From Elusimicrobiota bacterium (GTDB lineage Bacteria; Elusimicrobiota; Elusimicrobia; UBA1565; UBA9628): DNA of 64,000 nt. The notes beneath the pieces were generated by a model. It made no database searches, was not told where the DNA came from, and saw only the letters and a list, made by a program, of their open reading frames with translations. Where the stretch lies: contig PLZD01000050.1 of assembly GCA_003151975.1 (NCBI GenBank), positions 1 through 64,000 of the forward strand. The letters are read 5' to 3'. Shown here one piece after another: positions 1 through 64,000 of the stretch (within the stretch, counting starts at the first letter, position 1; each line of letters starts with the position of its first letter). Both the position numbers and the translations under genes were made by a program.

Positions 1-463
1 TCTTATCCCCCCACGGCTTTTTCTCACCCCACGGCTTCTTCTCGCCGTAAGGCTTCCTGTCTCCAAAGGGTTTCTTGTCGGCCCACGGCTTTCTCTCGCC
101 GGAATCGCTCCGGCCCGCCGCCACCGGCCCCCAACCCGAACGCCGGTCCTTGCCCGAGCGCCGCTCGACGAAGCCGGGCTTGGACTCCGGGCCGTCGGAA
201 CGCGGCTCCCGCGGCTCTTGCGGACGGGCCTCGTTGACGAAGACCGTTCGGCCGCCGAGCATCGTGCCGTTGATCTTCGCAACGGCGGCCTTCGCCTCCG
301 CGTCGGAGGACATCTCGACGAAGCCGAAGCCCTTAGAGCGGCCCGTCTCGCGGTCCATGATGAGCTTGGCGCTGACCACGGTGCCGCAGGACTCGAAGAG
401 CTTGGCGAGGTCGTCCTGCTTGATCTCGTAGGGAAGTCCGCCGACGAAAAGGTTGTTGGCCAT
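1..463 (-). CDS. RRM-type RNA-binding protein (3' end outside window)
   Basis: 154 residues are visible and no stop is reached. The N-terminal 80 residues are a single RNA recognition motif: RNP2 reads LFVGGL at residues 5-10 and RNP1 reads KGFGFVEM near 45. This is the small bacterial glycine-rich/RRM family thought to bind single-stranded RNA. The C-terminal part is a charged tail with several copies of a unit like [DE]KKP[WFY]G, running off the window edge. The start is ATG at 463, preceded at exactly 6 nt by the hexamer TAGAAT, with no Shine-Dalgarno, so the mRNA is probably leaderless. Family call is firm; the exact RNA target is unknown. Confidence 0.88.
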   Translation of the reverse strand, partial: MANNLFVGGLPYEIKQDDLAKLFESCGTVVSAKLIMDRETGRSKGFGFVEMSSDAEAKAAVAKINGTMLGGRTVFVNEARPQEPREPRSDGPESKPGFVERRSGKDRRSGWGPVAAGRSDSGERKPWADKKPFGDRKPYGEKKPWGEKKPWGDK

Positions 464-469
464 GGTTAT

Positions 470-475
470 ATTCTA
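470..475 (-). promoter_or_regulatory. -10 box of RRM gene
   Basis: TAGAAT on the minus strand, 6 nt before the ATG at 463. This would place +1 on the start codon. Confidence 0.5.
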
Positions 476-481
476 GCCTTT

Positions 482-1534
482 TTACCGCGCGCGCAGGTCG
501 GCGTCGCCGATCGTGACGATCCCCGGCGCCGCGCGCGAGACGACGATGAACAGACCCGCGTCGTCCTGGCCGGCGACGAGCCAAACGTGGGTGACGAAGG
601 TCACCTTGACCATCCTGTTGTACGGCTCGAGATCGCCGTAAGACTTGCGTTTGCCTTCTCCGTCGAGCCAATAGAGCTTGAGCCGGCTCGCGGTGCGGTT
701 GTCGAAAGTGACGGTCGTCTCGGGGCCGCCGTAGGATTTCTGCGCTCCTTCCTGGCTCGGAGACAATTTCTCCAGCACGACCGGGCCGGAAGGAGCCGCG
801 GCGGGCGCTTCCCTAGATAGCGCTCCCGTGTAAAGCGCGTCCAGAAAATCGTAGGCCTCATGATCGTACTGGCGCAGCCAGCGAGCCCCGGGGTTGGGCC
901 TGGGCCGAATCTTGCCGAAATCTCCGTGGGTGCCGAAGTACCACATCGAGAGCTCGGCGAAAAATTCGCTCTCGTTTTTGCCCGCGTAGGTCGTCTTCCA
1001 AAGCCCGGCCGCCAGGGAACTCTCATATTGCGCCGTGATCCTTTTCTGGTTTTCCTTCGAAAGCCCGTAATGATGCATCGTGTGCGCGAATTCGTGCACG
1101 CAGATGTCGCTCCCGGCGTAGCGGTCCTGGTCCAAGCGCAGCAGGTTCTCCTCGCCGCAGGAGGCGTAAAGACCGCCCGTGCCGCGCGTACGCTGGTCGA
1201 TCGTCTTCTCCCCGTCGAAAGGCTTGCCCTTGAGCTCCTTGTTCTCGGGCAGGTCCGAGGGAACTTGATCGCGGCCGAAGATGTGCAGCTCCGCGCCGGC
1301 GGCGCGAAGATTGGCCAGCGCGTCGGGCTGGGCGTGGAGCATCATGTAGAGCCGGCTGTGCGCTTCTATTAACGCCTGGTCGGAGACCGCGGCCGACGCC
1401 TTGATCGGAATGCCGAGGCAGTCGAGTCGCTTGGCGTAGAAACCGGCCTCGGGCGGGTCTAGCCGCGCGATCGCGCCCTGGTTGGAAGCCGCCGAAGCGA
1501 TCAAGGACGCCGCCGCCAAGGCGAAGAAAATCAT
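482..1534 (-). CDS. Exported putative zinc metallopeptidase (HExxH)
   Basis: 350 residues with an N-terminal hydrophobic segment (about residues 2-17) that looks like a Sec signal peptide. HEFAH at residues 147-151 is a zincin HExxH motif, and ESEFFAE near 188-194 offers a glutamate as possible third zinc ligand. The spacing resembles the gluzincin-type fold seen in anthrax-lethal-factor-like peptidases, but I cannot name a family. The C-terminal third has a beta-rich look and no motif I recognise. It is divergent from another HExxH protein at 1626. Peptidase activity is inferred from the motif only. Confidence 0.72.
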   Translation of the reverse strand: MIFFALAAASLIASAASNQGAIARLDPPEAGFYAKRLDCLGIPIKASAAVSDQALIEAHSRLYMMLHAQPDALANLRAAGAELHIFGRDQVPSDLPENKELKGKPFDGEKTIDQRTRGTGGLYASCGEENLLRLDQDRYAGSDICVHEFAHTMHHYGLSKENQKRITAQYESSLAAGLWKTTYAGKNESEFFAELSMWYFGTHGDFGKIRPRPNPGARWLRQYDHEAYDFLDALYTGALSREAPAAAPSGPVVLEKLSPSQEGAQKSYGGPETTVTFDNRTASRLKLYWLDGEGKRKSYGDLEPYNRMVKVTFVTHVWLVAGQDDAGLFIVVSRAAPGIVTIGDADLRAR

Positions 1535-1540
1535 GCAGCA

Positions 1541-1568
1541 GTTTTACAGGAAAATCGGGCGGCGTCAA
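1541..1568 (-). promoter_or_regulatory. Promoter of exported HExxH gene
   Basis: Minus strand: -35 TTGACG (1563-1568), 16-bp spacer, -10 TAAAAC (1541-1546), then 6 nt to the ATG at 1534. Predicted leaderless. Confidence 0.5.
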
Positions 1569-1581
1569 GGCCGGTGGTCCC

Positions 1582-1610
1582 TTGACAAGACGAGCCCGCC
1601 CGTCTATCTT
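1582..1610 (+). promoter_or_regulatory. Sigma70-type promoter of 1626 gene
   Basis: Consensus -35 TTGACA (1582-1587), 17-bp spacer, -10 TATCTT (1605-1610). The ATG at 1626 lies 15 nt downstream of the -10, giving a leader of under 10 nt with no Shine-Dalgarno. Confidence 0.7.
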
Positions 1611-1625
1611 ATCCCTAGTCCCGCT

Positions 1626-3356
1626 ATGCCCCTCGTCAAGAATTGGAGCCTTCTTCTTCTTTTGGCCCTCGCCGGGGTCTCGCCCGGCGTTTCCTGGGCC
1701 GATTCCCCCAACGCGCCGCTGGATTTCAAGCAGGCCAAGGTCCCCGACGAATACCGGCCCGTCTTCGGCTTCCTCGGCTACAAGTTCGACGACAAGACCA
1801 GCCACATCCTCAAACCCGACGGGACCGCGCTCACCGAGAGTAAATTCAAGGATTTGTTGTCTCCCGTCGATTTCCACAAAGGAGACATCAACGACGAAGA
1901 GAAGGACGCGCTCGTGCTCAACGGCTGCCGGCTGGAGGAGGATTCGGGCCACATCCTCTGCATCGACGAGAAGACCAAAGCCAAGGTCCCGATGCCCAAG
2001 ATCAGCCTCGAGATGCTCCACAAGCAAAACAAACTGTCGTCGGGGCAGTCGATCATCGCGCGGATGTCGCTGCTGCTTTCAAAGGAGGATCCCGCCAAGC
2101 CCGTTCCGGCGGAGGTCGCAAGCCAGCTCAAGTCCATGCTGGAGAAATCCCCCGGCGCCGCCGTGCCGGAATCATTGATCAAGGCTCTGACCGCGCCCGG
2201 CGCCAAATCCGGCGACGCGCGAGCGCTCGTCGAAAGCGCGTATGCCGACTCCACGCGCTTTTTCGACGCGCAGCAGAGCCTGCAGGACCACGCCAAGGCT
2301 TCGCTTCCGGTGATCCCCGGCTGGAACGAGCCCAAGCACCCGCCGCAGTTCTTCGACGACAACGAAAAGAAACTCGGGCTCGCCCTGCGCGATTCGGCTC
2401 AGAAGTATTACGCGCAGAGCCCGATCGGCCAGGAGCTGCTCGACCACTACAAAGACAAGAACGGCAAGGTGACTTTGCCGCCGTTTTTGATCCTCAAGCT
2501 CGATCCGCGGGAGGGCGCCGTCTACAATTACACGAACAAGACCGTCGTGGTCAACCAGCAGTACGTCATCGATGGCATCACGGCGCATATGCCGGAAGGC
2601 AAGGCGCGCGACGCCCTGCGCGATCAGCTCAAGGATTCGCAGAAGTTCGCGGCCTACATGCTCGCCCACCCGGAAGCGCAGGAAGCCTTCTTCAAGCAGC
2701 ACGACGTCGACCTTTATCACGAACTGACCCACGGCTGGCAGGACCGCCGCGACAGCGTCTTCAGTGAAATGGAGCGCGGCAATACGCCATCCGCGATTCA
2801 CATCGAATACGAGCAGGAGGCCTTCCTCCAGGAAAATCGCTACATGCACTGGAAGGTCATGCACGATCCGGCCGCGGCCATGAACGACCCCAACCTCGCG
2901 CGCTACACGGAGTTCATCACGAACTTCGACAAGTTCCGCGAAGGCGTCGCGCAGCAGTACCTCGAGCTTTTCCCCAAGGACGCCGCGACCCTGAGCACCG
3001 TCGAGGACCTGCAACATGAGCGCGTCTCCATCGCGCGCCGCTTGATGGGCGAGAACCTGCACTCGGCCGCCGTCGAGCTCCTGAAGATGGTCGGCATGGC
3101 GCGCGGCGAGGCGGAGCTAGAGCGCGTGCAGTCCGACCAGCAAAAGCGAACGGCGGCGTTCGTGAAAGACGAGTACCCGAAGGACCAGCAGGAAGGCTAC
3201 CGCGGCATGGCCGAGCTCTACTTGCTCAAGGCCCAAAGCGACAAGACCCCCATCGAGCGCGACAACGATTGGAACGCGGCCGAGGCCTGGGCCAAGGCGA
3301 CAGGCGATAAAGCTCTGATCGACCGCGTGGAAAAGGCGAAGGAGAAGAAAAAATGA
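1626..3356 (+). CDS. Large exported protein with HExxH motif
   Basis: 576 residues from ATG 1626, chosen because it follows a good promoter and opens with a signal peptide ending near GVSWA (about residue 25). HELTH at about residues 365-369 is an HExxH zinc-binding motif, followed about 30 residues later by glutamates (EYEQEAF) that could supply a third ligand. The rest is hydrophilic, helical and unassigned. The longer open frame from 1482 would run through the promoter and is rejected. The downstream lipoprotein gene overlaps by 4 nt (ATGA), so the two are probably one operon. A secreted zincin is the best guess. Confidence 0.72.
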   Translation: MPLVKNWSLLLLLALAGVSPGVSWADSPNAPLDFKQAKVPDEYRPVFGFLGYKFDDKTSHILKPDGTALTESKFKDLLSPVDFHKGDINDEEKDALVLNGCRLEEDSGHILCIDEKTKAKVPMPKISLEMLHKQNKLSSGQSIIARMSLLLSKEDPAKPVPAEVASQLKSMLEKSPGAAVPESLIKALTAPGAKSGDARALVESAYADSTRFFDAQQSLQDHAKASLPVIPGWNEPKHPPQFFDDNEKKLGLALRDSAQKYYAQSPIGQELLDHYKDKNGKVTLPPFLILKLDPREGAVYNYTNKTVVVNQQYVIDGITAHMPEGKARDALRDQLKDSQKFAAYMLAHPEAQEAFFKQHDVDLYHELTHGWQDRRDSVFSEMERGNTPSAIHIEYEQEAFLQENRYMHWKVMHDPAAAMNDPNLARYTEFITNFDKFREGVAQQYLELFPKDAATLSTVEDLQHERVSIARRLMGENLHSAAVELLKMVGMARGEAELERVQSDQQKRTAAFVKDEYPKDQQEGYRGMAELYLLKAQSDKTPIERDNDWNAAEAWAKATGDKALIDRVEKAKEKKK

Positions 3357-3898
3357 GACGGCTCGTTCTTGTCGCCGCGACGCTGGCCTTGGCCTCTTGC
3401 CAAAAGTCCCAGCCCCCGTCCAAGACCGGCATGGCGCTCTATCTCGAGCCCGGCAAGCTTTTCTCCTGCCAGGCTCCGGCCAATTGGAAAGTCCTCGAAA
3501 ACCAAGGCGGCGCACAGCGCGTGACCTTCGTGGGCCCGCCCGACGGTCCCGCGCCGTACGCCGACGCCATCAGCGTCTATTTCTACGCGAAGTCAGGCTC
3601 CAGTTTCGCGACGCCGCAGGCTTACGCGAAGGCCGAAGCGCTGCAGCCCGGCACGACGAGCCCGCTGTTGTTCAAGCCGTGGAAGGGCTTGGCCGTCTAT
3701 GAGTTCACGGCGACGCGCGCGCGTCCCGTCATGCACGGCGCGGGCCAGACCGAGTCGCGCAAGGAGTCGACCGTCTTGATTCCCGCGCCGGAAGGTTTCT
3801 ACGCCGCCGTCTACTCCGCTCCTGAAGCGGGATTTTCTCAGGCCGAGGGCGTCTTCCGCGAGCTCATCGACAGCCTGAACTTCGGCTCGGGCCGTTAG
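3353..3898 (+). CDS. Small lipoprotein, unknown function
   Basis: 181 residues. The signal peptide ends in a lipobox LASC, so cysteine 16 should be lipidated. The mature part resembles small beta-rich envelope lipoproteins, but I recognise no family. It is translationally coupled to the HExxH protein by an ATGA overlap. Its stop TAG shares bases with the TAA stop of the convergent gene (TTAG at 3895-3898). Confidence 0.75.
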   Translation: MRRLVLVAATLALASCQKSQPPSKTGMALYLEPGKLFSCQAPANWKVLENQGGAQRVTFVGPPDGPAPYADAISVYFYAKSGSSFATPQAYAKAEALQPGTTSPLLFKPWKGLAVYEFTATRARPVMHGAGQTESRKESTVLIPAPEGFYAAVYSAPEAGFSQAEGVFRELIDSLNFGSGR

Positions 3899-5778
3899 AT
3901 CAGGCTCAGCAGAGCCAGCGCCGCGGCGTAGGCGATCGGAATCCAAAGATTATCGTCGGGCTTGACCGGCAAGGTGTCGACGACGCTGAAAGCGATCGCC
4001 GCGCCCAGCGCCGCCAACCACGGGAAGCCCAGCGCGAGGCCGATGGTCAGCGCGACCGCAAATCCCGCCGCAGTCCCGTCGACAGAACGCTGGGTCCCCA
4101 TCACTTTGTAGGGCTTGAAGCCGAACCGCAAACCTACGAGCGGCCCGGCCGCGTCGCCCAAAGCCAGCGCCAAGGCCGCCGCGGGGAACAGCAAGGGACT
4201 CAAATGCAGAAGTCCGACGGCCGCCGCGACGGTCCCTAGTCCTAGCGCGACGTAGAACATGCCCGACATGCGGTCGCTTTCCTTGGCGCGCATAATCTTG
4301 CCGAACACGCGCTCGAAGAACGGCCGCGTCGCCGGAACCTTCAGACGGAAAAGCTCGCCGATGCCAATGACTCCTACGGCCGCGGCCGCGACCCAGACGG
4401 CGTGCGCGGCGCCAACGAGATAAAAAGCCGGAATAGAAAGAAGAAGAAGCTGGTGAAACGCCTTGCGCTTGAGTTCCTTTTTCCAAGTCTCGCTGCCGCC
4501 CTGCCAAAGCGCGATCAGCGGCCCGGTCAGAAGATAGAGCCCGAAGATCGCCGCAGGGATGAAGGTATAGAGACCAAGGACCGCCAGGGGCACCACGGCC
4601 GCGGCGCCGACAATCGCGGGCAGGATCAGCGCCTTGATGCCGCCCTTCTTGAACGCGGGATAAGGCAGGCGCGAGGCCATGGCGGCGGCGGTGAGCAAAG
4701 TCATCCCGGCCGCGAAGGGCACGGCCCACGGTGCCGCAATCGAGCCAAGCGTCAGGGCCACGGCCGCGATCACGCCCGCGCCCCCGGGGATCGGCAGGCC
4801 GGTGAAAGAGTCGCTCGTCTTGTGCGGGACCGTGCCGGCTTCCTCGGCGTGCGCGCCCACGTTGAAGCGCGAAAGGCGGAACCAGCCCGCCGTCGCAAAC
4901 AGCGCGGCGATCGGGAAGCCCCAGAAGCCCAGCGCGGGCAGCAGCGCGGCTTTGAAGATCAGCAGGGCGGGCGCGATGCCGAACGAGACCACGTCGGCCA
5001 GCGAGTCGTAGTCGATGCCGAGCGGGTTCTTGACCTTCAAGGCGCGCGCGGTGCGGCCGTCAAGCGCGTCGAAGATGTTGGCCGCGATGATCGCGACGAC
5101 CGCGGGCACGACCTTGCCTTGCGAGGCGAAGTAGGCGCCCGCCATGCCGCTCCACAAGTTGCCCGTCGTGACCATATTCGGGAAAATATTGTACCAGCGA
5201 GGCGTCTCTTTGACCGGCGCCGGAGAGGACTGAGGAACCTGCGGAAGAATTTGGTCGTTCGAATCTCTAGGAGAGGTCAGCGGCGCAGAATGCTCCGTCG
5301 CGCGGCCCTCGACATCGACGGCGGCACGAACCGCGCCGCCGTCGTCGGCCCATTTGTCGTAAGCGTGATCGAGAATCTGGTCCGTTGCGATGGAACCGCC
5401 CCGTGAGGATTCGCCGGCATCGAGCTTCTCGCCGACCGCCTGCAGGCCGGGCAGAACTTTCGGCTCCTCCGCCTTCGGCGCCGCGAGTTCGGCTTGCGGC
5501 GCCTGCATTTGCGCGGGGAGGACCGCCGGATCGATCGCGTTGAGCGCGCCGACGTTGGCTTCGGGTTGTACGATCGCCGTAAGCCCGGGAATCTGCGCGC
5601 CGGGGATCTCCAGGGTCTTCATCTCAAGACCGCCGAGCGAAACCGGGGCTAAATTCTTGAGGACGGGCGTCACTTTTATCGACGGCAATGCGCCGCCCTG
5701 GCCCTCGACGAGCGAACCTGCGACCGCCGGGAGCGGAGAGAGGTTGAACAGAATCGTGCAGAGGACGAAAATCCGCAT
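3895..5778 (-). CDS. CDP-alcohol phosphatidyltransferase / dolichol-kinase-like fusion with exported-type leader
   Basis: 627 residues in three parts. Residues 1-20 are a signal peptide, followed by a Pro/Ala-rich leader to about 190. Residues about 195-390 are a membrane CDP-alcohol phosphatidyltransferase: DALDGRTAR followed by GIDYDSLAD matches DGxxAR(x8)GxxxDxxxD, closest to phosphatidylserine synthase. Residues about 435-627 resemble CTP-dependent lipid kinases (SEC59/DGK1/phytol kinase), with RKAFH and a GDAAGPLVG segment. I know of no standard enzyme with this order. The leader shares IKVTP and PGAQI with the protein at 21755-23440. A signal peptide before the transferase raises a topology question, since its active site should face the cytosol. 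Confidence 0.85.
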   Translation of the reverse strand: MRIFVLCTILFNLSPLPAVAGSLVEGQGGALPSIKVTPVLKNLAPVSLGGLEMKTLEIPGAQIPGLTAIVQPEANVGALNAIDPAVLPAQMQAPQAELAAPKAEEPKVLPGLQAVGEKLDAGESSRGGSIATDQILDHAYDKWADDGGAVRAAVDVEGRATEHSAPLTSPRDSNDQILPQVPQSSPAPVKETPRWYNIFPNMVTTGNLWSGMAGAYFASQGKVVPAVVAIIAANIFDALDGRTARALKVKNPLGIDYDSLADVVSFGIAPALLIFKAALLPALGFWGFPIAALFATAGWFRLSRFNVGAHAEEAGTVPHKTSDSFTGLPIPGGAGVIAAVALTLGSIAAPWAVPFAAGMTLLTAAAMASRLPYPAFKKGGIKALILPAIVGAAAVVPLAVLGLYTFIPAAIFGLYLLTGPLIALWQGGSETWKKELKRKAFHQLLLLSIPAFYLVGAAHAVWVAAAAVGVIGIGELFRLKVPATRPFFERVFGKIMRAKESDRMSGMFYVALGLGTVAAAVGLLHLSPLLFPAAALALALGDAAGPLVGLRFGFKPYKVMGTQRSVDGTAAGFAVALTIGLALGFPWLAALGAAIAFSVVDTLPVKPDDNLWIPIAYAAALALLSLI

Positions 5779-5784
5779 CGACAG

Positions 5785-5790
5785 ATTATA
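5785..5790 (-). promoter_or_regulatory. -10 box of lipid-enzyme fusion
   Basis: Consensus TATAAT on the minus strand, exactly 6 nt before ATG 5778. Confidence 0.65.
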
Positions 5791-5811
5791 TTTCAGCCCG
5801 CCGTCGCCATC

Positions 5812-5855
5812 CTAGGGCCGATTGGGCAAAAAAATGCGGTCCAATGGGCCCATGG
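5812..5855. repeat. GGCC-rich intergenic element, copy A
   Basis: Contains GGGCCGATTGGGC, an A-run, GCGGTCC and ATGGGCCCAT. It belongs to the recurring family of GGCC/GGTCC half-sites described in the findings, and lies between two divergent leaderless genes. Confidence 0.4.
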
Positions 5856-5863
5856 TTCTGTGC

Positions 5864-5869
5864 TACAAT
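5864..5869 (+). promoter_or_regulatory. Extended -10 of 5876 gene
   Basis: TGC followed by TACAAT, exactly 6 nt before ATG 5876. Confidence 0.65.
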
Positions 5870-5875
5870 CGAAAC

Positions 5876-6433
5876 ATGAACAAGAGCATCATTCTGGCTT
5901 GCCTTCTGGTCTCCTCGCCGCTATTAGCCGCGTCGAACCCCGAGTCCGCGCGCAGCGCCGCCGGCATCGATTTCTCGTCGCTAGGCTCGTTTGCGCCCAT
6001 TCGCACCGTGCGAGCCGACTCGCTTCCCGCCGTGCCCTCCAAGCCCGCCGGCAAGATCGCGGTCAAGACGGCGAGCGTGCAGACGGTCAGCGTCTCCGGC
6101 AACCTCAACATGAACGGCAACGGGAACGTCATGCGCGGCTCGGCTTTCGTCATGGTCAATTTCTCCGGCTACGCGACCTTGACCGACGGCACGGGACGGA
6201 TCACGAGCAACTCCACCTGGTTCAATCGCAGCGTCAACTGCAATGTGAGCGGCGGCTGGGTCCGCTGCAACGATTGGCCAACGTGGTACGTCGATTTCTA
6301 CAAGGACGGGCGCCATGTGGGCAACGGATCGGTCAGCGGCACGCTCAACGCGTCGGCCTACGCGCCCAACGGCTTCGTCAACCTCACGGCCTACACGAAC
6401 CTCTCCGGTTCGGTGACGGTAACCGAGCCTTAA
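5876..6433 (+). CDS. Exported protein, unknown function
   Basis: 185 residues from ATG 5876, the first start downstream of an extended -10. A Sec signal peptide ends around LLAAS (residue 18-19). The mature N-terminus carries AAGIDFSS, and a near-identical AAGIDF follows the signal peptide of the 19170 gene product. The C-terminal half is rich in Asn, Ser, Thr and Gly with beta-strand periodicity and two Cys around NCNVSGGWVRCN, suggesting one disulfide. No family is recognised. Confidence 0.7.
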   Translation: MNKSIILACLLVSSPLLAASNPESARSAAGIDFSSLGSFAPIRTVRADSLPAVPSKPAGKIAVKTASVQTVSVSGNLNMNGNGNVMRGSAFVMVNFSGYATLTDGTGRITSNSTWFNRSVNCNVSGGWVRCNDWPTWYVDFYKDGRHVGNGSVSGTLNASAYAPNGFVNLTAYTNLSGSVTVTEP

Positions 6434-6441
6434 AGCCGGCC

Positions 6442-7224
6442 TTGACTCCCCGCACCTTCTCCGAGCTTTTGGCCGACAGCCTCCTCCTATTAAAGGAAAG
6501 CTGTCTCGAGTGGATCGCCATCCTGGCGTCCGGCTTACTCGTAGGCCTTTGCGCCACCTCGGCCATGCTCGTCGCGCTCGGCCTGACCGACATGACCTTG
6601 CTGATGAACGCGATCGCCAAGAGCGAGGACCGCGTCGTGTTCCCCTTGCTGGCCGCGGGACTCTTCGACAAGGCCTGCTACGCGCTGGCGATGATCGCGG
6701 TCCTGCGCGCCGCGGCGGCGCGCGACGCGGGGCACGCCTTGGGCGTGCGGCGCGCCTACTCGGAGGCCCTCAAACGGCTGGCTCCTTTCGCCTTGGCCCA
6801 AGTGCGGGCGTTTTTCTCCATTCTGTGGGGACTCATCCGGCTGATCTGGCCGGGCCTCAAGCTCAGCGTGCTCTACTTGTTCGTGCCCTTGGCTTGTGTC
6901 ATCGAAGACTTGCGCGGCAAGCAGGCGCTCGAGCGCAGCGCCTCCGTCGCGGCCGTCGATCTCCGAAAGACGCTCGGCAACCTCGCCGGCGCATCCATTC
7001 TGTCCTGCGGCGCGTACGCGGCGCTGGCTCTCGTGCTGACCGCCGCCATGACCTTCCCCAGGACTCAGGTCCCGGGCGGCGATTCCCTACCCGAGGCCAT
7101 GCTGCTGGGCTTCGTCAACAAGCTGGCCGCCGGACTCGCCCTTGGCTGGCTCTCAGCCTTCTCGGTCCTGCTCTACCGCGACCTTGCCGCCGGCTCGGTG
7201 CCGCCCCCAGGCCCTCGGGCCTAA
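6442..7224 (+). CDS. Multi-pass membrane protein, unknown
   Basis: 260 residues from the only plausible early start, TTG at 6442, 8 nt after the preceding stop. About five to six hydrophobic helices alternate with charged loops. The arrangement resembles the broad class of glycerophosphodiester-phosphodiesterase membrane-domain/DUF975-like proteins, but the match is by eye. The start is uncertain because no ATG occurs until well inside the first helices. It probably shares a transcript with 5876. Confidence 0.6.
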   Translation: MTPRTFSELLADSLLLLKESCLEWIAILASGLLVGLCATSAMLVALGLTDMTLLMNAIAKSEDRVVFPLLAAGLFDKACYALAMIAVLRAAAARDAGHALGVRRAYSEALKRLAPFALAQVRAFFSILWGLIRLIWPGLKLSVLYLFVPLACVIEDLRGKQALERSASVAAVDLRKTLGNLAGASILSCGAYAALALVLTAAMTFPRTQVPGGDSLPEAMLLGFVNKLAAGLALGWLSAFSVLLYRDLAAGSVPPPGPRA

Positions 7225-7238
7225 ACGGGCGTAGGTCT
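7217..7238. repeat. GGCC-rich intergenic element, copy B
   Basis: GGGCCTAAACGGGCGTAGGT plus CT, overlapping the stop of the upstream gene and ending 70 bp before the next start. It fits the RGGCCYAAA...RGGYCY pattern. Confidence 0.45.
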
Positions 7239-7292
7239 AAAGCCTGTCCCTCCTTGGACCCACTGGCGGTCGCTGTAATCCGCGTTTGGAGC

Positions 7293-7298
7293 TACACT
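7293..7298 (+). promoter_or_regulatory. -10 box of 7308 gene
   Basis: TACACT, 9 nt before ATG 7308, giving a predicted leader of only about 3 nt. Confidence 0.4.
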
Positions 7299-7307
7299 AC
7301 CGCTAAG

Positions 7308-8426
7308 ATGCTTCGCTCCATTGTGTTTGGATTGGCGCTGTTGTCCTCTTTAGCCCTCGCGGGCGACCCGGCCGTCGACGCCTTCAAGGCCAAGTTCGCG
7401 GCCCAGGAGCAGATACTCCTCTCGGGCGTCTTAACGGACCCCGCCCAGCTCGCCGATTTCGCCAAGGACGCCGCCGGCGGCGGCAATCAAGCGGCGATGA
7501 CCAAGTGGTACGGCCGGATCTCGGCATTCTCGTCGGATTATCTCTCCAAACAGCACGGCCTCAACGACAAGGCCCCCGAAGTCCGCTACATGGTCGAGCC
7601 GGCCGAGTGGAACATGCTGATGGACACTTTGCGCAAGCTCAAGACCGGCGGCATGCTCGACCAAGCCAAGCTCAAAGTCTTCGTGGGTATGATCGACGAC
7701 GCCAACGACGATCTCAAGCGCGGCGATCCCGAAGCCGGCCACAAGGTCGTGGCCATGGGCCGCAAGAATCTGAGCGACGCGCTCAACGAATATCTCGCCT
7801 CGCCCAACGGCAAGGCCGGCACCGCCAATGCCGCACGCGATCGCCAGGACGAAGAAGCCCGCAAGAAAGCCGCGCAACAACCCGCTCCGGTCGTGACGCA
7901 GCCGGCGCCCGTGACCGCGGTCAAGACTCCCCCCAAGAAGACCGAGGAAGAAAAGCCGGCGGCTCCCGAGATTACCGGCGACGACGCGCTCGCCAAGCAG
8001 GCGCGCGACCAAGCCGAGGCCGCGCGGAAGGAACTTGCGAAAGGCGGCAACGGCGATCACGCCTACGAGAACGGGAAAACGCAGACCGACGGCGTCACTC
8101 CGGTCGTCGTCGACGGCGGCAACACCGCCGCCCAGAAGGTCGGCCTCGCCCCCGCCGGCTCCGGAAAACCCAACTTAGTCGTCTCAGAACCTCCGAAACC
8201 CGCCGCTGAAGGCGACGACATGGCCGAGCTTCACAAAATGAAGGACGGCGTCAAAGGGCACAAGACTCTTTGGGCCACGATCGGCGGCGGCGTCCTCGGC
8301 GGCATCCTCGGCGGCCTCATCGGCTTTTTCCTCGGCGGCCCCATCGGGCTGATCATTGGCGCGGGCTTGGGCGCCGCGGGCGGCGCGTTCGGCGGCCGCA
8401 TGCTCGGCAAGAAGCTCTGGGGCTAA
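7308..8426 (+). CDS. Exported protein with glycine-zipper C-terminus
   Basis: 372 residues from ATG 7308, beginning with a clear signal peptide cleaved near ALAG. A helical N-terminal domain (to about 170) is followed by a Lys/Pro/Ala-rich linker and a C-terminal segment with GGGVLGGILGGLIG and further GxxxG spacing. That glycine zipper would insert into or associate with a membrane. No enzyme motif is visible. The longer frame beginning at 6510 is a shadow of the upstream membrane gene. Function unknown; envelope location inferred. Confidence 0.7.
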   Translation: MLRSIVFGLALLSSLALAGDPAVDAFKAKFAAQEQILLSGVLTDPAQLADFAKDAAGGGNQAAMTKWYGRISAFSSDYLSKQHGLNDKAPEVRYMVEPAEWNMLMDTLRKLKTGGMLDQAKLKVFVGMIDDANDDLKRGDPEAGHKVVAMGRKNLSDALNEYLASPNGKAGTANAARDRQDEEARKKAAQQPAPVVTQPAPVTAVKTPPKKTEEEKPAAPEITGDDALAKQARDQAEAARKELAKGGNGDHAYENGKTQTDGVTPVVVDGGNTAAQKVGLAPAGSGKPNLVVSEPPKPAAEGDDMAELHKMKDGVKGHKTLWATIGGGVLGGILGGLIGFFLGGPIGLIIGAGLGAAGGAFGGRMLGKKLWG

Positions 8427-8433
8427 GGCCCGC

Positions 8434-8907
8434 CTAATAGATCAGGCGCCGGGCCGTCAGATACCGCTTGCGGTAATAATCGCTGTAAAGGCTTTCCATG
8501 CGCACGCCGATCTCCGGCTGCGACAGATGGATGAAGATGCCGTTGTTGACGTAGATGCCGACGTGCCCCACGATCCGGCTGACCTTCTCTCCCGAAAAAA
8601 AGACGAGGTCCCCCATGCGCAGCTCCTTCGAGGACTTCAGGCGCGTGCCCAGGATCGACATGGAGATTGCCGTGCGTGGAAGACTCATACCGTTGGCCGC
8701 GAAGACCTTGTCCACGAAGTCCGAACAGTCCTTGGGGCTCTTGCCCTTGAAATTCTCCTCCGGCAGATAGGTCTTCGCGGTCCGGACGATCGCCTTGGCC
8801 TTGGCGGGCACCGCCGCCGCCTTTCTCGGCCGCCGTCCCGCGCAGCCTCCCATCGCCAGCAGGCCCAGCGCGAGAAAGACGAAGCCCCGCCTCAGACGAT
8901 CACCCAT
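8434..8907 (-). CDS. NlpC/P60 family lipoprotein, peptidoglycan endopeptidase
   Basis: 157 residues. A signal peptide with cysteine 22 (LAMGGC) suggests lipidation, although the lipobox is not perfect. The NlpC/P60 catalytic set is present: Cys61 in KDCSDFV, His115 in GHVGIYV and His127 in IHLS as the likely third residue. The family cleaves peptide crosslinks or stems in peptidoglycan, here presumably in the periplasm. Its ATG overlaps the end of the upstream DUF3592-like gene by 8 nt, so the two are co-transcribed. Confidence 0.85.
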   Translation of the reverse strand: MGDRLRRGFVFLALGLLAMGGCAGRRPRKAAAVPAKAKAIVRTAKTYLPEENFKGKSPKDCSDFVDKVFAANGMSLPRTAISMSILGTRLKSSKELRMGDLVFFSGEKVSRIVGHVGIYVNNGIFIHLSQPEIGVRMESLYSDYYRKRYLTARRLIY

Positions 8908-9355
8908 GCTTCTTGAGCTCCGAGGCCAGCGCGGAGACGACGCCCGGCAGGAAGAGGATCAGCGCCCACGCCATCCAGCGGTGCTGGTCCTCGACGCGCA
9001 GCTTGGGATCTCCCATGGTCGAGACCGAAGGATCCTCGGGCAGATAGAAGACGATGACCTGATCGTCGAGAGAGAGCGCCGCAAAAGACGGGTTGCCGTA
9101 GCCGGCCGTGCTTTGGCCTCGATACGACTTCTCGCCGACGCGAAAGGAGTACTCGACCGTCTTTCCCCCGACGACGTCCTTGGCGGTGACAACGCCTTCC
9201 GCGTGCATGCCTTTCTCGTAGAGCCGCTCATGCAGGCGCCAGTCCTGATGCATATAAAGGAATACCGCCATCACGAACGCGGCCGCGGCCAGCACCCAGA
9301 CGATCGGGCGCAGCGCCTTGAGTTCCGCGATGAGCGTTCTCAGCATTTCCGGCAT
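8900..9355 (-). CDS. DUF3592-like membrane protein
   Basis: 151 residues from ATG 9355, preferred over 9415 because a TGC-TATCCT extended -10 lies 9 nt upstream of it. Two transmembrane helices flank a beta-rich loop with VVxxYxPEDP-like text, the usual layout of DUF3592 proteins. A related protein is encoded at 25822-26235. Role unknown. Confidence 0.65.
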   Translation of the reverse strand: MPEMLRTLIAELKALRPIVWVLAAAAFVMAVFLYMHQDWRLHERLYEKGMHAEGVVTAKDVVGGKTVEYSFRVGEKSYRGQSTAGYGNPSFAALSLDDQVIVFYLPEDPSVSTMGDPKLRVEDQHRWMAWALILFLPGVVSALASELKKHG

Positions 9356-9364
9356 GAAGCCATT

Positions 9365-9370
9365 AGGATA
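9365..9370 (-). promoter_or_regulatory. Extended -10 of DUF3592-like gene
   Basis: TGC-TATCCT on the minus strand, 9 nt before ATG 9355. Confidence 0.45.
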
Positions 9371-9432
9371 GCAACCGAGGCTCCGTTTCGCAAGGATGCA
9401 AGATCGTCGGTGCAAATCGGGGATTTCCGTGG

Positions 9433-9438
9433 TATAGT
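9433..9438 (+). promoter_or_regulatory. Extended -10 of cold-shock gene
   Basis: TGG-TATAGT. Transcription from about 9445 would give a roughly 60-nt leader, long for this window, with a possible weak stem (CACC...CGGTG) and AAAGAGGA upstream of the ATG. Long leaders are typical of regulated csp mRNAs. Confidence 0.5.
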
Positions 9439-9504
9439 ATAGGGAGTAGATTCACCAGGGCCGCATTCGGTGAGCAAGACGCAAACAAAGAGGACTCATA
9501 GACA

Positions 9505-9708
9505 ATGGCAAAGGGTAAAGTGAAGTGGTTCAACGACCAAAAGGGCTACGGTTTCATCACGCCGGATGACGGTTCCAAGGACCTTTTCGTCCACCACTCG
9601 TCCATTCAGGGCGATGGTTTCAAGACTTTGGCCGAGAACCAGGCCGTCGAGTACGACGTGCAGGATTCCGACAAGGGTCCGCGCGCCGGCAACGTCAGAA
9701 AGATCTAA
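9505..9708 (+). CDS. csp: CspA-family cold-shock protein
   Basis: 67 residues, the standard length. It is a single OB-fold cold-shock domain with RNP1 KGYGFITP and RNP2 LFVHHS. The family binds single-stranded RNA/DNA and acts as an RNA chaperone in the cytoplasm. It stands alone between its own promoter with a 60-nt leader and a strong intrinsic terminator, so it is monocistronic. Confidence 0.97.
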
Positions 9709-9731
9709 CTGACTGCCGCGAAGCCTGAACA

Positions 9732-9768
9732 AACCCGCTCCGGGATTTCGATCCCGGGGCGGGTTTTT
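9732..9768 (+). terminator. Intrinsic terminator of csp
   Basis: GC-rich stem (ACCCGC-CCGGGAT / ATCCCGG-GCGGGT) closed by a TTCG tetraloop and followed by TTTTT. Confidence 0.9.
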
Positions 9769-9775
9769 CATTTTA

Positions 9776-9802
9776 CTTGAGGCGCCAATTTGGCGCCTCA
9801 AG
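9776..9802. repeat. 27-bp perfect palindrome
   Basis: 13-bp arms CTTGAGGCGCCAA and TTGGCGCCTCAAG around one central base, directly after the csp terminator and 35 bp before the next gene. No U-run follows it on either strand, so a protein-binding site is more likely than a terminator. Confidence 0.6.
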
Positions 9803-9837
9803 CACAGCTTGCGCATTTGATAACATCAACCTCGAAG

Positions 9838-12819
9838 ATGCGCCTAGAGACCGTGCTCAAGGGACGCAAGGCGGCGGCGGCGTTCCTAGCGCTGGGCTGG
9901 GCCTGCCTGTGGTTTTTCCGGATGCACGGCGCCGACCTCGTGCCGATGGCCAATACCAGCGACGTGGATATGGGCGAGCAGTTGCTCCACGCTTTGCGCC
10001 TACCGCAAAGCTTCGCGATTTCCGGAACGATGCCGCTCTATACCGTCTGGATGACGGTCGTCTGCGAAAATATTTCGCCTCAGGCCGCGCGCACGGTCTG
10101 CCTGCTGGCGGGGGAAGCCGTCATCTTGTTGGTGTTCTCACTGGGTTGGGGGCTTGGGGCGGCCCCCGGCGCCTTGGCGGCGCTGGCGGTCTTCATGTTC
10201 GTGCCCGGCATCCTCGACCTCGGCAATCCGCCCCAACTGGTCTACGCCGTGATCGTCTTGGTCGTCGCTGGGCTGCTCGTCCGGCGCGCGCGCGCGCCCA
10301 CTTTGACCAACAGCCTGTATGCCGGCCTGGCCATTGGGGCAAGCCTGCTGTTTCGTTCGCCGCTGGCCTACCTTCCGCCGGTTCTCGCCGTTGTGGAATG
10401 GCGCGCGAGGCGGCGGGGCGCCAAGCGCGGTTGGAAGACCGTCGCCGCGCTCTGTTTGGTCCCCTACCTCTTCCTGGTCCCGTGGCTGAAGACCAATCGC
10501 AGCCTGCATCATCAATGGATTCCGTTCGAGTACAAAAGAGCGGACATGAACATCGCCTTGGGTGCTATGGGTCTAGTGCCCAACGCCGACGGCGATTGGC
10601 AGAAACTCTTGAAGGACCCTCCCGACACCAACCGCTCGGGCGCGGTGCTGGCCTGGGCCGCGAAAGAGGTGCTCCGGCATCCCGCGCGCTACGCGCTTTC
10701 GATCTTTGCCAGACTCGCCTACGTGGCTTCTTTCCATCCCTGGTTGTTCGCCGCGGCCATGGCGGCGCTTTGGCTCTTCCGCGGCATCGCGGAGTACCAA
10801 GCCTTGAGCCTGCTGATCGCCTACTTCTTGGGGATCCATTCCCTCATGACCATCGCCCCGAACTACATGGTGCCCCTGTGGCCCTTGCTGGCAGGGGCTT
10901 CCTCGGGACTCTTTTATAGGAGGTTCGTCCCGGAACGCGCCCTGGACGGCAGGGACGCGCCTGCCGCGGGCTGGCTGTTTCAAGGCTTTGCCGCCGTCCT
11001 CGTGCTGGCCGGCGTGTGGGTCTCGTGGAAGGTGTGGGTCTACCCGAGGCGGCTGGCGCTTCGGCCGGCCGATATTCGCCAGGCGTATCAAGAAGCTCTG
11101 GCGGAGGATCCTGACGACATCTGGCTGTTGACGCGCCTGGGACATGAAGAACTCAAGCGAGGCGACACCTCGGGCGCCGCGGGATTGTTCGCCCGGGCCA
11201 CGGATCTCAAGCCCGAGGACCAAGAATCCGCTCTTTGGTTGGCGTGGACGCAGGCGTTGACCGGCGCTCCGGACAGCCTTTGGCGGTTAGAGCCCAACCC
11301 TCAGATGCGGCCCGAAGTCATCGTCAGGCTCGATCTCATGAAGTCCTTCGCCTACCTCAAGGCGGGGCAGCGCGAGAAGGCGCGCGCGAGCGCCCTGACC
11401 GGCTTGGCCGCGTGGGAGTCCACCTGCGATACCATCCACCGGCTCAAGACCGAATTGGAAAAAAAGACGCAGCGGGATATGCGCCCTTCGCCTGAGTTGA
11501 CCGCAATCCTGTCTCAGCCATTGGCGGAGCTCCCGCCAGAGGACCGCCTGCTGCTGCTCGACGAAATCGCGGAGCTGGCCGTCCCTGGCCACGCGGTCGA
11601 CGTCTGGATCGAGCTAGCCCAGGTGCGGCTTCCGCAAAACCGGCCGTCAGAAGCGCTGGCCTATAGGGATCGCCTGCTCGCGGCTTCCGAAAAGAACGCG
11701 TCCGCTTCGGAGCGTGCCTCCGTCTACCGCCAGCGGGCGCAGATTGATCTCGCGCTCAAGAACTACTCCGGAGCCGAAAAGAATTTGCTGCAGGCGCTCG
11801 AGTCCGCCCCGGACGACGCGGCGACGCTGCTGCTGCTGGTTCAGGCCGAGCTCGGTCAGAATCGGCCTTCCGAGGCGTTGGCCTATTCCGATCGGCTGCT
11901 CGACGCTTACCAGCAAGCCTCCGCTTCGGAGCTTGCCTTCGTCTACCGCCAAAGGGCGCAGCTAGAGCTCGAGCTCAAGAACGAAGCCGCAGCCGAAAAG
12001 AATTTGCTGCAGGCGCTCGAGTCGGTCGACGACGACCCCGCGGCGCTTAAGCTGATGATCCAGGTCAAGCTCGACGCGGGGCGGCCGTCCGAGGCGCTGG
12101 CTTATGCCGATCGCCTGCTCCGGGCCGCGTCGACCGCATCGCCCGCCGAGCGCGGCGCCGTCTATCGCCTTAGGGCGCAGGTCCAGTTCGAACTCAAGGA
12201 CGAGGCCGAAGCCCAGAAGAGCTTGAAGCAAGCGCTCGAATCGTTTCCCGATGACTTGGAAGCGATGCGAATGCTCATCGAGGCCGGGCTCCAGCGCCCC
12301 CAAGAGGCCCTGTCTATCGTAGAAAGTCATCGGCCATCCGACGCGCGCCTTGAGGCCCCTTGGCTAGCTCTGCGCGGCCTGTCTCGCGATAGGATCAACG
12401 ACCATTCCGGCGCCAAGAAAAATATCGAGGCGGCCGTGAGGATGGACGCGGCGGGCGTTTGCTATGGCGATTTATTTCAAGCTCACCGGGAACGCTTGAA
12501 TCTCATCTATTTCGACCGCTGCGTCGAGCGCTTCCCCCATGATGCCGTTCTCTACTCGGACCGCGGGGTCGCGCGGTTTCAGCTGGGACAGCGAGACGGC
12601 GCGGTGTCTGATTTCCGCAAGGCCGCCGAGTTAAGGCCGGGCTTTCTGGAGGCCCGTCTGAGCCTTGCCTCGGCGCTGGCCGCGCAAGGCCGTTTAAAGG
12701 AGGCGTTAGCCGAGGCGGATAAAGCGGCCGAACTAGCGAAGGATCGCGAGGGCCTGATCCGGACCAAAGTCGCAGCGCTTCAGAGCTCTCTTCGCGAAGC
12801 GAGCGAGAAACCAAAATAG
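9838..12819 (+). CDS. Large membrane protein: GT-C-like N-terminus with TPR repeats
   Basis: 993 residues from ATG 9838; an upstream in-frame start at 9790 would run through the palindrome. Residues about 1-430 hold roughly ten transmembrane helices with an acidic first loop (SDVDMG), as in GT-C lipid-linked-sugar glycosyltransferases of the PMT type. The remaining 550 residues are tetratricopeptide-like repeats; three near-identical units around 620-790 contain EALAYxDRLL and YRxRAQ. This PMT-plus-TPR layout is common in deep-branching diderms and may serve protein O-glycosylation, which is an inference. A second GT-C-like protein begins at 63307. Confidence 0.75.
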   Translation: MRLETVLKGRKAAAAFLALGWACLWFFRMHGADLVPMANTSDVDMGEQLLHALRLPQSFAISGTMPLYTVWMTVVCENISPQAARTVCLLAGEAVILLVFSLGWGLGAAPGALAALAVFMFVPGILDLGNPPQLVYAVIVLVVAGLLVRRARAPTLTNSLYAGLAIGASLLFRSPLAYLPPVLAVVEWRARRRGAKRGWKTVAALCLVPYLFLVPWLKTNRSLHHQWIPFEYKRADMNIALGAMGLVPNADGDWQKLLKDPPDTNRSGAVLAWAAKEVLRHPARYALSIFARLAYVASFHPWLFAAAMAALWLFRGIAEYQALSLLIAYFLGIHSLMTIAPNYMVPLWPLLAGASSGLFYRRFVPERALDGRDAPAAGWLFQGFAAVLVLAGVWVSWKVWVYPRRLALRPADIRQAYQEALAEDPDDIWLLTRLGHEELKRGDTSGAAGLFARATDLKPEDQESALWLAWTQALTGAPDSLWRLEPNPQMRPEVIVRLDLMKSFAYLKAGQREKARASALTGLAAWESTCDTIHRLKTELEKKTQRDMRPSPELTAILSQPLAELPPEDRLLLLDEIAELAVPGHAVDVWIELAQVRLPQNRPSEALAYRDRLLAASEKNASASERASVYRQRAQIDLALKNYSGAEKNLLQALESAPDDAATLLLLVQAELGQNRPSEALAYSDRLLDAYQQASASELAFVYRQRAQLELELKNEAAAEKNLLQALESVDDDPAALKLMIQVKLDAGRPSEALAYADRLLRAASTASPAERGAVYRLRAQVQFELKDEAEAQKSLKQALESFPDDLEAMRMLIEAGLQRPQEALSIVESHRPSDARLEAPWLALRGLSRDRINDHSGAKKNIEAAVRMDAAGVCYGDLFQAHRERLNLIYFDRCVERFPHDAVLYSDRGVARFQLGQRDGAVSDFRKAAELRPGFLEARLSLASALAAQGRLKEALAEADKAAELAKDREGLIRTKVAALQSSLREASEKPK

Positions 12820-12834
12820 CGACCGCCTTTTTTC

Positions 12835-12840
12835 TATAAT
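12835..12840 (+). promoter_or_regulatory. -10 box of molybdenum-cofactor operon
   Basis: Consensus TATAAT, 8 nt before ATG 12849, so the operon mRNA would have a leader of about 2 nt. Confidence 0.55.
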
Positions 12841-12848
12841 CAACGCAG

Positions 12849-13667
12849 ATGACCCACCCGGAGCTCTTGAAGGCTTTGTCCGACAGACTGGCCGCCGGCC
12901 AGGCCGCGGCGCTGGCCACGGTCACGGGCTCGACCGGATCTGCGCCGCGCGAGCTCGGCGCTAAGATGCTCGTCTTTCCCGACGGCACGATCATGGGCAC
13001 GATCGGCGGCGGGCGGCTGGAGGCGCAGGTCATCGAGGACGCGGTCCGCGCTTTGAAAGACGGGACTTCTCTTTCGAAATCCTACGAGCTCGAGCCCAAG
13101 GCCTTAGGGATGTACTGCGGCGGCAAAGTCGAGGTCTTCATTGATGTCCTCGCCGAGACCCTGAAGCTCGTCATACTCGGCGGCGGCCACGTCGGCGAGA
13201 AGCTCGGCGCGCTCGCGGCCTTCATGGGCGTGCCTCACTGGGTCGTCGACGACCGCGCCGAGTACGCCAGCGCCAAACGCTTCCCGAACGCGCGCCAGGC
13301 CATCGTCGGCCAGCCCTCGACCGCTCTCGGCTCGCTCAATATAGACGCCAACACCGCGATCGCCATCGTCACGCGCTGTCACGGCTTCGACTTGCGCTGC
13401 CTGGTTTCGGCCTTGCCCACCAAGGCGTTTTACATCGGCATGATCGGAAGCCGGGCCAAGACCAAGCGCTTGTTCGACGCGTGCGAGAGCAAGGGGCTTT
13501 CTCCCGCCGAAGACCCGCGCGTGCACGCGCCCATCGGCCTCGATCTCGGCGGCCGCACGCCCGAGGCCATCGCGCTTTCGATCATGGCCGAGATCATGCG
13601 CCTGCGGCACGGCGCCAGCGGCGAGCCTCTGAGCAAGGAACCAAACCATGAAGCCCACACCCTCTAA
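12849..13667 (+). CDS. xdhC: XdhC/CoxI family Moco-handling protein
   Basis: 272 residues with both family domains: an N-terminal XdhC/CoxI domain (TGSTGSAPRELGAKM, IGGGRLE) and a C-terminal Rossmann domain (LGGGHVGEKLG). Family members bind molybdenum cofactor, help its sulfuration and insert it into xanthine-dehydrogenase-type enzymes. It is first in an eight-gene Moco operon and overlaps the next gene by 20 nt. No molybdoenzyme is in the window. Confidence 0.9.
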   Translation: MTHPELLKALSDRLAAGQAAALATVTGSTGSAPRELGAKMLVFPDGTIMGTIGGGRLEAQVIEDAVRALKDGTSLSKSYELEPKALGMYCGGKVEVFIDVLAETLKLVILGGGHVGEKLGALAAFMGVPHWVVDDRAEYASAKRFPNARQAIVGQPSTALGSLNIDANTAIAIVTRCHGFDLRCLVSALPTKAFYIGMIGSRAKTKRLFDACESKGLSPAEDPRVHAPIGLDLGGRTPEAIALSIMAEIMRLRHGASGEPLSKEPNHEAHTL

Positions 13668-14835
13668 GAAACTCGCGAGCCTGCCGCCCTATCTCTTCGT
13701 GCAGCTCGCCAAGCTCAAGGCGCAGGCCGAGGCCGCGGGCCAATCGGTCATCGACCTCGGGCAAGGAAGCCCGGACCTGCCGAGCCCCGCCAATGTGGTC
13801 GAAGCGCTCAAAGCCGCCGTCGACCAGCCTTGGACGCACCGTTATCCGCAAAGCGGCGGCCTGCCGGCCCTGCGCACCGCGATCGCCGACTGGTACCGCC
13901 ATCGCTTCAAGGTGACGCTCGATCCCGACACGCAGGTCCTTCCGCTCGTCGGCAGCAAGGAGGGCCTGGCGCATCTCTTCATGGCCTTGCTCGAGCCGCA
14001 TCAGACCGTGCTCGTGCCCAGCCCCTGCTATCCCGTGCACTACAACGGCGTGGTTCTCGCCGGCGGCAAGCCCTACCTCATGCCGCTCTCAGAGGAAATG
14101 GGCTTTCTGCCCGACCTGCGCAAGATTCCGCCGGCGGTCGCCAAGAACGCCAAGATCATGGTTCTCAACTACCCGAACAATCCGACCGGCGCGGTGCTCG
14201 AAAGCAATCTTCTGCTCGAGGACGCGCTGAATTTCTCGCAGAAGCACGGCTGTCTCATCGCCTACGACAACGCCTACTCGGAGCTGACCTTCGACAGCTA
14301 CCGCGCCCCCTCGATCCTGCAGATTCCCGGCGCGGTCGACCGGGCCGTCGAGTTTCACTCATTCTCGAAGACCTACTCGATGGCCGGCTGGCGCATCGGC
14401 TTTGTCGTCGGCAACGCCGAGGCGATCGCGCACCTGGCCAAGTTCAAGGGCTTTCTCGACTACGGCATTCCCAATTTCATCCAGCAGGCCGCCGTCGAGG
14501 CCCTGCACGGCCCGCAGGACTACGTCAGCGACCTGTGCCGCACCTACCAGCATCGGCGCGACGCGATGGTTAAGGCTTTGGGCGAGGTCGGCTGGGAAGC
14601 GCCGAAATCTCGCGCGACTATGTACCTTTGGGCGCCTCTCCCGAAAAAAGCGCGGCGCATGAAGTCGCTCAAATTCGCCGAGCGCCTGATCCTCGAGCAC
14701 GGCGTGGTGATCTCTCCCGGCGTCGGCTTCGGCCCGCACGGCGAGGGCTACATGCGCATCTCCCTGATCGCGCCTGAGGAACAGCTCGCCGAGGCCGCGG
14801 GGCGCATCGGCGCCTTCCTGGATCGCCTCAAATGA
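13648..14835 (+). CDS. PLP-dependent class I/II aminotransferase
   Basis: 395 residues, normal for fold-type I aminotransferases. The PLP lysine lies in SFSKTYSMAGWRIG (about residues 236-249). Other family marks are NYPNNPTGA, the AYDNAYSELTF aspartate-tyrosine pair and a C-terminal RISL arginine for the substrate carboxylate. Closest by eye to LL-diaminopimelate/alanine-type aminotransferases; the substrate cannot be fixed. It sits inside the Moco operon with overlaps of 20 nt upstream and 4 nt (ATGA) downstream, an odd place for an amino-acid enzyme. Confidence 0.9.
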   Translation: MKPTPSKKLASLPPYLFVQLAKLKAQAEAAGQSVIDLGQGSPDLPSPANVVEALKAAVDQPWTHRYPQSGGLPALRTAIADWYRHRFKVTLDPDTQVLPLVGSKEGLAHLFMALLEPHQTVLVPSPCYPVHYNGVVLAGGKPYLMPLSEEMGFLPDLRKIPPAVAKNAKIMVLNYPNNPTGAVLESNLLLEDALNFSQKHGCLIAYDNAYSELTFDSYRAPSILQIPGAVDRAVEFHSFSKTYSMAGWRIGFVVGNAEAIAHLAKFKGFLDYGIPNFIQQAAVEALHGPQDYVSDLCRTYQHRRDAMVKALGEVGWEAPKSRATMYLWAPLPKKARRMKSLKFAERLILEHGVVISPGVGFGPHGEGYMRISLIAPEEQLAEAAGRIGAFLDRLK

Positions 14836-15815
14836 ACGCGGCTCCGCTAACCGACGGCTTCGGGCGCGTGTTCCACTATCTGCGCCTTTCCGTCGAGGAC
14901 GCCTGCAATTTCCGCTGCCTCTACTGCCTGCCTAACGGCTTTCACCGCGCCGACGAGCTGCCGCCGCTGACCGTCGACGAAATCCGGCGCCTGACCCGGG
15001 CGTTCGCGGGCATGGGGCTTTGGAAAATCCGCCTGACCGGCGGCGAGCCGACGGTGCGCGCCGACATCGCGGCCATCGCGGAAGCCGTTTCGCGCCAGCC
15101 CGGCGTGCGCAAGGTCTCGCTGTCGACCAACGGCTATCGCCTGATGGAACTGGCAGCACCTCTGCAGCGCGCCGGCGTCACGAGCGTCAACGTCAGCGTC
15201 GACAGCCTGGACGCCGAGAGGTTTAAGAGGATAACGGGGCACGACAAGCTCGCGGCCGTTTGGGCGGGCATCGAGAGATGCCTGGAGCTTGGGCTCGAGA
15301 CGAAGATCAACGCTGTCTTGATGAAGGACCTGAACGGCGACGAGCTGGGAAAGTTCTTCGAAGTGGCGAGAAGGCTGCCGGTCTCCGTGAGGTTCATCGA
15401 GCTGATGCCAACCTCGGACAATTCGGAGTTGTTTGCCAAGAGCCACTTGAGCGGTAACGTGGTCGTCGAAAGATTGCAGAGCGAAAAGTGGACCGAAAAG
15501 CCGCGCATGGAAGGCGCAGGCCCGGCGCGGCTTTTCGGCAGTCTCGAGTCCGTTGGGACAATAGGCGTCATCGCACCTTACTCCAAGGATTTTTGCGCCT
15601 CGTGCAACAGGCTCAGGGTCACGAGCAGGGGAGGTTTGAGACTCTGCCTGTTCGCCGAAGCCGACTTCTCCCTCCGCCATTTGCTGCAAGGCGACGATCA
15701 ACTTCCCGAACTCCAGCAGACGATCCGCGACCTCATCAACAAGAAAGAGGTCTCGCACTACCTGCCTGACGGAAAGATCGGCAACGTCAAGCACTTCGCC
15801 ATGATGGGCGGTTGA
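14832..15815 (+). CDS. moaA: GTP 3',8-cyclase MoaA
   Basis: 327 residues. Radical-SAM motif CNFRCLYC at about 26-33 binds the first [4Fe-4S] cluster. CASCNRLR plus a later cysteine in LRLCLF binds the second cluster, which holds GTP. The C-terminus ends in GG as in other MoaA proteins. The enzyme converts GTP to 3',8-cyclo-dihydro-GTP, the first step of molybdopterin synthesis. Arginine codons switch abruptly within the gene: the first 13 Arg are all CGN, about residues 127-275 are mostly AGA/AGG, and the end returns to CGC. That suggests a mosaic gene. Confidence 0.95.
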   Translation: MNAAPLTDGFGRVFHYLRLSVEDACNFRCLYCLPNGFHRADELPPLTVDEIRRLTRAFAGMGLWKIRLTGGEPTVRADIAAIAEAVSRQPGVRKVSLSTNGYRLMELAAPLQRAGVTSVNVSVDSLDAERFKRITGHDKLAAVWAGIERCLELGLETKINAVLMKDLNGDELGKFFEVARRLPVSVRFIELMPTSDNSELFAKSHLSGNVVVERLQSEKWTEKPRMEGAGPARLFGSLESVGTIGVIAPYSKDFCASCNRLRVTSRGGLRLCLFAEADFSLRHLLQGDDQLPELQQTIRDLINKKEVSHYLPDGKIGNVKHFAMMGG

Positions 15816-15816
15816 G

Positions 15817-16791
15817 ATGATCAAACAGAATCTCCGGATGGTCGACGTCGGCGGAAAAGCCGTGACCGCGCGCCGCGCCGTCGCGCGCGGCACTTTGCTC
15901 ATGGGCCGCCGGGCGTTCTCTTTGTTGTCGACCGGCAAGCTGCCCAAGGGCGACGCGCTCAAAGTCGGCGAGCTTGCCGGCATCATGGCCGCCAAGCGCG
16001 CCTGCGACAACATCCCGCTTTGCCATCCTCTGCCGCTCGAATCCGTGAGGATTTCGTTCGTCCTCGACGCGCGCCGAGCCTCCGTCACGGCGTTCTGCGA
16101 GGCCGCAGCCTGCGCCAAGACGGGCGTCGAGATGGAGGCGCTGGCCGGCGTCAACGGCGCGCTGCTCGCCGTCTACGATCTCGTCAAGCAAGTCGACGCC
16201 GCGTTGACGATCACGGATGTGCGTCTCGACATTAAAGAAGGCGGAAAATCCGGCTCATGGAAGCATCCCCTCTTTACGAAAGAAAAAATAGCTCCCCCGC
16301 TCAAGCCGGTCCGGCTCGGCGCCGCCGCCGTGATCACGGTCAGCGACCGCTGTTCTAAAGGAACAGCAAAAGATCTCTCAGGCCCGATCTTACGCGCGGG
16401 ACTTCGCGCGATCGGGCTCAAGACCGGCAAGCCGCTCGTCGTTCCCGATGAGAAGGAGTCGATTGCCAACGCCATCGTCAAGCTCGCGCGCAAAGCCGAC
16501 GCCGTCATACTGACCGGGGGAACGGGTATTTCTCCGCGGGACGTGACGCCCGAGGCCGTCAGCTCCGTTTGCGATCGCCTCATCCCCGGCATCGGCGAGG
16601 CGCTGCGTGCCGCGGGCCTGGCCTCGACGCCGATGTCTACTTTGAGCCGCTCGGTGGCGGGCCAGCTCGGCCGCTGCATCGTCGTTGCGCTTCCCGGATC
16701 GCGCGGCGGCGTCAAAGACGGCCTCGCCGTGCTCTCGGAGCTTCTGCCCCACGCGCTCCACGTCGCGCGCGGCGGCGACCACGCGAGATGA
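15817..16791 (+). CDS. MoaC-MogA/MoaB fusion protein
   Basis: 324 residues. Residues 1-150 are MoaC (cyclic pyranopterin monophosphate synthase), with KVGELAGIMAAKRACDNIPL, GVEMEALAGVN and DIKEGGKSG. Residues about 165-320 are a MogA/MoaB molybdopterin adenylyltransferase domain, with ITVSDRCSKG, LTGGTGISPRDVTPEA and a PGSRGG motif. The fusion joins the second step of the pathway to the adenylylation before metal insertion. It starts one base after the moaA stop and overlaps moeA by ATGA. Such fusions occur in several bacterial phyla. Confidence 0.93.
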   Translation: MIKQNLRMVDVGGKAVTARRAVARGTLLMGRRAFSLLSTGKLPKGDALKVGELAGIMAAKRACDNIPLCHPLPLESVRISFVLDARRASVTAFCEAAACAKTGVEMEALAGVNGALLAVYDLVKQVDAALTITDVRLDIKEGGKSGSWKHPLFTKEKIAPPLKPVRLGAAAVITVSDRCSKGTAKDLSGPILRAGLRAIGLKTGKPLVVPDEKESIANAIVKLARKADAVILTGGTGISPRDVTPEAVSSVCDRLIPGIGEALRAAGLASTPMSTLSRSVAGQLGRCIVVALPGSRGGVKDGLAVLSELLPHALHVARGGDHAR

Positions 16792-17972
16792 TTTCGTACG
16801 CCGAGTCCCAGCGCCTGCTTTCGGCGCAGGCGCGGCTTCTTCCCGCCGAGACAATCCCGCTTTCCAAGGCTCTCGGTCGCGTTTGCGCCAAGTCGGTCGT
16901 TTCCAACGAGGCCCTGCCCGCTTTTGACAACTCCTCGATGGACGGCTTCGCCGTGCGCGCCGCCGACGTCAAGCGAGCCTCGACTCTGCTGCCCGTCGCC
17001 GGCACGCTGTCGGCCGGAGATCGTCCGCGGACGCTGGCGCGGGGCTTTGCCTGCGAGATCATGACCGGAGCACCCCTGCCCTCGGGGGCCGACGCGGTCG
17101 TTCCCGTCGAGTACACGCATCGAACGGGCTGCGGCCGTGACGTCGTGATCGAGGGCCGCTGCGCCCCCGGCGACTTCGTGCGCCGCGCTGGCAGCGATTT
17201 TGCGCGCGGCAAAAGAATTCTCGAGGTCGGTACGGCCATCGGACCGCGGCACATGCTCGCGTTGGCGGCCTTGGGAGCGACAAGCGTCGCTGTGCGGCGC
17301 AGGCCGATCATCGCCGTGCTCGCTACCGGCAAGGAGCTGGTGCCGCCCGAGCGCCGGCCCAAGCCGGGACAAATCCGCGACGGAAGCTCCTCGTTCTTGA
17401 TGGCCGCGCTCGAGCAAAACGGCTGCGAAGCGCGTCATTTCGGCATCGTGCGCGACGATCCGAAGGATTTCGCGCACAAAATGAAGAAGATTCTCGCGGC
17501 AAAGCCCGACGCCGTGCTGACGACGGGCGCTGTCTCGATGGGCAAGCACGACTTCGTGACGGCAGAAGTCGCGCGGCTCGGGGCAAAACTCTTGTACCAC
17601 AAAGTCGCCATACGGCCCGGCAAGCCGGGTCTCGTCGCTCGTTTTCATCGGGGTCCGATCTTCTTCGGCCTGCCCGGCAATCCCGTCTCGACCGTCGTCG
17701 GCTGGCGGTTCTTCGTGCGGCCTTATCTTCAACGCTGTCTCGGATTGCCGGCGGAGATTCCACGGAGGGCTCGGCTTTCGGCCCGCGTCGAGAAGCCCGA
17801 AGGCCTGCGCTGTTTTTTTAAGGCGCGCCGCGAAGGAGACAGCGTTCGCGTCCTGCGCGGCCAGGGCTCGCACATGATTTCGACGCTGCTCGAGGCCGAC
17901 TGCTGGGCCGTGCTGCCCGAGGCGCGCTCCGGCATACGCGCTGGAAAAGAAGTCGAGGTTTACCCTTTGTGA
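16788..17972 (+). CDS. moeA: Molybdopterin molybdenumtransferase MoeA
   Basis: 394 residues from ATG 16788, overlapping the preceding stop as ATGA. Family marks in order are PAFDNSSMDGFAV, IMTGAPLPSGADAVVPVE, TGKELVPP, TTGAVSMGKHDFV and GLPGNPVSTVVGW. MoeA inserts molybdate into adenylylated molybdopterin. A longer frame from 16569 exists but is the shadow of the fusion gene upstream. Confidence 0.95.
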   Translation: MISYAESQRLLSAQARLLPAETIPLSKALGRVCAKSVVSNEALPAFDNSSMDGFAVRAADVKRASTLLPVAGTLSAGDRPRTLARGFACEIMTGAPLPSGADAVVPVEYTHRTGCGRDVVIEGRCAPGDFVRRAGSDFARGKRILEVGTAIGPRHMLALAALGATSVAVRRRPIIAVLATGKELVPPERRPKPGQIRDGSSSFLMAALEQNGCEARHFGIVRDDPKDFAHKMKKILAAKPDAVLTTGAVSMGKHDFVTAEVARLGAKLLYHKVAIRPGKPGLVARFHRGPIFFGLPGNPVSTVVGWRFFVRPYLQRCLGLPAEIPRRARLSARVEKPEGLRCFFKARREGDSVRVLRGQGSHMISTLLEADCWAVLPEARSGIRAGKEVEVYPL

Positions 17973-18199
17973 CCCGCGTCATAGAACTCTACGGGCGGCT
18001 CAAAGAGAGCGGCGAGCGCGTCGAGCTCGAGCTCCCCGCGGGGACGACGGCCGCGGCAGCGCTGCAATTGCTCGGCCAGAAGCTCGGGCGCGGCGTCGAG
18101 GGCGCGGTTCTCGCGTCCGAGAGCGCGGTCTTGGGAGCGGACGAAGTGATTCCCGAATCACAACGGCTGGCGGCGCTTCCGCCGGTCTGCGGCGGCTGA
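17969..18199 (+). CDS. moaD: Molybdopterin synthase small subunit MoaD
   Basis: 76 residues from GTG 17969, which overlaps the moeA TGA. Beta-grasp fold with the obligatory C-terminal Gly-Gly (VCGG) that carries the thiocarboxylate sulfur donor. It pairs with MoaE, encoded 2 nt downstream. Confidence 0.9.
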   Translation: MTRVIELYGRLKESGERVELELPAGTTAAAALQLLGQKLGRGVEGAVLASESAVLGADEVIPESQRLAALPPVCGG

Positions 18200-18201
18200 A
18201 G

Positions 18202-18621
18202 ATGATCACAAAATCTCCGATCGACCTGAATGCGCTGATCGCCGCCGTCGCCGCTCCCGGCCACGGCGGCCAGGCCTCGTTTGTCGGCGTCGTGCGCGAC
18301 GAGCACGAAGGCAAGCGCGTGGAGTCGGTCACTTATGAAGCCTTCGAGCCGCTCGCCGAGAAAGTCTTGAACGAGATCGTCGCTCAAGCGGGAGCCAATC
18401 ACGGCGCCAAAGTGGTCGCGGCTCACCGCGTCGGACGGCTTAAGGTCGGCGAAGCGTCGGTCGCGATCGTCGCGGCCTCCCCCCACCGCGCCGAGGCCTT
18501 CGCGGCCTGCCGCGAGGTCATCGAAGAGATCAAGAAGCGCGTCCCTGTCTGGAAGAAAGAGCATTACGCCGATGGCACGGAATCCTGGCTCGAGGGCTGC
18601 AAGCTGGCGGCCTCGCATTGA
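18202..18621 (+). CDS. moaE: Molybdopterin synthase large subunit MoaE
   Basis: 139 residues. Conserved blocks are GQASFVGVVRDEHEGK, HRVGRLKVGEASVAIVAA, SPHRAEAFAACR and KKRVPVWKKE, the last two carrying active-site arginine and lysine residues. It converts cyclic pyranopterin monophosphate to molybdopterin with MoaD. The next gene starts at a TTG overlapping the stop. Confidence 0.94.
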   Translation: MITKSPIDLNALIAAVAAPGHGGQASFVGVVRDEHEGKRVESVTYEAFEPLAEKVLNEIVAQAGANHGAKVVAAHRVGRLKVGEASVAIVAASPHRAEAFAACREVIEEIKKRVPVWKKEHYADGTESWLEGCKLAASH

Positions 18622-19142
18622 AGCTCCGCTGCGACCTGCACATCAACGGCGAAAACAGGAAGCTCCTGCTCGTCCCCGGACCCAACGAACTCGACTCGCG
18701 ATTGGCGCTAAAACTCGCCGGCTATTTGCTTTTTTGGAAGTTCGAGCCGAAGGTCGACGCCAGCGTCAAGACGCCGGCGCTGGCGCGCTTCGAGTTTCTG
18801 CCCGATCTCGTCGGGCTCGATGAGGGCGGCGAGATCGTGCTGTGGGTCGACTGCGGCACGACGACGATGAACAAGCTCGACAAGCTCATCAAGCGCCTGC
18901 CTTACGCGCGGATCGTGGTTATTAAGGAAAACGAGCGCGAGGCGCTCCGCCTGCGCAAAGATGCCGAGTCGGCGCTTGAGAAGCACGCGCGCGTCGAGAT
19001 CCTCGCCTTTGAGGGAACGCAGTTCAAGGAATGGCTGAGCTGCGTCGGCGAGAAAACCGAGGTCTTCGGCGAGTCTGAGGGCCTCCTGATCAACGCCGTC
19101 GTCAACGAGCACCCCGTCGTCGCGAATCTCAAGACTTTTTGA
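18618..19142 (+). CDS. YaeQ-like protein
   Basis: 174 residues from TTG 18618, which overlaps the moaE TGA. LALKLAGYLLFW near the N-terminus, then PDLVGLDEGGEIVLWVDCG and KLDKLIKR, resemble the YaeQ family, whose fold is of the restriction-endonuclease (PD-(D/E)xK) type. YaeQ function is poorly known. Its tight coupling to the Moco genes may be incidental. Similarity is by eye. Confidence 0.6.
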   Translation: MKLRCDLHINGENRKLLLVPGPNELDSRLALKLAGYLLFWKFEPKVDASVKTPALARFEFLPDLVGLDEGGEIVLWVDCGTTTMNKLDKLIKRLPYARIVVIKENEREALRLRKDAESALEKHARVEILAFEGTQFKEWLSCVGEKTEVFGESEGLLINAVVNEHPVVANLKTF

Positions 19143-19157
19143 CGGCGGGCTCTGTGC

Positions 19158-19163
19158 TATAAT
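19158..19163 (+). promoter_or_regulatory. Extended -10 of ChaN-like gene
   Basis: TGC-TATAAT, exactly 6 nt before ATG 19170, so +1 coincides with the A of the start codon. Confidence 0.75.
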
Positions 19164-19169
19164 CCGGAA

Positions 19170-20114
19170 ATGCTCACTCTCCTCCTATTGGCCGCCTCCG
19201 CGCACGCCGCGGGCATCGACTTCGACCGGCCCTCGTCGCAGGATTTCTCGTGGCTCCTTCAAGACGTCGCCCCGCCGCCCATCGTGCTCGCCGCGCCCGT
19301 TTCGCGCGAGCTAGTCTTCGAGAAGAGCGGCGCCCTGATCACGCCGGGCCTGCTGACGCAAAAGCTGGCGAACGCGCGAGTCGTTTATGCGGGAGAGCAG
19401 CACGACCAGGCCAGCCATCACCAAGTCCAGCTCAAGCTCTTGACCGCGCTGCACGCGAGGAAGCCCGGGCTCGTCGTCGGGCTCGAAATGGTCTCGCAGG
19501 ACCTTCAGCAAAGCCTCGACGATTATCTGTCGGGCTCCATGTCCGACGCGGACTTCGAGAAGTTCTGGAAGAAGGCCTGGGGCTTTCCGTTCGAACTCTA
19601 CAAGCCGATCTTGGAATTTTGCCGGACAAATCATGTCAAGGTCGTAGGACTAAACGCCCCCATCGGCGTCATCCGCCAAATCGCCAAGGGCGGCATGGGC
19701 TCATTAACGCCGGACCAGCGGCGCGCGCTGCCCGCGACCGTCGCGCAGACCTCCGACGCGAAATACATGGCGTACCTCGAGCAATCGCTCGCGGACCACG
19801 GACCAATGACGCCCGACCAAAAGGCGCGAATGCTGGAAGCGATGGCCGCGTGGAACGAGACGATGGGCGCCAAAGTCGCCGATCTCTCGGCCGAAAATCC
19901 CGTGCTCGTCATCGCGGGCTCGGGGCACATGGTCTACGACCGCGGCGTCGTGGAAAGCGCCGCGCGTCGCACAAACTCTAGGCAGGAAGTCGTGCTCCCT
20001 TATCCGCTCGACGGCCAGCCCCAGCCTCTGGCCGACCTGCTTAAGACCCTGCGCGATCCAAAATCTGGCGACGCGCAGCTCGCCGACCACTTCTGGCTTC
20101 TTCCCAAGGACTGA
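19170..20114 (+). CDS. ChaN-like (DUF399) exported protein
   Basis: 314 residues with a signal peptide cleaved near AHAAG. The ChaN/haem-binding-uptake family pattern is evident: YAGEQHDQASHHQVQL, VGLEM, KAWGFPFELYKPILEFC, GLNAPIGVIRQIA and IAGSGHMVYDRGV. Relatives are periplasmic or outer-membrane proteins reported to bind haem. There is no lipobox, so this one is probably soluble periplasmic. The mature N-terminus AAGIDFDR echoes that of the 5876 product. The next gene starts 1 nt after its stop. Confidence 0.82.
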   Translation: MLTLLLLAASAHAAGIDFDRPSSQDFSWLLQDVAPPPIVLAAPVSRELVFEKSGALITPGLLTQKLANARVVYAGEQHDQASHHQVQLKLLTALHARKPGLVVGLEMVSQDLQQSLDDYLSGSMSDADFEKFWKKAWGFPFELYKPILEFCRTNHVKVVGLNAPIGVIRQIAKGGMGSLTPDQRRALPATVAQTSDAKYMAYLEQSLADHGPMTPDQKARMLEAMAAWNETMGAKVADLSAENPVLVIAGSGHMVYDRGVVESAARRTNSRQEVVLPYPLDGQPQPLADLLKTLRDPKSGDAQLADHFWLLPKD

Positions 20115-20115
20115 T

Positions 20116-20664
20116 ATGCGGCAAATGGATCCGCACACGCTGATCATGTTCACCGGCGCCGGCGTTTTTCTTTTGGCGATCCTCGCGGTCATCCTGCTGC
20201 GCGTGATGAACAAGCGCGATCTCGCCGTGGAACCGGGGCCCGGCTCCGACGCGACCGACATGATCGTCCGGGGCAAGACCTACGGCCTGCACACGATCAA
20301 GAACGTGACGGGCCCCGCGCATTGGGCGCTGAGCCTGCCCGTGGGCTGCCCGCACACTTTCTCCGTGCACCGCGAAGACGCGATGGCTTGGCTCAAGGAC
20401 CATCTCGGCGGGCTGACGAAGGTTTTGTCGGGCAACAAGCATTACGACGAGGAGTTCGAGATCAACTCGAACGAGGCCGACTGGACCAGGATGTTCTTCG
20501 CCGACCAAGAGAACCGGCGGCTCGTGCAGGAACTCTTCGGCCTCGACTGTTCGGCCGTGCTGCTTAACAAAGGAAGAATCAATGTCGTCTTCGAGGAGCG
20601 CGACTCGCTCGAGGAAGGCGCCGACGCCCTGTCGGAACTCGCCGCCCGCTTGCCTAAGATTTAG
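20116..20664 (+). CDS. Membrane-anchored protein, unknown
   Basis: 182 residues with one N-terminal transmembrane helix (about residues 8-30) and a cytosolic or periplasmic domain of 150 residues. No motif is recognised. It follows the ChaN-like gene by one nucleotide and so is probably co-expressed. Its 3' end overlaps the convergent gene by 11 nt. ATG at 20125 is an alternative start. Confidence 0.6.
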   Translation: MRQMDPHTLIMFTGAGVFLLAILAVILLRVMNKRDLAVEPGPGSDATDMIVRGKTYGLHTIKNVTGPAHWALSLPVGCPHTFSVHREDAMAWLKDHLGGLTKVLSGNKHYDEEFEINSNEADWTRMFFADQENRRLVQELFGLDCSAVLLNKGRINVVFEERDSLEEGADALSELAARLPKI

Positions 20665-21748
20665 CGCCGATCAGCTCGAGGTACTGGCCCGAGGCCATCG
20701 AGAAGCCGTGCTCGGTAGAATGCAGCCAGGTCTTGTAAGGCTTGCCGTTGGGCTCCAAAGTCTCGAGCACATTCCGGTATTCCATAATGAGCGCCTCGAG
20801 CTTCGCACGCGGCCCGGCGACGTCGCGGCCGAGTTTCCGAAGGCCGTTGAGGTACATGAATCCCAGGTGAAGCCAAATGACGCTGTGATACTTGGGAGAG
20901 AGGCGCGTGAAGAACGGCATCAACTTCTTGTCGTAGTCGCGCGGCGCGCAGCGGATCGGGTAGGGCTCGGCCAAACCGCTGGCTTGCAGCGTGTCGGCGG
21001 CGGCCTCGCGGATCTTGCGGTCGAAGACCTCGAAATAAAGCGCGTACACCGCGGCGTCGACGCTCCAGTCCTCGGTGCCCGCGTAATCGGTAAAGCGGTC
21101 TCCGCGCCAGCGGCTTTTCAGCAGCGCCTCCTCCATAGCGTCGGGCGAGTGCTTCGTCTTGAGGCCGAGGCGCGCGGCGCACTTGAGCGCGTAAAGCGCG
21201 CAGACGTTGTTGTAAGTCGATGACGGGCGCAGAAGCGTGTCCATCCAATCGCCCGTAATACGCCCGGAAATGAGACCCCTCTCAAAATGCGAGCTTTCCC
21301 ATGTTTCGAGCAGGTTCTGCACGATGGGACGCAAGTCGTCGGGAAGTCCGCAGAGCGTCAGGCAGTGGAGCAGCCACGGAAGATTGTCGCCGCGGTCGTA
21401 GGGCATGTCGAAGCCGCGCGACGGCGTAAAGCAGCTGGCGACATGGCCCATGCGCTCGGAGTGGCCGATCATGAGCGCGATCAGCCCTCGCAGATAATCA
21501 GCGGGCAGCGCGGCCTTGGCGCCGGCCAGCGTCTTGCCGAAATCCGAGACCCACATGAAGCGGAAATGTCCGGTCCCCGCGTAAAGCACGCCGTGGGCGT
21601 TGCGGCGCAGGATCTCTCGGGCGATGGCTTCGGGAGTCTCTCCCGGCAGGCGCGGAATGCCGGAAAATCTTAGTCCGATCGAATCGTAGGGACTGAGCAG
21701 CAACCCGCGGACGGACTCGTGCGTGACGGCGTAAGGCCCGAGCCTCAC
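20654..21748 (-). CDS. Six-hairpin glycosidase-like protein
   Basis: 364 residues, no signal peptide. Repeating helical pairs with aromatic/acidic clusters (FRFMWVSDFGKTL, MPYDRGDNLPWLLH, GDWMDTLLRPSSTYNNV) resemble the (alpha/alpha)6 barrels of glycogen-debranching enzymes and neutral invertases. Substrate is unknown. Its ATG lies 6 nt after the stop of the exported nuclease-like gene, so they form an operon, a pairing I cannot explain. Confidence 0.65.
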   Translation of the reverse strand: MRLGPYAVTHESVRGLLLSPYDSIGLRFSGIPRLPGETPEAIAREILRRNAHGVLYAGTGHFRFMWVSDFGKTLAGAKAALPADYLRGLIALMIGHSERMGHVASCFTPSRGFDMPYDRGDNLPWLLHCLTLCGLPDDLRPIVQNLLETWESSHFERGLISGRITGDWMDTLLRPSSTYNNVCALYALKCAARLGLKTKHSPDAMEEALLKSRWRGDRFTDYAGTEDWSVDAAVYALYFEVFDRKIREAAADTLQASGLAEPYPIRCAPRDYDKKLMPFFTRLSPKYHSVIWLHLGFMYLNGLRKLGRDVAGPRAKLEALIMEYRNVLETLEPNGKPYKTWLHSTEHGFSMASGQYLELIGAKS

Positions 21749-21754
21749 GATCGA

Positions 21755-23440
21755 CTAGCCGCGATTATGCTTGCGGCCGTTGCCGCCCGAAGACTGCGCG
21801 GTCGACGACGGCGCGCTCTCAGCGGCCAACGCGGGATCCTGGCCGGGGACGCTGTACAGGAAGAGGAAGGACACCGGGAAGCCGTACTGCTTGCTCAGAT
21901 CCTTTTCCTTTTGGCGCAGGAAGGTCATCAGCGCGGTCTGGTTCCTGATGTACTGCTCGCGCGTGCGGCTCTTGCCGAGATCCTCTTCCTGGAGCGCGGC
22001 CGGCGGCACACCCACGTCGACGGAGAAGACCACGTTGAGCGGACCGCCGAGGATGTCTTTTTGCTCGAGGCGCGCCTTGTTCCGCTTGTAGGTATCGAGC
22101 TTGTAGATGATCTTGTCGGACATGACGTCCTGCTTGGTCAGCGGCACGCGCGCGGACTTGGCCTCGACGAGGTAAGTCACGCCCTGCGGCGATTGCACGA
22201 CGACGTCGAGTTCGGTGATGTAGTGGCCCTTGGCGTCGAAGAGTTCGCGGCCGCCCTGCAGAATCTTGTAGCCGTTGTTGAAGTAGTACTCGGCCGTCTT
22301 GAGCTCGAGCAGCAGGCCCGTGTAGCGGCTGTAGATCACGCCCTCGATGACGTTCAGGAGGCCGTCGTTCTTGTGCTCTTGAATGAGCGCGTTGACGGCG
22401 TTGCGCATGTCGGCGATCGTCTTGGGCGCCGGCGCGACCTCGTCGAGGTACACGAAGCGGAAGCGGCCGCCGTGGGCGGCGTTGACCTTGGCTTCTTCGC
22501 CCTTGATGAAATCCTTGATCTCCTTGTAGCCGCGCGTGTCGAAACCGAGCACGACTTCGTCGAGCGGGCCGATGACGTTGTCGGCCTTGCCGCCTTCCGC
22601 GAAGAGCCGCACCTGGTCCTCGATGCCCTTCTTGACGCGGCGCAGGCCTTCCTCGATTTCGGATTGGGGATTCGTGGCGTGGTGGAAGAACACGCGCGTC
22701 GTGTGCACCGCGATTTTCTTGCCGCCCTTGTCGATCACGCCGTCGGTCCAGGTCAAAGTCATCGGGATGTGCGCGCTGTGCTCGTCGGCGGTCCCGCCCT
22801 TGGATTCGTGCGCCATGATGGACGCGCGAGCGTAGGCCTCGGCGTAGGCGTCGTCCATGACGTCGGTCGCCTCGGAGAAATCGATCTTGCCCTTGTATTT
22901 GGCGACGATGCGCGTCGCCTCTTGATCGTAGGCGTCCGCCCGGCCCATGACCATGACGCCGTCGGCGTTGGGCCGGAGCTCGGTGCTCTCGCTTTGCCGG
23001 GGGACGGAGACCGACGACCCGCCGCCGCGCTGGCCGGCGTAAATCTTTCCGAACTCAAGCGAAGAACCGACGCCGGAGGCATCGGACTCCGAAAGCTTGT
23101 TTACGGCTTGGACTTGCTCGCCGAGGCTTGCGCGAATGCCCGTCTCGTGGAGGGCCGTCGACTCGACTCCGCCCAGGTTGGGAGCGATCGCCATCTGGGA
23201 AATCTGAAGCTCCGGCAGATTCGGAAGCGTCGGGATGGCGGAGAACTGCGCCATCGGCGCGATCAGCGGAACCGCGTTGAGGTTCTGGCCCAGCGAGCCG
23301 ATCTGGGCGCCGGGCAGCGTGATCCCCAAACGGATCGGCTCGGCCCCGACGAAGGGCGTGACCTTGATCTCATTGGCGGCGCGCAAGGGAAGCGCGATGA
23401 AAGCGGCGAGGGCCCAAATCTTCGCGAGGGTTCGGTTCAT
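21755..23440 (-). CDS. Exported leader protein with PD-(D/E)xK-like domain
   Basis: 561 residues. A signal peptide (1-21) precedes a Pro/Leu/Ala-rich leader to about 150; NEIKVTPF and LPGAQIGSL within it match the leader of the 3895-5778 protein. A helical middle region follows. Near the C-terminus LELKTAEYYF (residues 378-387), TELDVVV (Asp412) and LVEAKSA (Glu426, Lys428) spell a PD-(D/E)xK nuclease core. A Ser/Gly/Asn-rich tail ends the protein. An exported endonuclease-fold protein is unusual; DNA cleavage is inferred only. Its start region AATAACGGCATGAAC is identical to that of the 32564 gene. Confidence 0.78.
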   Translation of the reverse strand: MNRTLAKIWALAAFIALPLRAANEIKVTPFVGAEPIRLGITLPGAQIGSLGQNLNAVPLIAPMAQFSAIPTLPNLPELQISQMAIAPNLGGVESTALHETGIRASLGEQVQAVNKLSESDASGVGSSLEFGKIYAGQRGGGSSVSVPRQSESTELRPNADGVMVMGRADAYDQEATRIVAKYKGKIDFSEATDVMDDAYAEAYARASIMAHESKGGTADEHSAHIPMTLTWTDGVIDKGGKKIAVHTTRVFFHHATNPQSEIEEGLRRVKKGIEDQVRLFAEGGKADNVIGPLDEVVLGFDTRGYKEIKDFIKGEEAKVNAAHGGRFRFVYLDEVAPAPKTIADMRNAVNALIQEHKNDGLLNVIEGVIYSRYTGLLLELKTAEYYFNNGYKILQGGRELFDAKGHYITELDVVVQSPQGVTYLVEAKSARVPLTKQDVMSDKIIYKLDTYKRNKARLEQKDILGGPLNVVFSVDVGVPPAALQEEDLGKSRTREQYIRNQTALMTFLRQKEKDLSKQYGFPVSFLFLYSVPGQDPALAAESAPSSTAQSSGGNGRKHNRG

Positions 23441-23446
23441 GCCGTT

Positions 23447-23452
23447 ATTGTA
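23447..23452 (-). promoter_or_regulatory. -10 box of exported PD-(D/E)xK gene
   Basis: TACAAT on the minus strand, exactly 6 nt before ATG 23440. Confidence 0.55.
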
Positions 23453-23505
23453 ACGGCGGCGGAGGCGCGAGGGTTGGGCCGAAAGGGCAGAACGCCCGCG
23501 GCAGA

Positions 23506-23528
23506 GGGCCTAGGTTGCTCCCGGGCCC
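23506..23528. repeat. GGCC-rich intergenic element, copy I
   Basis: GGGCCTAGG...CCGGGCCC in the divergent region between a leader-protein gene and an enoyl-CoA hydratase gene. Confidence 0.4.
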
Positions 23529-23536
23529 TATTTTGT

Positions 23537-24325
23537 ATGATCGTTTTCGTGAACGACGAGCGCGTACGCTGGAAGACCGAGGGACGCGTCACTTGGCTGA
23601 CGCTCTCGCGCCCCGAGGCCCTCAACGCGCTGGGCGAGCAGGAGGCGCGCGAATTTTCGGCGGCGCTTCCCAAGATCGCCAAGGAGGATTCGCGGGTCGT
23701 CGTGCTGACCGGCGAGGGCAAGGCCTTCTCCTCCGGCGGCGACATGGCCTTCATCGAGGCCAATCGGAAGCGGCCGGCTTCCGCTCTTCCCGCAATCATG
23801 CGCAAGTTCTACTCTTCCTTTTTAGACATCCGCAAGCTGCCGCAGATCACGGTGGCCAAGATCAACGGCGCCGCCGTCGGCGCGGGACTCTGCTTGGCGC
23901 TGGCCTGCGACATGCGCACGGTGCTCTCCGACGCGCGGCTGGCCCTGAACTTCGTGCGCCTGGGCCTCAACCCCGGCATGGCGGCTTGGCCGCTGGCCAA
24001 AGCCGCCTTCGGCGACGCGCGCGCCCGCGACCTGCTGCTCACGGGCCGCTTTTTTTCGGGCAAGGACCTGCAGGAGTGGGGTGCCGCCGCCATCGCGGTC
24101 GACTCGACGGCCGATCTTTGGACCGCGACCGACGAGATGGCCAAGCACCTCGCCTCGCAGTCGTGGACTTCGATCAAGATTCTCAAGGATGAGATGCGCC
24201 TGCGAGAGGACCTCGGCGCTTATCTGACGCTCGAGGCCAAGGGCCAGGCGGTCTGCTTCAAAGGCGCCGACATCGTCGAGGGCGTGGCGGCCGTGCGCGA
24301 AAAGCGCGCGCCGAAATTCTCATGA
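23537..24325 (+). CDS. Enoyl-CoA hydratase/isomerase family protein
   Basis: 262 residues. Crotonase fold: LSRPEALNAL, the oxyanion-hole segment FSSGGDMAFIE and KINGAAVGAGLCLALACDMR. In place of the second catalytic glutamate of classical hydratases there is LGLNPGMA, so the exact reaction (hydratase, isomerase or hydrolase) is open. An in-frame GTG at 23549 lies 7 nt after TATGAT, a possible -10, and by the window's leaderless pattern may be the true start. It overlaps the next gene by ATGA. Confidence 0.88.
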   Translation: MIVFVNDERVRWKTEGRVTWLTLSRPEALNALGEQEAREFSAALPKIAKEDSRVVVLTGEGKAFSSGGDMAFIEANRKRPASALPAIMRKFYSSFLDIRKLPQITVAKINGAAVGAGLCLALACDMRTVLSDARLALNFVRLGLNPGMAAWPLAKAAFGDARARDLLLTGRFFSGKDLQEWGAAAIAVDSTADLWTATDEMAKHLASQSWTSIKILKDEMRLREDLGAYLTLEAKGQAVCFKGADIVEGVAAVREKRAPKFS

Positions 24326-25182
24326 TCGCGATTCTGGCGGTGGCCCTAGCCATCCTCGCGGCCCCGGCGCGGGCGCAGAACTTCCTCGACGCGACCGGGC
24401 TTCCGGATTCCATCGACCCAAGCGTCGGCAACGAGTCGTCCTGGTACCGCACTTATGCCGAAAAGGACTACGTCTGCGTGGTGAAATGGGAGATCGTCGC
24501 GACGAAATACAACATGTTCACCGAATGCCGCGGGAAAGCCGTCGCGAGGGAATCGGGCGCCTTGAGAATGGAAGGCGGCAAGTTCGGCCTCGAGTCGGAG
24601 ACGGGGCGGCACGAAACCGGGACGTATGAGTTCCTGCCCGACGATCCGAAGATCACGGCGCCCGACCCGCTCGGCGGCACGACGCAGGTCCGCGCGATGT
24701 ATGTCTGGGGCTCGGGCCCCGGCGCGGTCTGGACTTCCCAGAAAATCATGGACGCCGACAAGCTGTATGCCGCTCCTCTCAATCCCGCGACGGTCGCGGT
24801 CACGCTGGACCCCGCCGTCGTCGGAGATTGGGTCGGCCACGGCGTCTCGGGCGCCGGTGTCGAATTCCGCTGCCTGATCAGGATCTCGCCCGACGGCGCC
24901 TACACCTGGCTTTTTAGGCATGGCAAGACCAGCTTCACTCAGAGAGGCAGCATCGAGGCGCAAGACGGAGCCTGGACCACGCATCCCGCCGGGGAACGCA
25001 AGGATTTCGGCGGCTACGCCGTCTCCAAGGATAAGAGGCAGCGCGCTCGGCTGAACTTGAGCGAGGCGCCGGACGCCTTGAAGCATTTCGGCTCGCTGGT
25101 CCTGCTGCGCCCGAAAGACGTGCTGGCCAATCCGAAGATCACGGACCAAAAACTGCGCGATCTGGCGACCGAAGCGCGCTGA
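24322..25182 (+). CDS. Exported protein, unknown
   Basis: 286 residues with a signal peptide ending near ARAQN. Two beta-rich halves appear to repeat a pattern in which a Cys (YVCVVKWEI; EFRCLIRIS) begins a strand-rich domain and FGxxL follows, suggesting an internal duplication. No family is recognised. It is coupled by ATGA to the enoyl-CoA hydratase gene. The convergent gene begins 3 nt after its stop. Confidence 0.65.
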   Translation: MIAILAVALAILAAPARAQNFLDATGLPDSIDPSVGNESSWYRTYAEKDYVCVVKWEIVATKYNMFTECRGKAVARESGALRMEGGKFGLESETGRHETGTYEFLPDDPKITAPDPLGGTTQVRAMYVWGSGPGAVWTSQKIMDADKLYAAPLNPATVAVTLDPAVVGDWVGHGVSGAGVEFRCLIRISPDGAYTWLFRHGKTSFTQRGSIEAQDGAWTTHPAGERKDFGGYAVSKDKRQRARLNLSEAPDALKHFGSLVLLRPKDVLANPKITDQKLRDLATEAR

Positions 25183-25185
25183 CGG

Positions 25186-25800
25186 TCAGCGCACCGTCTC
25201 GAGCGGCGCGTCCTCGAGCGGGTAATTCTTCCAGCCCATCGCGTCGAAGTGCCACCACTCCGTGTCCAGGCCGATGAAGCCGTGCACGAGCATGATGCGC
25301 TCCAGGCGCTTGCGGTTCTTCTTGGCCTCGGGCGTCGCGTTGGGCCAGTCGCGATGCGCGCGCTCGGTGAAATTGTCGAATTCGGTGGGCATCTCGAGAT
25401 CCACGCCGTTGGCGTCGGTCATGCTGACGTCGACCGCGGCGCCGCGGTTGTGGCGCGAGCCTTCCTTGGGATTTGCCACATAACGCTCATCGGGGACGAG
25501 GCTCCAAAAGATTTTCTGGACGGAGATCGGGCGATAGCAGTCGTAGACTTTGAGGCGGTAGCCCTCCTGTTCCATTTGGCGTCCCGCCGCCGCCAACCGT
25601 TCAGCCACGCTCTTGCGCAAAGCGCACTTGGCGATCGGATACACAACTTGGTGCGTAAAATTGTTTTCGGTTGCGTAACGCAGATCTAAAATCGCGTTCG
25701 GATAGACGTCCGTCAGATCGACGAGCGGCTCCGCCGCTCGTCGATGCCCGCCGCAGGCGCAAAGGAAACAGGCCAGGAAGATTATCAGGTGCCGTTTCAT
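25186..25800 (-). CDS. D-Ala-D-Ala dipeptidase (VanX/DdpX family) lipoprotein
   Basis: 204 residues with lipobox LCAC (Cys16). The zinc-binding M15D motifs are present: SRHNRGAAVDVSM supplies His and Asp, and EWWHFD supplies the catalytic Glu and the third ligand His. A conserved arginine lies in YDCYRP. The family hydrolyses D-Ala-D-Ala; a lipidated periplasmic form without van neighbours suggests peptidoglycan-fragment recycling rather than glycopeptide resistance. Its promoter lies inside the end of the upstream gene. Confidence 0.9.
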   Translation of the reverse strand: MKRHLIIFLACFLCACGGHRRAAEPLVDLTDVYPNAILDLRYATENNFTHQVVYPIAKCALRKSVAERLAAAGRQMEQEGYRLKVYDCYRPISVQKIFWSLVPDERYVANPKEGSRHNRGAAVDVSMTDANGVDLEMPTEFDNFTERAHRDWPNATPEAKKNRKRLERIMLVHGFIGLDTEWWHFDAMGWKNYPLEDAPLETVR

Positions 25801-25821
25801 AACGTTCCCGAGTATATAAAA

Positions 25822-26235
25822 TCAACCGAACCTGTAGCGCCCCAGCGCCCAAAGCCACAGCGCCGCGAACGATCCGCCGAAGACAACGAGCTTCCAGCGC
25901 GAATAGCCGAGGTCGTCGTCCAGATAGGCCTGGTCGCCGAGAACATGGACGGCCGGCTCGGGCGCGAGCCGCCCAACGCCGACCGACTCCTTAGCGGTTT
26001 TCAGGCGGCCGTTGGCGCCGGTAAAGCGGAAGTAGGCCGTCATCCTGCGCCCGCCGATCATCGGGACGCTTTCCCAATTCTTCGCCGCGAGGATCGCCGT
26101 GTCTTTTTTCCCCTCAAGCAGGACATATTGCCGCCGCGCGAGCAGGACCCCGTCTCCCGCGGTCACGAACAGAAAAAGCCAGACGCCCAAAATGGGCCAT
26201 AAGCGGTTGAAGGCATGCGGGTCGACGACGATCAT
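25822..26235 (-). CDS. DUF3592-like membrane protein
   Basis: 137 residues with two transmembrane helices (about 12-32 and 112-130) around a beta-rich loop ending in LGDQAYLDDD. Same layout as the 8900-9355 product. It is read from the minus side of a bidirectional -10 shared with ahcY, with a predicted leader of about 5 nt. Function unknown. Confidence 0.6.
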   Translation of the reverse strand: MIVVDPHAFNRLWPILGVWLFLFVTAGDGVLLARRQYVLLEGKKDTAILAAKNWESVPMIGGRRMTAYFRFTGANGRLKTAKESVGVGRLAPEPAVHVLGDQAYLDDDLGYSRWKLVVFGGSFAALWLWALGRYRFG

Positions 26236-26245
26236 GAGCTTATGC

Positions 26246-26252
26246 TATAATA
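26246..26252. promoter_or_regulatory. Bidirectional extended -10 (ahcY / DUF3592-like)
   Basis: Near-palindrome TGCTATAATAGCA. On the plus strand TGC-TATAAT (26246-26251) drives ahcY with a leader of about 53 nt. On the minus strand TGC-TATTAT (26247-26252) drives the DUF3592-like gene. Confidence 0.65.
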
Positions 26253-26310
26253 GCACTTCGTCGATTTTCCGCAGAAATCCAAACTAAAATAACGCTATAA
26301 GAGGAAAGAA

Positions 26311-27645
26311 ATGCCCACCGCCACCATGAAACACCCCGCCAAGACGGACTATAAGGTCAAGGACATCACGCTCGCCGACTGGGGCCGCAAAGAAATCACC
26401 ATCGCCGAAAGCGAAATGCCGGGCCTGATGGCCCTTCGCGAAGAATACAAAGGTAAATTTCCTTTGAAGGGCGCCCGCGTCGCTGGCTGCCTGCACATGA
26501 CGATCCAGACCGCCGTGCTCATCGAGACGCTCCTCGAGCTCGGCGCCGAGGTCCGCTGGTCCTCGTGCAACATCTTCTCGACTCAGGACCACGCCGCTTC
26601 CGCGATCGCCAAGGCCGGCAAGGCCGCCGTGTTCGCCTGGAAGGGAATGAACGAGAAGGAATTCGACTGGTGCATCGAGCAGACGCTGAACTTCCCCGAC
26701 GGCCAGCCGCTCAACATGATTCTCGACGACGGCGGCGATCTGACTAACATGGTCTTCGACAAGTACCCCGCGATGGCCAAGGACATCGTCGGCCTCTCGG
26801 AAGAGACCACGACCGGCGTGCATCGTTTGTATGAGCGCCTCAAGAAGGGCACTCTGCTGACGCCCGCCATCAACATCAACGACTCCTGCACGAAGAGCAA
26901 GTTCGACAACCTCTACGGCTGCCGCGAGTCTTTGCTTGACGGCATCAAGCGCGCCACCGACGTCATGGTCGCGGGCAAGATCGCGGTCGTGGCCGGCTAC
27001 GGCGACGTGGGCAAAGGCTGCGCGCAGTCTCTGCGCGGCCAAGGCGCGCGCGTGCTGATCACCGAGATCGACCCGATCAACGCCCTGCAGGCCTGCATGG
27101 AAGGCTACCAGGTCGTCACGATGGACGAGGCCGCCGCGATCGGCGACATCTTTGTCACCGCGACCGGCTGCAAGGACGTGATTTTGCGCAAGCACCTCGA
27201 CGCGATGAAGAACCAGGCCATAGTCTGCAACATCGGCCACTTCGACCTCGAGATCGACATCGCCTCGATGACCAACGACAAGAAGCTCAAGAAGACCGAG
27301 ATCAAGCCTCAGGTCGACCAGTTCGTCTGGCCCAACGGCAAGGTCGTCACGGTCTTGGCCGAAGGCCGCTTGGTCAACCTCGGCTGCGCCACCGGCCACC
27401 CGAGCTTCGTCATGTCCTGCTCGTTCACCAACCAGGTCATGGCTCAGATCGAGCTCTGGAGCAACCAGAAGACCAACAAGTACAAGAAGCAGGTCTACTT
27501 GCTCCCGAAGCACCTCGACGAGAAGGTCGCGGCCCTGCACCTCGGAAAGCTCGGCGCCAAGCTCACCAAGCTCACGAAGGATCAGGCCGATTACCTCGGC
27601 ATTCCGCAGAGCGGGCCGTTCAAGGCGGATAACTACCGGTATTAA
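26311..27645 (+). CDS. ahcY: S-adenosylhomocysteinase
   Basis: 444 residues. Diagnostic segments are [20 protein letters not shown], the NAD-binding [19 protein letters not shown] and GHFDLEID, with the family-typical end KADNYRY. The enzyme reversibly hydrolyses S-adenosylhomocysteine to adenosine and homocysteine in the cytoplasm, relieving inhibition of methyltransferases. Unlike many neighbours it has a proper leader with Shine-Dalgarno AGAGGAAAG and its own terminator. I looked for an SAH riboswitch in the leader and saw none. Confidence 0.97.
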
Positions 27646-27662
27646 TCCGGACGGTAAGACAA

Positions 27663-27695
27663 AAGGCCCTCGCGCAAGCGAGGGCCTTTTTCTTT
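27663..27695 (+). terminator. Intrinsic terminator of ahcY
   Basis: Perfect 11-bp stem AAGGCCCTCGC/GCGAGGGCCTT with a GCAA tetraloop and a T-rich tail. Confidence 0.93.
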
Positions 27696-27712
27696 AATGT
27701 GGCGAGGGGAAT

Positions 27713-28195
27713 ATGAGACTGCGAAATTATGCCGCTCGTTTGACGGCCGGACTTTTGATGATCCTCATCGGCACCGGTAGAATCTGGGCCGATGATTCCG
27801 CCAAGAGCGCGACGATTTACTACTCCGCGGCTCCTTGGGACGGCGCCGCCTACGACATCCACATTCCGTTGAAGAAGACGCCCGACGCTGCGGATCCCGC
27901 GATCAGCGTCAACATCTGGGGCAATCCCGAGTTCGACAAGCCGACGACGATCCGATTCACCGGCAAAGAAGACTCCAGCGGCGGCCCGGGCGCAGGCAGC
28001 GGGCGGGCCATGTTCCAGTCCGTGCGCGGCAATTCGTGGCCGGAGAACCTGTCGGGCTCAATTTCTTTCAAATCGCTCAAGCACGATCAGACGGTCGTCG
28101 CGACTTACGAGTTGACGACGGCCAAAGGCAGGAAGTTCAAAGGAAGCATCAAGGCGAAATGGGGCAACAAGCCCACAGATGCGCGCGGCGGTTAG
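27713..28195 (+). CDS. Exported protein, unknown
   Basis: 160 residues with a signal peptide cleaved near RIWADD. The mature part is beta-rich with no Cys and no recognised motif. A possible Shine-Dalgarno GAGGGGAA precedes the ATG. It lies just after the ahcY terminator. Confidence 0.6.
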   Translation: MRLRNYAARLTAGLLMILIGTGRIWADDSAKSATIYYSAAPWDGAAYDIHIPLKKTPDAADPAISVNIWGNPEFDKPTTIRFTGKEDSSGGPGAGSGRAMFQSVRGNSWPENLSGSISFKSLKHDQTVVATYELTTAKGRKFKGSIKAKWGNKPTDARGG

Positions 28196-28217
28196 GCGCG
28201 AAATACAGGAGATCGAA

Positions 28218-28619
28218 ATGAAAATCGCGGTCAAAATCGTCCGGCTCGTCTACGGTCTCGGGTTCACCGTTTTCGGCGCCAACATCATTCACCCGTTCTT
28301 GCCGATGCCTCCCATGGATCCGGCCTCGCCGACCGCTCAATTCATGGCCGTCATGGTGCCGACGCACTGGATGACGATGGTCGGGTTCTTTCAATTGTTC
28401 GGCGGCCTGCTGGTTCTGTCCGGGGGCACCACCCCCATCGGGCTGACCTTGCTCGGGCCCGTGCTCGTCAACATCCTTGCGTTCCATGTCTGCATTCAGC
28501 ACGGCGCCGGTCTCGCTCCGGGTTTGGTGTTCACCGGCATGGAGCTTTTCTTGCTGTATTCCTACCGAAGCTATTTCGCGCCGATCTTCACGACCTCCGC
28601 CGTGCCGACTTCGCAGTAA
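28218..28619 (+). CDS. Small DoxX-like membrane protein
   Basis: 133 residues from ATG 28218, which has a good Shine-Dalgarno AGGAGAT. Four hydrophobic helices with loop FGANIIHPFLPMPPM and HWMTMVGFFQLFGGLLV resemble the DoxX/DUF6326-type four-helix membrane fold. Function unknown. Confidence 0.6.
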   Translation: MKIAVKIVRLVYGLGFTVFGANIIHPFLPMPPMDPASPTAQFMAVMVPTHWMTMVGFFQLFGGLLVLSGGTTPIGLTLLGPVLVNILAFHVCIQHGAGLAPGLVFTGMELFLLYSYRSYFAPIFTTSAVPTSQ

Positions 28620-28714
28620 GTCCGCTCGACGGGAAGTGGAACTTTTTACCCCCCTCAATCGTATACACTTCAGGGGCCTTTCGGCCCTTGCCGGTAAAAC
28701 GAAGGGAGGGTATA

Positions 28715-29014
28715 ATGGATAAAATCATGGAGCAGATTGTCGCCGCCTTGAAGCCGATGCTCGAGGGATTCAAATCCCAAATCATCGCCGAGCTGTCGGC
28801 TCGCATGGACGCGGGGTTCGATGACATCGAGAAAGACGCCGCCAACACAAAAGACGTGCTTGGCGACGTGGCCGCCAATGTGAGAGTCCTGATGCATGAT
28901 ATGGCCGAGGTCAAGGGAACTCTCCTGGAAGTACGCGAGCGCTCGGGGCGTCACGCCGAGATACTGCTCGACCACGACCAGCGCTTGCGCCGGCTGGAAG
29001 AACACCGCGCCTAG
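28715..29014 (+). CDS. Small coiled-coil protein, unknown
   Basis: 99 residues from ATG 28715, with Shine-Dalgarno GGGAGGG five bases upstream. Almost entirely helical with heptad-like repeats (IVAALKPMLEGFKSQI, VRVLMHDMAEVKGTLLEV), so it probably oligomerises. No signal peptide. A GGGGCC-TTTC-GGCCCT hairpin at about 28673-28688 lies in its upstream region. Confidence 0.55.
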   Translation: MDKIMEQIVAALKPMLEGFKSQIIAELSARMDAGFDDIEKDAANTKDVLGDVAANVRVLMHDMAEVKGTLLEVRERSGRHAEILLDHDQRLRRLEEHRA

Positions 29015-29021
29015 CCCGCCG

Positions 29022-29627
29022 CTACATGCACTCGTGCAGGCGGATCTTCCGCGTGGAACAGCTCGAGCCTCCCAAAGGATTGTTCGTCGTCCAGTCTGTG
29101 CCGTTGTACCGGTACATCGTGCCGCAGGCCTGGACCGTCGCGTCGTACTCGACCTCGCGGCCGCCGGGACAATCGAGGCTGACGTTTTTCAGCAGAGACT
29201 GCAGCGGCGTTTGCAAATCGTTGGCCGCGGCCCACTGATTGCAGAAGTTCTGCTTCCACTGCTCGCACGAGCTCATGTCGTAGGCCAAGGATCCGTGCTC
29301 GTCGCATTCGCAGTGTTGTCCGCCGCGATCCCCCGGGTAGCAGGTCCGATGCGTGCAAACCTGCGTGGTCCACGAGGTGATCTGCCCCCAGCGCGCGCAG
29401 GAGCACTGGATCGGGCCGTTATTAGACGCAAGAACCAGGTTTCCACCCGCCTCGCTGCGCACGGCCGAGAAGCTCACCGCGGGCGTCCCGGACGTCTTGG
29501 CCGTGATGATGCCTCGAATCTGCGCGCCGGCCGCGGAAAGCTCGGGCCCGGCATCCGTTGCGCCCGCGCCGGCCGCGGGCAAGGTCAATACCATCGACAA
29601 CAGCAAACAAACGGCGTATTTAGTCAT
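29022..29627 (-). CDS. Exported cysteine-rich protein, unknown
   Basis: 201 residues with a signal peptide ending near AAGAGA. The mature part holds more than ten Cys in clusters such as QCSC, CTHRTC, HCEC and SSCEQWKQNFC, which suggests several disulfides in an extracytoplasmic protein. A clear Shine-Dalgarno GGGAGG precedes the ATG. No family recognised; the DsbA-like/MauE-like pair at 51608-52725 could help it fold (inference). Confidence 0.65.
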   Translation of the reverse strand: MTKYAVCLLLSMVLTLPAAGAGATDAGPELSAAGAQIRGIITAKTSGTPAVSFSAVRSEAGGNLVLASNNGPIQCSCARWGQITSWTTQVCTHRTCYPGDRGGQHCECDEHGSLAYDMSSCEQWKQNFCNQWAAANDLQTPLQSLLKNVSLDCPGGREVEYDATVQACGTMYRYNGTDWTTNNPLGGSSCSTRKIRLHECM

Positions 29628-29702
29628 TTAGCCTCCCAGGAACAGCTGATTTCCCGGAGCAATTTTTATGCCGGGATCGTCGCCGCCGCCCCGCCACTGG
29701 TG

Positions 29703-29708
29703 TATAAT
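29703..29708 (+). promoter_or_regulatory. -10 box of rhodanese gene
   Basis: Consensus TATAAT with a predicted leader of about 19 nt containing Shine-Dalgarno AAGGAG. Confidence 0.6.
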
Positions 29709-29733
29709 CAAACGAAGGGCAGCAAGGAGAAAA

Positions 29734-30116
29734 ATGGACAACGACAAGACGGGCGTGGTCGCCGACGAGGCTCCCGCGGAAAAGCCCAGTTACGGGCTCA
29801 TCGACCGAAGCGTGCTCAAGCAGAAGCTCGACCACAAATTTAAATTCCAGCTCTGGAACGTGCTGCCTAAGGCCCACTACGATCCCACGGTCAATATCCC
29901 GGGCTCGTCGTGGATTCCGGTCGACACGCTGACCGAGGCGCTCGCCAAGCAGAAGGCAAAGAAGGATGAATATATCGTCGTGTACTGCGGCGGCGGGCAG
30001 TGCGTCTCGTCGAAAACGGCGGCCGAGAAGCTGGTCTCGTGGGGCTACACTTCGGTCTTCACCTACGAAGGCGGGCTCGCGGACTGGAAGGAAGGCGGAC
30101 TGCCGCTCGTGAAGAT

Positions 30117-30120
<4 letters not shown>
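29734..30120 (+). CDS. Rhodanese-like domain protein
   Basis: 128 residues from ATG 29734. A single rhodanese domain: NIPGSSWIPVD, then the active-site loop YCGGGQCVSS with Cys85 at the catalytic position, then YEGGLADWKEGGLP. A second Cys (Cys90) sits within the loop. Family members carry persulfide sulfur; the acceptor is unknown. Cytoplasmic. Its stop shares CTAG with the convergent ABC transporter gene. Confidence 0.88.
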
Positions 30121-31964
<1,844 letters not shown>

Positions 31965-31970
31965 CACGAC

Positions 31971-31976
31971 ATTATA
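31971..31976 (-). promoter_or_regulatory. -10 box of ABC exporter
   Basis: Consensus TATAAT on the minus strand, exactly 6 nt before ATG 31964. Confidence 0.65.
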
Positions 31977-32015
31977 CCGTTATCGAATGGACGAGGCGGG
32001 CCGGCGGGCCGGCTT

Positions 32016-32564
32016 TCAGTACGTCGCGCTGCAGTCGAGGTCTTTGTCGTCGTCGACGATGCCGCGCGTCTCGACCTTCACGTGGCCCTTGATCTTCCGG
32101 ATGTTCTGCGCGGAATCGGTTCGCGCCATGCTCGCGAGATCGAACGTGAACAGATAGTCGGTCGTGTCGCAGCTGGTCACGCTGTAGGTGAATTCCTTTT
32201 GAGTGGCCCAGGCCCCGCGATAGTCGTTGAGCCGTGCCGCCGTCTCGTCGGCCTTGGCGTTGCCGTTCCAGAGATTGGCGGGCGTCTTGCCGGCGGCGGG
32301 AAGATCGGCCGGCGCGTAGCCTTCGAGTCGTGTATAAAAACGCAGGCTCTCCTTATCGAGCCCCGTGCAGTCGATCATGCGCGGGAGCGCCGAGAAAGTT
32401 TTTGCCCGCCCCGCGGGCTTGGGCGAGGCCGCGGGCGCTGACGCCTGATCGGGCGCGGCGCCGTCCATCAGGCGCAAGGCCGCGAGGCTCTCGCTCTTGA
32501 ACTGCGCGGCGGACGCGGCGGCGGAGAGAGTCAGAACGGCGAAAACGAGAATCGATTTGTTCAT
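32016..32564 (-). CDS. Exported protein, unknown
   Basis: 182 residues from ATG 32564; the longer frame to 32675 crosses the promoter. Signal peptide ends near AAASAAQF. An Ala/Pro-rich stretch is followed by a compact domain with three Cys (MIDCTG, VTSCDTTD, DLDCSA). No family recognised. Divergent from the repeat protein at 32717. Confidence 0.65.
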   Translation of the reverse strand: MNKSILVFAVLTLSAAASAAQFKSESLAALRLMDGAAPDQASAPAASPKPAGRAKTFSALPRMIDCTGLDKESLRFYTRLEGYAPADLPAAGKTPANLWNGNAKADETAARLNDYRGAWATQKEFTYSVTSCDTTDYLFTFDLASMARTDSAQNIRKIKGHVKVETRGIVDDDKDLDCSATY

Positions 32565-32570
32565 GCCGTT

Positions 32571-32576
32571 ATTATC
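32571..32576 (-). promoter_or_regulatory. -10 box of 32564 gene
   Basis: GATAAT on the minus strand, exactly 6 nt before ATG 32564. Confidence 0.5.
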
Positions 32577-32607
32577 GCGCTTCAATTCGTTTCGCGAATG
32601 AGGCCAT

Positions 32608-32651
32608 GGGCCTAAACGCGACTGGTCCTTGGGCCCAAATCGACCGGGCCC
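32608..32651. repeat. GGCC-rich intergenic element, copy C (double)
   Basis: Two units in tandem 23 bp apart: GGGCCTAAACGCGACTGGTC plus C, and GGCCCAAATCGACCGGGCCC preceded by G. The second ends 66 bp before ATG 32717. Confidence 0.5.
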
Positions 32652-32704
32652 TTTGAGCGGCGCCTCCGGTCCCAAGGTCCCTGAGAGAAGAAGACGCGCG
32701 CTGA

Positions 32705-32710
32705 TACAAT
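32705..32710 (+). promoter_or_regulatory. Extended -10 of 32717 gene
   Basis: TGA-TACAAT, exactly 6 nt before ATG 32717. Confidence 0.65.
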
Positions 32711-32716
32711 GAGAAC

Positions 32717-34432
32717 ATGAAAATCGCGCTCATCATCGGAATCCTTTCGATCTCAACCCTCTCTTTTGCCGGTGGAAGCGTCGTCGCGACGCAAGCCGGC
32801 GTCAACGCGGTCGCCGTCAAGGCATGGACGTCCTGCGCTCAGAATTTTCTGACGGCGGACAGGCCGGAACTCTTCGCCGACCAACTCGGCGGCATGATCG
32901 CGAGCTTGAACACTCTCGATCTCAAGGATCCCAAGGTGGCCAAGAGCCTCGAGCCCCTGGCTGCGCAAGTCAAGAAGGAATCCGAGGAACTCCTCAGAGC
33001 CCAGATCACCGTCGGGAACGACCCTCAGCTCGCCGCCAAGACGCTCAAGCTTCGTGCCCTGGCCGAGACGCCGCTGGCGGCGTTCATCTACGAGGGCGAG
33101 CGCTGGCGCGCCGAGGCGATGTATCAGTCCTACCACGAGCGTCTCGCCGCGGAGGCGCAGGCGGAGATCAATGTGAAGATGCGTCCCATCATCGCCGCCT
33201 TGGCGGTCCGCGCGGTGGCGCCGGAGGCGCAGGGCGTCGATGTGCCGCCCTCCAATATCGAAGTCCTCAAGAACGGCCTGCAGCCCTCGGGCGTGGCCAA
33301 GATCGCCGCGGCGCAGGCTTATTTCAAACAGCAGGGCATTCCGATCACGCACATCCGCTATAACGAGCCGACCTACTCTTCGGGCATGAGCGAATACGAC
33401 GGCGGCTCGTGGAATCCCGCGAGCTTGACGGTTTCGTTTGCCGACGCCGATGAGTACCGTCGCTGGAAGGACACATTGCCGCGCAAGGTCGTCGGCATCG
33501 AGATTTACCCCGACGCGGGCCAAGCCGGCAAAACCCGCGTGAACGAAGAGGTCGAGCGCGAGCAAGCGCTCCTTTCAAGAGCTCAGGACCACTTCCAATC
33601 CAGAGGAATTCCCGTCGCCACGATCCGCCATTACGAGGGCGACCTCACCGTGGCTTTTGAGAACACTGAGTCATTCCGCAACTGGAGAAATCTGCTGCCG
33701 AAGAAGATAGACGGCGCGCGCGTCTTTCCGGATTCCAAACACGTCAGCGAGTCCGACGCGATCGACGCCGACGCCCAGCGCGAGGCGCTCATCGCGAAGG
33801 CCCGCGCGTTCCTCGTCGAAAAAGGCTACGCGGTCAAGGAGATCAAATACAACGAGGGCTACTACTCGCCCGGGATGATGATGTACGAAGGCGATACCTA
33901 TCAGCCCGCGACGCTCAGCGTGACTTTCAACGACGCGCAGAACCTCGATCGCTGGCAGAAGCGCTGGTTCCACAGCGCGGCGGGCCTCTCGGTCAACGCG
34001 AGCGCGGCCCCCGAGCCGGGCTTGGGCTTCCCGGACCCCAAGGACCATTACGCCGCGGCGCTCGCGGCGGCCGGCTCATCCGACGCGCAATTCGTGGCGG
34101 CCTCGGCCAACCTCCTGAATAAATCGCAGAACTGGAGCTACACCTTTCTCTCACCGTCGAGCAAGGAGTTCATCGACGTGATCACCGATTTCCTGGGCCA
34201 CGCGGCGCTGCAAGGCCGCAAGCCGGCGCGCGACCTCATGGTCCATCCGATCGACATCACGAAGGTCGTGACATTGCAGGCGGCCTACGACGCGGTCAAG
34301 TCGGAGACCTTCAAGCCCGCCTGGGTCAACCTCGACCGAGACTACCACGGCCGCGTGCTCTACCGCTTCTCGTCCGAGGACGGCAAGACGCAGGTCCGCG
34401 TCGACGCGACGACCGGCAAGATCGCCGACTAA
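32717..34432 (+). CDS. Exported protein with three internal repeats
   Basis: 571 residues with a signal peptide ending near SFAGG. After a helical region, three related units occupy about residues 195-430: QAYFKQQGIPITHIRYNE, QDHFQSRGIPVATIRHYE and RAFLVEKGYAVKEIKYNE, each followed by a strand with LTVSFxDAxxxxxW. Each looks like a small alpha/beta domain with a conserved Trp. The C-terminal 90 residues include YRFSSEDGKTQVRVDATTG. I recognise no family. It lies downstream of the double copy of the GGCC-rich element. Confidence 0.72.
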   Translation: MKIALIIGILSISTLSFAGGSVVATQAGVNAVAVKAWTSCAQNFLTADRPELFADQLGGMIASLNTLDLKDPKVAKSLEPLAAQVKKESEELLRAQITVGNDPQLAAKTLKLRALAETPLAAFIYEGERWRAEAMYQSYHERLAAEAQAEINVKMRPIIAALAVRAVAPEAQGVDVPPSNIEVLKNGLQPSGVAKIAAAQAYFKQQGIPITHIRYNEPTYSSGMSEYDGGSWNPASLTVSFADADEYRRWKDTLPRKVVGIEIYPDAGQAGKTRVNEEVEREQALLSRAQDHFQSRGIPVATIRHYEGDLTVAFENTESFRNWRNLLPKKIDGARVFPDSKHVSESDAIDADAQREALIAKARAFLVEKGYAVKEIKYNEGYYSPGMMMYEGDTYQPATLSVTFNDAQNLDRWQKRWFHSAAGLSVNASAAPEPGLGFPDPKDHYAAALAAAGSSDAQFVAASANLLNKSQNWSYTFLSPSSKEFIDVITDFLGHAALQGRKPARDLMVHPIDITKVVTLQAAYDAVKSETFKPAWVNLDRDYHGRVLYRFSSEDGKTQVRVDATTGKIAD

Positions 34433-34435
34433 GGC

Positions 34436-35101
34436 CTACCAGCCTAGTTCGCGCTTGTCGCGGAAGATCTTCCCGCTGGGGCCGGAGGCAGGCAAAGTGG
34501 CGGCCCAGACGATCGTCTCGGCGCCTTTCTCCACGGGCCGCGACGCTCCCGATCCGCCCATCCGCGTGCGGACCCAGCCGGGGCAGACCGCGTTGACCTT
34601 GAGGTCGCCCTTGACCTCCTTGGCGAGCTTGAAGGTCAGCGCGTCGAGCGCGGCTTTCGACAAGCAATAGGGCGCGGGGCCCTCAAGGCCTTCCGAGAAG
34701 AGGCCGTAGCCGGAAGTCACGTTGACGACCCGGCCGTAGCCGCGCGCGAGCATTCCCGGCACGAAGGCGCGGCAAGACCACAACGGGCCCCAGTAGTTGA
34801 TCTCCATAGCCTCGCGCAGATCTTTCTCGTCGGCCGCCAGCACGCCGCCCGAGGGATAGATGCCGGCGTTATTGACGAGCACGTCGACGTCCGGGCGGCG
34901 CTTGGCGCAGGCCGCGATCGACTTGATCGAGGCGGCGTCCAGGTGCTCGAATTCGACGCCGAGCTTGGCGGCTTCTTTGGCGCCGTGGTCAGCGTCGCGC
35001 GCGGTCAGCACGACGCGATGCCCGAGTTTCTTCAGCTGGCGGCAGACCTCGAGTCCGATCCCGCGGTTGCCGCCCGTCACCAGCGCCGTTCGCTCCGCCA
35101 T
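34436..35101 (-). CDS. Short-chain dehydrogenase/reductase
   Basis: 221 residues, a classical SDR: TGGNRGIG nucleotide-binding loop, NNAG, catalytic Ser in NVTSGYG and YCLSK carrying catalytic Tyr and Lys. NADP preference is likely, given Arg/Asp after the second strand (TARDADH). The substrate is unknown. Divergent from 35139 with overlapping leaderless promoters. Confidence 0.93.
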   Translation of the reverse strand: MAERTALVTGGNRGIGLEVCRQLKKLGHRVVLTARDADHGAKEAAKLGVEFEHLDAASIKSIAACAKRRPDVDVLVNNAGIYPSGGVLAADEKDLREAMEINYWGPLWSCRAFVPGMLARGYGRVVNVTSGYGLFSEGLEGPAPYCLSKAALDALTFKLAKEVKGDLKVNAVCPGWVRTRMGGSGASRPVEKGAETIVWAATLPASGPSGKIFRDKRELGW

Positions 35102-35107
35102 AGGCGG

Positions 35108-35113
35108 ATTTTA
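35108..35113 (-). promoter_or_regulatory. -10 box of SDR gene
   Basis: TAAAAT on the minus strand, exactly 6 nt before ATG 35101. Confidence 0.55.
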
Positions 35114-35126
35114 ACATTCATTGTTG

Positions 35127-35132
35127 TAGAAT
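35127..35132 (+). promoter_or_regulatory. -10 box of 35139 gene
   Basis: TAGAAT, exactly 6 nt before ATG 35139. The whole divergent region between the two start codons is 37 bp. Confidence 0.55.
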
Positions 35133-35138
35133 GACGCG

Positions 35139-36371
35139 ATGATTTTCGCGCTCTTGCTCTTGAGCCTGCCCGCCTTCGCCGACCGCGGCGTGCCGCTCGC
35201 GAACTCGACCCACGCTCTGCTGCCCAACGGGCTGACGCTCGAGGTCAAGGACGGAAGGCTCTGGGTCGTGCGCCAGGGCCTGCGCGCCGAGGTGCCGCCG
35301 GAGGGCGACGCGCCGGGATTCAAGTCGCCGCTCAAGGCCTTGGCCCAAATCACCGCGACCGAAGACAAACGGCTTCTCACGGTCAAGGTCACCGACGACT
35401 GCGGGACGGAAGCCGAGTTGCGGCTGGTCATGAGCTCACTCTGGGCCCGCAGCGAGAACGCCTTCGGGCTCGACGCGCTCGCGCGCAAGGACTACGCGAG
35501 CGCGGCCTCGTTTTTCGCCCGCGCGCTCACGACCGATCCCGGGCTCGACGAAGCCGCCGCAAATTCCGCGGCGGCGCTGGCGCTCTCCGGCAAGACCGCG
35601 GAAGCCCTCGAGGCTCTCGACGGACTTCTTGGCCGGCAGCCCGCCAAGACCTATCTCAAATGCCTCACCGATCCCGATCTCGCTCCCCTGCTCAACGGGC
35701 CGCGATTGGTGAACTTGCGCAGCGCGACGCCCGGGACGGCCCAACTCAAGCTAAACGACATGCTTAAGGGCTCGCAGGAGTTCGAGCCCGGAAAACTCGC
35801 CGCTTACGAATCCGTCCGCCGGATCGTCGCGGCCGTCGTGAAGACCGTCGTCTATCCCGGCCCCGACGAGGAGGACGGAAAGTTCCACTGGCGCTCCTCT
35901 TTCGTCATGATCGATGCCAAGACCGGCGAGACCTTGCTGAGGCTTCCGCTTGTGCTCGAGGACGAGACCGCGGGCGGCGATTCTCTGCTGCACCCCAAGC
36001 CCGTGCTCGCCTCCAAGGCCAAGGCCGTGGCCCAGCGCGTGGAGCTGGCTAACCGCGCCCTGTCCGATCTCGGGCTCGTCGCGCCCGAGCAGATCAAGGC
36101 GATTCTCGAGAGCGCAAAAGACACGCCGCCGGGCACGATGCCGTTCTCGTTTCCCGGCACGACTCTGCGCTTGACGGTCGCGTCGGCCGGCGCCGCGGAG
36201 CTCAAGGACGTCGCATCCATCCGCGATCCCGCGCAAATGCCGGGACCGGAGAACGCGCAATGGGCCGAATGGCTTCCCGCGGCGGGCATGGCCGTGTTCC
36301 AATGGGGCCAATACCCGGGCGCGGGCTGCCTTAAAAATATTTACGACGGCGTCTCGGTCCTACGGCCGTAA
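35139..36371 (+). CDS. Exported TPR-like protein, unknown
   Basis: 410 residues with a short signal peptide (SLPAFAD). Residues about 100-190 hold tetratricopeptide-like helices (ALARKDYASAASFFARAL, ALALSGKTAEALEAL). The C-terminal half is mixed alpha/beta without a recognised motif. Periplasmic location is inferred from the signal peptide. Confidence 0.65.
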   Translation: MIFALLLLSLPAFADRGVPLANSTHALLPNGLTLEVKDGRLWVVRQGLRAEVPPEGDAPGFKSPLKALAQITATEDKRLLTVKVTDDCGTEAELRLVMSSLWARSENAFGLDALARKDYASAASFFARALTTDPGLDEAAANSAAALALSGKTAEALEALDGLLGRQPAKTYLKCLTDPDLAPLLNGPRLVNLRSATPGTAQLKLNDMLKGSQEFEPGKLAAYESVRRIVAAVVKTVVYPGPDEEDGKFHWRSSFVMIDAKTGETLLRLPLVLEDETAGGDSLLHPKPVLASKAKAVAQRVELANRALSDLGLVAPEQIKAILESAKDTPPGTMPFSFPGTTLRLTVASAGAAELKDVASIRDPAQMPGPENAQWAEWLPAAGMAVFQWGQYPGAGCLKNIYDGVSVLRP

Positions 36372-36380
36372 GCTCCCCGA

Positions 36381-36400
36381 GGCCCAAAGCGCCTAGGCCC
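36381..36400. repeat. GGCC-rich intergenic element, copy D
   Basis: GGCCCAAAGCGCCTAGGCCC, followed closely by GGAGGCCTATTGTTGGCC, 82 bp before the next start. Confidence 0.45.
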
Positions 36401-36469
36401 GGAGGCCTATTGTTGGCCGTCAACAAGCGCGCTTGGCCGCGGTCATAGGGCGTTTGGAGCGGCCGCTGG

Positions 36470-36475
36470 TATCAT
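36470..36475 (+). promoter_or_regulatory. -10 box of 36482 gene
   Basis: TATCAT, exactly 6 nt before ATG 36482. Confidence 0.5.
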
Positions 36476-36481
36476 ATCGGC

Positions 36482-36730
36482 ATGATCTCGAACATTCCCG
36501 CCGCACCCATCCGCTCGATCGCGTCGTACCGGCGCAAGGCCCTGCAGTCGGCGATCATCCAGGTCCTCACGCCCGCCCAGCTCACCATGGTCTCCGAGCT
36601 CGTCTGCGCCGAGGACCCCGAGCACTCCGAGCCCGTGGTCGACGACATCCTCTACTGGATGCGCCTCAACATGCCCGTCGCGGCGCGCCAGGTCGAGGAC
36701 GTTCTGCACCCCTTCCCGTTCCTCGACTAG
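36482..36730 (+). CDS. Small protein, unknown
   Basis: 82 residues, helical, no signal peptide. One Cys in SELVCAEDPEHSEP. It has its own predicted leaderless promoter and an upstream GGCC-rich element. No family is recognised. Confidence 0.55.
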   Translation: MISNIPAAPIRSIASYRRKALQSAIIQVLTPAQLTMVSELVCAEDPEHSEPVVDDILYWMRLNMPVAARQVEDVLHPFPFLD

Positions 36731-36744
36731 TCGCGTCGGTTTGG

Positions 36745-36750
36745 TACAAT
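36745..36750 (+). promoter_or_regulatory. -10 box of DUF2891 gene
   Basis: TACAAT, 5 nt before ATG 36756. Confidence 0.5.
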
Positions 36751-36755
36751 CGGTC

Positions 36756-37817
36756 ATGGTTTTCGCACTGGCTCTTGCCATGGCCGCGATGAACGCATCC
36801 GCCGAGAATTGGGATATCACGACAGCCGACGCCTCGCGCTTCGCGCGCTTGGCGCTCAAATGCGTGCGCCAGGAGTATCCCAACAAACCCGACCACGTCA
36901 TGGCCGATGCGGCCGACGTGCGCGGCCCCAAAGCGATGCATCCGGCCTTCTATGGCTGCTACGACTGGCACTCCTCCGTGCATGGCCACTGGCTGCTCGC
37001 GCGCCTGCTGCGCCAGTACCCGACTTTGCCTGAGGCGGCGGAGATTCGCAAAGCCCTCGACGAGAACCTGACGGAGAAGGGCATCGCCGGCGAGGTCGCC
37101 TACCTCAATGAGAAGGAGCGCAAGAGCTTCGAGCGCACCTACGGCTGGGCGTGGGCTTTGAAGCTGGAAGAGGAACTGCTGATCAATCCCAGCCCCGACT
37201 CGCAGCGCTGGGCCCAGAACCTCAAGCCTCTGGCCGCGGCGCTGGCAAAGCGTTACGAGGGCTTCCTGCCCAAGCAGACCTATGCGATCCGGACCGGCGT
37301 CCATCCGAATACCGCGTTCGGGATCGCATTTGCTTTAGATTACGCGCGCGCGGCCAAGGATCAGAAGTTGGAGGAACTGCTCGTAGAGCGGGCGAAGACT
37401 TATTATAACGGCGACAAGAATTACCCCGCGTCCTGGGAGCCCGGAGGCGAGGACTTCTTCTCGCCGGCGCTGCTCGAGGCCGATCTCATGCGCCGCGTGC
37501 TTTCAACGGAGGATTTCACCGCGTGGTTCCACGCGTTCTTGCCGGTGCTCCCCGAAAGCTTGCTCAAGCCCGCGATCGTCGGCGACCGGTCCGATCCCAA
37601 GCTGGTCCATCTCGACGGATTGAACCTGAGCCGGGCCTGGTGCATGCGCAACATCGTGCGGGCGCTGCCCTCGAACGATCCGGGCAAGAAACTACTGGCC
37701 GATGCGTCCGCGAGCCATTTTTCCGCGGGACTCTCCAACGTCGCGAGCGGGCATTACGAAGGGGAACATTGGCTGGCCACCTTCGCCGTCTTTATGGCCG
37801 CGACGCCGCGGCCCTAG
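36756..37817 (+). CDS. DUF2891 family exported protein
   Basis: 353 residues from ATG 36756, with a signal peptide ending near NASAEN. Conserved blocks are YGCYDWHSSVHGHWLLARLL, TYGWAWALKLEEEL, GVHPNTAFGI, SWEPGGEDFFSPALLEADL and HLDGLNLSRAW, the DUF2891 signature. The fold is probably an (alpha/alpha) barrel of glycosidase/epimerase type, but no activity is established. Confidence 0.85.
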   Translation: MVFALALAMAAMNASAENWDITTADASRFARLALKCVRQEYPNKPDHVMADAADVRGPKAMHPAFYGCYDWHSSVHGHWLLARLLRQYPTLPEAAEIRKALDENLTEKGIAGEVAYLNEKERKSFERTYGWAWALKLEEELLINPSPDSQRWAQNLKPLAAALAKRYEGFLPKQTYAIRTGVHPNTAFGIAFALDYARAAKDQKLEELLVERAKTYYNGDKNYPASWEPGGEDFFSPALLEADLMRRVLSTEDFTAWFHAFLPVLPESLLKPAIVGDRSDPKLVHLDGLNLSRAWCMRNIVRALPSNDPGKKLLADASASHFSAGLSNVASGHYEGEHWLATFAVFMAATPRP

Positions 37818-37823
37818 TAGCGA

Positions 37824-38288
37824 TCAGCGCAAGGACCGCAAGCCCTTGGGCACCGGCCGCGCGGCCGCGCAATTGAGGCGCGCCGCAAGCTCGGCGTCGT
37901 CTCCCGACAGGAAATCCTCCGCGTGATGCTCGAGGTCATAGGCCAGGTCGTGGAAGGCCATCATCGGATCGGAGTCGCCGAAATCGGGATAGCGGTTGCC
38001 CCCCTCCAAGCCTAGCCGCGCCCACATGTAATCCTCATGGCTCGACGCTTGCGCGCCGAGATGATACCAGACGCCGCCCAGAGAGAATCGGAAATGGACT
38101 TCGAGCTTGCGGGCTCCAAGAGCGAAGATGCCCCCCGCGACTTGGCCTCCGGAGGCCTTGGCCGAGCCGTCGGATTGAAACTTGAAGCCCCGCGGCTCCA
38201 GGACCGCCGCGAGGATCTTGCAGCCTTCCGCGAGGATCGTCTGCGGTTCTTGGACTTGCGTCGGTCCTTGAATGAGAGTTCTAGCCAT
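37824..38288 (-). CDS. Hypothetical protein
   Basis: 154 residues, no signal peptide. Central RKLEVHFRFSLGGVWYHLG looks like a beta sheet, and DLAYDLEHHAEDFL a helix. No family recognised. GGAAGG upstream of the ATG and the 18-bp gap suggest co-transcription with the GspB-like gene. Confidence 0.55.
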   Translation of the reverse strand: MARTLIQGPTQVQEPQTILAEGCKILAAVLEPRGFKFQSDGSAKASGGQVAGGIFALGARKLEVHFRFSLGGVWYHLGAQASSHEDYMWARLGLEGGNRYPDFGDSDPMMAFHDLAYDLEHHAEDFLSGDDAELAARLNCAAARPVPKGLRSLR

Positions 38289-38306
38289 GACGGTTCGCCT
38301 TCCGGA

Positions 38307-39017
38307 CTAGAGGGCTTTCGCGAAGCGCGTGGCGCCGTAGGCGAAGGTCACCGCGTCGCCCGTGATCATCACGACTTTCAGGCGGCCGACCATATCGCCG
38401 ACCTTGACCGCGGTGCCGTTGACGATGGCCGAGGCCTCGCCGGCCATCGCGATGATGGCCTCCACGCTGACGGTGTCCTGGAGGGGCTTCGCGCGGACGC
38501 GGCGCGCGCGGCGCGCGACCGGCGCGGGCGCGGGAGCGTCGAGATCGGGAACCGGAGCGTTGACGATGGCCTCTTCGCTCGGGGAGAGCATCGGGTCGCG
38601 CTTGGGCGTCCAGGACGAGGCGACTTTCGCGGCCGGTGCCGGCTCGAAATCGGACTCGGTCGCGGCTTCGACTTCGGCGACCTGGGCGGGCTCGGGCTTG
38701 ACCGTGGCAACCGGAGCTGACATCGGTTTCGGCGAGACGACGGGCTCGGCTTGGGCCTGGGCTTGCGCCTGCGCGGGCTCGGGCAGCGGCTTCTCGGCCT
38801 CGTGGAAGCGGACTTCGGGCTGGCGCGCCATGGGGTTGACCAGATTCTCGCGCACGGGCGGCGCGGAGAAGATGGGCGTCTCGCGTTGGCGCCGGATCGT
38901 CTGCTCGTGGGCGTGCGACTCGTCGACCGTCCCCGTCAGCCAAAAATAAAGCGAACCGCTGGGCAGCGCGAGGGCCGCCAGCACGATCAACCACGAAAGC
39001 ATTCCTTCCCTTCTCAT
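38307..39017 (-). CDS. GspB-like type II secretion accessory protein
   Basis: 236 residues. One N-terminal transmembrane helix, a long Pro/Ala/Glu linker (EPAQAQAQAQAEP) and a C-terminal domain with VEAIIAMAGEASAIVNGTAV, KVGDMVGRLKV and AVTFAYGATRF. This follows the GspB/PilP-like pattern of a periplasmic domain tethered to the inner membrane. It may serve the pseudopilin system encoded at 41185-42960. Shine-Dalgarno GGGAGGAAGA precedes the ATG. Confidence 0.65.
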   Translation of the reverse strand: MRREGMLSWLIVLAALALPSGSLYFWLTGTVDESHAHEQTIRRQRETPIFSAPPVRENLVNPMARQPEVRFHEAEKPLPEPAQAQAQAQAEPVVSPKPMSAPVATVKPEPAQVAEVEAATESDFEPAPAAKVASSWTPKRDPMLSPSEEAIVNAPVPDLDAPAPAPVARRARRVRAKPLQDTVSVEAIIAMAGEASAIVNGTAVKVGDMVGRLKVVMITGDAVTFAYGATRFAKAL

Positions 39018-39113
39018 TCTTCCTCCCGCGTAATTGAGGAACTCGGCGCTACAACGGGATTATGGAGGAAACGCTTTACCGATTTGTTACGGGATTTTGA
39101 CCCCTTTTTGGGG

Positions 39114-39476
39114 CTAGGCCTTGCGCTTGGAGCGGACCGTTCCGGCGCCCGCCCGATAGATCACGACGTGGACCTTCTCTATGGTGACCAAACCCTCTTT
39201 GACCATCGCGTCGAGCTTGGGCAAGAGGCGCTTGATGTTCGCCTCGGAGTCCACGATCTCGACGATGATCGGCATGTCGTAGGAGAGTTCGAGAATTTTG
39301 GCCGTGTGGACGTGCGCCTTGCAGCCGAAGCCCTGGAAGCCCTTGATGACGGTCGCTCCCGCCATCTTGAGGGTCTTCGTCTCGTCGACGATGGCCTCGT
39401 AGAGCGGCCGGCCTTCCCATTTGTCGCCTTCGCCGATGAAGATGCGCAGCAGCTTCTGTTCGCCTTCGAGTTTCAT
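39114..39476 (-). CDS. DUF190 family protein
   Basis: 120 residues. KLLRIFIGEGDKWEGRPLYEAIV, GATVIKGFQGFG and MPIIVEIVDSEANI mark DUF190, a PII-like fold. The family is frequently encoded beside crcB, as here (12 nt downstream of it), and is presumably part of the fluoride response. Confidence 0.9.
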   Translation of the reverse strand: MKLEGEQKLLRIFIGEGDKWEGRPLYEAIVDETKTLKMAGATVIKGFQGFGCKAHVHTAKILELSYDMPIIVEIVDSEANIKRLLPKLDAMVKEGLVTIEKVHVVIYRAGAGTVRSKRKA

Positions 39477-39488
39477 CGCAGTCTCCTT

Positions 39489-39869
39489 TTATAGCGCCGT
39501 GCCCAGAAAGATTCCCAGCCGGAAAAATAGGAAGCCGAATCCCACGCTTCCGAAAAGATTAGCCAAAGTCCTGAAGAATTCTCCTTCGCCGGCGAGGTTC
39601 GCGGACTCCAGGATCCAAGTCGAGAAAGTCGAATACGCGCCGCAGAACCCGGTCATCAGCAGCAGCCGCCCGTCCGCTCCCAGCGCGCCGCGCCCTGACA
39701 AGCCGCTGAGCAAGCCGATGATCAGGCAGGCGCTCAAATTGACGGCCAAGGTCCCGTACGGGAAACCCGTGCCGGCGAAATCGGGCACCCAGGTCGCGAC
39801 CAGGTAGCGCAAGATCGTCCCGGCGATGCCGCCGATGGAGAGCAGAAGGAATCGGTTATTCATGTTCAT
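39489..39869 (-). CDS. crcB: Fluoride channel CrcB/Fluc
   Basis: 126 residues with four transmembrane helices. GGIAGTILRYL near the N-terminus, NLSACLIIG and GFCGAYSTFSTW (the conserved phenylalanine-box and sodium-site region) identify Fluc. It exports fluoride passively as an antiparallel dimer. ATG 39863 is an alternative start. It is first in an operon with DUF190 under a fluoride riboswitch. Confidence 0.93.
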   Translation of the reverse strand: MNMNNRFLLLSIGGIAGTILRYLVATWVPDFAGTGFPYGTLAVNLSACLIIGLLSGLSGRGALGADGRLLLMTGFCGAYSTFSTWILESANLAGEGEFFRTLANLFGSVGFGFLFFRLGIFLGTAL

Positions 39870-39874
39870 AGTCT

Positions 39875-39909
39875 AAAAAAATAACTCCTACCGAAGTGTC
39901 GGTAGGAGT
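39875..39909 (-). terminator. Riboswitch-controlled intrinsic terminator
   Basis: Minus strand: stem ACTCCTACCGA/TCGGTAGGAGT with a 4-nt loop, then a run of seven T. Its 5' arm is the same CTCC segment that forms the riboswitch pseudoknot. Confidence 0.9.
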
Positions 39910-39962
39910 CATCATCCCCACGCCGGCCGGGGCGGATATAGGCGAACTCCATCGCCTTGCGA
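39899..39962 (-). ncRNA. Fluoride riboswitch (crcB RNA motif)
   Basis: The minus-strand RNA begins GGCGATGGAGTTCGCC (39941-39956), the canonical first stem-loop, continues with a GC-rich hairpin and ends GATGACTCCTACC. Loop GGAGU can pair with ACUCC to form the fluoride-binding pseudoknot. Fluoride binding should free the downstream sequence from the terminator stem and allow crcB-DUF190 transcription. Confidence 0.93.
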
Positions 39963-39969
39963 CCACAAC

Positions 39970-39975
39970 ATTATA
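39970..39975 (-). promoter_or_regulatory. -10 box of crcB operon
   Basis: Consensus TATAAT on the minus strand; predicted +1 about 39963, a few nt before the riboswitch. It overlaps the end of the Nudix gene by a few bp at most. Confidence 0.7.
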
Positions 39976-40518
39976 TCAAAGGACACGCGCCAATAGACCC
40001 GAAAGAATTCGATGGGTCATGCCCCAGACGGGCGGCGTGCCGGTCAGAAACGCCGCGACGCGCACGGGCTTGCCGGAGATGACGACTTCGGCCGTTCCCG
40101 AAGACTCTTTGAGGTCCTTCAAGCTCAGCCACAAATGTCCCGCGACCTCGTCGCTCGGAGCGATCTTCGCGCGCTCCAACACGCCAAAGACGAAGGGCCG
40201 CACGATCACGGGCGGCAAAGACGGCGAGCGCGGAACGAGATCATCGAGTTCTCCTAACAACGCCGCGCCGGAAAGATCGATGCCCGTCTCCTCGAGCGTT
40301 TCGCGTCGCGCCGCCGCCAGAAAGTCCGCATCGCTGGCCTCGACCCGCCCGCCGGGCAGCGCCATCTGCCCCGACCAAGGATCGTTCGGATGCTCGGAGC
40401 GCTTGATGATGAGGAGTTCTAAATCCTTGGTTAGAACCACGGCAACGGCGTGCGTCGGCAAGTTCGCTCGCAAAGGAGGCTGACGCGTCAACGCCGAGCG
40501 GATTTTTTCCCAGGGCAC
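39976..40518 (-). CDS. Nudix hydrolase, NudL-type (CoA pyrophosphatase-like)
   Basis: 180 residues from GTG 40518. The Nudix box region LPGGRVEASDADFLAAARRE followed by TLEETGI aligns with NudL-type Nudix proteins, including the Asp at the position after GGRVEAS. These cleave coenzyme A or related pyrophosphates. It has TAGAGT exactly 6 nt before the GTG. Confidence 0.88.
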   Translation of the reverse strand: MPWEKIRSALTRQPPLRANLPTHAVAVVLTKDLELLIIKRSEHPNDPWSGQMALPGGRVEASDADFLAAARRETLEETGIDLSGAALLGELDDLVPRSPSLPPVIVRPFVFGVLERAKIAPSDEVAGHLWLSLKDLKESSGTAEVVISGKPVRVAAFLTGTPPVWGMTHRILSGLLARVL

Positions 40519-40524
40519 CTGGCG

Positions 40525-40530
40525 ACTCTA
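40525..40530 (-). promoter_or_regulatory. -10 box of Nudix gene
   Basis: TAGAGT on the minus strand, exactly 6 nt before GTG 40518. Confidence 0.4.
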
Positions 40531-40534
40531 CTTC

Positions 40535-41134
40535 TTAGAGGACTTCCAGGGAAAGGCAGACGGGCTGGCCGTTGGGTAGGCGCACGGAGATGCGCGGGCG
40601 GGAGTTTTCAGCCGGCTCGGAGCACGAGACCGCCGTGAAGGTCCACTGGCGGGTCGAGGCCGGCTCAAATCCCAGCCGCGCCGGGTCGAGCATGACGTCG
40701 GTGATCGTGCCGCGCGCCGACAGCGCGGGAAGCTCGCGCGCCTTGAACCAATCCCAGCTGGCCGAGCTCGGATAGCTGCGGCGCTCGTAAGCGGAGGCGT
40801 TCTCGACTTGGCCCGTGTCGGTCCACTGCAGCCAGTTGCGCTCCTTCGAGGGCAGAAAGCCGAAATCCGAGCCCGGGGCCTCGCGGTGCGCCAGTTCCTG
40901 CGTGTGATAGAGGATCGCGACGGGCCTAGCATTGCCTTGGGCCATGAGCACGTGGCCATGGTCGAAGTCCCGCTCGTCTCCGAGATGGCGGAAGGCCTTG
41001 CCGTACTCGGCGTCGACGAAGCGCTGGAGCAGCGGTTGGAGTTCGGCCGGGCCGAATGAAAGCGCGGTCTGCGGCACCGCGCCCTTGCTGGAGAGAACCA
41101 CCAGCGATAAGACCAAGACTAATAGCTTTGTCAT
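40535..41134 (-). CDS. Exported protein, unknown
   Basis: 199 residues with a signal peptide (LVLSLVVLSSKGA). Middle region DFDHGHVLMAQGNARPVAILYH may form a small alpha/beta domain. One Cys pair (VSCSEP, PVCLSL) lies near the C-terminus. Its promoter appears to be TGT-TATCTT, 14 nt before the ATG. No family recognised. Confidence 0.6.
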   Translation of the reverse strand: MTKLLVLVLSLVVLSSKGAVPQTALSFGPAELQPLLQRFVDAEYGKAFRHLGDERDFDHGHVLMAQGNARPVAILYHTQELAHREAPGSDFGFLPSKERNWLQWTDTGQVENASAYERRSYPSSASWDWFKARELPALSARGTITDVMLDPARLGFEPASTRQWTFTAVSCSEPAENSRPRISVRLPNGQPVCLSLEVL

Positions 41135-41184
41135 CGGCGACTCTTAGAAAGATAACAGGCCGGCGCGGCTTTCGCAAGGGCAAT

Positions 41185-41547
41185 CTACGGCAGAGAGGCG
41201 GTCAAAGTACAGGCCCCGCCCGCCGACTGCGCCGACGACACGGTGACGCCCGACACCGTGCACGAGCAGGCGCACGGAGAGCTCGACTCCGATTGAGAGC
41301 TCGAGCTGAACAAGGAGCACACAACGCTTTTGTCGGACGCCGAGGCGCAAGTCGAGCCGGCCGCGCTCCAGGCGTCCTGCACGCGGTTGACCGCGGCCTG
41401 CGCGGAGAGCGAGCTCGTCACGCCGTTGACCACGTTGGCGCCCTGCTGGGACGGCTGGAGCAGCATCGACAGGATCAAGGCCAGGAGATAGCAGGTGATG
41501 ATCGACAGCATCATCACCTGCAGGAGCACGAGGCCGCGCCTGTTCAT
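41185..41547 (-). CDS. PilX/GspK-like minor pilin-type protein
   Basis: 120 residues. A short basic N-terminus, MNRRGLVLLQVMML, leads into one transmembrane helix, as in PilX/GspK-type proteins, but the canonical GFTLxE site is absent. The C-terminal part is Ser-rich with several Cys (CACSC). Coupled by ATGA to the preceding pseudopilin gene. Last gene of the cassette. Confidence 0.6.
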   Translation of the reverse strand: MNRRGLVLLQVMMLSIITCYLLALILSMLLQPSQQGANVVNGVTSSLSAQAAVNRVQDAWSAAGSTCASASDKSVVCSLFSSSSQSESSSPCACSCTVSGVTVSSAQSAGGACTLTASLP

Positions 41548-42110
41548 TGATTGGTCCCCGCCGCCGATTGCACGGCGAACGCCGTGTCGATGATCTGGCT
41601 CGTGCCCGTGCCCGTGGCGGCGTAATGGATCTCCACCGTGTTCTGATTGGCGGGGCGCACGAAGATACTCGGTTGGCCCGTCTCATGGGTCAGTTTGTTG
41701 GCCAGGAGTTCCGGTTGGCCCGTGCCGCACACGGTTAGAGCCATGGGGCAGACGGTTCCCGAGTAACGGTAGAGAGAGGCCCCATCCATGCAGATCTGGA
41801 AGCCGCGCACGGGTTGGGAGGAATCGATAGCGCCTCCCAAGGCCGCGGAGTAGTTGGCGCAGCCGCGCAGATCGTCCGACGAGCTCCCGGGCGCGGGCGC
41901 GATCAAGTAGCTGGCCTGCGCCGTCTCGGTCTTGACGGCCTTGAGCGCCAGCAGCGCCTCCGATTGCACGAGTTGATACCGGTAGATGGTCGCCTGGGTC
42001 TGGATGACGGGCCACATGACGTCGAGAATGGCGACGAAGACGACCGAGATCAAAGTCAGCGCGATCGTCATCTCGACGAGCGTGAAGCCGCCTTCGCGAG
42101 CTCTCGTCAT
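41544..42110 (-). CDS. Type II/IV pseudopilin (GspJ-like)
   Basis: 188 residues from ATG 42110, chosen over 42122 because it overlaps the upstream stop as ATGA. Prepilin peptidase site GG/FTLVEM with Glu at +5, then a hydrophobic helix. The C-terminal domain has Cys residues (RGCANYS, FQICMDG, GTVCPMALTVCG). Part of a pilus-like fibre in the envelope. Confidence 0.85.
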   Translation of the reverse strand: MTRAREGGFTLVEMTIALTLISVVFVAILDVMWPVIQTQATIYRYQLVQSEALLALKAVKTETAQASYLIAPAPGSSSDDLRGCANYSAALGGAIDSSQPVRGFQICMDGASLYRYSGTVCPMALTVCGTGQPELLANKLTHETGQPSIFVRPANQNTVEIHYAATGTGTSQIIDTAFAVQSAAGTNQ

Positions 42111-42526
42111 GGCTCGGTCCATCCCACTGAAAAAGTCACCGTGGGCTCAGGGCCGTTGGCGGTGGCGGCGTTGACGACCGTGTAGCCGATCGTCCCGTTG
42201 TAGGGCGCGGCCGAAAGCTGCGAGAGCCAAAGCTTGGGATCGAGTGTGTGCGCGCCCGAAGACAGCGCGTTGCAGGAGCAGGCGTCGCCGGGCAGGCTCC
42301 AGCCGTTGGCGGGCGCTCCTCCTGGACCGGCGACCGTCAAGGTGTCGGCGGCCACGAAATTCTTGAGCGTCTCGGAGAGCCGCTGGACGGACATCGCGGC
42401 GGCGGCGCGCCGGCTCATGCGGCCCGGGCCCATGCGGCCCGTGACCGCGACCGAGAGCGCTCCCATGGCTACGATGCAGACCAGCACCGTGGCGATGAGC
42501 ACCTCGGCCAAAGTGAAGCCTTTCAC
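42107..42526 (-). CDS. Type II/IV pseudopilin (GspI-like)
   Basis: 139 residues from GTG 42526, whose GTGA overlaps the upstream stop. Only two residues precede the cleavage site, G/FTLAEVL, followed by the hydrophobic helix. A Cys pair lies in GDACSCNALS. The long frame to 43066 upstream is the shadow of the neighbouring gene. Confidence 0.85.
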   Translation of the reverse strand: MKGFTLAEVLIATVLVCIVAMGALSVAVTGRMGPGRMSRRAAAAMSVQRLSETLKNFVAADTLTVAGPGGAPANGWSLPGDACSCNALSSGAHTLDPKLWLSQLSAAPYNGTIGYTVVNAATANGPEPTVTFSVGWTEP

Positions 42527-42960
42527 GGGCAGGTCGCGGAAACCGTGGCGAGATTGCCCGAGTTGTCGATGAGGATGCGCTGGCACTGCGAGCCGTCCGG
42601 GCTCTTGACGAGGATGCCCTTGCCGGCCGTGGCCACGTAGACGTCGCCGCCGAACACTTCGAGCTTGGCGCCGGGCGCGCCGATCCCTATTCCGACGTTC
42701 CCCGTGGGATTGGTCGCGGCAGGGACGAGGATCGAATTGCCCGCATTCTGGTTGAGCGTCGTGTTCGCGGGTGCTGTCCCCGCGTTGCCGGTCGTCACGA
42801 CCTGATTGTAGATGCCCGCCGGCGAGGGATAGGTCGTCGTGAAGGTCAGCGATTCCGAGGCGAGGTCTCCGGCCTGCGCGCAAACGAGCAGCGCGGCCAA
42901 GGCCCAGCGCAGCTGGGCGCGGTTGATCTCGAGATGGATGTGGAGCGTGGAATTGGGCAT
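42523..42960 (-). CDS. Exported GNVGIG-type stalk protein
   Basis: 145 residues from ATG 42960, supported by Shine-Dalgarno GGAGGT. A hydrophobic N-terminus (WALAALLVCAQAG) is followed by LTFTTTYPSPAGIYNQVVTT and NVGIGIGAPGAKLEVFGGDV, the pattern found in tail-fibre/S74-like stalks and in pilin-linked surface proteins. First gene of the pseudopilin cassette. Confidence 0.72.
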   Translation of the reverse strand: MPNSTLHIHLEINRAQLRWALAALLVCAQAGDLASESLTFTTTYPSPAGIYNQVVTTGNAGTAPANTTLNQNAGNSILVPAATNPTGNVGIGIGAPGAKLEVFGGDVYVATAGKGILVKSPDGSQCQRILIDNSGNLATVSATCP

Positions 42961-42998
42961 GAGGCGACCTCCGTGGCGGTTGGTTCCCGCGTGTGGGA

Positions 42999-43004
42999 AG
43001 TATA
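42999..43004 (-). promoter_or_regulatory. -10 box of pseudopilin cassette
   Basis: TATACT on the minus strand with a poor -35 (TTGCAT, 17-bp spacing). Leader of about 32 nt with Shine-Dalgarno. Confidence 0.45.
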
Positions 43005-43095
43005 TGGCGCAAGCGAGAATTATGCAAGGAGGCGTCTTTACCGCGAATTTTTCGAAACGTGACCATTTCGGCATGGCAATTTCCGGCATTCCTGT

Positions 43096-43101
43096 TATAA
43101 T
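43096..43101 (+). promoter_or_regulatory. Extended -10 of 43123 gene
   Basis: TGT-TATAAT, 21 nt before ATG 43123. Short leader without Shine-Dalgarno. Confidence 0.5.
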
Positions 43102-43122
43102 TCTAGTCGAGAACCCTCTCCC

Positions 43123-44064
43123 ATGAATGAAAAACTGACGACCCTCGCTCGCGCCGTCGCTTTGGCGTCCGTCCTGACGCAGACGACGGGCGCCGCCGAC
43201 GTGGCGTTCCTGTCGGGCTACGCCGCGCGGCCGGGGCTTTATCCTCCACCCGCGAAAATGGCGGCGCCGCCATCCAAGGCCGCCCCTTCCAAGGCCGCGG
43301 GCATGAGCCTTGCGCGCAGATTTTCAATCGACGCGCGATTGGTCGAGCAGTGGCTCGAGACTTGGCTCGAGCCCGCGCCCGTTTCTCACCCATTTGAGTC
43401 CGCCGTTCAAGAGCATGTGATAACCCCCGCGGACTTCCCGCCGCCGGCCGAACCGCCGCGCGACCGCATGATGGTGGTCCGCGAGCCGGGATTTGTCGGC
43501 GTGGTCATGGCCAACGCGCTCGACGAGATCTTCCCGATCGACTATCATCCCGCCATTTACGCCAAACGCCTCGAGGGGCCGTGGATCGAGGGACGCGGCG
43601 TGCGCTTCCGGATCAACTTCTTCAACGTGTACGGCGTGACCGAGGGAACGGCCGACGGCTTTACGGTCAAAATGGCCCACGGCTACAAAAAGTTCGTGCC
43701 CGCCAAGGTGCCGGAAATTTTGCGCAAGACTTATCCGGTCTATTTTCACGGCGATGTCACTCGCGCCGAGATCGAGATCCAGAACACTGGGCTGTCGCCG
43801 ATCTCCGGTCTTGAGGCCGCGGCCCGCCAGGAGACTCTCAGCGACAACTCGCAGCCCGGCCTGTCGATCTCCGAGCCCGTGGCGCTGCCGGTCCGCGGAA
43901 CTCTCGCGCCGGGAGAGACGGCGACTCTCGGCTATTCGTTCCGCCTCAACGGTCCGGGGGCCGCGCGCGTCAACTTCGAGCAGACCCACCTCGTGATCAC
44001 GAGCGCCGACTCCGTGCTCGCCGACGAGGCGAAGGCCGCCATCGTCGACCCCCCCAACCTCTAG
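43123..44064 (+). CDS. Exported protein, unknown
   Basis: 313 residues with a signal peptide ending near TGAADV, a Pro/Lys/Ala-rich stretch (PPSKAAPSKAAG) and a beta-rich C-terminal domain (EIQNTGLSPISGLEAA, GTLAPGETATLGYSFRLNGP) that resembles an immunoglobulin-like fold. Divergent from the pseudopilin cassette. No family recognised. Its stop abuts the convergent gene with no gap. Confidence 0.62.
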   Translation: MNEKLTTLARAVALASVLTQTTGAADVAFLSGYAARPGLYPPPAKMAAPPSKAAPSKAAGMSLARRFSIDARLVEQWLETWLEPAPVSHPFESAVQEHVITPADFPPPAEPPRDRMMVVREPGFVGVVMANALDEIFPIDYHPAIYAKRLEGPWIEGRGVRFRINFFNVYGVTEGTADGFTVKMAHGYKKFVPAKVPEILRKTYPVYFHGDVTRAEIEIQNTGLSPISGLEAAARQETLSDNSQPGLSISEPVALPVRGTLAPGETATLGYSFRLNGPGAARVNFEQTHLVITSADSVLADEAKAAIVDPPNL

Positions 44065-45237
44065 CTAGAGAGAGCCGCTCGCGCCCGCGCCGCCCGACGA
44101 ACCGCCCTGGCCCGTGAAGCCTTTATCCTGCGGAGCGGGCGTCCCCCCTCCAGCCGAGGCCGCGGTCGCCGCGGCAATCAGCGAACTCAAATCCGGTCCA
44201 TCGTTTCTGCCGACGATCAAGGACTTCGCGGTCCAGCCATCGCGCTGGCCGTCCGGGCCCGAATCGAGGCGGTGCTTGAGCCAAAGTGAGAGCGTCATCA
44301 GGAAGGCTCCGAGCACGGCGGGATCCCAGGCGTGCCGCTCTAAGCCGAGATACGGCTTGACGCTGACGAGCGCCAGGAGGCACGCCGTGAAGGCCGCGAT
44401 CAATAGCGGCCGTTGGCGCGACCGGACCGCCCAAACCAGCGCGGCGGCCGGCCCGACGCAGATCGCGCCGAAGCTCGCCCAGTAAAACGCGCTTGCCTCC
44501 GGAGCCGAAACGCGATCGAAGTCGGCTAACTTTTCGAGGCGGAGATTCAGGAACAGGCAGATCATCAGAAACAAGAAGGACTGGAGAACCTGCCAACCGA
44601 GGCGGTCGTGCGCCGAGATTTCTTTTCTCAGGGCCGTCGCCGCGAGGAGGATCGCATAGAGAACAGCTAGGACGACTCGGGCATCGTTCTCCTTAAAACC
44701 CTTAAACTGCGAGCAGGCGACGAGCGTGAGCGCGAGCACCGCGCCGAACGCGCCGTAGAGGTAGCCGAACCGCGCGTAGAGCCACGCGCAGTAAAGCGCC
44801 GCGGGAATGCCCAAGAGCAGCGCGTATTGCTCAAAATCCAAACCGCGGCCCGCGGCCAGCAGGAGCGCGCCGCACAGATGGAAGAGCGCCGCGACGAGAA
44901 GCCCTTCTTCGACGCCGAAGCGGTACAGCTTGTTGGCCTTCAGCACGCGCTGCCCAATGTAGTAGGAACCCGCCGCGCTGACTCCCATGAAGATCGCGGC
45001 GGTCGTCGTCTCGCCGAAGACAGTCCACGACAGAAACGACGCCACGGAACCCGCCGCCATCCAGGCGAGCCAAAAGAAAAGCGCCCGCACGGCCCAGCCC
45101 GCCTCACCGGGCATGGGCCCAAGCGCCCCCTCGATGGCGGACAGCTGTTCTGGCGCAATGAGCCCCGAGCGCTTCCAGCCGCGCGCGGTCTCGCGGGCGT
45201 AGAGCGCGGCTTCAACCTCCTCGCCCAAGATCCTCAT
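44065..45237 (-). CDS. DUF4401-like multi-pass membrane protein
   Basis: 390 residues from ATG 45237, coupled by ATGA to the upstream DUF2157-like gene. About ten transmembrane helices, then a hydrophilic Gly/Ser-rich tail (GQGGSSGGAGASGSL). DUF2157 and DUF4401 genes often neighbour each other, which supports the call. The longer frame to 45855 is a shadow. Confidence 0.65.
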   Translation of the reverse strand: MRILGEEVEAALYARETARGWKRSGLIAPEQLSAIEGALGPMPGEAGWAVRALFFWLAWMAAGSVASFLSWTVFGETTTAAIFMGVSAAGSYYIGQRVLKANKLYRFGVEEGLLVAALFHLCGALLLAAGRGLDFEQYALLLGIPAALYCAWLYARFGYLYGAFGAVLALTLVACSQFKGFKENDARVVLAVLYAILLAATALRKEISAHDRLGWQVLQSFLFLMICLFLNLRLEKLADFDRVSAPEASAFYWASFGAICVGPAAALVWAVRSRQRPLLIAAFTACLLALVSVKPYLGLERHAWDPAVLGAFLMTLSLWLKHRLDSGPDGQRDGWTAKSLIVGRNDGPDLSSLIAAATAASAGGGTPAPQDKGFTGQGGSSGGAGASGSL

Positions 45238-46187
45238 GCGTCCTGCTCCAATCGCTTTCTGAAGGCGAAAATCAGCACGATCACGGCCACCGACGACGCC
45301 ATGAAGTACAGCGAATCGAGCCCGACGCCGATGATGCCGAGCAAGCCGAACACATTCCTGACCATGATATCGGAAAGGCCGATATAGCCGTAGACCGTTC
45401 CCCACAGCAAATATTGGAAGTTTCTCCGCCTCAGCCCGTAGCGGATCGTCGCGGCGCACAGCAGAGCCAGCGCCGGAGCGTAAAAGGACACGACGCCCTG
45501 GTCGAACAAACCCCAGAGCAAGCTCCAAAACAGCGCGTGCAGGCCGATGCTGTAGTAAGTATCGGCGAAGTGCTCCTTGACGCGCGCACGATTCTCGAGC
45601 CACCAGCCCGAGAACACGACCGCCGCGCCGAAAGCCAAGCCGCGCTGACGCAGCGCGAAGAACGGCAGGTCGACATGCGAGAAACGGAAGCCGAACCAGG
45701 AGCCCAGGGTCGTCAGCGCCATGGCCAGGACCAGGCGGTTGTCGAAGCGGTAGGCCAGCCAGAAAAAGAGCGCGGAAGAGGCGAGCAAATAATAATCCCA
45801 ATTCGCGGCGAGGAGGTGATAGTGCGTCTCGAGATAGCCGAACAGGATGCCCCAAAAGGCGCAGCCCATATAAAGGATGTAATCAAAGGCCGGCGTCGGC
45901 GACTCGATCTTCTCCGGGGAATACGGCCGGCCGCGCGAGAAGCAATAATAGAAACACGCAAGGACGGCGGCGGAAAGGCCCGCCGTGATCGCCGCGGGGC
46001 CCAGCTCGAGCATGTACCGCTTGACCGTCCCGCCGACGCCGGCCACGATGAGCAGAGCGCCTATATAGAGGAATGCCTTGAGTTCGGCCGAGATCGAGAA
46101 GAGCCGCCCGCTCTCGATGTCGGACAGCAGGCGCGCCTGCTCGGGCTTGAGCAGGCCTTTGTCGCGCCAGTCGGCGATGAAGTCCAC
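45234..46187 (-). CDS. DUF2157 family membrane protein
   Basis: 317 residues from GTG 46187. The N-terminus, DWRDKGLLKPEQARLL, is the DUF2157 opening segment. The ATG at 46280 would place the start upstream of the promoter: TATACT lies exactly 6 nt before the GTG. About eight transmembrane helices follow. Function unknown. Confidence 0.75.
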   Translation of the reverse strand: MDFIADWRDKGLLKPEQARLLSDIESGRLFSISAELKAFLYIGALLIVAGVGGTVKRYMLELGPAAITAGLSAAVLACFYYCFSRGRPYSPEKIESPTPAFDYILYMGCAFWGILFGYLETHYHLLAANWDYYLLASSALFFWLAYRFDNRLVLAMALTTLGSWFGFRFSHVDLPFFALRQRGLAFGAAVVFSGWWLENRARVKEHFADTYYSIGLHALFWSLLWGLFDQGVVSFYAPALALLCAATIRYGLRRRNFQYLLWGTVYGYIGLSDIMVRNVFGLLGIIGVGLDSLYFMASSVAVIVLIFAFRKRLEQDA

Positions 46188-46193
46188 GCGGCC

Positions 46194-46199
46194 AGTATA
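46194..46199 (-). promoter_or_regulatory. -10 box of DUF2157 operon
   Basis: TATACT on the minus strand, exactly 6 nt before GTG 46187. Confidence 0.6.
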
Positions 46200-46254
46200 G
46201 CCCGGGCCGCCGTTTTTGTCGAGAGCGCGCAAAAGGTAAAATAGCGGCGCACCC

Positions 46255-47019
46255 ATGAAGTGGATTCTCTGGCTTATCATCGCAGCTTTTTTCTCCTGCT
46301 CCGTCTATTTGGCGTGGCTGCCCGACGTCTCTTCCTTAAAGAGAGCTCCTCCCAAGACGACGGCCTACATCGAACTGCGCAAGAGCCAGGCAAAGGCTCA
46401 AGGCAAGACGCTCCCTGTCCATTGGACTTGGGCGGGCTGGAACGACATTTCCGACGACCTCAAGCACGCGGTGCTCACCGCCGAGGACGATACGTTTTAC
46501 CGCCACAACGGAGTGGATTGGGGCGCGGTCAAGATGGCCTTCGACAAGGACCTGTCGGAGCGGCGGCTGGCCTACGGCGCCAGCACGATCACCCAGCAGG
46601 TCGCGCGCAACCTTTACCTCTCGCCGTCCAAAAATCCGCTGCGCAAGATCAAGGAAGTCTTCATCGCCTACAAGCTCGAGAAAGAGCTCGGCAAGCGCCG
46701 CATCTTCGAGCTCTACCTCAACATCGCCGAGTGGGGCAAGGGCATCTTCGGCGCCGAGGCCGCAAGCCAAGCCTATTTCGGCAAGCACGCCTCCGAGCTC
46801 ACCGTCGACGAGGCCGTGGCTCTGGCCGTCGTCCTGCCGAGCCCCTTGCGTCACGACGCGGGCAAGGGCGGGCCGTACGTCGACCGCAACAGCCGGCGCG
46901 TGATGGCGCGCATGCGCATGTCCGGTTATTTGCCGGACGAAGACGAAGGCGAGTTCGAAGTCTACACCTCGACCGAGCTCGCGGCACCCGTCGTTTCGAC
47001 AACGACAGCGACGCCTTGA
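46255..47019 (+). CDS. mtgA: Monofunctional peptidoglycan transglycosylase
   Basis: 254 residues. One N-terminal membrane anchor, then a GT51 domain: catalytic AEDDTFYRHNGVDW, GASTITQQVARNLYLSP, KRRIFELYLNIAEWG and GAEAASQAYFGK. No transpeptidase domain follows. It polymerises lipid II into glycan strands on the outer face of the inner membrane. A TAAAAT 12 nt before the ATG may be its -10. Confidence 0.95.
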   Translation: MKWILWLIIAAFFSCSVYLAWLPDVSSLKRAPPKTTAYIELRKSQAKAQGKTLPVHWTWAGWNDISDDLKHAVLTAEDDTFYRHNGVDWGAVKMAFDKDLSERRLAYGASTITQQVARNLYLSPSKNPLRKIKEVFIAYKLEKELGKRRIFELYLNIAEWGKGIFGAEAASQAYFGKHASELTVDEAVALAVVLPSPLRHDAGKGGPYVDRNSRRVMARMRMSGYLPDEDEGEFEVYTSTELAAPVVSTTTATP

Positions 47020-47051
47020 CGCGGCGCCCTCCAAATCGGTCTAATTGAGCC

Positions 47052-47645
47052 ATGAAAATCGCCCTGGCCGTGTTCGGCGCCGTCGCCGTCTTCGTCCTCG
47101 TCGTCGGATTCTGGTTCATGGGGATCTACAACGGTCTCGTGAGCAAGCAGGAGGCCGTCAACTCGGCCTGGGCGCAGGTGCAGACGCAGTATCAGCGCCG
47201 CCTCGACCTCATTCCCAACCTCGTCGAGACCGTCAAGGGCGTGGCCAACTTCGAGAAATCCACTTTGACCGCCGTGACCGAGGCGCGCTCCAAGGTCGGC
47301 AGCTTCCAGGTCGACAAGAGCGTGCTCAACGACCCCGCGCAGTTCAAGAAGTTCGCCGACGCGCAGGGCGACCTCGGCCACGCGCTCCAGCACATGATGG
47401 TCGTCATGGAGAATTACCCGCAGCTCAAGTCGGACGCGAATTTCCGCAGCCTGCAGGACCAGCTCGAGGGCACCGAGAACCGCATCGCGGTCGCCCGCCG
47501 CGACTTCAACGACTCCGTGCAGGTCTACAACACGGCCATTCGCATGTTCCCCGCCTCGGCCGTCGCGGGCTTGAGCCACTTCGAGAAAAAAGCTTACTTC
47601 GAAGCCGAGGAAACGGCCGCGAAGGCTCCCGCGGTGAAGTTCTAG
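47052..47645 (+). CDS. lemA: LemA family protein
   Basis: 197 residues. One N-terminal transmembrane helix, then the helical LemA domain: NGLVSKQEAVNSAWAQVQTQ, RRLDLIPNLVETVKG and a C-terminal NDSVQVYNTAIRMFP. Role of the family is unclear. It is followed 4 nt later by a TPM-domain gene, a widespread pairing. Confidence 0.93.
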   Translation: MKIALAVFGAVAVFVLVVGFWFMGIYNGLVSKQEAVNSAWAQVQTQYQRRLDLIPNLVETVKGVANFEKSTLTAVTEARSKVGSFQVDKSVLNDPAQFKKFADAQGDLGHALQHMMVVMENYPQLKSDANFRSLQDQLEGTENRIAVARRDFNDSVQVYNTAIRMFPASAVAGLSHFEKKAYFEAEETAAKAPAVKF

Positions 47646-47649
47646 CCTC

Positions 47650-48396
47650 ATGATACGGCGGGGACTTTCCCTCGCCCTTCTCATTCTCTGGCCGGCGACG
47701 GCCCGGGCAGCGCACAAGGCCTTTCCGCCGCCGCCTTCCACCTATGTCTACAACGAGGCCGTCATCTCGCCCTCCGCCGAGCAGCTGCTCAGCGGGATGC
47801 TGAGCACCTTCCAACAGACCACGGGACATCAGTTCGTCGTCGCGCTGTTCCAGAATCTCGACGGCGAGAGCCTCGAGGACTACACCAACCAAGTCTTCCG
47901 TGCCTGGAAGGTCGGCAGCGCCAAAGGCAACGACGGCCTGCTCTTCGCGCTCTACAAGACCGACCGAAAATGGCGCGTCGAGGTGGGTTACGGCCTCGAG
48001 GGGATCATCACCGATCTCCAGGCCGGCGTGATCGCGCGCGACCAGGGCGTCCCGCATTTCCAAAGCGGAGACTTCGACGGCGGCGTCCTGGCGATCTGCT
48101 CCGCGCTGATCGCCAAGCTCCAGGGCCAGGACGTCGCGCCGCCGCCCCGCCCGGCGGATTACAGCCACGCGATCACGACCATCATATTCCTGTTCATCAT
48201 GGTCATGATCCTCATCCAAAATTTGATGGTCTGGACCCAAGGTCCGCGGGCGCGCAACAGCGGGGCGTTCTTCATCGATTTCACGAGCGGCGGTTCGTTC
48301 GGCGGAGGCGGCGGCTTCTCGGGCGGCGGGGGCGGCGGCGGCTTCTCGGGCGGCGGCGGATCGTCGGGAGGAGGAGGCGCTAGTGGCGGCTGGTGA
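47650..48396 (+). CDS. TPM domain protein with Gly-rich tail (YgcG-like)
   Basis: 248 residues. Signal peptide ending near ARAAH, TPM domain (NDGLLFALYKTDRKWRVEVG, YGLEGIITDLQAG), a transmembrane helix near 185-205 and a C-terminal tail of GGGGFSGGGGGGGFSGGG type. Family members are membrane-anchored with the TPM domain outside. Encoded with LemA. Confidence 0.9.
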   Translation: MIRRGLSLALLILWPATARAAHKAFPPPPSTYVYNEAVISPSAEQLLSGMLSTFQQTTGHQFVVALFQNLDGESLEDYTNQVFRAWKVGSAKGNDGLLFALYKTDRKWRVEVGYGLEGIITDLQAGVIARDQGVPHFQSGDFDGGVLAICSALIAKLQGQDVAPPPRPADYSHAITTIIFLFIMVMILIQNLMVWTQGPRARNSGAFFIDFTSGGSFGGGGGFSGGGGGGGFSGGGGSSGGGGASGGW

Positions 48397-48868
48397 GCAT
48401 CCGCCGGCCTGGTCGCGCCTGATCCGGCGCTTGTTCACGCCCTTCCTATCCCATGAGGACAAGAAGCGCATCGCCGACGCCATCGCCGAGCTCGAGAACA
48501 AGACCACGGGCGAGGTGCACGTGCACGTCGTCGGGCGCGCCGGGGCCGATCCGCTCGCGCTGGCCCAAAAGACCTTCCACCGTCTCGGGCTGGAGAAGAC
48601 CGCGCACCGCAACGGCGTGCTCATCCTGGTCTCGCACCTCGATCACAAGTTCGCGATCTACGGCGACGAGGGCATCCACTCCAAGTCCGGCCAGCATCTT
48701 TGGGACAAAGCCGCCGCGGCCCTGCGCGAGCGCTTCGCGGCGCGGCGCTACCCGGAAGGCATCGAATCCTGCGTGCGCGAGATCGGAAAAGAGCTGGCCC
48801 GGCATTTTCCCAGGAACAATGCCGGGCCGGGCCCTACTCACGCCTCGCACGGCGTGACCGAATCCTAG
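48383..48868 (+). CDS. TPM domain protein, second copy
   Basis: 161 residues from GTG 48383, overlapping the previous gene by 14 nt. TPM domain without signal peptide or Gly-rich tail: TTGEVHVHVVGRAGADP, RNGVLILVSHLDHKFAIYG. Such second, soluble TPM proteins commonly follow the YgcG-like gene. Shares CTAG stop with the convergent gene. Confidence 0.85.
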   Translation: MAAGEHPPAWSRLIRRLFTPFLSHEDKKRIADAIAELENKTTGEVHVHVVGRAGADPLALAQKTFHRLGLEKTAHRNGVLILVSHLDHKFAIYGDEGIHSKSGQHLWDKAAAALRERFAARRYPEGIESCVREIGKELARHFPRNNAGPGPTHASHGVTES

Positions 48869-49446
48869 GGTTGCTTCTCCGTCAGTTTCGCGAGCTCGGC
48901 GTAGAGCCTCGCCTTCCGATCGATGAGCTGCTGACCGTCCTCTACCCGGCCCTCGGGCCGTTGAGCAAGATAATCCTGATCGAGCCTGGTGTCGAAGAAG
49001 ATGGCCTGAGCCGCCCTGACCGGCTTCTCGGCGGCGATGATGGCGCGAACATCGGCGAGAATCCCGTTCAGCGTCTCCTTATCCTCGTCGTCGCGGCGCT
49101 TGTCGACGGCCGCTTTTCGGGCCGCGTCGAGCACCGCCGCGATCTCTTCCCAATACTTGAGTTTGGCGGCGACGACATTCTGAATCGTCGCGTTCTTTCC
49201 GCCATTGGGCTCACCGGCAAAAGGCTGAAGCGTGAGGACGCCCGCCATTTCCACGGGAATCTTGCGAATGTCTTTGGCGTAATCCCGCGCATTGTCGCCC
49301 GCCTTCGCGACCGCGGCCTGCGCCGTCTCGACGTTTAGATTGGATGTGATGGCACCGCAGCCGGGGCCGCCGCAGCCGGGACCTTTGGACCAGCCCGAGC
49401 CAGACGCGACGACGACAACGAACGCGGCGAGCAAAAGTTTCTTCAT
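48865..49446 (-). CDS. Exported helical protein, unknown
   Basis: 193 residues. Signal peptide, then a short Cys/Gly motif GPGCGGPGCG just after the cleavage region, and a long helical remainder. No family recognised. TACTAT lies exactly 6 nt before the ATG, preceded by TGA as an extended element. Confidence 0.58.
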   Translation of the reverse strand: MKKLLLAAFVVVVASGSGWSKGPGCGGPGCGAITSNLNVETAQAAVAKAGDNARDYAKDIRKIPVEMAGVLTLQPFAGEPNGGKNATIQNVVAAKLKYWEEIAAVLDAARKAAVDKRRDDEDKETLNGILADVRAIIAAEKPVRAAQAIFFDTRLDQDYLAQRPEGRVEDGQQLIDRKARLYAELAKLTEKQP

Positions 49447-49452
49447 GTCTTA

Positions 49453-49458
49453 ATAGTA
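49453..49458 (-). promoter_or_regulatory. Extended -10 of 49446 gene
   Basis: TGA-TACTAT on the minus strand, exactly 6 nt before ATG 49446. Confidence 0.4.
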
Positions 49459-49483
49459 TCAGGGCCGACCCCATTCATCAGGT

Positions 49484-49553
49484 GGCCTAAGGCCCAGCGG
49501 ATTTGGTCTTAAGACTGCCTTAAAATTGGGACCTAGGGCCTATCGAGGTCCCG
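49484..49553. repeat. GGCC-rich intergenic element, copy E (compound)
   Basis: Contains GGCCTAAGGCCCAGCGG, GGTCTTAAGACT and GGGACCTAGGGCCTATCGAG, ending in GGTCCC 26 bp before ATG 49579. Several half-sites are stacked in one divergent region. Confidence 0.45.
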
Positions 49554-49566
49554 CATCGCCAGGGTG

Positions 49567-49572
49567 TATAAT
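49567..49572 (+). promoter_or_regulatory. -10 box of 49579 gene
   Basis: Consensus TATAAT, exactly 6 nt before ATG 49579. Confidence 0.65.
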
Positions 49573-49578
49573 GTTTCC

Positions 49579-50100
49579 ATGGACGCGAAGCTGTTTCAAT
49601 CGTTCCTCAAGCAGACCTCGATCCTTCGCGCGCCGAAGACATCGTTGTCGACCTTCGGCGCCACGGACATCCAGTATCATCTAGTCTCGTCGGTCGAGGA
49701 CCTGCGCAACAAGACGCGCCTGCGCGAGGGCCGCGTGCTCTCCGAGCGGCCGAAGATCATAACGCCTGATGCGTTCAAAGAACGCTTCCAAGGCTTCGGC
49801 GACGACGCGGCCGATTTCGAGCGGTGGCTCTCGAGTTCCTACAAAGATCTGCTGCGCGCGCTCGAGTACAACTTCAAGAACCAGGGCTTCACGACGCGCG
49901 TGCTGTCCGAGGCGCCCGCCGACGTCTCCGACCGCATTATAAAGGAAGCCGAAGAGCGCGACAGCCGCAATCAAGCCGTCATCCTCTGCCCGGATTCCGG
50001 CTGGTCGCTGGCGCTCATGAAGTTCTCGCTGGACGAAGCCGCCCGCTCGTTTCCCACCAACGTCCGCGATCTCGACCGCCGCGGTTTATTCGGACGCTAG
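49579..50100 (+). CDS. Hypothetical cytoplasmic protein
   Basis: 173 residues from ATG 49579; the GTG at 49564 lies in the promoter. No signal peptide. Charged, mostly helical, ending in AVILCPDSGWSLALMKFSLD and RDLDRRGLFGR. No family recognised. Confidence 0.6.
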   Translation: MDAKLFQSFLKQTSILRAPKTSLSTFGATDIQYHLVSSVEDLRNKTRLREGRVLSERPKIITPDAFKERFQGFGDDAADFERWLSSSYKDLLRALEYNFKNQGFTTRVLSEAPADVSDRIIKEAEERDSRNQAVILCPDSGWSLALMKFSLDEAARSFPTNVRDLDRRGLFGR

Positions 50101-50129
50101 GTCGAATTCTCGTCGGAGAATCCGCCAGC

Positions 50130-50147
50130 GGGCCCAAAAAATGGGCC
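50130..50147. repeat. GGCC-rich intergenic element, copy F
   Basis: GGGCCCAAAAAATGGGCC, an inverted repeat GGCCCA/TGGGCC with an A-rich spacer, upstream of the subtilisin gene. Confidence 0.45.
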
Positions 50148-50159
50148 AAAACACCCCCC

Positions 50160-50190
50160 CTAAAATAAGTACCCAAAAGACCTATTTTAG
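50160..50190. repeat. AT-rich inverted repeat upstream of subtilisin
   Basis: CTAAAATA and TATTTTAG separated by 15 bp, AT-rich in a GC-rich genome. It lies upstream of a possible extended -10 (TGC-TAGCAT) and could be an operator. Confidence 0.5.
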
Positions 50191-50267
50191 TACTAGGCCT
50201 TATGGCCCGAGTGTGCTAGCATACGCCCAACACCGCCGCATGGGACGGCGGTAACAAGGAGGTAGGT

Positions 50268-51542
50268 ATGCACAATCCGAAGAAGTTCTGGGGCACGATC
50301 GGCGCGATGTTGGCGTTCGGCGTGCTCTGCTTGGTCGCCGCGCGCGCTGATGATTCCGTCGTCTCCGCGCAGGCCGGTCCGGTTCGGCGCATCGTAGCCT
50401 TCAAGGACGCGGTCTCCGCGGCCGACAAGGTCTCGATCGCCGAGGCCTCGGGCGGTCAGGTCATTCGTACGTTGGAGCTCATCAACGCAGTGGTCGTGGA
50501 GATGCCCGCCGCGGACGCGCGCATCGCCGACTCGATGCTCAAGAGCCGGCCGGAAGTGCTCCGCGTGGACGAAGACCCGAAGATCAACTGGCTCAAGGCC
50601 GTCTCGGCCCCAAGCTCAGAAAATGTTTTTCCAGACATCCATGCTATCATCCAACCCTTCAAGCTGGCGCACCCGCACAAAGCCGCAGACGCTCCGCTGC
50701 CCTGGGGCATTACCCGGGTCAACGCACAGGGAGCCTGGGGCAAGACTCAGGGCGCCGGCGTTAAGGTGGTCGTGATCGATACGGGCATCGACTACAACCA
50801 CGCCGACCTCAAGCCCATCATCAAGGGCGGCTACAACGTCATCACCAAGACGGCCGACTTCATGGATGACCACGGCCACGGCACGCACTGCTCCGGCACG
50901 ATCGCGGGCCAAGGCCAGGTGATCAACGGCACGGCGATCTGGGGCGTGGCGCCCAAGGTCGACCTCTACGGAGTCAAGGTGCTCGACGCCAACGGCTCCG
51001 GCACGTTCGACGACGTGATCGCCGGCATGCAGTGGGCGGTCACCAACCACATGGACGTGGCGTCGATGTCGCTGGGCGCCTCACAAGGGAACCCTTCCCT
51101 TGAAGCGGCCGTCAAGGCGATGAAGGACAACGGCGTCGCGCTGATCGCGGCGGCCGGCAACTCCGGCGGCGACGGCACGACCGACACGGTGGGCTACCCC
51201 GCTCACTACGACGGCGCGATCGCGATCGCGGCCTCAGACTCCAGCGACCAGGTCGCCGACTTCTCGAGCCGCGGGCCCGACGTGGCCCTCATCGGCCCGG
51301 GAGTCGATGTCTTGTCCCTGGCTCCGGGCGGCGGCACGGCGACGATGTCCGGCACCTCCATGGCGACCCCGCACAACGCGGGACTGGCGGCACTGGCGAT
51401 CGCCTCCGGCGCTCACGGCTACGCGGCGGTTCGCGCGGCCATGACGTCGGCTGCGGGCAAGCTCAAGGACGCCTCCGGGCAGCCTTGGGCCGCCAACCTG
51501 CAGGGCGCGGGCCTGGTCGACGCCGCGAAACTCACGAAGTAA
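50268..51542 (+). CDS. Subtilisin-like serine protease (S8)
   Basis: 424 residues. Signal peptide (to about residue 28), an inhibitor-I9-like propeptide (RRIVAFKDAV...DEDPKINW), then the catalytic domain: Asp in VVVIDTGIDYNH, His in DDHGHGTHCSG and Ser in SGTSMATPHNAG. Asn in AAAGNSGGDG is the oxyanion residue. Secreted and probably autoprocessed. Shine-Dalgarno AAGGAGGT and an intrinsic terminator indicate an ordinary monocistronic gene. Confidence 0.96.
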   Translation: MHNPKKFWGTIGAMLAFGVLCLVAARADDSVVSAQAGPVRRIVAFKDAVSAADKVSIAEASGGQVIRTLELINAVVVEMPAADARIADSMLKSRPEVLRVDEDPKINWLKAVSAPSSENVFPDIHAIIQPFKLAHPHKAADAPLPWGITRVNAQGAWGKTQGAGVKVVVIDTGIDYNHADLKPIIKGGYNVITKTADFMDDHGHGTHCSGTIAGQGQVINGTAIWGVAPKVDLYGVKVLDANGSGTFDDVIAGMQWAVTNHMDVASMSLGASQGNPSLEAAVKAMKDNGVALIAAAGNSGGDGTTDTVGYPAHYDGAIAIAASDSSDQVADFSSRGPDVALIGPGVDVLSLAPGGGTATMSGTSMATPHNAGLAALAIASGAHGYAAVRAAMTSAAGKLKDASGQPWAANLQGAGLVDAAKLTK

Positions 51543-51558
51543 TTCCGTTCCTTTAATA

Positions 51559-51594
51559 AGGCCCCCTCGCCCTTTCGGGCGGGGGGGCTTTTTT
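51559..51594 (+). terminator. Intrinsic terminator of subtilisin gene
   Basis: AAGGCCCCCTCGCCC-TTTC-GGGCGGGGGGGCTT stem-loop followed by a T-run, immediately before the -10 box of the next gene. Confidence 0.92.
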
Positions 51595-51595
51595 A

Positions 51596-51601
51596 TATAG
51601 T
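51596..51601 (+). promoter_or_regulatory. -10 box of DsbA-like gene
   Basis: TATAGT, exactly 6 nt before ATG 51608, and only a couple of bases after the preceding terminator. Confidence 0.6.
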
Positions 51602-51607
51602 ATCGCC

Positions 51608-52249
51608 ATGACGTCTTCCTTGGAGCGGCGCCTGTGGGGGGCCGCGATCATCGTGATCGCGGCCGCCGTGTCCGTGCTGTCGGTGCGCCGGATCGTCAAG
51701 CCCACCAACGAAGCGGCTCCCGCGTACCGCCAGAAAGGTCCGGCCGACGCGCCGATCGTCATCGCGGAGTTCTCGGATTTCGAGTGCCCCGCCTGCCGCG
51801 CGGCGGAACCGGGATTGAAGAATATGCTCTCGATCTACGACGGCAAGGTCCACTTCCTTTTCAAACACTTTCCCCTCACCCCTCGGCCGCATCCGTTCGC
51901 GCGGCAGGCCGCGATCACCGCGGAATGCGCGGGCCGGCAAGGAAAATTTTGGGAGGCGCACGATCTTTTCTACGCCAACCAAGCCGACTGGTCCGAATCG
52001 AAAGATCCCAAGGGAGATCTCATCAAGCTCGCGATTCAGGCGGGCGCCGCCGAGGCTCCCCTACGGGCCTGCGTCGAAGACCCGTCGGCGGCCGCCTCGG
52101 TCGACGCGGACAAAAGTGAAGGCAACAACCGCTGGATCGGCTCGACGCCGACCTTCTTCATCAATCAGCGGCGCTTCGCCGGCTCGCAGACCTTCGTCAA
52201 CGCAGGAACGATATGGATCGACAAAATCCTAAGAACCCAGGGAAAGTAA
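51608..52249 (+). CDS. DsbA-like thiol oxidoreductase
   Basis: 213 residues. One N-terminal membrane anchor, then a thioredoxin-fold domain of the DsbA/thioredoxin_4 type: active-site CPAC in FSDFECPACRAAEP and cis-proline loop GSTPTFFIN. It should act on cysteines outside the cytoplasm. It overlaps the MauE-like gene by 37 nt. Confidence 0.9.
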   Translation: MTSSLERRLWGAAIIVIAAAVSVLSVRRIVKPTNEAAPAYRQKGPADAPIVIAEFSDFECPACRAAEPGLKNMLSIYDGKVHFLFKHFPLTPRPHPFARQAAITAECAGRQGKFWEAHDLFYANQADWSESKDPKGDLIKLAIQAGAAEAPLRACVEDPSAAASVDADKSEGNNRWIGSTPTFFINQRRFAGSQTFVNAGTIWIDKILRTQGK

Positions 52250-52725
52250 AGGACGCCGCGCCCTCGGGGACGGACTGGCTGGGCCTGGCCGCGCGCGTCG
52301 CGGTCGGCCTCGTGCTCGTCGTCTCGGGTACCATGAAGTCGGCGTCTCCCCCCGAAGAGTTCGCGATGATCATCGGCTACTACAACCTCTCGTTCGTCTC
52401 GCCCGACTTCGCGCTCTCCCTGGCGTTCTTCCTGCCCTGGTTCGAGTTGCTGCTCGGCTATGCTCTCATCACGGGCTACTTCACGCGCCACGCCTCGGTC
52501 GCCGCGGCGGCCTTGCTGGCGTGCTTCTGCGGCGCGCTCCTCTCGGTCAAGGCGCGCGGCATCGAGCTTCCCAACTGCGGCTGCTTCGGAGTCCGCGGAT
52601 TTCATCCGAGCCCGACCGTCACGCTGTGCATGGACCTCTGCTTGCTCGTCGCGGCCTACCTGGCGTTCACGCGGGGGCGGACCTCCCCAAGCCTCGACAA
52701 TTGGGCCGAGGGGAGCTATACTTAG
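52213..52725 (+). CDS. MauE/DoxX-like redox membrane protein
   Basis: 170 residues with four transmembrane helices. A NCGCFG motif lies in the third loop, typical of the MauE branch of the DoxX superfamily. By analogy it passes reducing or oxidising equivalents to the neighbouring DsbA-like protein, an inference strengthened by the 37-nt overlap. Confidence 0.8.
   Translation: MDRQNPKNPGKVKDAAPSGTDWLGLAARVAVGLVLVVSGTMKSASPPEEFAMIIGYYNLSFVSPDFALSLAFFLPWFELLLGYALITGYFTRHASVAAAALLACFCGALLSVKARGIELPNCGCFGVRGFHPSPTVTLCMDLCLLVAAYLAFTRGRTSPSLDNWAEGSYT
52694..52722 (+). promoter_or_regulatory. Promoter of receiver gene
   Basis: -35 TCGACA (52694-52699), 17-bp spacer, -10 TATACT (52717-52722), mostly inside the end of the previous gene; 11 nt to ATG 52734. 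Confidence 0.55.
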
Positions 52726-52733
52726 GCACGACC

Positions 52734-53132
52734 ATGGCAGACAAGAAGAAGATCCTCGCGATAGACGACGACGCCTCGATCGGCGACCTCTATCAGACCG
52801 GCCTCTCGCTGTTCGGCTTCGACATCAGCTGCGCGACCAACGCCAAGAAAGCCCGCGAGTTCCTCAAGACCAACAAGCCCGACCTCATCTTGATGGACAT
52901 CATGATGCCCGACGTCGACGGCATCACGCTGACGCGGGAACTTCGCGCCGACCCCAAGACGGCCGACATCCCGATCATCGTCGTCTCGGGCCTGGCGGAT
53001 GCCGGCACGCTCAACGACGCCCTGTTGTTTGGCGCCGTCGACTACATGGTCAAGCCCATCGACCTCGACGCGCTCAAGGGCAAGATCGACCGCACCTTCG
53101 CCGCCGTCGAGCGGCGCAAGAAGCCCGCCTAG
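52734..53132 (+). CDS. Single-domain response regulator
   Basis: 132 residues, receiver domain only. Acidic pocket DDD at 11-13, phospho-acceptor Asp55 in ILMDIMMPD and Lys in YMVKPID near residue 104. No output domain, so it must act on another protein; the PAS-GGDEF protein encoded next is a candidate. Confidence 0.93.
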   Translation: MADKKKILAIDDDASIGDLYQTGLSLFGFDISCATNAKKAREFLKTNKPDLILMDIMMPDVDGITLTRELRADPKTADIPIIVVSGLADAGTLNDALLFGAVDYMVKPIDLDALKGKIDRTFAAVERRKKPA

Positions 53133-53153
53133 GGCCCAAATCGTCTCGGGCCC
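53132..53153. repeat. GGCC-rich intergenic element, copy G
   Basis: GGCCCAAATCGTCTCGGGCC flanked by G and C, then ATTGGTCC and TAGGCCTTAG. It ends 67 bp before ATG 53220, and is nearly identical to copy C. Confidence 0.5.
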
Positions 53154-53219
53154 ATTGGTCCTTTTCGTCTAGGCCTTAGTTCCCTGGTTGGGAAGGTCGC
53201 CCGCAGGTAAGCTCTTCAT

Positions 53220-54122
53220 ATGCCGAACATCAGCCTCCCGGCTGCGCCGCTGGTCCACCTCTCGACCGATTTTATCCGGGCGAAGGAATACCTCGAGGCC
53301 ATCGTCTCGTCCACCAGCGACGCGATCTGCACGACCGACGTCAAAGGACGCGTGATCTATTTCAGCCCCGGCGCCCACGCGATGACCGGCTTCTCCATCG
53401 CCGAGATGATGGGCAAGCCCGCGCACCAGCTCTACACCGGCGGCCGCGCGGAAGCCGACCGCATGATGCGCCTGCTGCGCCGCCAGGGCAGCCTCAAGAA
53501 TCACGAGACCGCTTTGAAGTCCAAGGACGGCCGGAGCGTGCACGTCAGCATGTCGGTCGCTCTTCTCAAGGACCGCGCGGGCAACGTCATCGGCACCTTG
53601 GGCATTTCCAAGGACATCACCAGCCGCGTGGAGCTCGAGAAGCGCCTGCGCGAGCTTTCGATCACCGACAATTTGACCGGCCTCTACAACCAGCGCCACT
53701 TCCACGAGCGCCTCGCGCAGGAAGCCAGCCGCGCGCGCCGTCAGCGCGACAAGCTTTCCATGATCCTCATCGATCTCGACGGCTTCAAGGCCGTCAACGA
53801 CCAGCGCGGGCATCTCGAGGGCGACCGCATCCTGCGGGCGTTTGCGATGGTGCTTAACAAGAGCATCCGCAAGGAAGTCGACACGATCTTCCGTTACGGC
53901 GGCGACGAGTTCGTCATCCTGCTTCCCGGCCTTGGCGCCTCGCGCGCGCAAAAAGTCGCCGAGCGCATACTCGCCGGCGCCAAGACCAACGTGACCGAGG
54001 AGAACATCGCGTTCTCCTACGGCGTCGCCTCTTTGCCCTCCAACGGCAGCGTCAAGGAATTCGTCGCCCTGGCCGACAAGCGCATGTTCCGCATGAAGGC
54101 GCAGAACAAGCGCGGCCGTTAA
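53220..54122 (+). CDS. PAS-GGDEF diguanylate cyclase
   Basis: 300 residues. PAS domain with PAC-like extension at about 20-140 and a GGDEF domain after it, with the intact signature GGDEF at 227-231. The product-inhibition site RxxD is degenerate: the residues read KEVD (218-221). The enzyme should make cyclic di-GMP, perhaps without feedback inhibition. No transmembrane segment, so it is a cytosolic sensor. Confidence 0.93.
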   Translation: MPNISLPAAPLVHLSTDFIRAKEYLEAIVSSTSDAICTTDVKGRVIYFSPGAHAMTGFSIAEMMGKPAHQLYTGGRAEADRMMRLLRRQGSLKNHETALKSKDGRSVHVSMSVALLKDRAGNVIGTLGISKDITSRVELEKRLRELSITDNLTGLYNQRHFHERLAQEASRARRQRDKLSMILIDLDGFKAVNDQRGHLEGDRILRAFAMVLNKSIRKEVDTIFRYGGDEFVILLPGLGASRAQKVAERILAGAKTNVTEENIAFSYGVASLPSNGSVKEFVALADKRMFRMKAQNKRGR

Positions 54123-54188
54123 GAGAATCCCTTAGACGGGCCCTTCCATAATCCGTCCGCAAGCGTTATAATGAGGGCGTTCCCCACC

Positions 54189-54575
54189 ATGGCAAAAGTC
54201 CTCATCGTTGACGACGACTTCGAAATAGTCGAACTGCTCACGGAAATCCTCAGGCGCGAGGGCCACACCACCGAGTCCGCCGGCGACCCGGCGGAAGGCA
54301 TGCAGAAGGCTCGCGCCATGAAGCCCGACCTCGTGATCCTCGATTTCCACATGCCCGGCAACACCGGCGCGCACCTTTTCGAGTCGCTGCGCCGCAACCA
54401 GGCCAGCCGCTCGACTCCGATCCTGTTCATGAGCGGAGAGGCTTCGCCCGACGAGATTCTCGGACAGATCGCCGACCCTGAAGGGTCCCAATTCTTGGCC
54501 AAGCCCGTGCATCTCGACGATTTCCGCAAGGCGGTCAAGGAGCTGCTGGCGCTTCACACCCCGGAGACGAAGTGA
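54189..54575 (+). CDS. Single-domain response regulator
   Basis: 128 residues from ATG 54189; an in-frame ATG at 54171 overlaps a TATAAT at 54167-54172. Phospho-acceptor Asp52 in VILDFHMPG, acidic pocket DDD 8-10 and Lys in FLAKPVH. It overlaps gpmA as GTGA. Confidence 0.92.
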   Translation: MAKVLIVDDDFEIVELLTEILRREGHTTESAGDPAEGMQKARAMKPDLVILDFHMPGNTGAHLFESLRRNQASRSTPILFMSGEASPDEILGQIADPEGSQFLAKPVHLDDFRKAVKELLALHTPETK

Positions 54576-55198
54576 CGACGGGAAAGCTCGTGCTCGTGCG
54601 CCACGGCCAGTCGCAATGGAACCTCGAGAACCGCTTCACCGGTTGGGTCGACGTCTCGATCACGCCGCTTGGCGCGACCGAAGCCCATCGCGCGGGCAAG
54701 GAGCTCAAGGGCATCAGGTTCGACTGCGCCTTCACCTCGGATCTGAAGCGCGCGCAGGAGACGCTCGACATCCTGCTCGAGGAGCTCGGCCAGAAGAACA
54801 TCCCGATCTATAAGGACAAGGCGCTCAACGAGCGCCACTACGGCGACCTCCAAGGCCTCAACAAGGCCGAGACCGCAAAGATTTACGGCGACGCCCAGGT
54901 GCACATCTGGCGGCGCTCGTTCGACGTGAAGCCTCCGGGCAAGGATGGAGAGAGCCTCAAGGACACCGCGGCGAGGACCCTGCCCTATTTCGACGCGCAG
55001 ATCATGCCGAAGGCGAAGGCCGGTCAGAACGTGCTGGTCTCCGCGCACGGCAACTCCCTGCGCGCCATCGTCATGGAGCTCGACAAGCTTTCGCCCGAAG
55101 AGATCATGAAGCTCAACATCGACACGTGCCGGCCGATCATCTACGAGATCGACGAAGCCGGGAAGGTCGTCTCGAAGACGGCCCCGGTCCCCGCCTAG
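54572..55198 (+). CDS. gpmA: 2,3-bisphosphoglycerate-dependent phosphoglycerate mutase
   Basis: 208 residues from GTG 54572. Catalytic histidine in VLVRHGQSQWN, second histidine in SAHGNSLRA, and the active-site glutamate in ALNERHYGDLQG. Interconverts 3- and 2-phosphoglycerate in glycolysis. Shorter than the 228-250 residues common in the family, mainly at the C-terminus. Its coupling to a response regulator gene is unusual. Confidence 0.95.
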   Translation: MTTGKLVLVRHGQSQWNLENRFTGWVDVSITPLGATEAHRAGKELKGIRFDCAFTSDLKRAQETLDILLEELGQKNIPIYKDKALNERHYGDLQGLNKAETAKIYGDAQVHIWRRSFDVKPPGKDGESLKDTAARTLPYFDAQIMPKAKAGQNVLVSAHGNSLRAIVMELDKLSPEEIMKLNIDTCRPIIYEIDEAGKVVSKTAPVPA

Positions 55199-55207
55199 GG
55201 CGACCTC

Positions 55208-56857
55208 GTGCCTCTGATCCCGAAGCTCTACACCACCCTCAAGGCGTACGACCGCGAGCAGTTCGTCCTCGATTTTTTCGCGGGCTGCATCGTCGGCGTC
55301 GTGGCCATTCCCCTCGCGCTGGCCTTCGGCATCGCCTCAGGCGTGACGCCGGCGCAAGGCCTTTATACCGCGATCGTCGGCGGGTTCGTCGTCTCGCTGC
55401 TGGGCGGAAGCCGCGTGCAGATCGGCGGACCCACCGGGGCGTTCGTCGTTATCGTCTACGGCATTATCCAGCAGTACGGCCCGGGCGGCCTGACGCTGTG
55501 CACCTTGATGGCCGGCGTGATCCTCATCGTCATGGGGCTCTCGCGCATGGGCTCGATGATCAAGTTCATTCCCTATCCTGTGATAACGGGCTTCACAAGC
55601 GGCATCGCGGTGACGATCTTCTCTTCCCAAATAAAAGACTTGTTCGGCCTGCGCATGGGCGCGATCCCCGTCGATTTCCTCGCCAAATGGCAAAGCTTCT
55701 ACGCCGCCTCCAGCACGATCACATGGGAGGCCGGCGGCCTGGCGGCGTTTACTCTGCTCATCCTCGGGCTGTGGCCAAAGATCACGCACAAGGTCCCGGG
55801 GCCGATCGTCGCGCTAGTTTCGGCGACCATCATCGCCAAGCTCCTCCACCTTCCCGTCGAGACCATCGGCACTCGCTTCGGCGGTCTTCCCTCGGGCCTG
55901 CCGCGGCCCGTCATCCCCGACATCCCGTGGCATCAATTGCCCGCCTTGATCCGGCCCGCGACCACGGTGGCGCTTTTGGCCTCGATCGAATCTTTGCTGT
56001 CGGCGGTCGTGGCCGACGGCATGATCGGCGGCCGCCATCGCTCCAACATGGAGCTCATCGCCCAAGGCGTCGCGAACCTCGCTTCCCCGCTTTTCGGCGG
56101 CATCCCGGTCACCGGCGCCATCGCGCGCACGGCGACCAACATCAAATCCGGAGGCAGAACCCCCGTGGCGGGCATCGTCCACGCCGGGGTGATCGCTCTC
56201 GTGCTGCTCTTCCTCGGGCCGCTGGTCTCGATGATCCCGCTCTGCGTTCTGGCCGCCATCCTCGTCATCGTCTGCTACCACATGAGCGAGTGGCGCTCGT
56301 TTGTCTATCTTCTCAAGTCCCCGCGCAGCGACGTCGCCGTCCTGCTGACGACTTTCCTGCTGACCGTGCTCGTCGATTTGACCGTAGCCGTCGAAGTCGG
56401 CATGGTCATGGCCGCCTTCCTCTTCATGAAGCATATGGCCGAAGTCACCAACGTCGACGCCGTCACGCGCGAACTCGACGACGATTCCCACCGCGGGGAG
56501 GAGAAGCGGGATTTCACCGACGTGCCGCCCGGCGTCGAGATCTACGACATCAACGGGCCGTTCTTTTTCGGAGCCGCCAGCAAGCTCGGCGAAGTGCTTC
56601 AAACGATCCAAAACCCGCCCAATGTCTTCATTCTCGGCATGACGAACGTCCCGAATCTCGACGCCACGGGCCTGCGCGCGCTCGAGGATTTCCAGTCCCG
56701 CTGCCGCCGCATGGGGACTTTCCTGATCCTCTCCGGCGTCCACGCCCAGCCCCTCAGGGTCATCGAACGCGCCGGCAAGCGCCACTCCTTCGACAAGATT
56801 CTCTCCAAAGGCGGCACGCAGGAAGCCGTCAAGTTCGCCGAACATCTTATCGGTTAG
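55208..56857 (+). CDS. SulP family anion transporter with STAS domain
   Basis: 549 residues from GTG 55208. Ten or more transmembrane helices with GPTGAFVVIVYGI and GITPAQGLYTAI-type segments of the SulP family, followed by a C-terminal STAS domain (EIYDINGPFFFGAAS, NLDATGLRALEDF). Family members transport sulfate, bicarbonate or other anions with proton or sodium; substrate unknown. Follows gpmA by 9 nt. Confidence 0.94.
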   Translation: MPLIPKLYTTLKAYDREQFVLDFFAGCIVGVVAIPLALAFGIASGVTPAQGLYTAIVGGFVVSLLGGSRVQIGGPTGAFVVIVYGIIQQYGPGGLTLCTLMAGVILIVMGLSRMGSMIKFIPYPVITGFTSGIAVTIFSSQIKDLFGLRMGAIPVDFLAKWQSFYAASSTITWEAGGLAAFTLLILGLWPKITHKVPGPIVALVSATIIAKLLHLPVETIGTRFGGLPSGLPRPVIPDIPWHQLPALIRPATTVALLASIESLLSAVVADGMIGGRHRSNMELIAQGVANLASPLFGGIPVTGAIARTATNIKSGGRTPVAGIVHAGVIALVLLFLGPLVSMIPLCVLAAILVIVCYHMSEWRSFVYLLKSPRSDVAVLLTTFLLTVLVDLTVAVEVGMVMAAFLFMKHMAEVTNVDAVTRELDDDSHRGEEKRDFTDVPPGVEIYDINGPFFFGAASKLGEVLQTIQNPPNVFILGMTNVPNLDATGLRALEDFQSRCRRMGTFLILSGVHAQPLRVIERAGKRHSFDKILSKGGTQEAVKFAEHLIG

Positions 56858-56867
56858 CCAGCCTTAA

Positions 56868-56889
56868 GGCCCAAAAACGGCATAGGTCC
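56868..56889. repeat. GGCC-rich intergenic element, copy H
   Basis: GGCCCAAAAACGGCATAGGT plus CC, ending 67 bp before ATG 56956. Confidence 0.5.
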
Positions 56890-56941
56890 GTCGGGAATTC
56901 CGGGGGTCCCGTGTGCTCAGGACGAGGGAAAGGTCTGCTGC

Positions 56942-56947
56942 TATCCT
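56942..56947 (+). promoter_or_regulatory. Extended -10 of HAD-like leader gene
   Basis: TGC-TATCCT, 8 nt before ATG 56956. Confidence 0.45.
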
Positions 56948-56955
56948 TTAGACGT

Positions 56956-58263
56956 ATGAGGCTCTTCGTCGGAATCCTGGTCTTGTCTCTGCCCGCGCGC
57001 GCGATCGAATTCAAGGAAGCCGCCAAGCCCGCCGCTCAACCCGTTATCGCGATCCCGACGAGCCCCATCGCTCTGACGCCCGGCGCGCTGAGCGTTCAGA
57101 CGCCCGAACTGTCCCTCCCTGCCGCCGCGAATCTGGAGGTCCCGACCGCGCCCACGGAGAATCTCGCTCCGCTCCCTGCGCCCTTGGCCCAGATTTCTCC
57201 GATTTTGGCTCCAGGTGAACCCGTCCGCGAAAATTCGTCCGAGCCATCCGCGAACGCGACGCTCACGCAGGCCGTCGGCCAGCAGATCCCCGGCGCCGTT
57301 CTGTTTGACCACGCCAAGCCCGCGACCGGCGATGCCTCGGCCGACGCCACGTCCGGCGCGCCCGAAACCGCGCGCTATACCGACGTCATGGTCGGGGTCT
57401 TCGACGCCGACGACAATCTCTGGCTCAACGCCAACGGCGTCTGGGTCTTCAGGAAGGGCACGGATCACAAGGAGAAGCTTCGAATTCCATCGGAGGAGTT
57501 CGCTCACGCGCGGCAAACCGTCGGCAAGTCGGGCAAGTACGCCGACTACGAGTACTGGAGCGACCAGGCGCAAGGCTCGTTCTGGGAATTCTACGACCAG
57601 CCGGGCCGCAATCCTCTGCTCGACAACCTCAAGAAAATGGTCGCCGTCCATTCCCCCGCGCAATGGCAGGGCAAGTCGTGGCAGGCGTTCGTCTCCATGC
57701 TGCGCGCCAATCCCGAAGGAGTCCACATCCTGACGGCCAGCGGCGTCTCGCGCAAGAATTTCCTCGTCGGACTCCAGTTCCTGAAGGATCAAGGCTTCAT
57801 CGACCGCCTGCCGCCCGAGGAAAACATCCAATGCGTGGGCAACCCCCAACATCCATTCTACGCGTCGACCGATAGCCCCTCTAAGGCGAAGCTTCTGACC
57901 ATGAAGCGGCTTGTCCTCGACAGGGCGCAGCTCAAAGCCCAGCAGCTCAAAGCCGCGGGCAAGAGGGCCCCGCTCATTCTCGGACCTAACGGAGACAAGC
58001 TCGAGCACCTCATGCCGGTCGGGTTCTCCGATGACGACCCCGGGAACATCGCGGCGATGAGGGACGGGACTTTCGACGCTTCCGGCAAGCTCGTCGAGAA
58101 AGGTCTGGCGGCCGAGATCGCCGGCGGCGCCTGGCCCGACGTCAAGGTCACCCTCTTCGACTCGGACCCCGAGGACCCCAAAGCCGTCAACGTCGTGATC
58201 AAGCGCGACGGCACCCTGCGCCAGCGAACCCCCGCCGACGACGCTTCTGAAAAAGCGCCCTGA
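56956..58263 (+). CDS. Exported leader protein with HAD-like domain
   Basis: 435 residues from ATG 56956. Signal peptide ending near ARAIEF, then a Pro/Ala/Leu-rich leader to about 125, then a catalytic-looking domain: VGVFDADDNLW (HAD motif I), ILTASGVS (motif II) and GFSDDDPGNI (motif IV). An exported HAD-type phosphatase is inferred. It belongs with the 3895-5778 and 21755-23440 proteins as a signal-peptide-plus-leader enzyme. The 1045-residue open frame from 55126 is a shadow merged with this gene. Confidence 0.78.
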   Translation: MRLFVGILVLSLPARAIEFKEAAKPAAQPVIAIPTSPIALTPGALSVQTPELSLPAAANLEVPTAPTENLAPLPAPLAQISPILAPGEPVRENSSEPSANATLTQAVGQQIPGAVLFDHAKPATGDASADATSGAPETARYTDVMVGVFDADDNLWLNANGVWVFRKGTDHKEKLRIPSEEFAHARQTVGKSGKYADYEYWSDQAQGSFWEFYDQPGRNPLLDNLKKMVAVHSPAQWQGKSWQAFVSMLRANPEGVHILTASGVSRKNFLVGLQFLKDQGFIDRLPPEENIQCVGNPQHPFYASTDSPSKAKLLTMKRLVLDRAQLKAQQLKAAGKRAPLILGPNGDKLEHLMPVGFSDDDPGNIAAMRDGTFDASGKLVEKGLAAEIAGGAWPDVKVTLFDSDPEDPKAVNVVIKRDGTLRQRTPADDASEKAP

Positions 58264-58290
58264 CCCGCGCATTTGATACCATGGCCGTCG

Positions 58291-60627
58291 ATGGCCAAAA
58301 AGCTCATCTACTCCCTGGAGAAGCACGCCTTGGCCGCGACGTTGGCGTGCATCGGCCTCGTCGCCGCCGCGATCTTCAAGGATTTCCTCCTCTTTAGGAA
58401 GCTCTACCTATTCACGGATATCGCCAGCGATTCCATCAACTTCTTCTATCCCAATTACCGGATGACCTCCGATTACATCCGCGCTTACGGACTGCCGCAA
58501 TGGAGCTTCAGCGTCGGCATGGGGCAATGCATCCTGCCCAACAGCGTCGGCGATGTCTTCAACGACATCCTCTATCTTCTGGGAAGCGCCAGGCTGGTTT
58601 ACGGACTCATATATCTCGAATGCCTGAAGATCATCCTTTCCGGCGTGTTCTTCTTCCTTTATCTGCGCTGCATGTCGCTATCGAAGTTCGCCTGCATCAT
58701 CGGGAGCCTCATGTACGCCTTCAACGGCTACATGCTCGCCTGCAGCGCGGGCTGGCACCTTTATTCGACAGAATGCGTCGTCGCGGCGGCCCTGCTGCTC
58801 GCCTTCGAGAAATACTTCAGCGAGAGGAAATGGTTCCTACTCCCTCTGGTCTTCGCCTACGTCGCCGCCTCCCAGTCCGTATTCCTCTTCACGTCCGGTC
58901 TGCTCCTGACGGGATATTCGACGCTAAGGGTCCTCGCTCAGAAGAGAGCGAGCGCCGGCAAACTCGCCGGGCTGTACGCGAGGCTGTTCTCGCTGGGCGC
59001 GCTCGGCTCCGGACTGTCGTCTATCTTCCTCGTCAGCAACCTGTCGTGGATCTTGGATAGCCCGCGCATCGCGGGCTCGGCGGGATACTTCAGCGCGTTG
59101 TCGTCGGAGGACCCTTTCGGCCTGGCAAGCCCCTTGGAGTACATCTCAAGCCTGTGCCGTCTATTCTCCAACGACCTGCTCGGAGGCGGCCGCTCCTTCA
59201 AAGGCTGGAACAACTACATGGAATCGCCGCTATTGTATTCGACGCTCGCGGCCCTGGTATTGGCCCCCCAGGTCTTCCTGCTTGCGGAAAGAAGGAGAAA
59301 GGGATTCCTGACCGCGGCATTCGCCCTTTGCCTCGTTCCATTCATTTTCCCGTACTACAGGCACATGTTCTGGCTGTTCTCCGGCGACTACTATCGCTCG
59401 CTCTCCCTGTTCATGATCATCATCGTGATTTTTTTCGGGGCCTATGCCGTCGACTTGATCGAGAAGCGCGGGCAAGCGAACCTTCCCATGGCCGGAGCCA
59501 GCGTATTGTTCCTTTTGCTCGTCCTATACATCCCGCTGGGGCCGAAAAACGACCTCATCGACGCTAGCCTGCGCTTCAAGATCGGCGGGTTTCTGGCCGT
59601 CTATGGCGGCGTGCTGTGCCTGGCGCGCGACCGGTCGTCCCGCAACCTATGGAAACCGCTGCTCCTGCTCGTCCTGATCGCCGAACTCGTTTTCATGGGA
59701 TCCACGGCCCTAAGACAACGCGATTCGATAACAAGCGAAGACTGGCGAGGCAAGACGGGCTTCAACGATTACTCCATCGAGGCGCTCAAGTTCATCAAGG
59801 AAAACGACAAGGGATTCTTCCGGATCACCAAGGACTATACGTCGAGCCCGTCGTCATACGCCAGCTTCAACGACGCCGTCGCCCAGGATTTTTACGGCAG
59901 CATGTCCTTCAGCTCATTCAATCAGAGGCATTACATCGCCTTCCTCGATTCGGTCGGCGCGCTCCAGGCCGGGCATGAACATCAGACCCGCTGGTCTATC
60001 GGCCTCAACAAGCGACCCCTGCTTCAGACTTTGACCGCTTTCAAGTATCGGCTCAGCAAGAACCCGGACCCGGCGGCGTACGCCGTCGCCTACGAGCCGA
60101 TCGGCCGATTCGGAGACGTCCGGGTCTTGCGCAAGCGGTTCTTCCTGCCGCTCGGCGTTACTTTCGACAGGATGATCCCCGCCGCCGAATTCGCCCAAAT
60201 GAGCGATGTTCAGAAAGACCTGACTTTGCTGCAGGCCTTCGTCCCCGACGCGGCCGACTTGGACTCCCTGAAAGGCTTCAGGCGACCCGCGCTGAGCGAT
60301 CCCGTGGAATTGAGGAAGGAGGCTCTCGAGATGACGGGGTTCTCTCAAAACAAGATCGCGGGCAAGATCAAGGTCGGCGCCCAGAAAGTCTTGTTCATGG
60401 CAATCCCTTTCGATCGGGGCTGGCGAGCGACGGTCGACGGCGCGCCCACGAAGGTGATGAAGGTGGACAATGGGCTGATGGGGCTCCTTTTGGAGCGCGG
60501 CGAGCACACGATCGAGTTCGACTACACATCGGTCTATCTGAAGCAGAGCCTCCTCGCCTCCCTCATCTGCGCGGCCTTGTATTTTCTGCTTCTCTTCAAT
60601 AGAAACGCGCATAAACTATTATGGTAG
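58291..60627 (+). CDS. YfhO-family membrane protein
   Basis: 778 residues from ATG 58291 (an earlier ATG at 58273 is possible). About twelve transmembrane helices with acidic first loop FTDIASDSINFFYPNY, as in GT-C-type YfhO proteins, and the characteristic C-terminal FMAIPFDRGWRATVDG and ERGEHTIEFDY. Relatives take part in glycosylation of teichoic-acid or other surface polymers. Arginine codons AGA/AGG and codons such as CTA/ATA are commoner than in neighbours, suggesting recent transfer. Confidence 0.82.
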   Translation: MAKKLIYSLEKHALAATLACIGLVAAAIFKDFLLFRKLYLFTDIASDSINFFYPNYRMTSDYIRAYGLPQWSFSVGMGQCILPNSVGDVFNDILYLLGSARLVYGLIYLECLKIILSGVFFFLYLRCMSLSKFACIIGSLMYAFNGYMLACSAGWHLYSTECVVAAALLLAFEKYFSERKWFLLPLVFAYVAASQSVFLFTSGLLLTGYSTLRVLAQKRASAGKLAGLYARLFSLGALGSGLSSIFLVSNLSWILDSPRIAGSAGYFSALSSEDPFGLASPLEYISSLCRLFSNDLLGGGRSFKGWNNYMESPLLYSTLAALVLAPQVFLLAERRRKGFLTAAFALCLVPFIFPYYRHMFWLFSGDYYRSLSLFMIIIVIFFGAYAVDLIEKRGQANLPMAGASVLFLLLVLYIPLGPKNDLIDASLRFKIGGFLAVYGGVLCLARDRSSRNLWKPLLLLVLIAELVFMGSTALRQRDSITSEDWRGKTGFNDYSIEALKFIKENDKGFFRITKDYTSSPSSYASFNDAVAQDFYGSMSFSSFNQRHYIAFLDSVGALQAGHEHQTRWSIGLNKRPLLQTLTAFKYRLSKNPDPAAYAVAYEPIGRFGDVRVLRKRFFLPLGVTFDRMIPAAEFAQMSDVQKDLTLLQAFVPDAADLDSLKGFRRPALSDPVELRKEALEMTGFSQNKIAGKIKVGAQKVLFMAIPFDRGWRATVDGAPTKVMKVDNGLMGLLLERGEHTIEFDYTSVYLKQSLLASLICAALYFLLLFNRNAHKLLW

Positions 60628-60660
60628 TATTAGGTCAAAGTTCGCCTATCGGAGGATTTC

Positions 60661-61233
60661 ATGCTGCGCAATAGACCTAATTTTCTCCTCATCGCCGCGC
60701 TGGGCGCCCTGACGCTCGCCGCCTGCGCCCCCAAGCAGGTCAAGAAGGACGCCGCCGACCAAGCCAAGAACAAGGGCAAGAACGCAGCCGACCAGGCCAA
60801 CTACGCGCCGCCGACCGACGTCACGGAGGCCTCCCTGCGCGCCGGAGAGTTCGTCAACGTCGACGGCCTCGAGAATGTCCGCTTCGACTACGATAGCGCC
60901 AATCTGAAGGAAGAGGCCCTGACGGTCCTGAAGAACAACGGCGAGTACATCAAGAGCCACAAGGACGACGACTTCCTGATCGCCGGGTTCTGCGACGATC
61001 GCGGCACCATCGAGTACAACCTGGCCCTGGGCCAGAAGCGCGCCAAGCAGGTCCGCGAGTACTACATGAAGCTGGGCATCTCCGGCAACCGGATCGCGAC
61101 GATCTCCTACGGCAAGGAGAATCCCCTCTGCAGCGACGCCACCGAGGAATGCTGGGCCCAAAATCGCCGCGGCGAGACCCGCGCCCGCGCCCGCACCGCG
61201 TCCAACGGCACCACCGAACAGACGCCGCAATGA
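60661..61233 (+). CDS. pal: Peptidoglycan-associated lipoprotein Pal
   Basis: 190 residues. Lipobox LAAC (about Cys22), then an OmpA-like domain: VRFDYDSANLKEEAL, IAGFCDDRGTIEYN, LGQKRAKQVREYY. It binds peptidoglycan and links it to the outer membrane in the Tol-Pal complex. Clear Shine-Dalgarno GGAGGA. Overlaps the CpoB-like gene by ATGA. Confidence 0.95.
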   Translation: MLRNRPNFLLIAALGALTLAACAPKQVKKDAADQAKNKGKNAADQANYAPPTDVTEASLRAGEFVNVDGLENVRFDYDSANLKEEALTVLKNNGEYIKSHKDDDFLIAGFCDDRGTIEYNLALGQKRAKQVREYYMKLGISGNRIATISYGKENPLCSDATEECWAQNRRGETRARARTASNGTTEQTPQ

Positions 61234-62018
61234 CCCGGGCTCTGCTCCTGCTGGGGATAGCCTTAAGCCTCTCGTCCTGCGTCGCGACCCAGGCCGACGT
61301 CCTGGCGATGGAGAACCAAGCCGACAACTTGAAGGCGCAGATCACCGATCTCAAAGCCACCATCACGTCGATGCAGGCTAACCAGGCCGACCTATCCGTG
61401 CAGATGAAGCAGCTGCACGAAGACCTCAACGCCTACACCGAAACGAGCAAGGCCAACCAGGATCAAATGAGCCGGCTGGCCTCCAAGCTCGACGACATGA
61501 GCGCGGGAGTCAAGAGCTCGGTGGCTTCCATCGGCTCGACGCTGAGCGCGGCGCAAGCCAAGGGCCTCCAGGACCAGGCGAAGAGCCTCGAGGAGCAGAA
61601 GGCGGAGCTCGAGAAGCAAGCCGCCGCCGGAAACCCGACCGACCTCTTTAATACCGCCGACGTGCGGCTGCAGACCAAGAGCTTCGCGCTCGCGGCCAAG
61701 GGCTTCGAGGAGTATGTCGGGAAATTTCCCAAGGGCGCGCTGATCGACGTCGCGATCTTCAAGCTCGGCCAAGCCTATTACGGCGAGCGCAAGTGGGAAT
61801 CGGCGGGCCGGCAGTTTGGCACCGTGCTCGAGAAGTATCCCAAGAGCGAGATGACCGCCTCTTCGCGCCTGCTCTACGCGATGTGCCTGATCAGCATGAA
61901 GAAGAGCCTCACCGAGGCGCGGCAATATCTCGAGTCCATCCCCAACGATTTTCCGACAAGCCCCGAGGCCAAGGCCGCGGCGCGGGAGCTCAAGAAGCTG
62001 AGCAAGAAGGGCGCATGA
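61230..62018 (+). CDS. cpoB: CpoB/YbgF-like coiled-coil and TPR lipoprotein
   Basis: 262 residues from ATG 61230. Lipobox LSSC (Cys16), a coiled coil at about 25-125 and C-terminal tetratricopeptide repeats (AAKGFEEYVGKFPKGALIDVAIFKLGQAYY). CpoB coordinates peptidoglycan synthesis with Tol-mediated constriction. Usual CpoB is periplasmic without a lipid, so the lipobox is noteworthy. Confidence 0.85.
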   Translation: MTRALLLLGIALSLSSCVATQADVLAMENQADNLKAQITDLKATITSMQANQADLSVQMKQLHEDLNAYTETSKANQDQMSRLASKLDDMSAGVKSSVASIGSTLSAAQAKGLQDQAKSLEEQKAELEKQAAAGNPTDLFNTADVRLQTKSFALAAKGFEEYVGKFPKGALIDVAIFKLGQAYYGERKWESAGRQFGTVLEKYPKSEMTASSRLLYAMCLISMKKSLTEARQYLESIPNDFPTSPEAKAAARELKKLSKKGA

Positions 62019-63301
62019 GCCTCGCTCTTGCGCTCGCGCTCCTGCTCTCGGCGGCGCCCGCCCGCGCGGAGACCGACGTCTACATCAAGCTCGCGGGTCA
62101 AGGCGGCGCCGCGGTATTGCCGCTCGGCCTTCCCCCTTTCATCGCGCAGGACCCGGCCAAGACCGCGGACGCTCTCCTCGCCAAGCAAGCCCAAGACCTC
62201 GTCCGGGCGGACCTGATGCTCTCGCGCTACTTCAACATCATGGAAGACGGCCCGCATTTCGACGGCGCCAACGTCGCGGCCATCGCGCCCGACTGGAAGA
62301 AGCGTGGGGCCGCGTGGATCCTGCTCGTGCAGGTCTCGGCGCCCGAAAAGAAGCTCTCGATTTCCGCCAAGCTCTACGACGTCAACTCAGGCGAGACGAT
62401 CTTCGAGCGCTATTACCGCCAGGATGCCGACTTTCTGCGCGCGGCCTCGCATCGGCTCTCCGACGACCTCGTCAAGGCGCTGACCGGAAAGAACGGCATC
62501 GCGCACACCGAGATCGCCTTCGCCAACGATCAGAACGGGCATAAGGAAATTTTCATGGCCGACTACGACGGCGCCAACGTCCGCCAGCTGACCCACGACG
62601 CCTCCATCGATCTGCTGCCGCGCTTCTCGCCCGACCGCAAGCTGCTGGCCTTCACGACGTACAAGGAAAACAATCCCGATCTCTTCATGCTCGACCTCGA
62701 GCACGGCAAGCGCCTGCCCGTCTCGCAGGAGCAGGGCCTCAACATCGCGGGCGGCTTCTCGCCCGACGGGACCCAGCTGCTGATGACGCTCTCGCGGGAA
62801 AGAAGCCCGAACCTCTACGTGCGCAACATGACCGACGGCAGCGTGACCCAGCTCACCCAGCACTTCGGCGCCGACAGCTCGCCGACCTTCTCGCCCGACG
62901 CGGGCCAAGTCGCCTTCGTCAGCGACCGCTCGGGCAACCCGCAGATCTACATGCTCGACATGACGACGCAGCGCGCCAAGCGGCTCACGAACCTGAACTG
63001 GTGCGACAGCCCCTCGTGGTCGCCCACCGGTGAATGGATCGCCTTCGCGGGCCGCGTCAACGTCAAGGACCATCTCGATATTTATCTCGTCGACGTGACC
63101 GGCAACCAGATCCGCCAGCTGACCAGGCTCGCGGGCTCCAACGAGAATCCGTCGTGGTCTCCCGACGGCCGCTTCCTGGTCTTCACCTCGACGCGCGACA
63201 ACAAGAAGCCCGAGCTCTTCATCATGGACAACGACGGCTCGGCCCCGCACCGCCTCGTCGAGCTCCCGGGCGGAAGCTACACGCCGAACTGGTCGGACTA
63301 G
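62015..63301 (+). CDS. tolB: Tol-Pal system protein TolB
   Basis: 428 residues from ATG 62015 overlapping the CpoB stop (ATGA). Signal peptide ending near ARAETD, an N-terminal domain to about 160 and a six-bladed WD40-like propeller with repeated FSPDG motifs (RFSPDRKLLAFTT, GFSPDGTQLL, TFSPDAGQVAFVS, SWSPTGEWIAF, SWSPDGRFLVF). Binds Pal in the periplasm. Order pal-cpoB-tolB differs from the canonical tolB-pal-cpoB. Confidence 0.95.
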   Translation: MSLALALALLLSAAPARAETDVYIKLAGQGGAAVLPLGLPPFIAQDPAKTADALLAKQAQDLVRADLMLSRYFNIMEDGPHFDGANVAAIAPDWKKRGAAWILLVQVSAPEKKLSISAKLYDVNSGETIFERYYRQDADFLRAASHRLSDDLVKALTGKNGIAHTEIAFANDQNGHKEIFMADYDGANVRQLTHDASIDLLPRFSPDRKLLAFTTYKENNPDLFMLDLEHGKRLPVSQEQGLNIAGGFSPDGTQLLMTLSRERSPNLYVRNMTDGSVTQLTQHFGADSSPTFSPDAGQVAFVSDRSGNPQIYMLDMTTQRAKRLTNLNWCDSPSWSPTGEWIAFAGRVNVKDHLDIYLVDVTGNQIRQLTRLAGSNENPSWSPDGRFLVFTSTRDNKKPELFIMDNDGSAPHRLVELPGGSYTPNWSD

Positions 63302-63306
63302 AAGCT

Positions 63307-64000
63307 TTGCGCCAGATCGTTCTTCGCGGGACCGTAGTTCACGGCGACGGACGCGGCCGGCAGTTGGGCTTTCCCACGGCGAACATCAAGGTCGAAGGCT
63401 CGGTCCTGCCTGAATTCGGCGTCTATGAAGTCGAGGTCGCGAGCAAATTGCTTTCCCGCCGGCGCGCCGTCTGCAACGTGGGGCGCAGGCCCACGATCGA
63501 GGGCTCCAAAGACATCCACGTCGAAGTCCACATCCCGGATTTCTCCGGCGACCTCTACGGCCAGCGGCTGACGGTCGCCTTTTCGAGAAGGCTGCGCGGC
63601 GAGAAGAAATTCGACTCGCTCGACGACCTCAAGGCCCAGATCCGCGAAGACGTCGCGGCGCTCAACAGAACTCCGTGGTCATTATTCGCGGCCTTGGGCG
63701 CCGCCGTCGCGATCGCTTACGGCTTGACGCTGGCCGGGCCCTTCGTGATCGACGACATCGGATTCGTGCGCGACAACGCGGTCTTCCGCCTCCCCTTCGG
63801 CGATTTTCTGCGCGCGCTCTTCTCGGCCGACTATTTCCGGCTGACCGGCGAGCGCACCTATCAGCCGCTCGTGACCTTTCTCCACTACTTCATCCACGCA
63901 AGCCCGCTGGCCTGCCGCGCGTCCGGCTTGCTGATCCATGCGTTCAACGCGGTGCTCGTCTTCCTGCTCTGCCGCAAGCTGAGAGCCGGCGAGAGGAGCT
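63307..64000 (+). CDS. Riboflavin kinase domain fused to GT-C-type membrane protein (3' end outside window)
   Basis: 231 residues are visible from TTG 63307, 5 nt after tolB. Residues 1-118 are a riboflavin kinase (RibF C-terminal) domain: VLRGTVVHGDGRGRQLGFPT, NVGRRPTIEG, VEVHIPDFSGDLYG with the catalytic Glu73, and QIREDV. No FAD-synthetase domain precedes it. The frame continues without stop into a transmembrane helix at about 125-143 and VIDDIGFVRDNAVF, RTYQPLVTFLHYF and LLIHAFNAVLV, the start of a GT-C protein of PMT/TMTC type. This combination is new to me. A frameshift that removes a stop cannot be excluded but nothing suggests one. Confidence 0.85.
   Translation, partial: MRQIVLRGTVVHGDGRGRQLGFPTANIKVEGSVLPEFGVYEVEVASKLLSRRRAVCNVGRRPTIEGSKDIHVEVHIPDFSGDLYGQRLTVAFSRRLRGEKKFDSLDDLKAQIREDVAALNRTPWSLFAALGAAVAIAYGLTLAGPFVIDDIGFVRDNAVFRLPFGDFLRALFSADYFRLTGERTYQPLVTFLHYFIHASPLACRASGLLIHAFNAVLVFLLCRKLRAGERS

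Follow-up and report, generated by a model that had tools for sequence, protein, structure and literature searches.

An exported tandem PD-(D/E)xK-like protein, likely a nuclease, represents a new family in Elusimicrobiota

The 64,000-nucleotide stretch of Elusimicrobiota DNA analysed here (the window), part of contig C58 of a 4.64 Mb draft genome, encodes a 561-residue protein that is both a new family and a new architecture of a known fold: an exported tandem of two restriction-endonuclease-like domains, one of them a diverged copy. Our favoured explanation, to which we give an even chance of being correct, is that it is an exported, metal-dependent nuclease with which these Elusimicrobiota scavenge nucleic acids outside the cytoplasm.

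Gene, export signal and protein layout

The gene lies at 21755..23440 on the minus strand, as does every feature of the protein located below, and is read from an ATG start; an earlier note on this DNA had its coordinates right. The protein opens with a Sec-type signal peptide (residues 1-22, 23375..23440; MNRTLAKIWALAAFIALPLRAANE), for which we infer cleavage after A21 or A22. That note had also placed a Sec signal peptide before a nuclease core, a prediction with which the sequences of the homologues agree: a crude n/h/c rule picks out such a peptide in 20 of the 23 homologues (the target among them) whose N-terminus can be read, a count from which three homologues truncated by a contig end were left out. 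For L030 and L039, the signal peptide was recovered by eye from internal starts.

Behind the signal peptide lies a disordered Pro/Ala/Leu-rich linker (residues 23-95, 23156..23374; pLDDT below 50 for residues 16-98), a type of region that recurs in an alignment of N-termini (A4). Residues 96-134 are modelled by AlphaFold2 as a short helical segment, at the end of which sits an [FY]xG motif (IYAG, residues 133-136, 23033..23044); in relatives of the protein this motif is mostly LFDG, MFDG or LFSG, and its glycine, G136, is almost invariant. Two folded domains follow, namely a diverged restriction-endonuclease-like domain recognised from profiles and models (domain 1, residues 158-355, 22376..22969) and a PD-(D/E)xK-like catalytic core recognised from the model and an alignment (domain 2, residues 361-529, 21854..22360). 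The protein ends in a Gly/Ser-rich stretch and a basic C-terminal tail (SSGGNGRKHNRG; 21758..21793). Modelled in full, it reached a mean pLDDT of 77.9 and a pTM of 0.70, with the folded part largely above 90.

The catalytic core of domain 2

In the AlphaFold2 model, domain 2 runs through a helix (361-388), three strands (392-401, 407-416 and 422-429), a second helix (436-453), a strand (470-475), further helices and a last strand (523-527), an alpha-beta-beta-beta-alpha-beta topology that places a restriction-endonuclease-like core at residues 361-527. Within it, E379 (in LLLELK; codon 22304..22306) sits in the first helix, D412 (in TELDVVV; codon 22205..22207) in the second strand, and E426 and K428 (in LVEAKSA; codons of E426-A427-K428, 22157..22165) in the third. 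All 27 rows of the domain-2 alignment have these four residues, along with E410, R431, K447, Y451 and D475, and since the rows share just 33-58% identity with the window's copy, the invariance of the catalytic residues is informative. That alignment includes two copies from giant proteins, one of which (from G236) carries a long insertion before the ExK strand and offers two candidate ExK sites, VEVK and EEK; L043, whose sequence stops before domain 2, was excluded. Among the partial homologues, L045 is present in alignments A1 and A3 only, and L046 in none of A1-A3.

On the strength of its predicted core fold and these conserved residues, domain 2 probably belongs to the PD-(D/E)xK superfamily. 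A core of this kind, with D412, E426, K428 and an upstream conserved Glu, was what the earlier note had proposed and had suggested checking by structure prediction. The model, mostly at pLDDT above 90, recovers the expected topology, the three residues hold in every row, the upstream Glu proves to be E379, and the matches among solved structures are mostly of the same fold. The best of these for the domain-2 region is XisH (2inb; Z 9.3, rmsd 3.3, 123 residues aligned over 376-541), to be read knowing that a Z of 8-9 is near the level that the comparison tool calls common. The top Foldseek matches (EcoT38I, ACE1, SfsA and FokI) are all nucleases of the restriction-endonuclease-like fold, with none among the solved structures at E <= 0.001.

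Searched against Pfam, NCBIfam, PHROGs and PADLOC, the 561-residue protein itself gave no family, not even with the limit relaxed to E <= 1, and a PDB sequence search with domain 2 returned no meaningful relatives. A few domain-2 members gave weak Pfam matches, to NERD (PF08378) in 5 of 27 (best E 0.0041) and to UPF0102 (PF02021) in 3 of 27 (best E 0.0024), both of which we take to be PD-(D/E)xK-type families. The QxxxY motif is absent from domain 2; where it would fall, there is an invariant KxxxY (K447 and Y451).

A diverged second copy

The earlier note described a single nuclease core and thereby missed domain 1. Profile comparison aligns domain 1 with domain 2 (Prob 95.9, E 5.7e-9): D233 falls opposite D412, and LGFD opposite FSVD. 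The score on the query columns, 42.0, compares with a maximum of 20.0 among 60 column-shuffled controls and with 9.9 for the reversed profile. Modelled alone, domain 1 reached a pLDDT of 92.3 and a pTM of 0.87, and its best solved matches were XisH (2okf, Z 8.9; 2inb, 8.7), AF1548 (8.1) and AspBHI (7.8), followed by Card1, PaqCI, HamA and Can2, which makes them mostly restriction-endonuclease-like. In Foldseek, 2okf was matched at a probability of 1.00 and E 0.0024, and nothing at E <= 0.001.

Domain 1 has lost the ExK signature, the positions of which are occupied by H246 and T247, and has kept D233. In its alignment (A2, 27 rows), G161, V194, D233, T247, G265, D301 and G304 are invariant. 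Counting residues that are invariant or nearly so, D233, T247, H253, S260, E261, E264, R267, R268, D301 and R303 make ten, because of which we do not regard the domain as merely decaying. Domain 1 is thus a PD-(D/E)xK-superfamily fold related to domain 2, a diverged copy without an intact (D/E)xK, and the profile comparison and the models together show that the two domains arose by duplication.

Relation to known systems

XisH, the fdxN-element excision controlling factor (2inb, 2okf), is the best structural match of both domains and consists of a single restriction-endonuclease-like domain. Unlike the 561-residue protein, it has neither a signal peptide nor a tandem, and a Pfam sequence match to it is absent; it is, we assume, a small cytoplasmic protein of cyanobacteria. 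NERD (PF08378) and UPF0102/YraN (PF02021), which a few domain-2 members weakly match, likewise differ from our protein in architecture and export. RecB/Cas4-like PD-(D/E)xK nucleases, which carry a QxxxY motif, share the spacing of D...ExK with domain 2, where KxxxY sits at the QxxxY place; the 561-residue protein differs from them in that K replaces Q and in having no Fe-S cysteines and no helicase domain. From the same bacteria, exported Endonuclease I (PF04231) has a like N-terminus (signal peptide, Pro/Ala linker and FDG) and, in some cases, a basic C-terminal tail, although Endonuclease I has a His-Me-finger fold unrelated to PD-(D/E)xK.

Secreted nucleases are common; to our knowledge, exported proteins of the PD-(D/E)xK fold are not a usual annotation outside toxins. 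The tandem of an intact and a diverged copy behind a signal peptide makes up a family without a curated model, and among the matches listed from the Elusimicrobiota literature on giant proteins, secreted or extracellular nucleases, sorting signals and scavenging, none appears to describe the family or its motif.

Distribution and giant proteins

Of 57 relatives, 29 have a match to the gene; all 29 belong to the order of the window's genome, and none of the 11 relatives outside that order has one. When 294 genomes of the phylum were searched with a profile, 32 were listed; 31 of these align past the N-terminal region, wholly or partly, and the remaining one (G296), which matches in the N-terminal part only, was excluded from the homologue count. 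Scanning contigs of the genomes gave 30 loci, all labelled Elusimicrobia, Elusimicrobiota or just "bacterium", and the phages, plasmids and viral contigs searched held no relative of the protein.

The two hits in the phylum that fall outside the order both lie within giant open reading frames, in which the whole tandem module is embedded internally. The giant of G127 (10,958 codons; C1, 161390-194263 on the minus strand; L107-L109) has a signal-like N-terminal segment and carries the module at residues 2421-2824; that of G236 (at least 7,856 codons; C90; L111-L112) is cut by the contig start and carries the module at about 3301-3764. Full-sequence profile E values for domains 1 and 2 were 6.6e-68 and 3.9e-56 in G236 and 9.6e-66 and 1.4e-57 in G127, values that are optimistic in that both giants are rows in those profiles; BLASTP with the window's protein alone gave 1e-55 and 1e-44. 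Pfam finds A_deaminase in both giants, ADH_N and a sub-threshold PGM in G127, and RNB, Glucosamine_iso, iPGM_N and Metalloenzyme in G236. The giant frames read as fused metabolic enzymes, in which the nuclease module is joined with adenosine deaminase, sugar-phosphate mutases or isomerases and, in one, RNB.

In G236, the segments that flank the module (2645-2977 and 3943-4716) each align with one and the same exported RNB gene, from G017. In G017 itself, this gene (L043:9295-12627) stands divergently, 61 nt from a gene (L043, 7197-9182) that joins Endonuclease I to domain 1 and lacks domain 2. The G236 fusion and this neighbourhood of RNB and Endonuclease I tie the module to the breakdown of RNA and DNA. 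According to passages of PMC11573180 and PMC12057145, proteins of more than 5000 aa are abundant in Elusimicrobiota, and the passages of PMC11573180 on giant proteins do not describe the tandem module. Two giant proteins, among those of Elusimicrobiota and Omnitrophota, embed the full module, whereas the window's gene encodes it as a stand-alone protein of 561 aa.

An N-terminal plan shared with other exported proteins

With its N-terminal part, the family profile also picked up other proteins in the genomes that bear homologues, and the N-termini of these proteins share a layout that includes [RS]L-[DN]-x-x-F-D-G or variants of it. In the order of the window's genome, we observe an exported class (members L113-L122 and L149-L168; genomes G014, G026, G028, G035, G037, G041, G296 and G300) in which a signal peptide, a Pro/Ala linker and L-[DN]-x-x-F-[DSE]-G precede unrelated domains, many of them usually cytoplasmic (PPK2, LOG, GDE_C with GH77, and RNB). 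The N-terminal profile (A4), built from 24 N-termini with L118, L038, L041, L053, L021 and L025 excluded, is compositionally biased towards Ala and Pro, and its specificity was therefore checked across genomes: at E <= 0.1 it produced 73 hits across five genomes from genera g9 and g14 (7-19 per genome), and it had a match in 1 of 19 other genomes of the phylum. Among 20 further hits out of the 73, [FY]xG, called by eye and with a regular expression, stood near the expected place in 14 and did not do so in 6.

Twenty-nine class members besides L043 were scanned with Pfam, L121 being left out. Twelve have transporter domains or domains related to nucleic acids or nucleotides (PPK2 in 3, Endonuclease_1 in 2, RNB, PLDc and a LOG-type domain in 1 each, and MFS/TLC in 4), seven carry others (GDE_C with GH77, M48, Rce1, MscS, PspA, another MFS and a weak methyltransferase), and ten have no Pfam family. 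The class reaches beyond nucleic-acid metabolism and, since it includes enzymes unrelated to nucleic acids, membership is no proof of a nucleic-acid role.

Within the window's own genome (G000), the A4 profile found the target only and missed two further proteins in which the motif can be seen by eye. One (L181:877-2790, C41) carries a signal peptide and VFDG ahead of a fusion of Endonuclease I (Endonuclease_1, E 2.4e-38) with adenylate kinase (ADK, E 5.5e-33); the other (L188; C11, 99907-100581 on the minus strand) is a PPK2 with a signal-peptide-like N-terminus and KFDG.

At the other end of these proteins, a net charge of at least 4 in the last 12 residues was found in 15 of 25 members of the tandem family, in 4 of 11 Endonuclease I proteins and in 0 of 25 remaining class members; against the others, Mann-Whitney p values were 0.0007 for the tandem family and 0.08 for Endonuclease I, and they are only indicative, the rows being related. 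Homologues from genus g6 are without a basic tail. We considered the tail as a general sorting tag and rejected this: a search of the window's own genome with a strict pattern yielded 0 sites, although the target's tail itself falls outside the pattern. Because the tail is confined to nucleases within the class, we prefer nucleic-acid binding to sorting as its explanation.

Function

A nuclease function of the 561-residue protein is likely, while its physiological role is moderately supported. In the mechanism that we propose, the Sec signal peptide, strongly indicated by the sequence, would carry the protein over the inner membrane, where a long disordered linker would hold the two restriction-endonuclease-like domains. 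In domain 2, a metal site of D412, E426 and K428, together with E379, would carry out Mg2+-dependent phosphodiester cleavage, as the fold and the invariance of these residues suggest. Domain 1 would most likely serve as a built-in partner, forming a pseudo-dimer and gripping or positioning the nucleic acid, and in many homologues the basic C-terminal tail may aid nucleic-acid contact. Scavenging would probably be a joint effort with exported enzymes of like N-terminus, namely the Endonuclease I-adenylate kinase fusion and PPK2, and RNB in relatives. According to passages of PMC11495043, secreted nucleases are commonly read as nutritional, and 61% of activated-sludge genomes encode predicted ones. 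Against a scavenging nuclease is the absence of the gene from many relatives, given that only the 29 of 57 noted above match. Co-occurrence with Endonuclease I was not significant (20 genomes with both among the 46 in the order; Fisher p 0.21); a search for the TLC nucleotide transporter found none in the window's own genome, and many of the matches elsewhere were short and weak.

The earlier note, in calling exported nuclease folds unusual elsewhere, had implied a context of toxins or DNA uptake, and this fared poorly: no neighbouring immunity or competence gene was recognised, ComEC occurs independently of the gene, and the module is internal in the giants. DNA uptake is nonetheless the nearest alternative to scavenging. 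As an agent of natural transformation, the exported nuclease would convert bound double-stranded DNA for uptake through ComEC, with which export and the basic tail are compatible, and ComEC is encoded by the window's genome as well as by 52 of the 57 relatives; it is, however, equally present in relatives without the gene, so that the correlation is uninformative and the ComEC data do not discriminate between uptake and scavenging. Among the neighbours listed, none was recognised as a competence gene, and the fusion of Endonuclease I with a nucleotide kinase, a protein of the same class in the same genome, points to salvage. We consider a role in transformation unlikely. We attach an equally small probability to a protein that retains the fold and is catalytically inactive, acting as a nucleic-acid-binding or structural surface protein. 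Many members of the PD-(D/E)xK superfamily are inactive, domain 1 lacks ExK and the giants may be surface structures, but the invariance of E379, D412, E426 and K428 in all 27 rows, at 33-58% identity to the window's domain, speaks against it.

More improbable again, in our judgement, is an envelope barrier against incoming phage or plasmid DNA. The nuclease fold and a periplasmic location would suit such a barrier, but the protein has no PADLOC family, no defence gene was recognised among the neighbours listed, and the distribution is broad and vertical-like inside one order. Least probable of all, and only a slight chance, is an antibacterial toxin delivered into competitors: solved structures and literature matches show that the fold occurs in some antibacterial nuclease effectors, yet no immunity gene, delivery domain or conserved small partner gene was recognised, the gene is usually single-copy in a genome, the module is internal rather than C-terminal in the giant proteins, and both domains are well conserved instead of polymorphic.

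If the preferred reading, an exported scavenging nuclease, is true, it would give a poorly known phylum a new nuclease family and one segment of its giant proteins a function, and would raise the question of whether nucleotides are salvaged in the envelope with exported, normally cytoplasmic kinases (adenylate kinase and PPK2). A wider proposal, which we put forward as a rather doubtful one, is that a pathway from nucleic acid to nucleotide runs outside the cytoplasm across the order, comprising nucleases (the tandem protein, Endonuclease I and RNB), a fused adenylate kinase and a polyphosphate-driven PPK2, with an undescribed N-terminal module for export or processing shared among them and giant fusions in distant relatives.

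Neighbouring genes

Downstream of the nuclease gene, and 6 nt past its stop as the earlier note had said, begins P0002 (20654..21748, minus strand, 364 aa, GTG start), which lies outside the conserved unit. The operon with a glycosidase-like gene that had been proposed for this pair did not hold up as meaningful, given that in none of 25 other loci is P0002 next to the nuclease gene. Its identity as a six-hairpin glycosidase likewise found no support, with no Pfam match over the cut-off, no NCBIfam family and no PDB relative. The glycosidase link was accordingly set aside: Pfam offers only DUF4129 at E 0.072, below the cut-off, and the PDB only a spurious short match. By eye, P0002 has no evident signal peptide. 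In the one syntenic relative (L035), ChaN follows the nuclease gene in the place of P0002; two loci from a single genus have a UvrD-like helicase, as read from the start of its sequence, downstream at gaps of 6 and 21 nt; and in the remaining loci the neighbours vary. The neighbours are thus not conserved, and the nuclease gene stands alone as a unit.

Elsewhere in the window, a YaeQ-family gene (18618-19142, plus strand), presumably also of PD-(D/E)xK fold, is some 2.6 kb away from the nuclease gene, and one is found near the L035 locus too; this closeness is probably coincidental. At 15817-16791 (plus strand), within a molybdopterin gene cluster, MoaC-like and MogA/MoaB-like parts seemingly form one open reading frame, as judged by eye.

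Follow-up and report, generated by a model that had tools for sequence, protein, structure and literature searches.

An ordinary ATP:riboflavin kinase (RFK), the only FMN-making enzyme detected in the source genome, has probably become the cytosolic N-terminal domain of a TMTC-like GT-C membrane protein with TPRs. The gene lies at the end of the window, the stretch of 64,000 nucleotides analysed here, which corresponds to positions 1-64000 of an 80,755-base contig (C58) in a genome of 4.64 Mb (68 contigs, 96% complete, 3.6% contaminated). Judged by its sequence, each half of the fusion is a member, or a close likeness, of a known family, and the combination of RFK, GT-C and TPRs appears to be new, seen once as far as genome searches and papers show.

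The fusion gene and its junction

The features of the locus are the following, given in window coordinates:

60661..61233, + strand, pal-like OmpA-domain lipoprotein (OmpA PF00691, E 1e-19)
61233..62018, + strand, cpoB-like TPR/coiled-coil protein (YfiO/TPR matches)
62015..63301, + strand, tolB (TolB_N and PD40 repeats; 5-base gap to the fusion TTG)
63307..63663, + strand, RFK domain, fusion residues 1-119, TTG start (PF01687, E 7e-39; sole flavokinase found in the genome; fold match with Z up to 19.2)
63664..63681, + strand, junction N-R-T-P-W-S between the RFK C-terminal helix and TM1 (placed from the model helices, the ends of relatives' RFKs and the starts of unfused GT-Cs)
63682..64000, + strand, first part of the GT-C membrane region, with TM1, first outer loop and TM2 (the gene continues beyond the window with further TMs and TPRs)
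63682-63738, + strand, TM1 of the fusion (part of the GT-C region)
63751-63756, + strand, DD of the first outer loop, residues 149-150 (part of the GT-C region)

The fusion is encoded by a 598-codon frame without internal stop, read past the window edge, from the TTG at 63307 to a stop at contig positions 65101-65103, and comprises the RFK (residues 1-119), the TMTC-like GT-C membrane part (about 120-470) and the C-terminal TPRs. The start codon is not preceded by an obvious Shine-Dalgarno sequence, and tolB and the fusion gene are probably on the same transcript. The first-pass annotation, made from the window, had described one frame joining a complete RFK to a membrane protein directly behind pal-cpoB-tolB. 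Both points hold: the frame is open to 65103 with the Flavokinase match on residues 2-119, and 5 bases lie between the end of tolB (63301) and the TTG. The remainder of the GT-C domain and the TPRs, which it had expected past the edge, are present.

The junction peptide is EDVAALNRTPWSLFAALG. The free-standing RFKs of relatives stop only a few residues away from where the GT-C sets in in the fusion, and the start codons of unfused GT-Cs lie 16-20 residues ahead of the position that aligns with fusion Tyr138 (residue 19 of the GT-C part). The natural ends therefore coincide with the weld, and little is lost in the fusion except the tail of the RFK and the codon at which the GT-C would start. 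As sequenced, the frame contains no possible start for the GT-C from the RFK core up to TM1; the sole one is a TTG within TM1. GC content by codon position is similar in the RFK half, the GT-C half and tolB.

It is unlikely that two separate genes, rfk and one for the GT-C, overlap here and have had their frames joined by one spurious base, an artefact of sequencing or assembly. Single-base insertions and deletions were tried across a 70-base interval, and two plausible genes result only if one base is taken out within about 63677-63706, the RFK then lying in a 139-codon frame and the GT-C starting from a GTG 11 codons before AIAYGLTL. That stretch, however, lacks runs of more than 3 bases, the GTG would start the GT-C too late (about 14 residues before the aligned Tyr, against 16-20 in homologues), and the RFK, GT-C and nucleotidyltransferase matches of the genome are all free of internal stops. 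The two genes are separate in all relatives, which favours the artefact and is the kind of result the first-pass annotation had named as evidence against a fusion; these relatives are from other genera and have rfk in a different operon, so they do not decide the junction.

The same fusion, for which a search of close relatives had been proposed, was found at none of 71 RFK loci read by frame in 70 relatives, nor among 84,980 species genomes scanned with peptide patterns drawn from every part of the protein, a scan that may leave out entries for this genome or one very close to it. Among the phylum-wide frames listed, RFK frames longer than 440 aa were only those of G000, G051, G196 and G011; in G051 and G011 the frame extends upstream and not downstream (G196 lay outside this reading). 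The RFK of G002 carries a hydrophobic tail of 52 residues, which is probably a chance frame. No published RFK joined to a glycosyltransferase or to a membrane protein was found.

The kinase and the GT-C halves

The RFK half matches Pfam Flavokinase (PF01687) on residues 2-119 with 133 bits against a cut-off of 19.6, far beyond chance. The match covers profile positions 3-120 of 124, and in the comparison with the RFKs of its bacterial family it has the best score, 137 bits. The motifs reported by the first-pass annotation were recovered as GFPTAN (21-26), VEVHIPDF (72-79, with the catalytic Glu73) and DLYG (82-85, the adenine loop G/D-x-Y); the roles of PTAN, the catalytic Glu and DLYG in RFK have been described (PMC2573891). 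This is the sole flavokinase found in the 96%-complete genome. A full-length ribF, which might have stood elsewhere, was not found in it, and full-length RibF models score far below cut-off on the fusion. The FAD-synthetase half is missing as first noted, FAD_syn (PF06574) being found neither in the frame nor in the genome.

A structure model of the window part of the protein, built with 20 homologues from a genome scan, presents a complete six-stranded RFK barrel with a C-terminal helix (105-119), followed four residues on by the first membrane helix (124-143). Model residues 1-123 match solved RFKs with Z of 19.2-10.6, against 6.8 or less for unrelated folds; beyond residue 123 the model is weak (pLDDT 35-60). 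In a tree of 58 RFKs the fusion RFK falls among its own family on a branch that is not unusual. From motifs, profile score, tree position and predicted fold we infer that the fusion RFK is a working enzyme. Two differing RFK genes were identified in one relative, G004, L036 (C9:3122-3460) and L037 (C52:2-337), with 62% and 56% identity to the fusion RFK; L037 groups in the tree with the RFK of G012.

The GT-C part is homologous to the family's unfused GT-C-TPR proteins (best 43% identity, E 9e-97), with ten matches in its own genome, and the C-terminus of the fusion matches TPR_2 (E 5e-15). Neither Pfam PMT/DUF1736 nor another meaningful GT-C match was obtained for the part past the edge, even at E 5. 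Compared with published motif definitions (PMC7801869), the fusion has SKET for KE(T/Q)xxT, the last Thr being changed, and DRYLY for (D/E)RxxY; D149-D150, in the first outer loop, is conserved in nearly all aligned GT-C homologues. RxD and DW are not kept, and SHKSYRP is present only as TYQPL. The membrane part is thus placed among the GT-Cs on the strength of its likeness to the homologous GT-C-TPR proteins of the family together with the TMTC-type motifs. Since RxD, DW, the full SHKSYRP and a DUF1736/PMT profile match are lacking, it is best regarded as TMTC-like and is not filed as TMTC. The earlier description as a PMT/TMTC-type protein is in this way borne out by homologues and motifs but not by Pfam.

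Seven clear hydrophobic segments, and perhaps one or two weaker ones, were identified between the RFK and the TPRs, along with the acidic first outer loop. The loops after TM2, TM4 and TM6 contain 4, 5 and 3 Lys/Arg, and those after TM3 and TM5 one each. Positively charged loops face the cytosol (the positive-inside rule), so the RFK at the N-terminus is predicted to be cytosolic and the DD loop of the GT-C to lie outside; on which side the TPR tail lies would follow from the precise helix count. The predicted topology would suit the expected substrates of both domains, with ATP and riboflavin inside and a polyprenyl-phosphate sugar and its acceptor outside. A paralogue elsewhere in the genome (L174, contig C26:13556-14878), with 40% identity to the GT-C part, has PPPVDQG in place of the catalytic-type DD and is perhaps an inactive GT-C; it comes after a transglutaminase-like gene.

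Proposed dismantling of RibF and origin of the locus

The family of the source genome comprises 44 genomes from 12 genera and was compared with a set of 50 outsiders. In this family the RFK forms a protein of its own, about 125-140 residues long, whereas the rest of the order and class contains the usual RibF; in one survey RFK was fused in RibF in 1190 of 1194 bacterial genomes (PMC2972280). FAD_syn above cut-off was identified in 6 of the 44 family genomes, as short frames without RFK, against 47 of the 50 outside. The missing FAD-synthetase half, on this comparison of genomes, is not due to the fusion, because the RFK stands free without that half throughout the family. The FAD_syn frames too short for RFK belong to G002, G003, G007, G035, G036 and G039, five of which carry the RibL-like protein described below as well; these frames may encode a separate FMN adenylyltransferase or have another function.

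A RibL-like protein, resembling the archaeal-type FAD synthase (L142:1471-1860, corresponding to genome contig C12:14259-14648), is encoded between tatA and tatC. Matches with an E of 1e-40 or lower were obtained in 40 of the 44 family genomes and in none of the 50 outsiders, the four family genomes without one being 62-75% complete. A tatA-like motif was present near the gene in 26 of 30 homologues fetched. The best solved relative is 3glv (E 7e-17, with LGYDQ in common), and no RibL model was among the NCBIfam matches. Its nucleotidyltransferase signature is HxAH, not HxGH, in all 30 members aligned, within a conserved AGCFNRxHxAH. We infer that, before the family diversified, the FAD-synthetase half of RibF gave way to this RibL-like enzyme.

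The family rfk is usually the last gene of a nusA-infB-rbfA-truB-rfk operon, the ordinary place of ribF. Among 40 family rfk loci the same-strand neighbours were infB (32), truB (27), nusA (21) and rbfA (20), the gene names being assigned by reading cluster sequences. This operon was not identified in the fetched parts of the source genome, and rfk beside tolB was not seen in relatives. The region of the fusion is rich in similar genes, since a YfhO membrane protein is encoded upstream, the next gene downstream encodes a DUF2079 protein, and 5 kb on there is a further GT-C-TPR gene. Relocation of rfk followed by a weld to its GT-C neighbour is the simplest account.

The sequence of events would have been as follows. 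RibF was presumably trimmed to the RFK alone in the family as FAD synthesis passed to the RibL-like FMN adenylyltransferase; in the source lineage rfk would have left its place behind truB and landed behind tolB, beside a GT-C gene, and the loss of the stop/start pair between them would have welded the two genes. The kinase would form FMN and ADP from riboflavin and ATP at the inner membrane face, and the GT-C would move a sugar from a polyprenyl-phosphate donor at the outer face. Neither activity would have to depend on the other, and a functional tie to glycosylation is only a possibility.

No match to RibH (lumazine synthase) was obtained in the source genome, and 31 of 42 family genomes have one; the missing match suggests that the source lineage is probably auxotrophic for riboflavin and takes up the vitamin. 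This absence, together with the RFK predicted at the cytosolic membrane face, would fit a fusion kept since tethering matters, with the kinase at the inner membrane trapping the incoming vitamin or coupling the FMN level to envelope glycosylation. Such a selected role is quite improbable. A riboflavin transporter was not identified in the genome (the ECF type is absent and none adjoins the fusion gene), the GT-C is not a transporter, 10 other family genomes also lack a RibH match yet have no such fusion, and the fusion is from one genome only. The fuller picture of a membrane-tethered FMN factory is rather doubtful as well: here a probable riboflavin non-maker, with half of its RibF replaced by the RibL-like enzyme, would have its sole RFK anchored through a few residues at the inner face of a GT-C, and vitamin capture would thereby be linked physically, perhaps functionally, to envelope glycosylation.

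A domain without kinase activity, with another substrate or serving as a sensor for the GT-C, favoured by the unusual context alone, is very improbable against the retention of all catalytic motifs, the best profile score in the family, an ordinary branch and the lack of any other FMN-making RFK among those found. The preferred reading is thus still that of an ordinary kinase carried on a GT-C protein. Of the two guesses made by the first-pass annotation, reuse of the kinase fold for another substrate does not agree with the intact motifs and the absence of another RFK in the searches; FMN production brought to the membrane is the better guess, given these same observations and an N-terminus predicted to be cytosolic.

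Riboflavin kinase is essential and nearly always forms one half of a bifunctional cytosolic enzyme in bacteria; the family presents the dismantling of such an essential enzyme, the fusion presenting one fate of the freed domain. From the swap across the family one would predict a new group of FMN adenylyltransferases characterised by HxAH. If confirmed, the fusion would be a bacterial FMN synthase anchored at the membrane and a clean case for separating neutral from useful gene welds.

Comparison with known systems

The RFK module is like that of bacterial RibF (RFK/FMN adenylyltransferase, FADS type I) in sequence, motifs and fold; the fusion differs in lacking the N-terminal FMN adenylyltransferase module, in having a C-terminal GT-C with TPRs and in not lying behind truB. 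Monofunctional RFKs (eukaryotic RFK, B. subtilis RibR and Entamoeba RFK) likewise lack the FMN adenylyltransferase partner (PMC2972280; PMC11423594), but are free proteins, whereas the fusion RFK is joined to a membrane protein. Entamoeba has a 131-aa RFK and an archaeal-type FAD synthase, the same split as in the family of the source genome (PMC11423594). The plant FHy/RFK, a HAD phosphatase fused to RFK, also combines RFK with an unrelated partner (PMC2972280), although its partner, a flavin phosphatase, is soluble, precedes the RFK in the chain and is predicted to be cytosolic. The TMTC/PMT-type GT-Cs with TPRs resemble the second half in the multi-spanning part, the DD of the first outer loop, KET, (D/E)RxxY and the C-terminal TPRs (PMC7801869); the fusion differs from them in having no RxD, DW or Pfam GT-C match, in TYQPL for SHKSYRP and in the RFK at its N-terminus.
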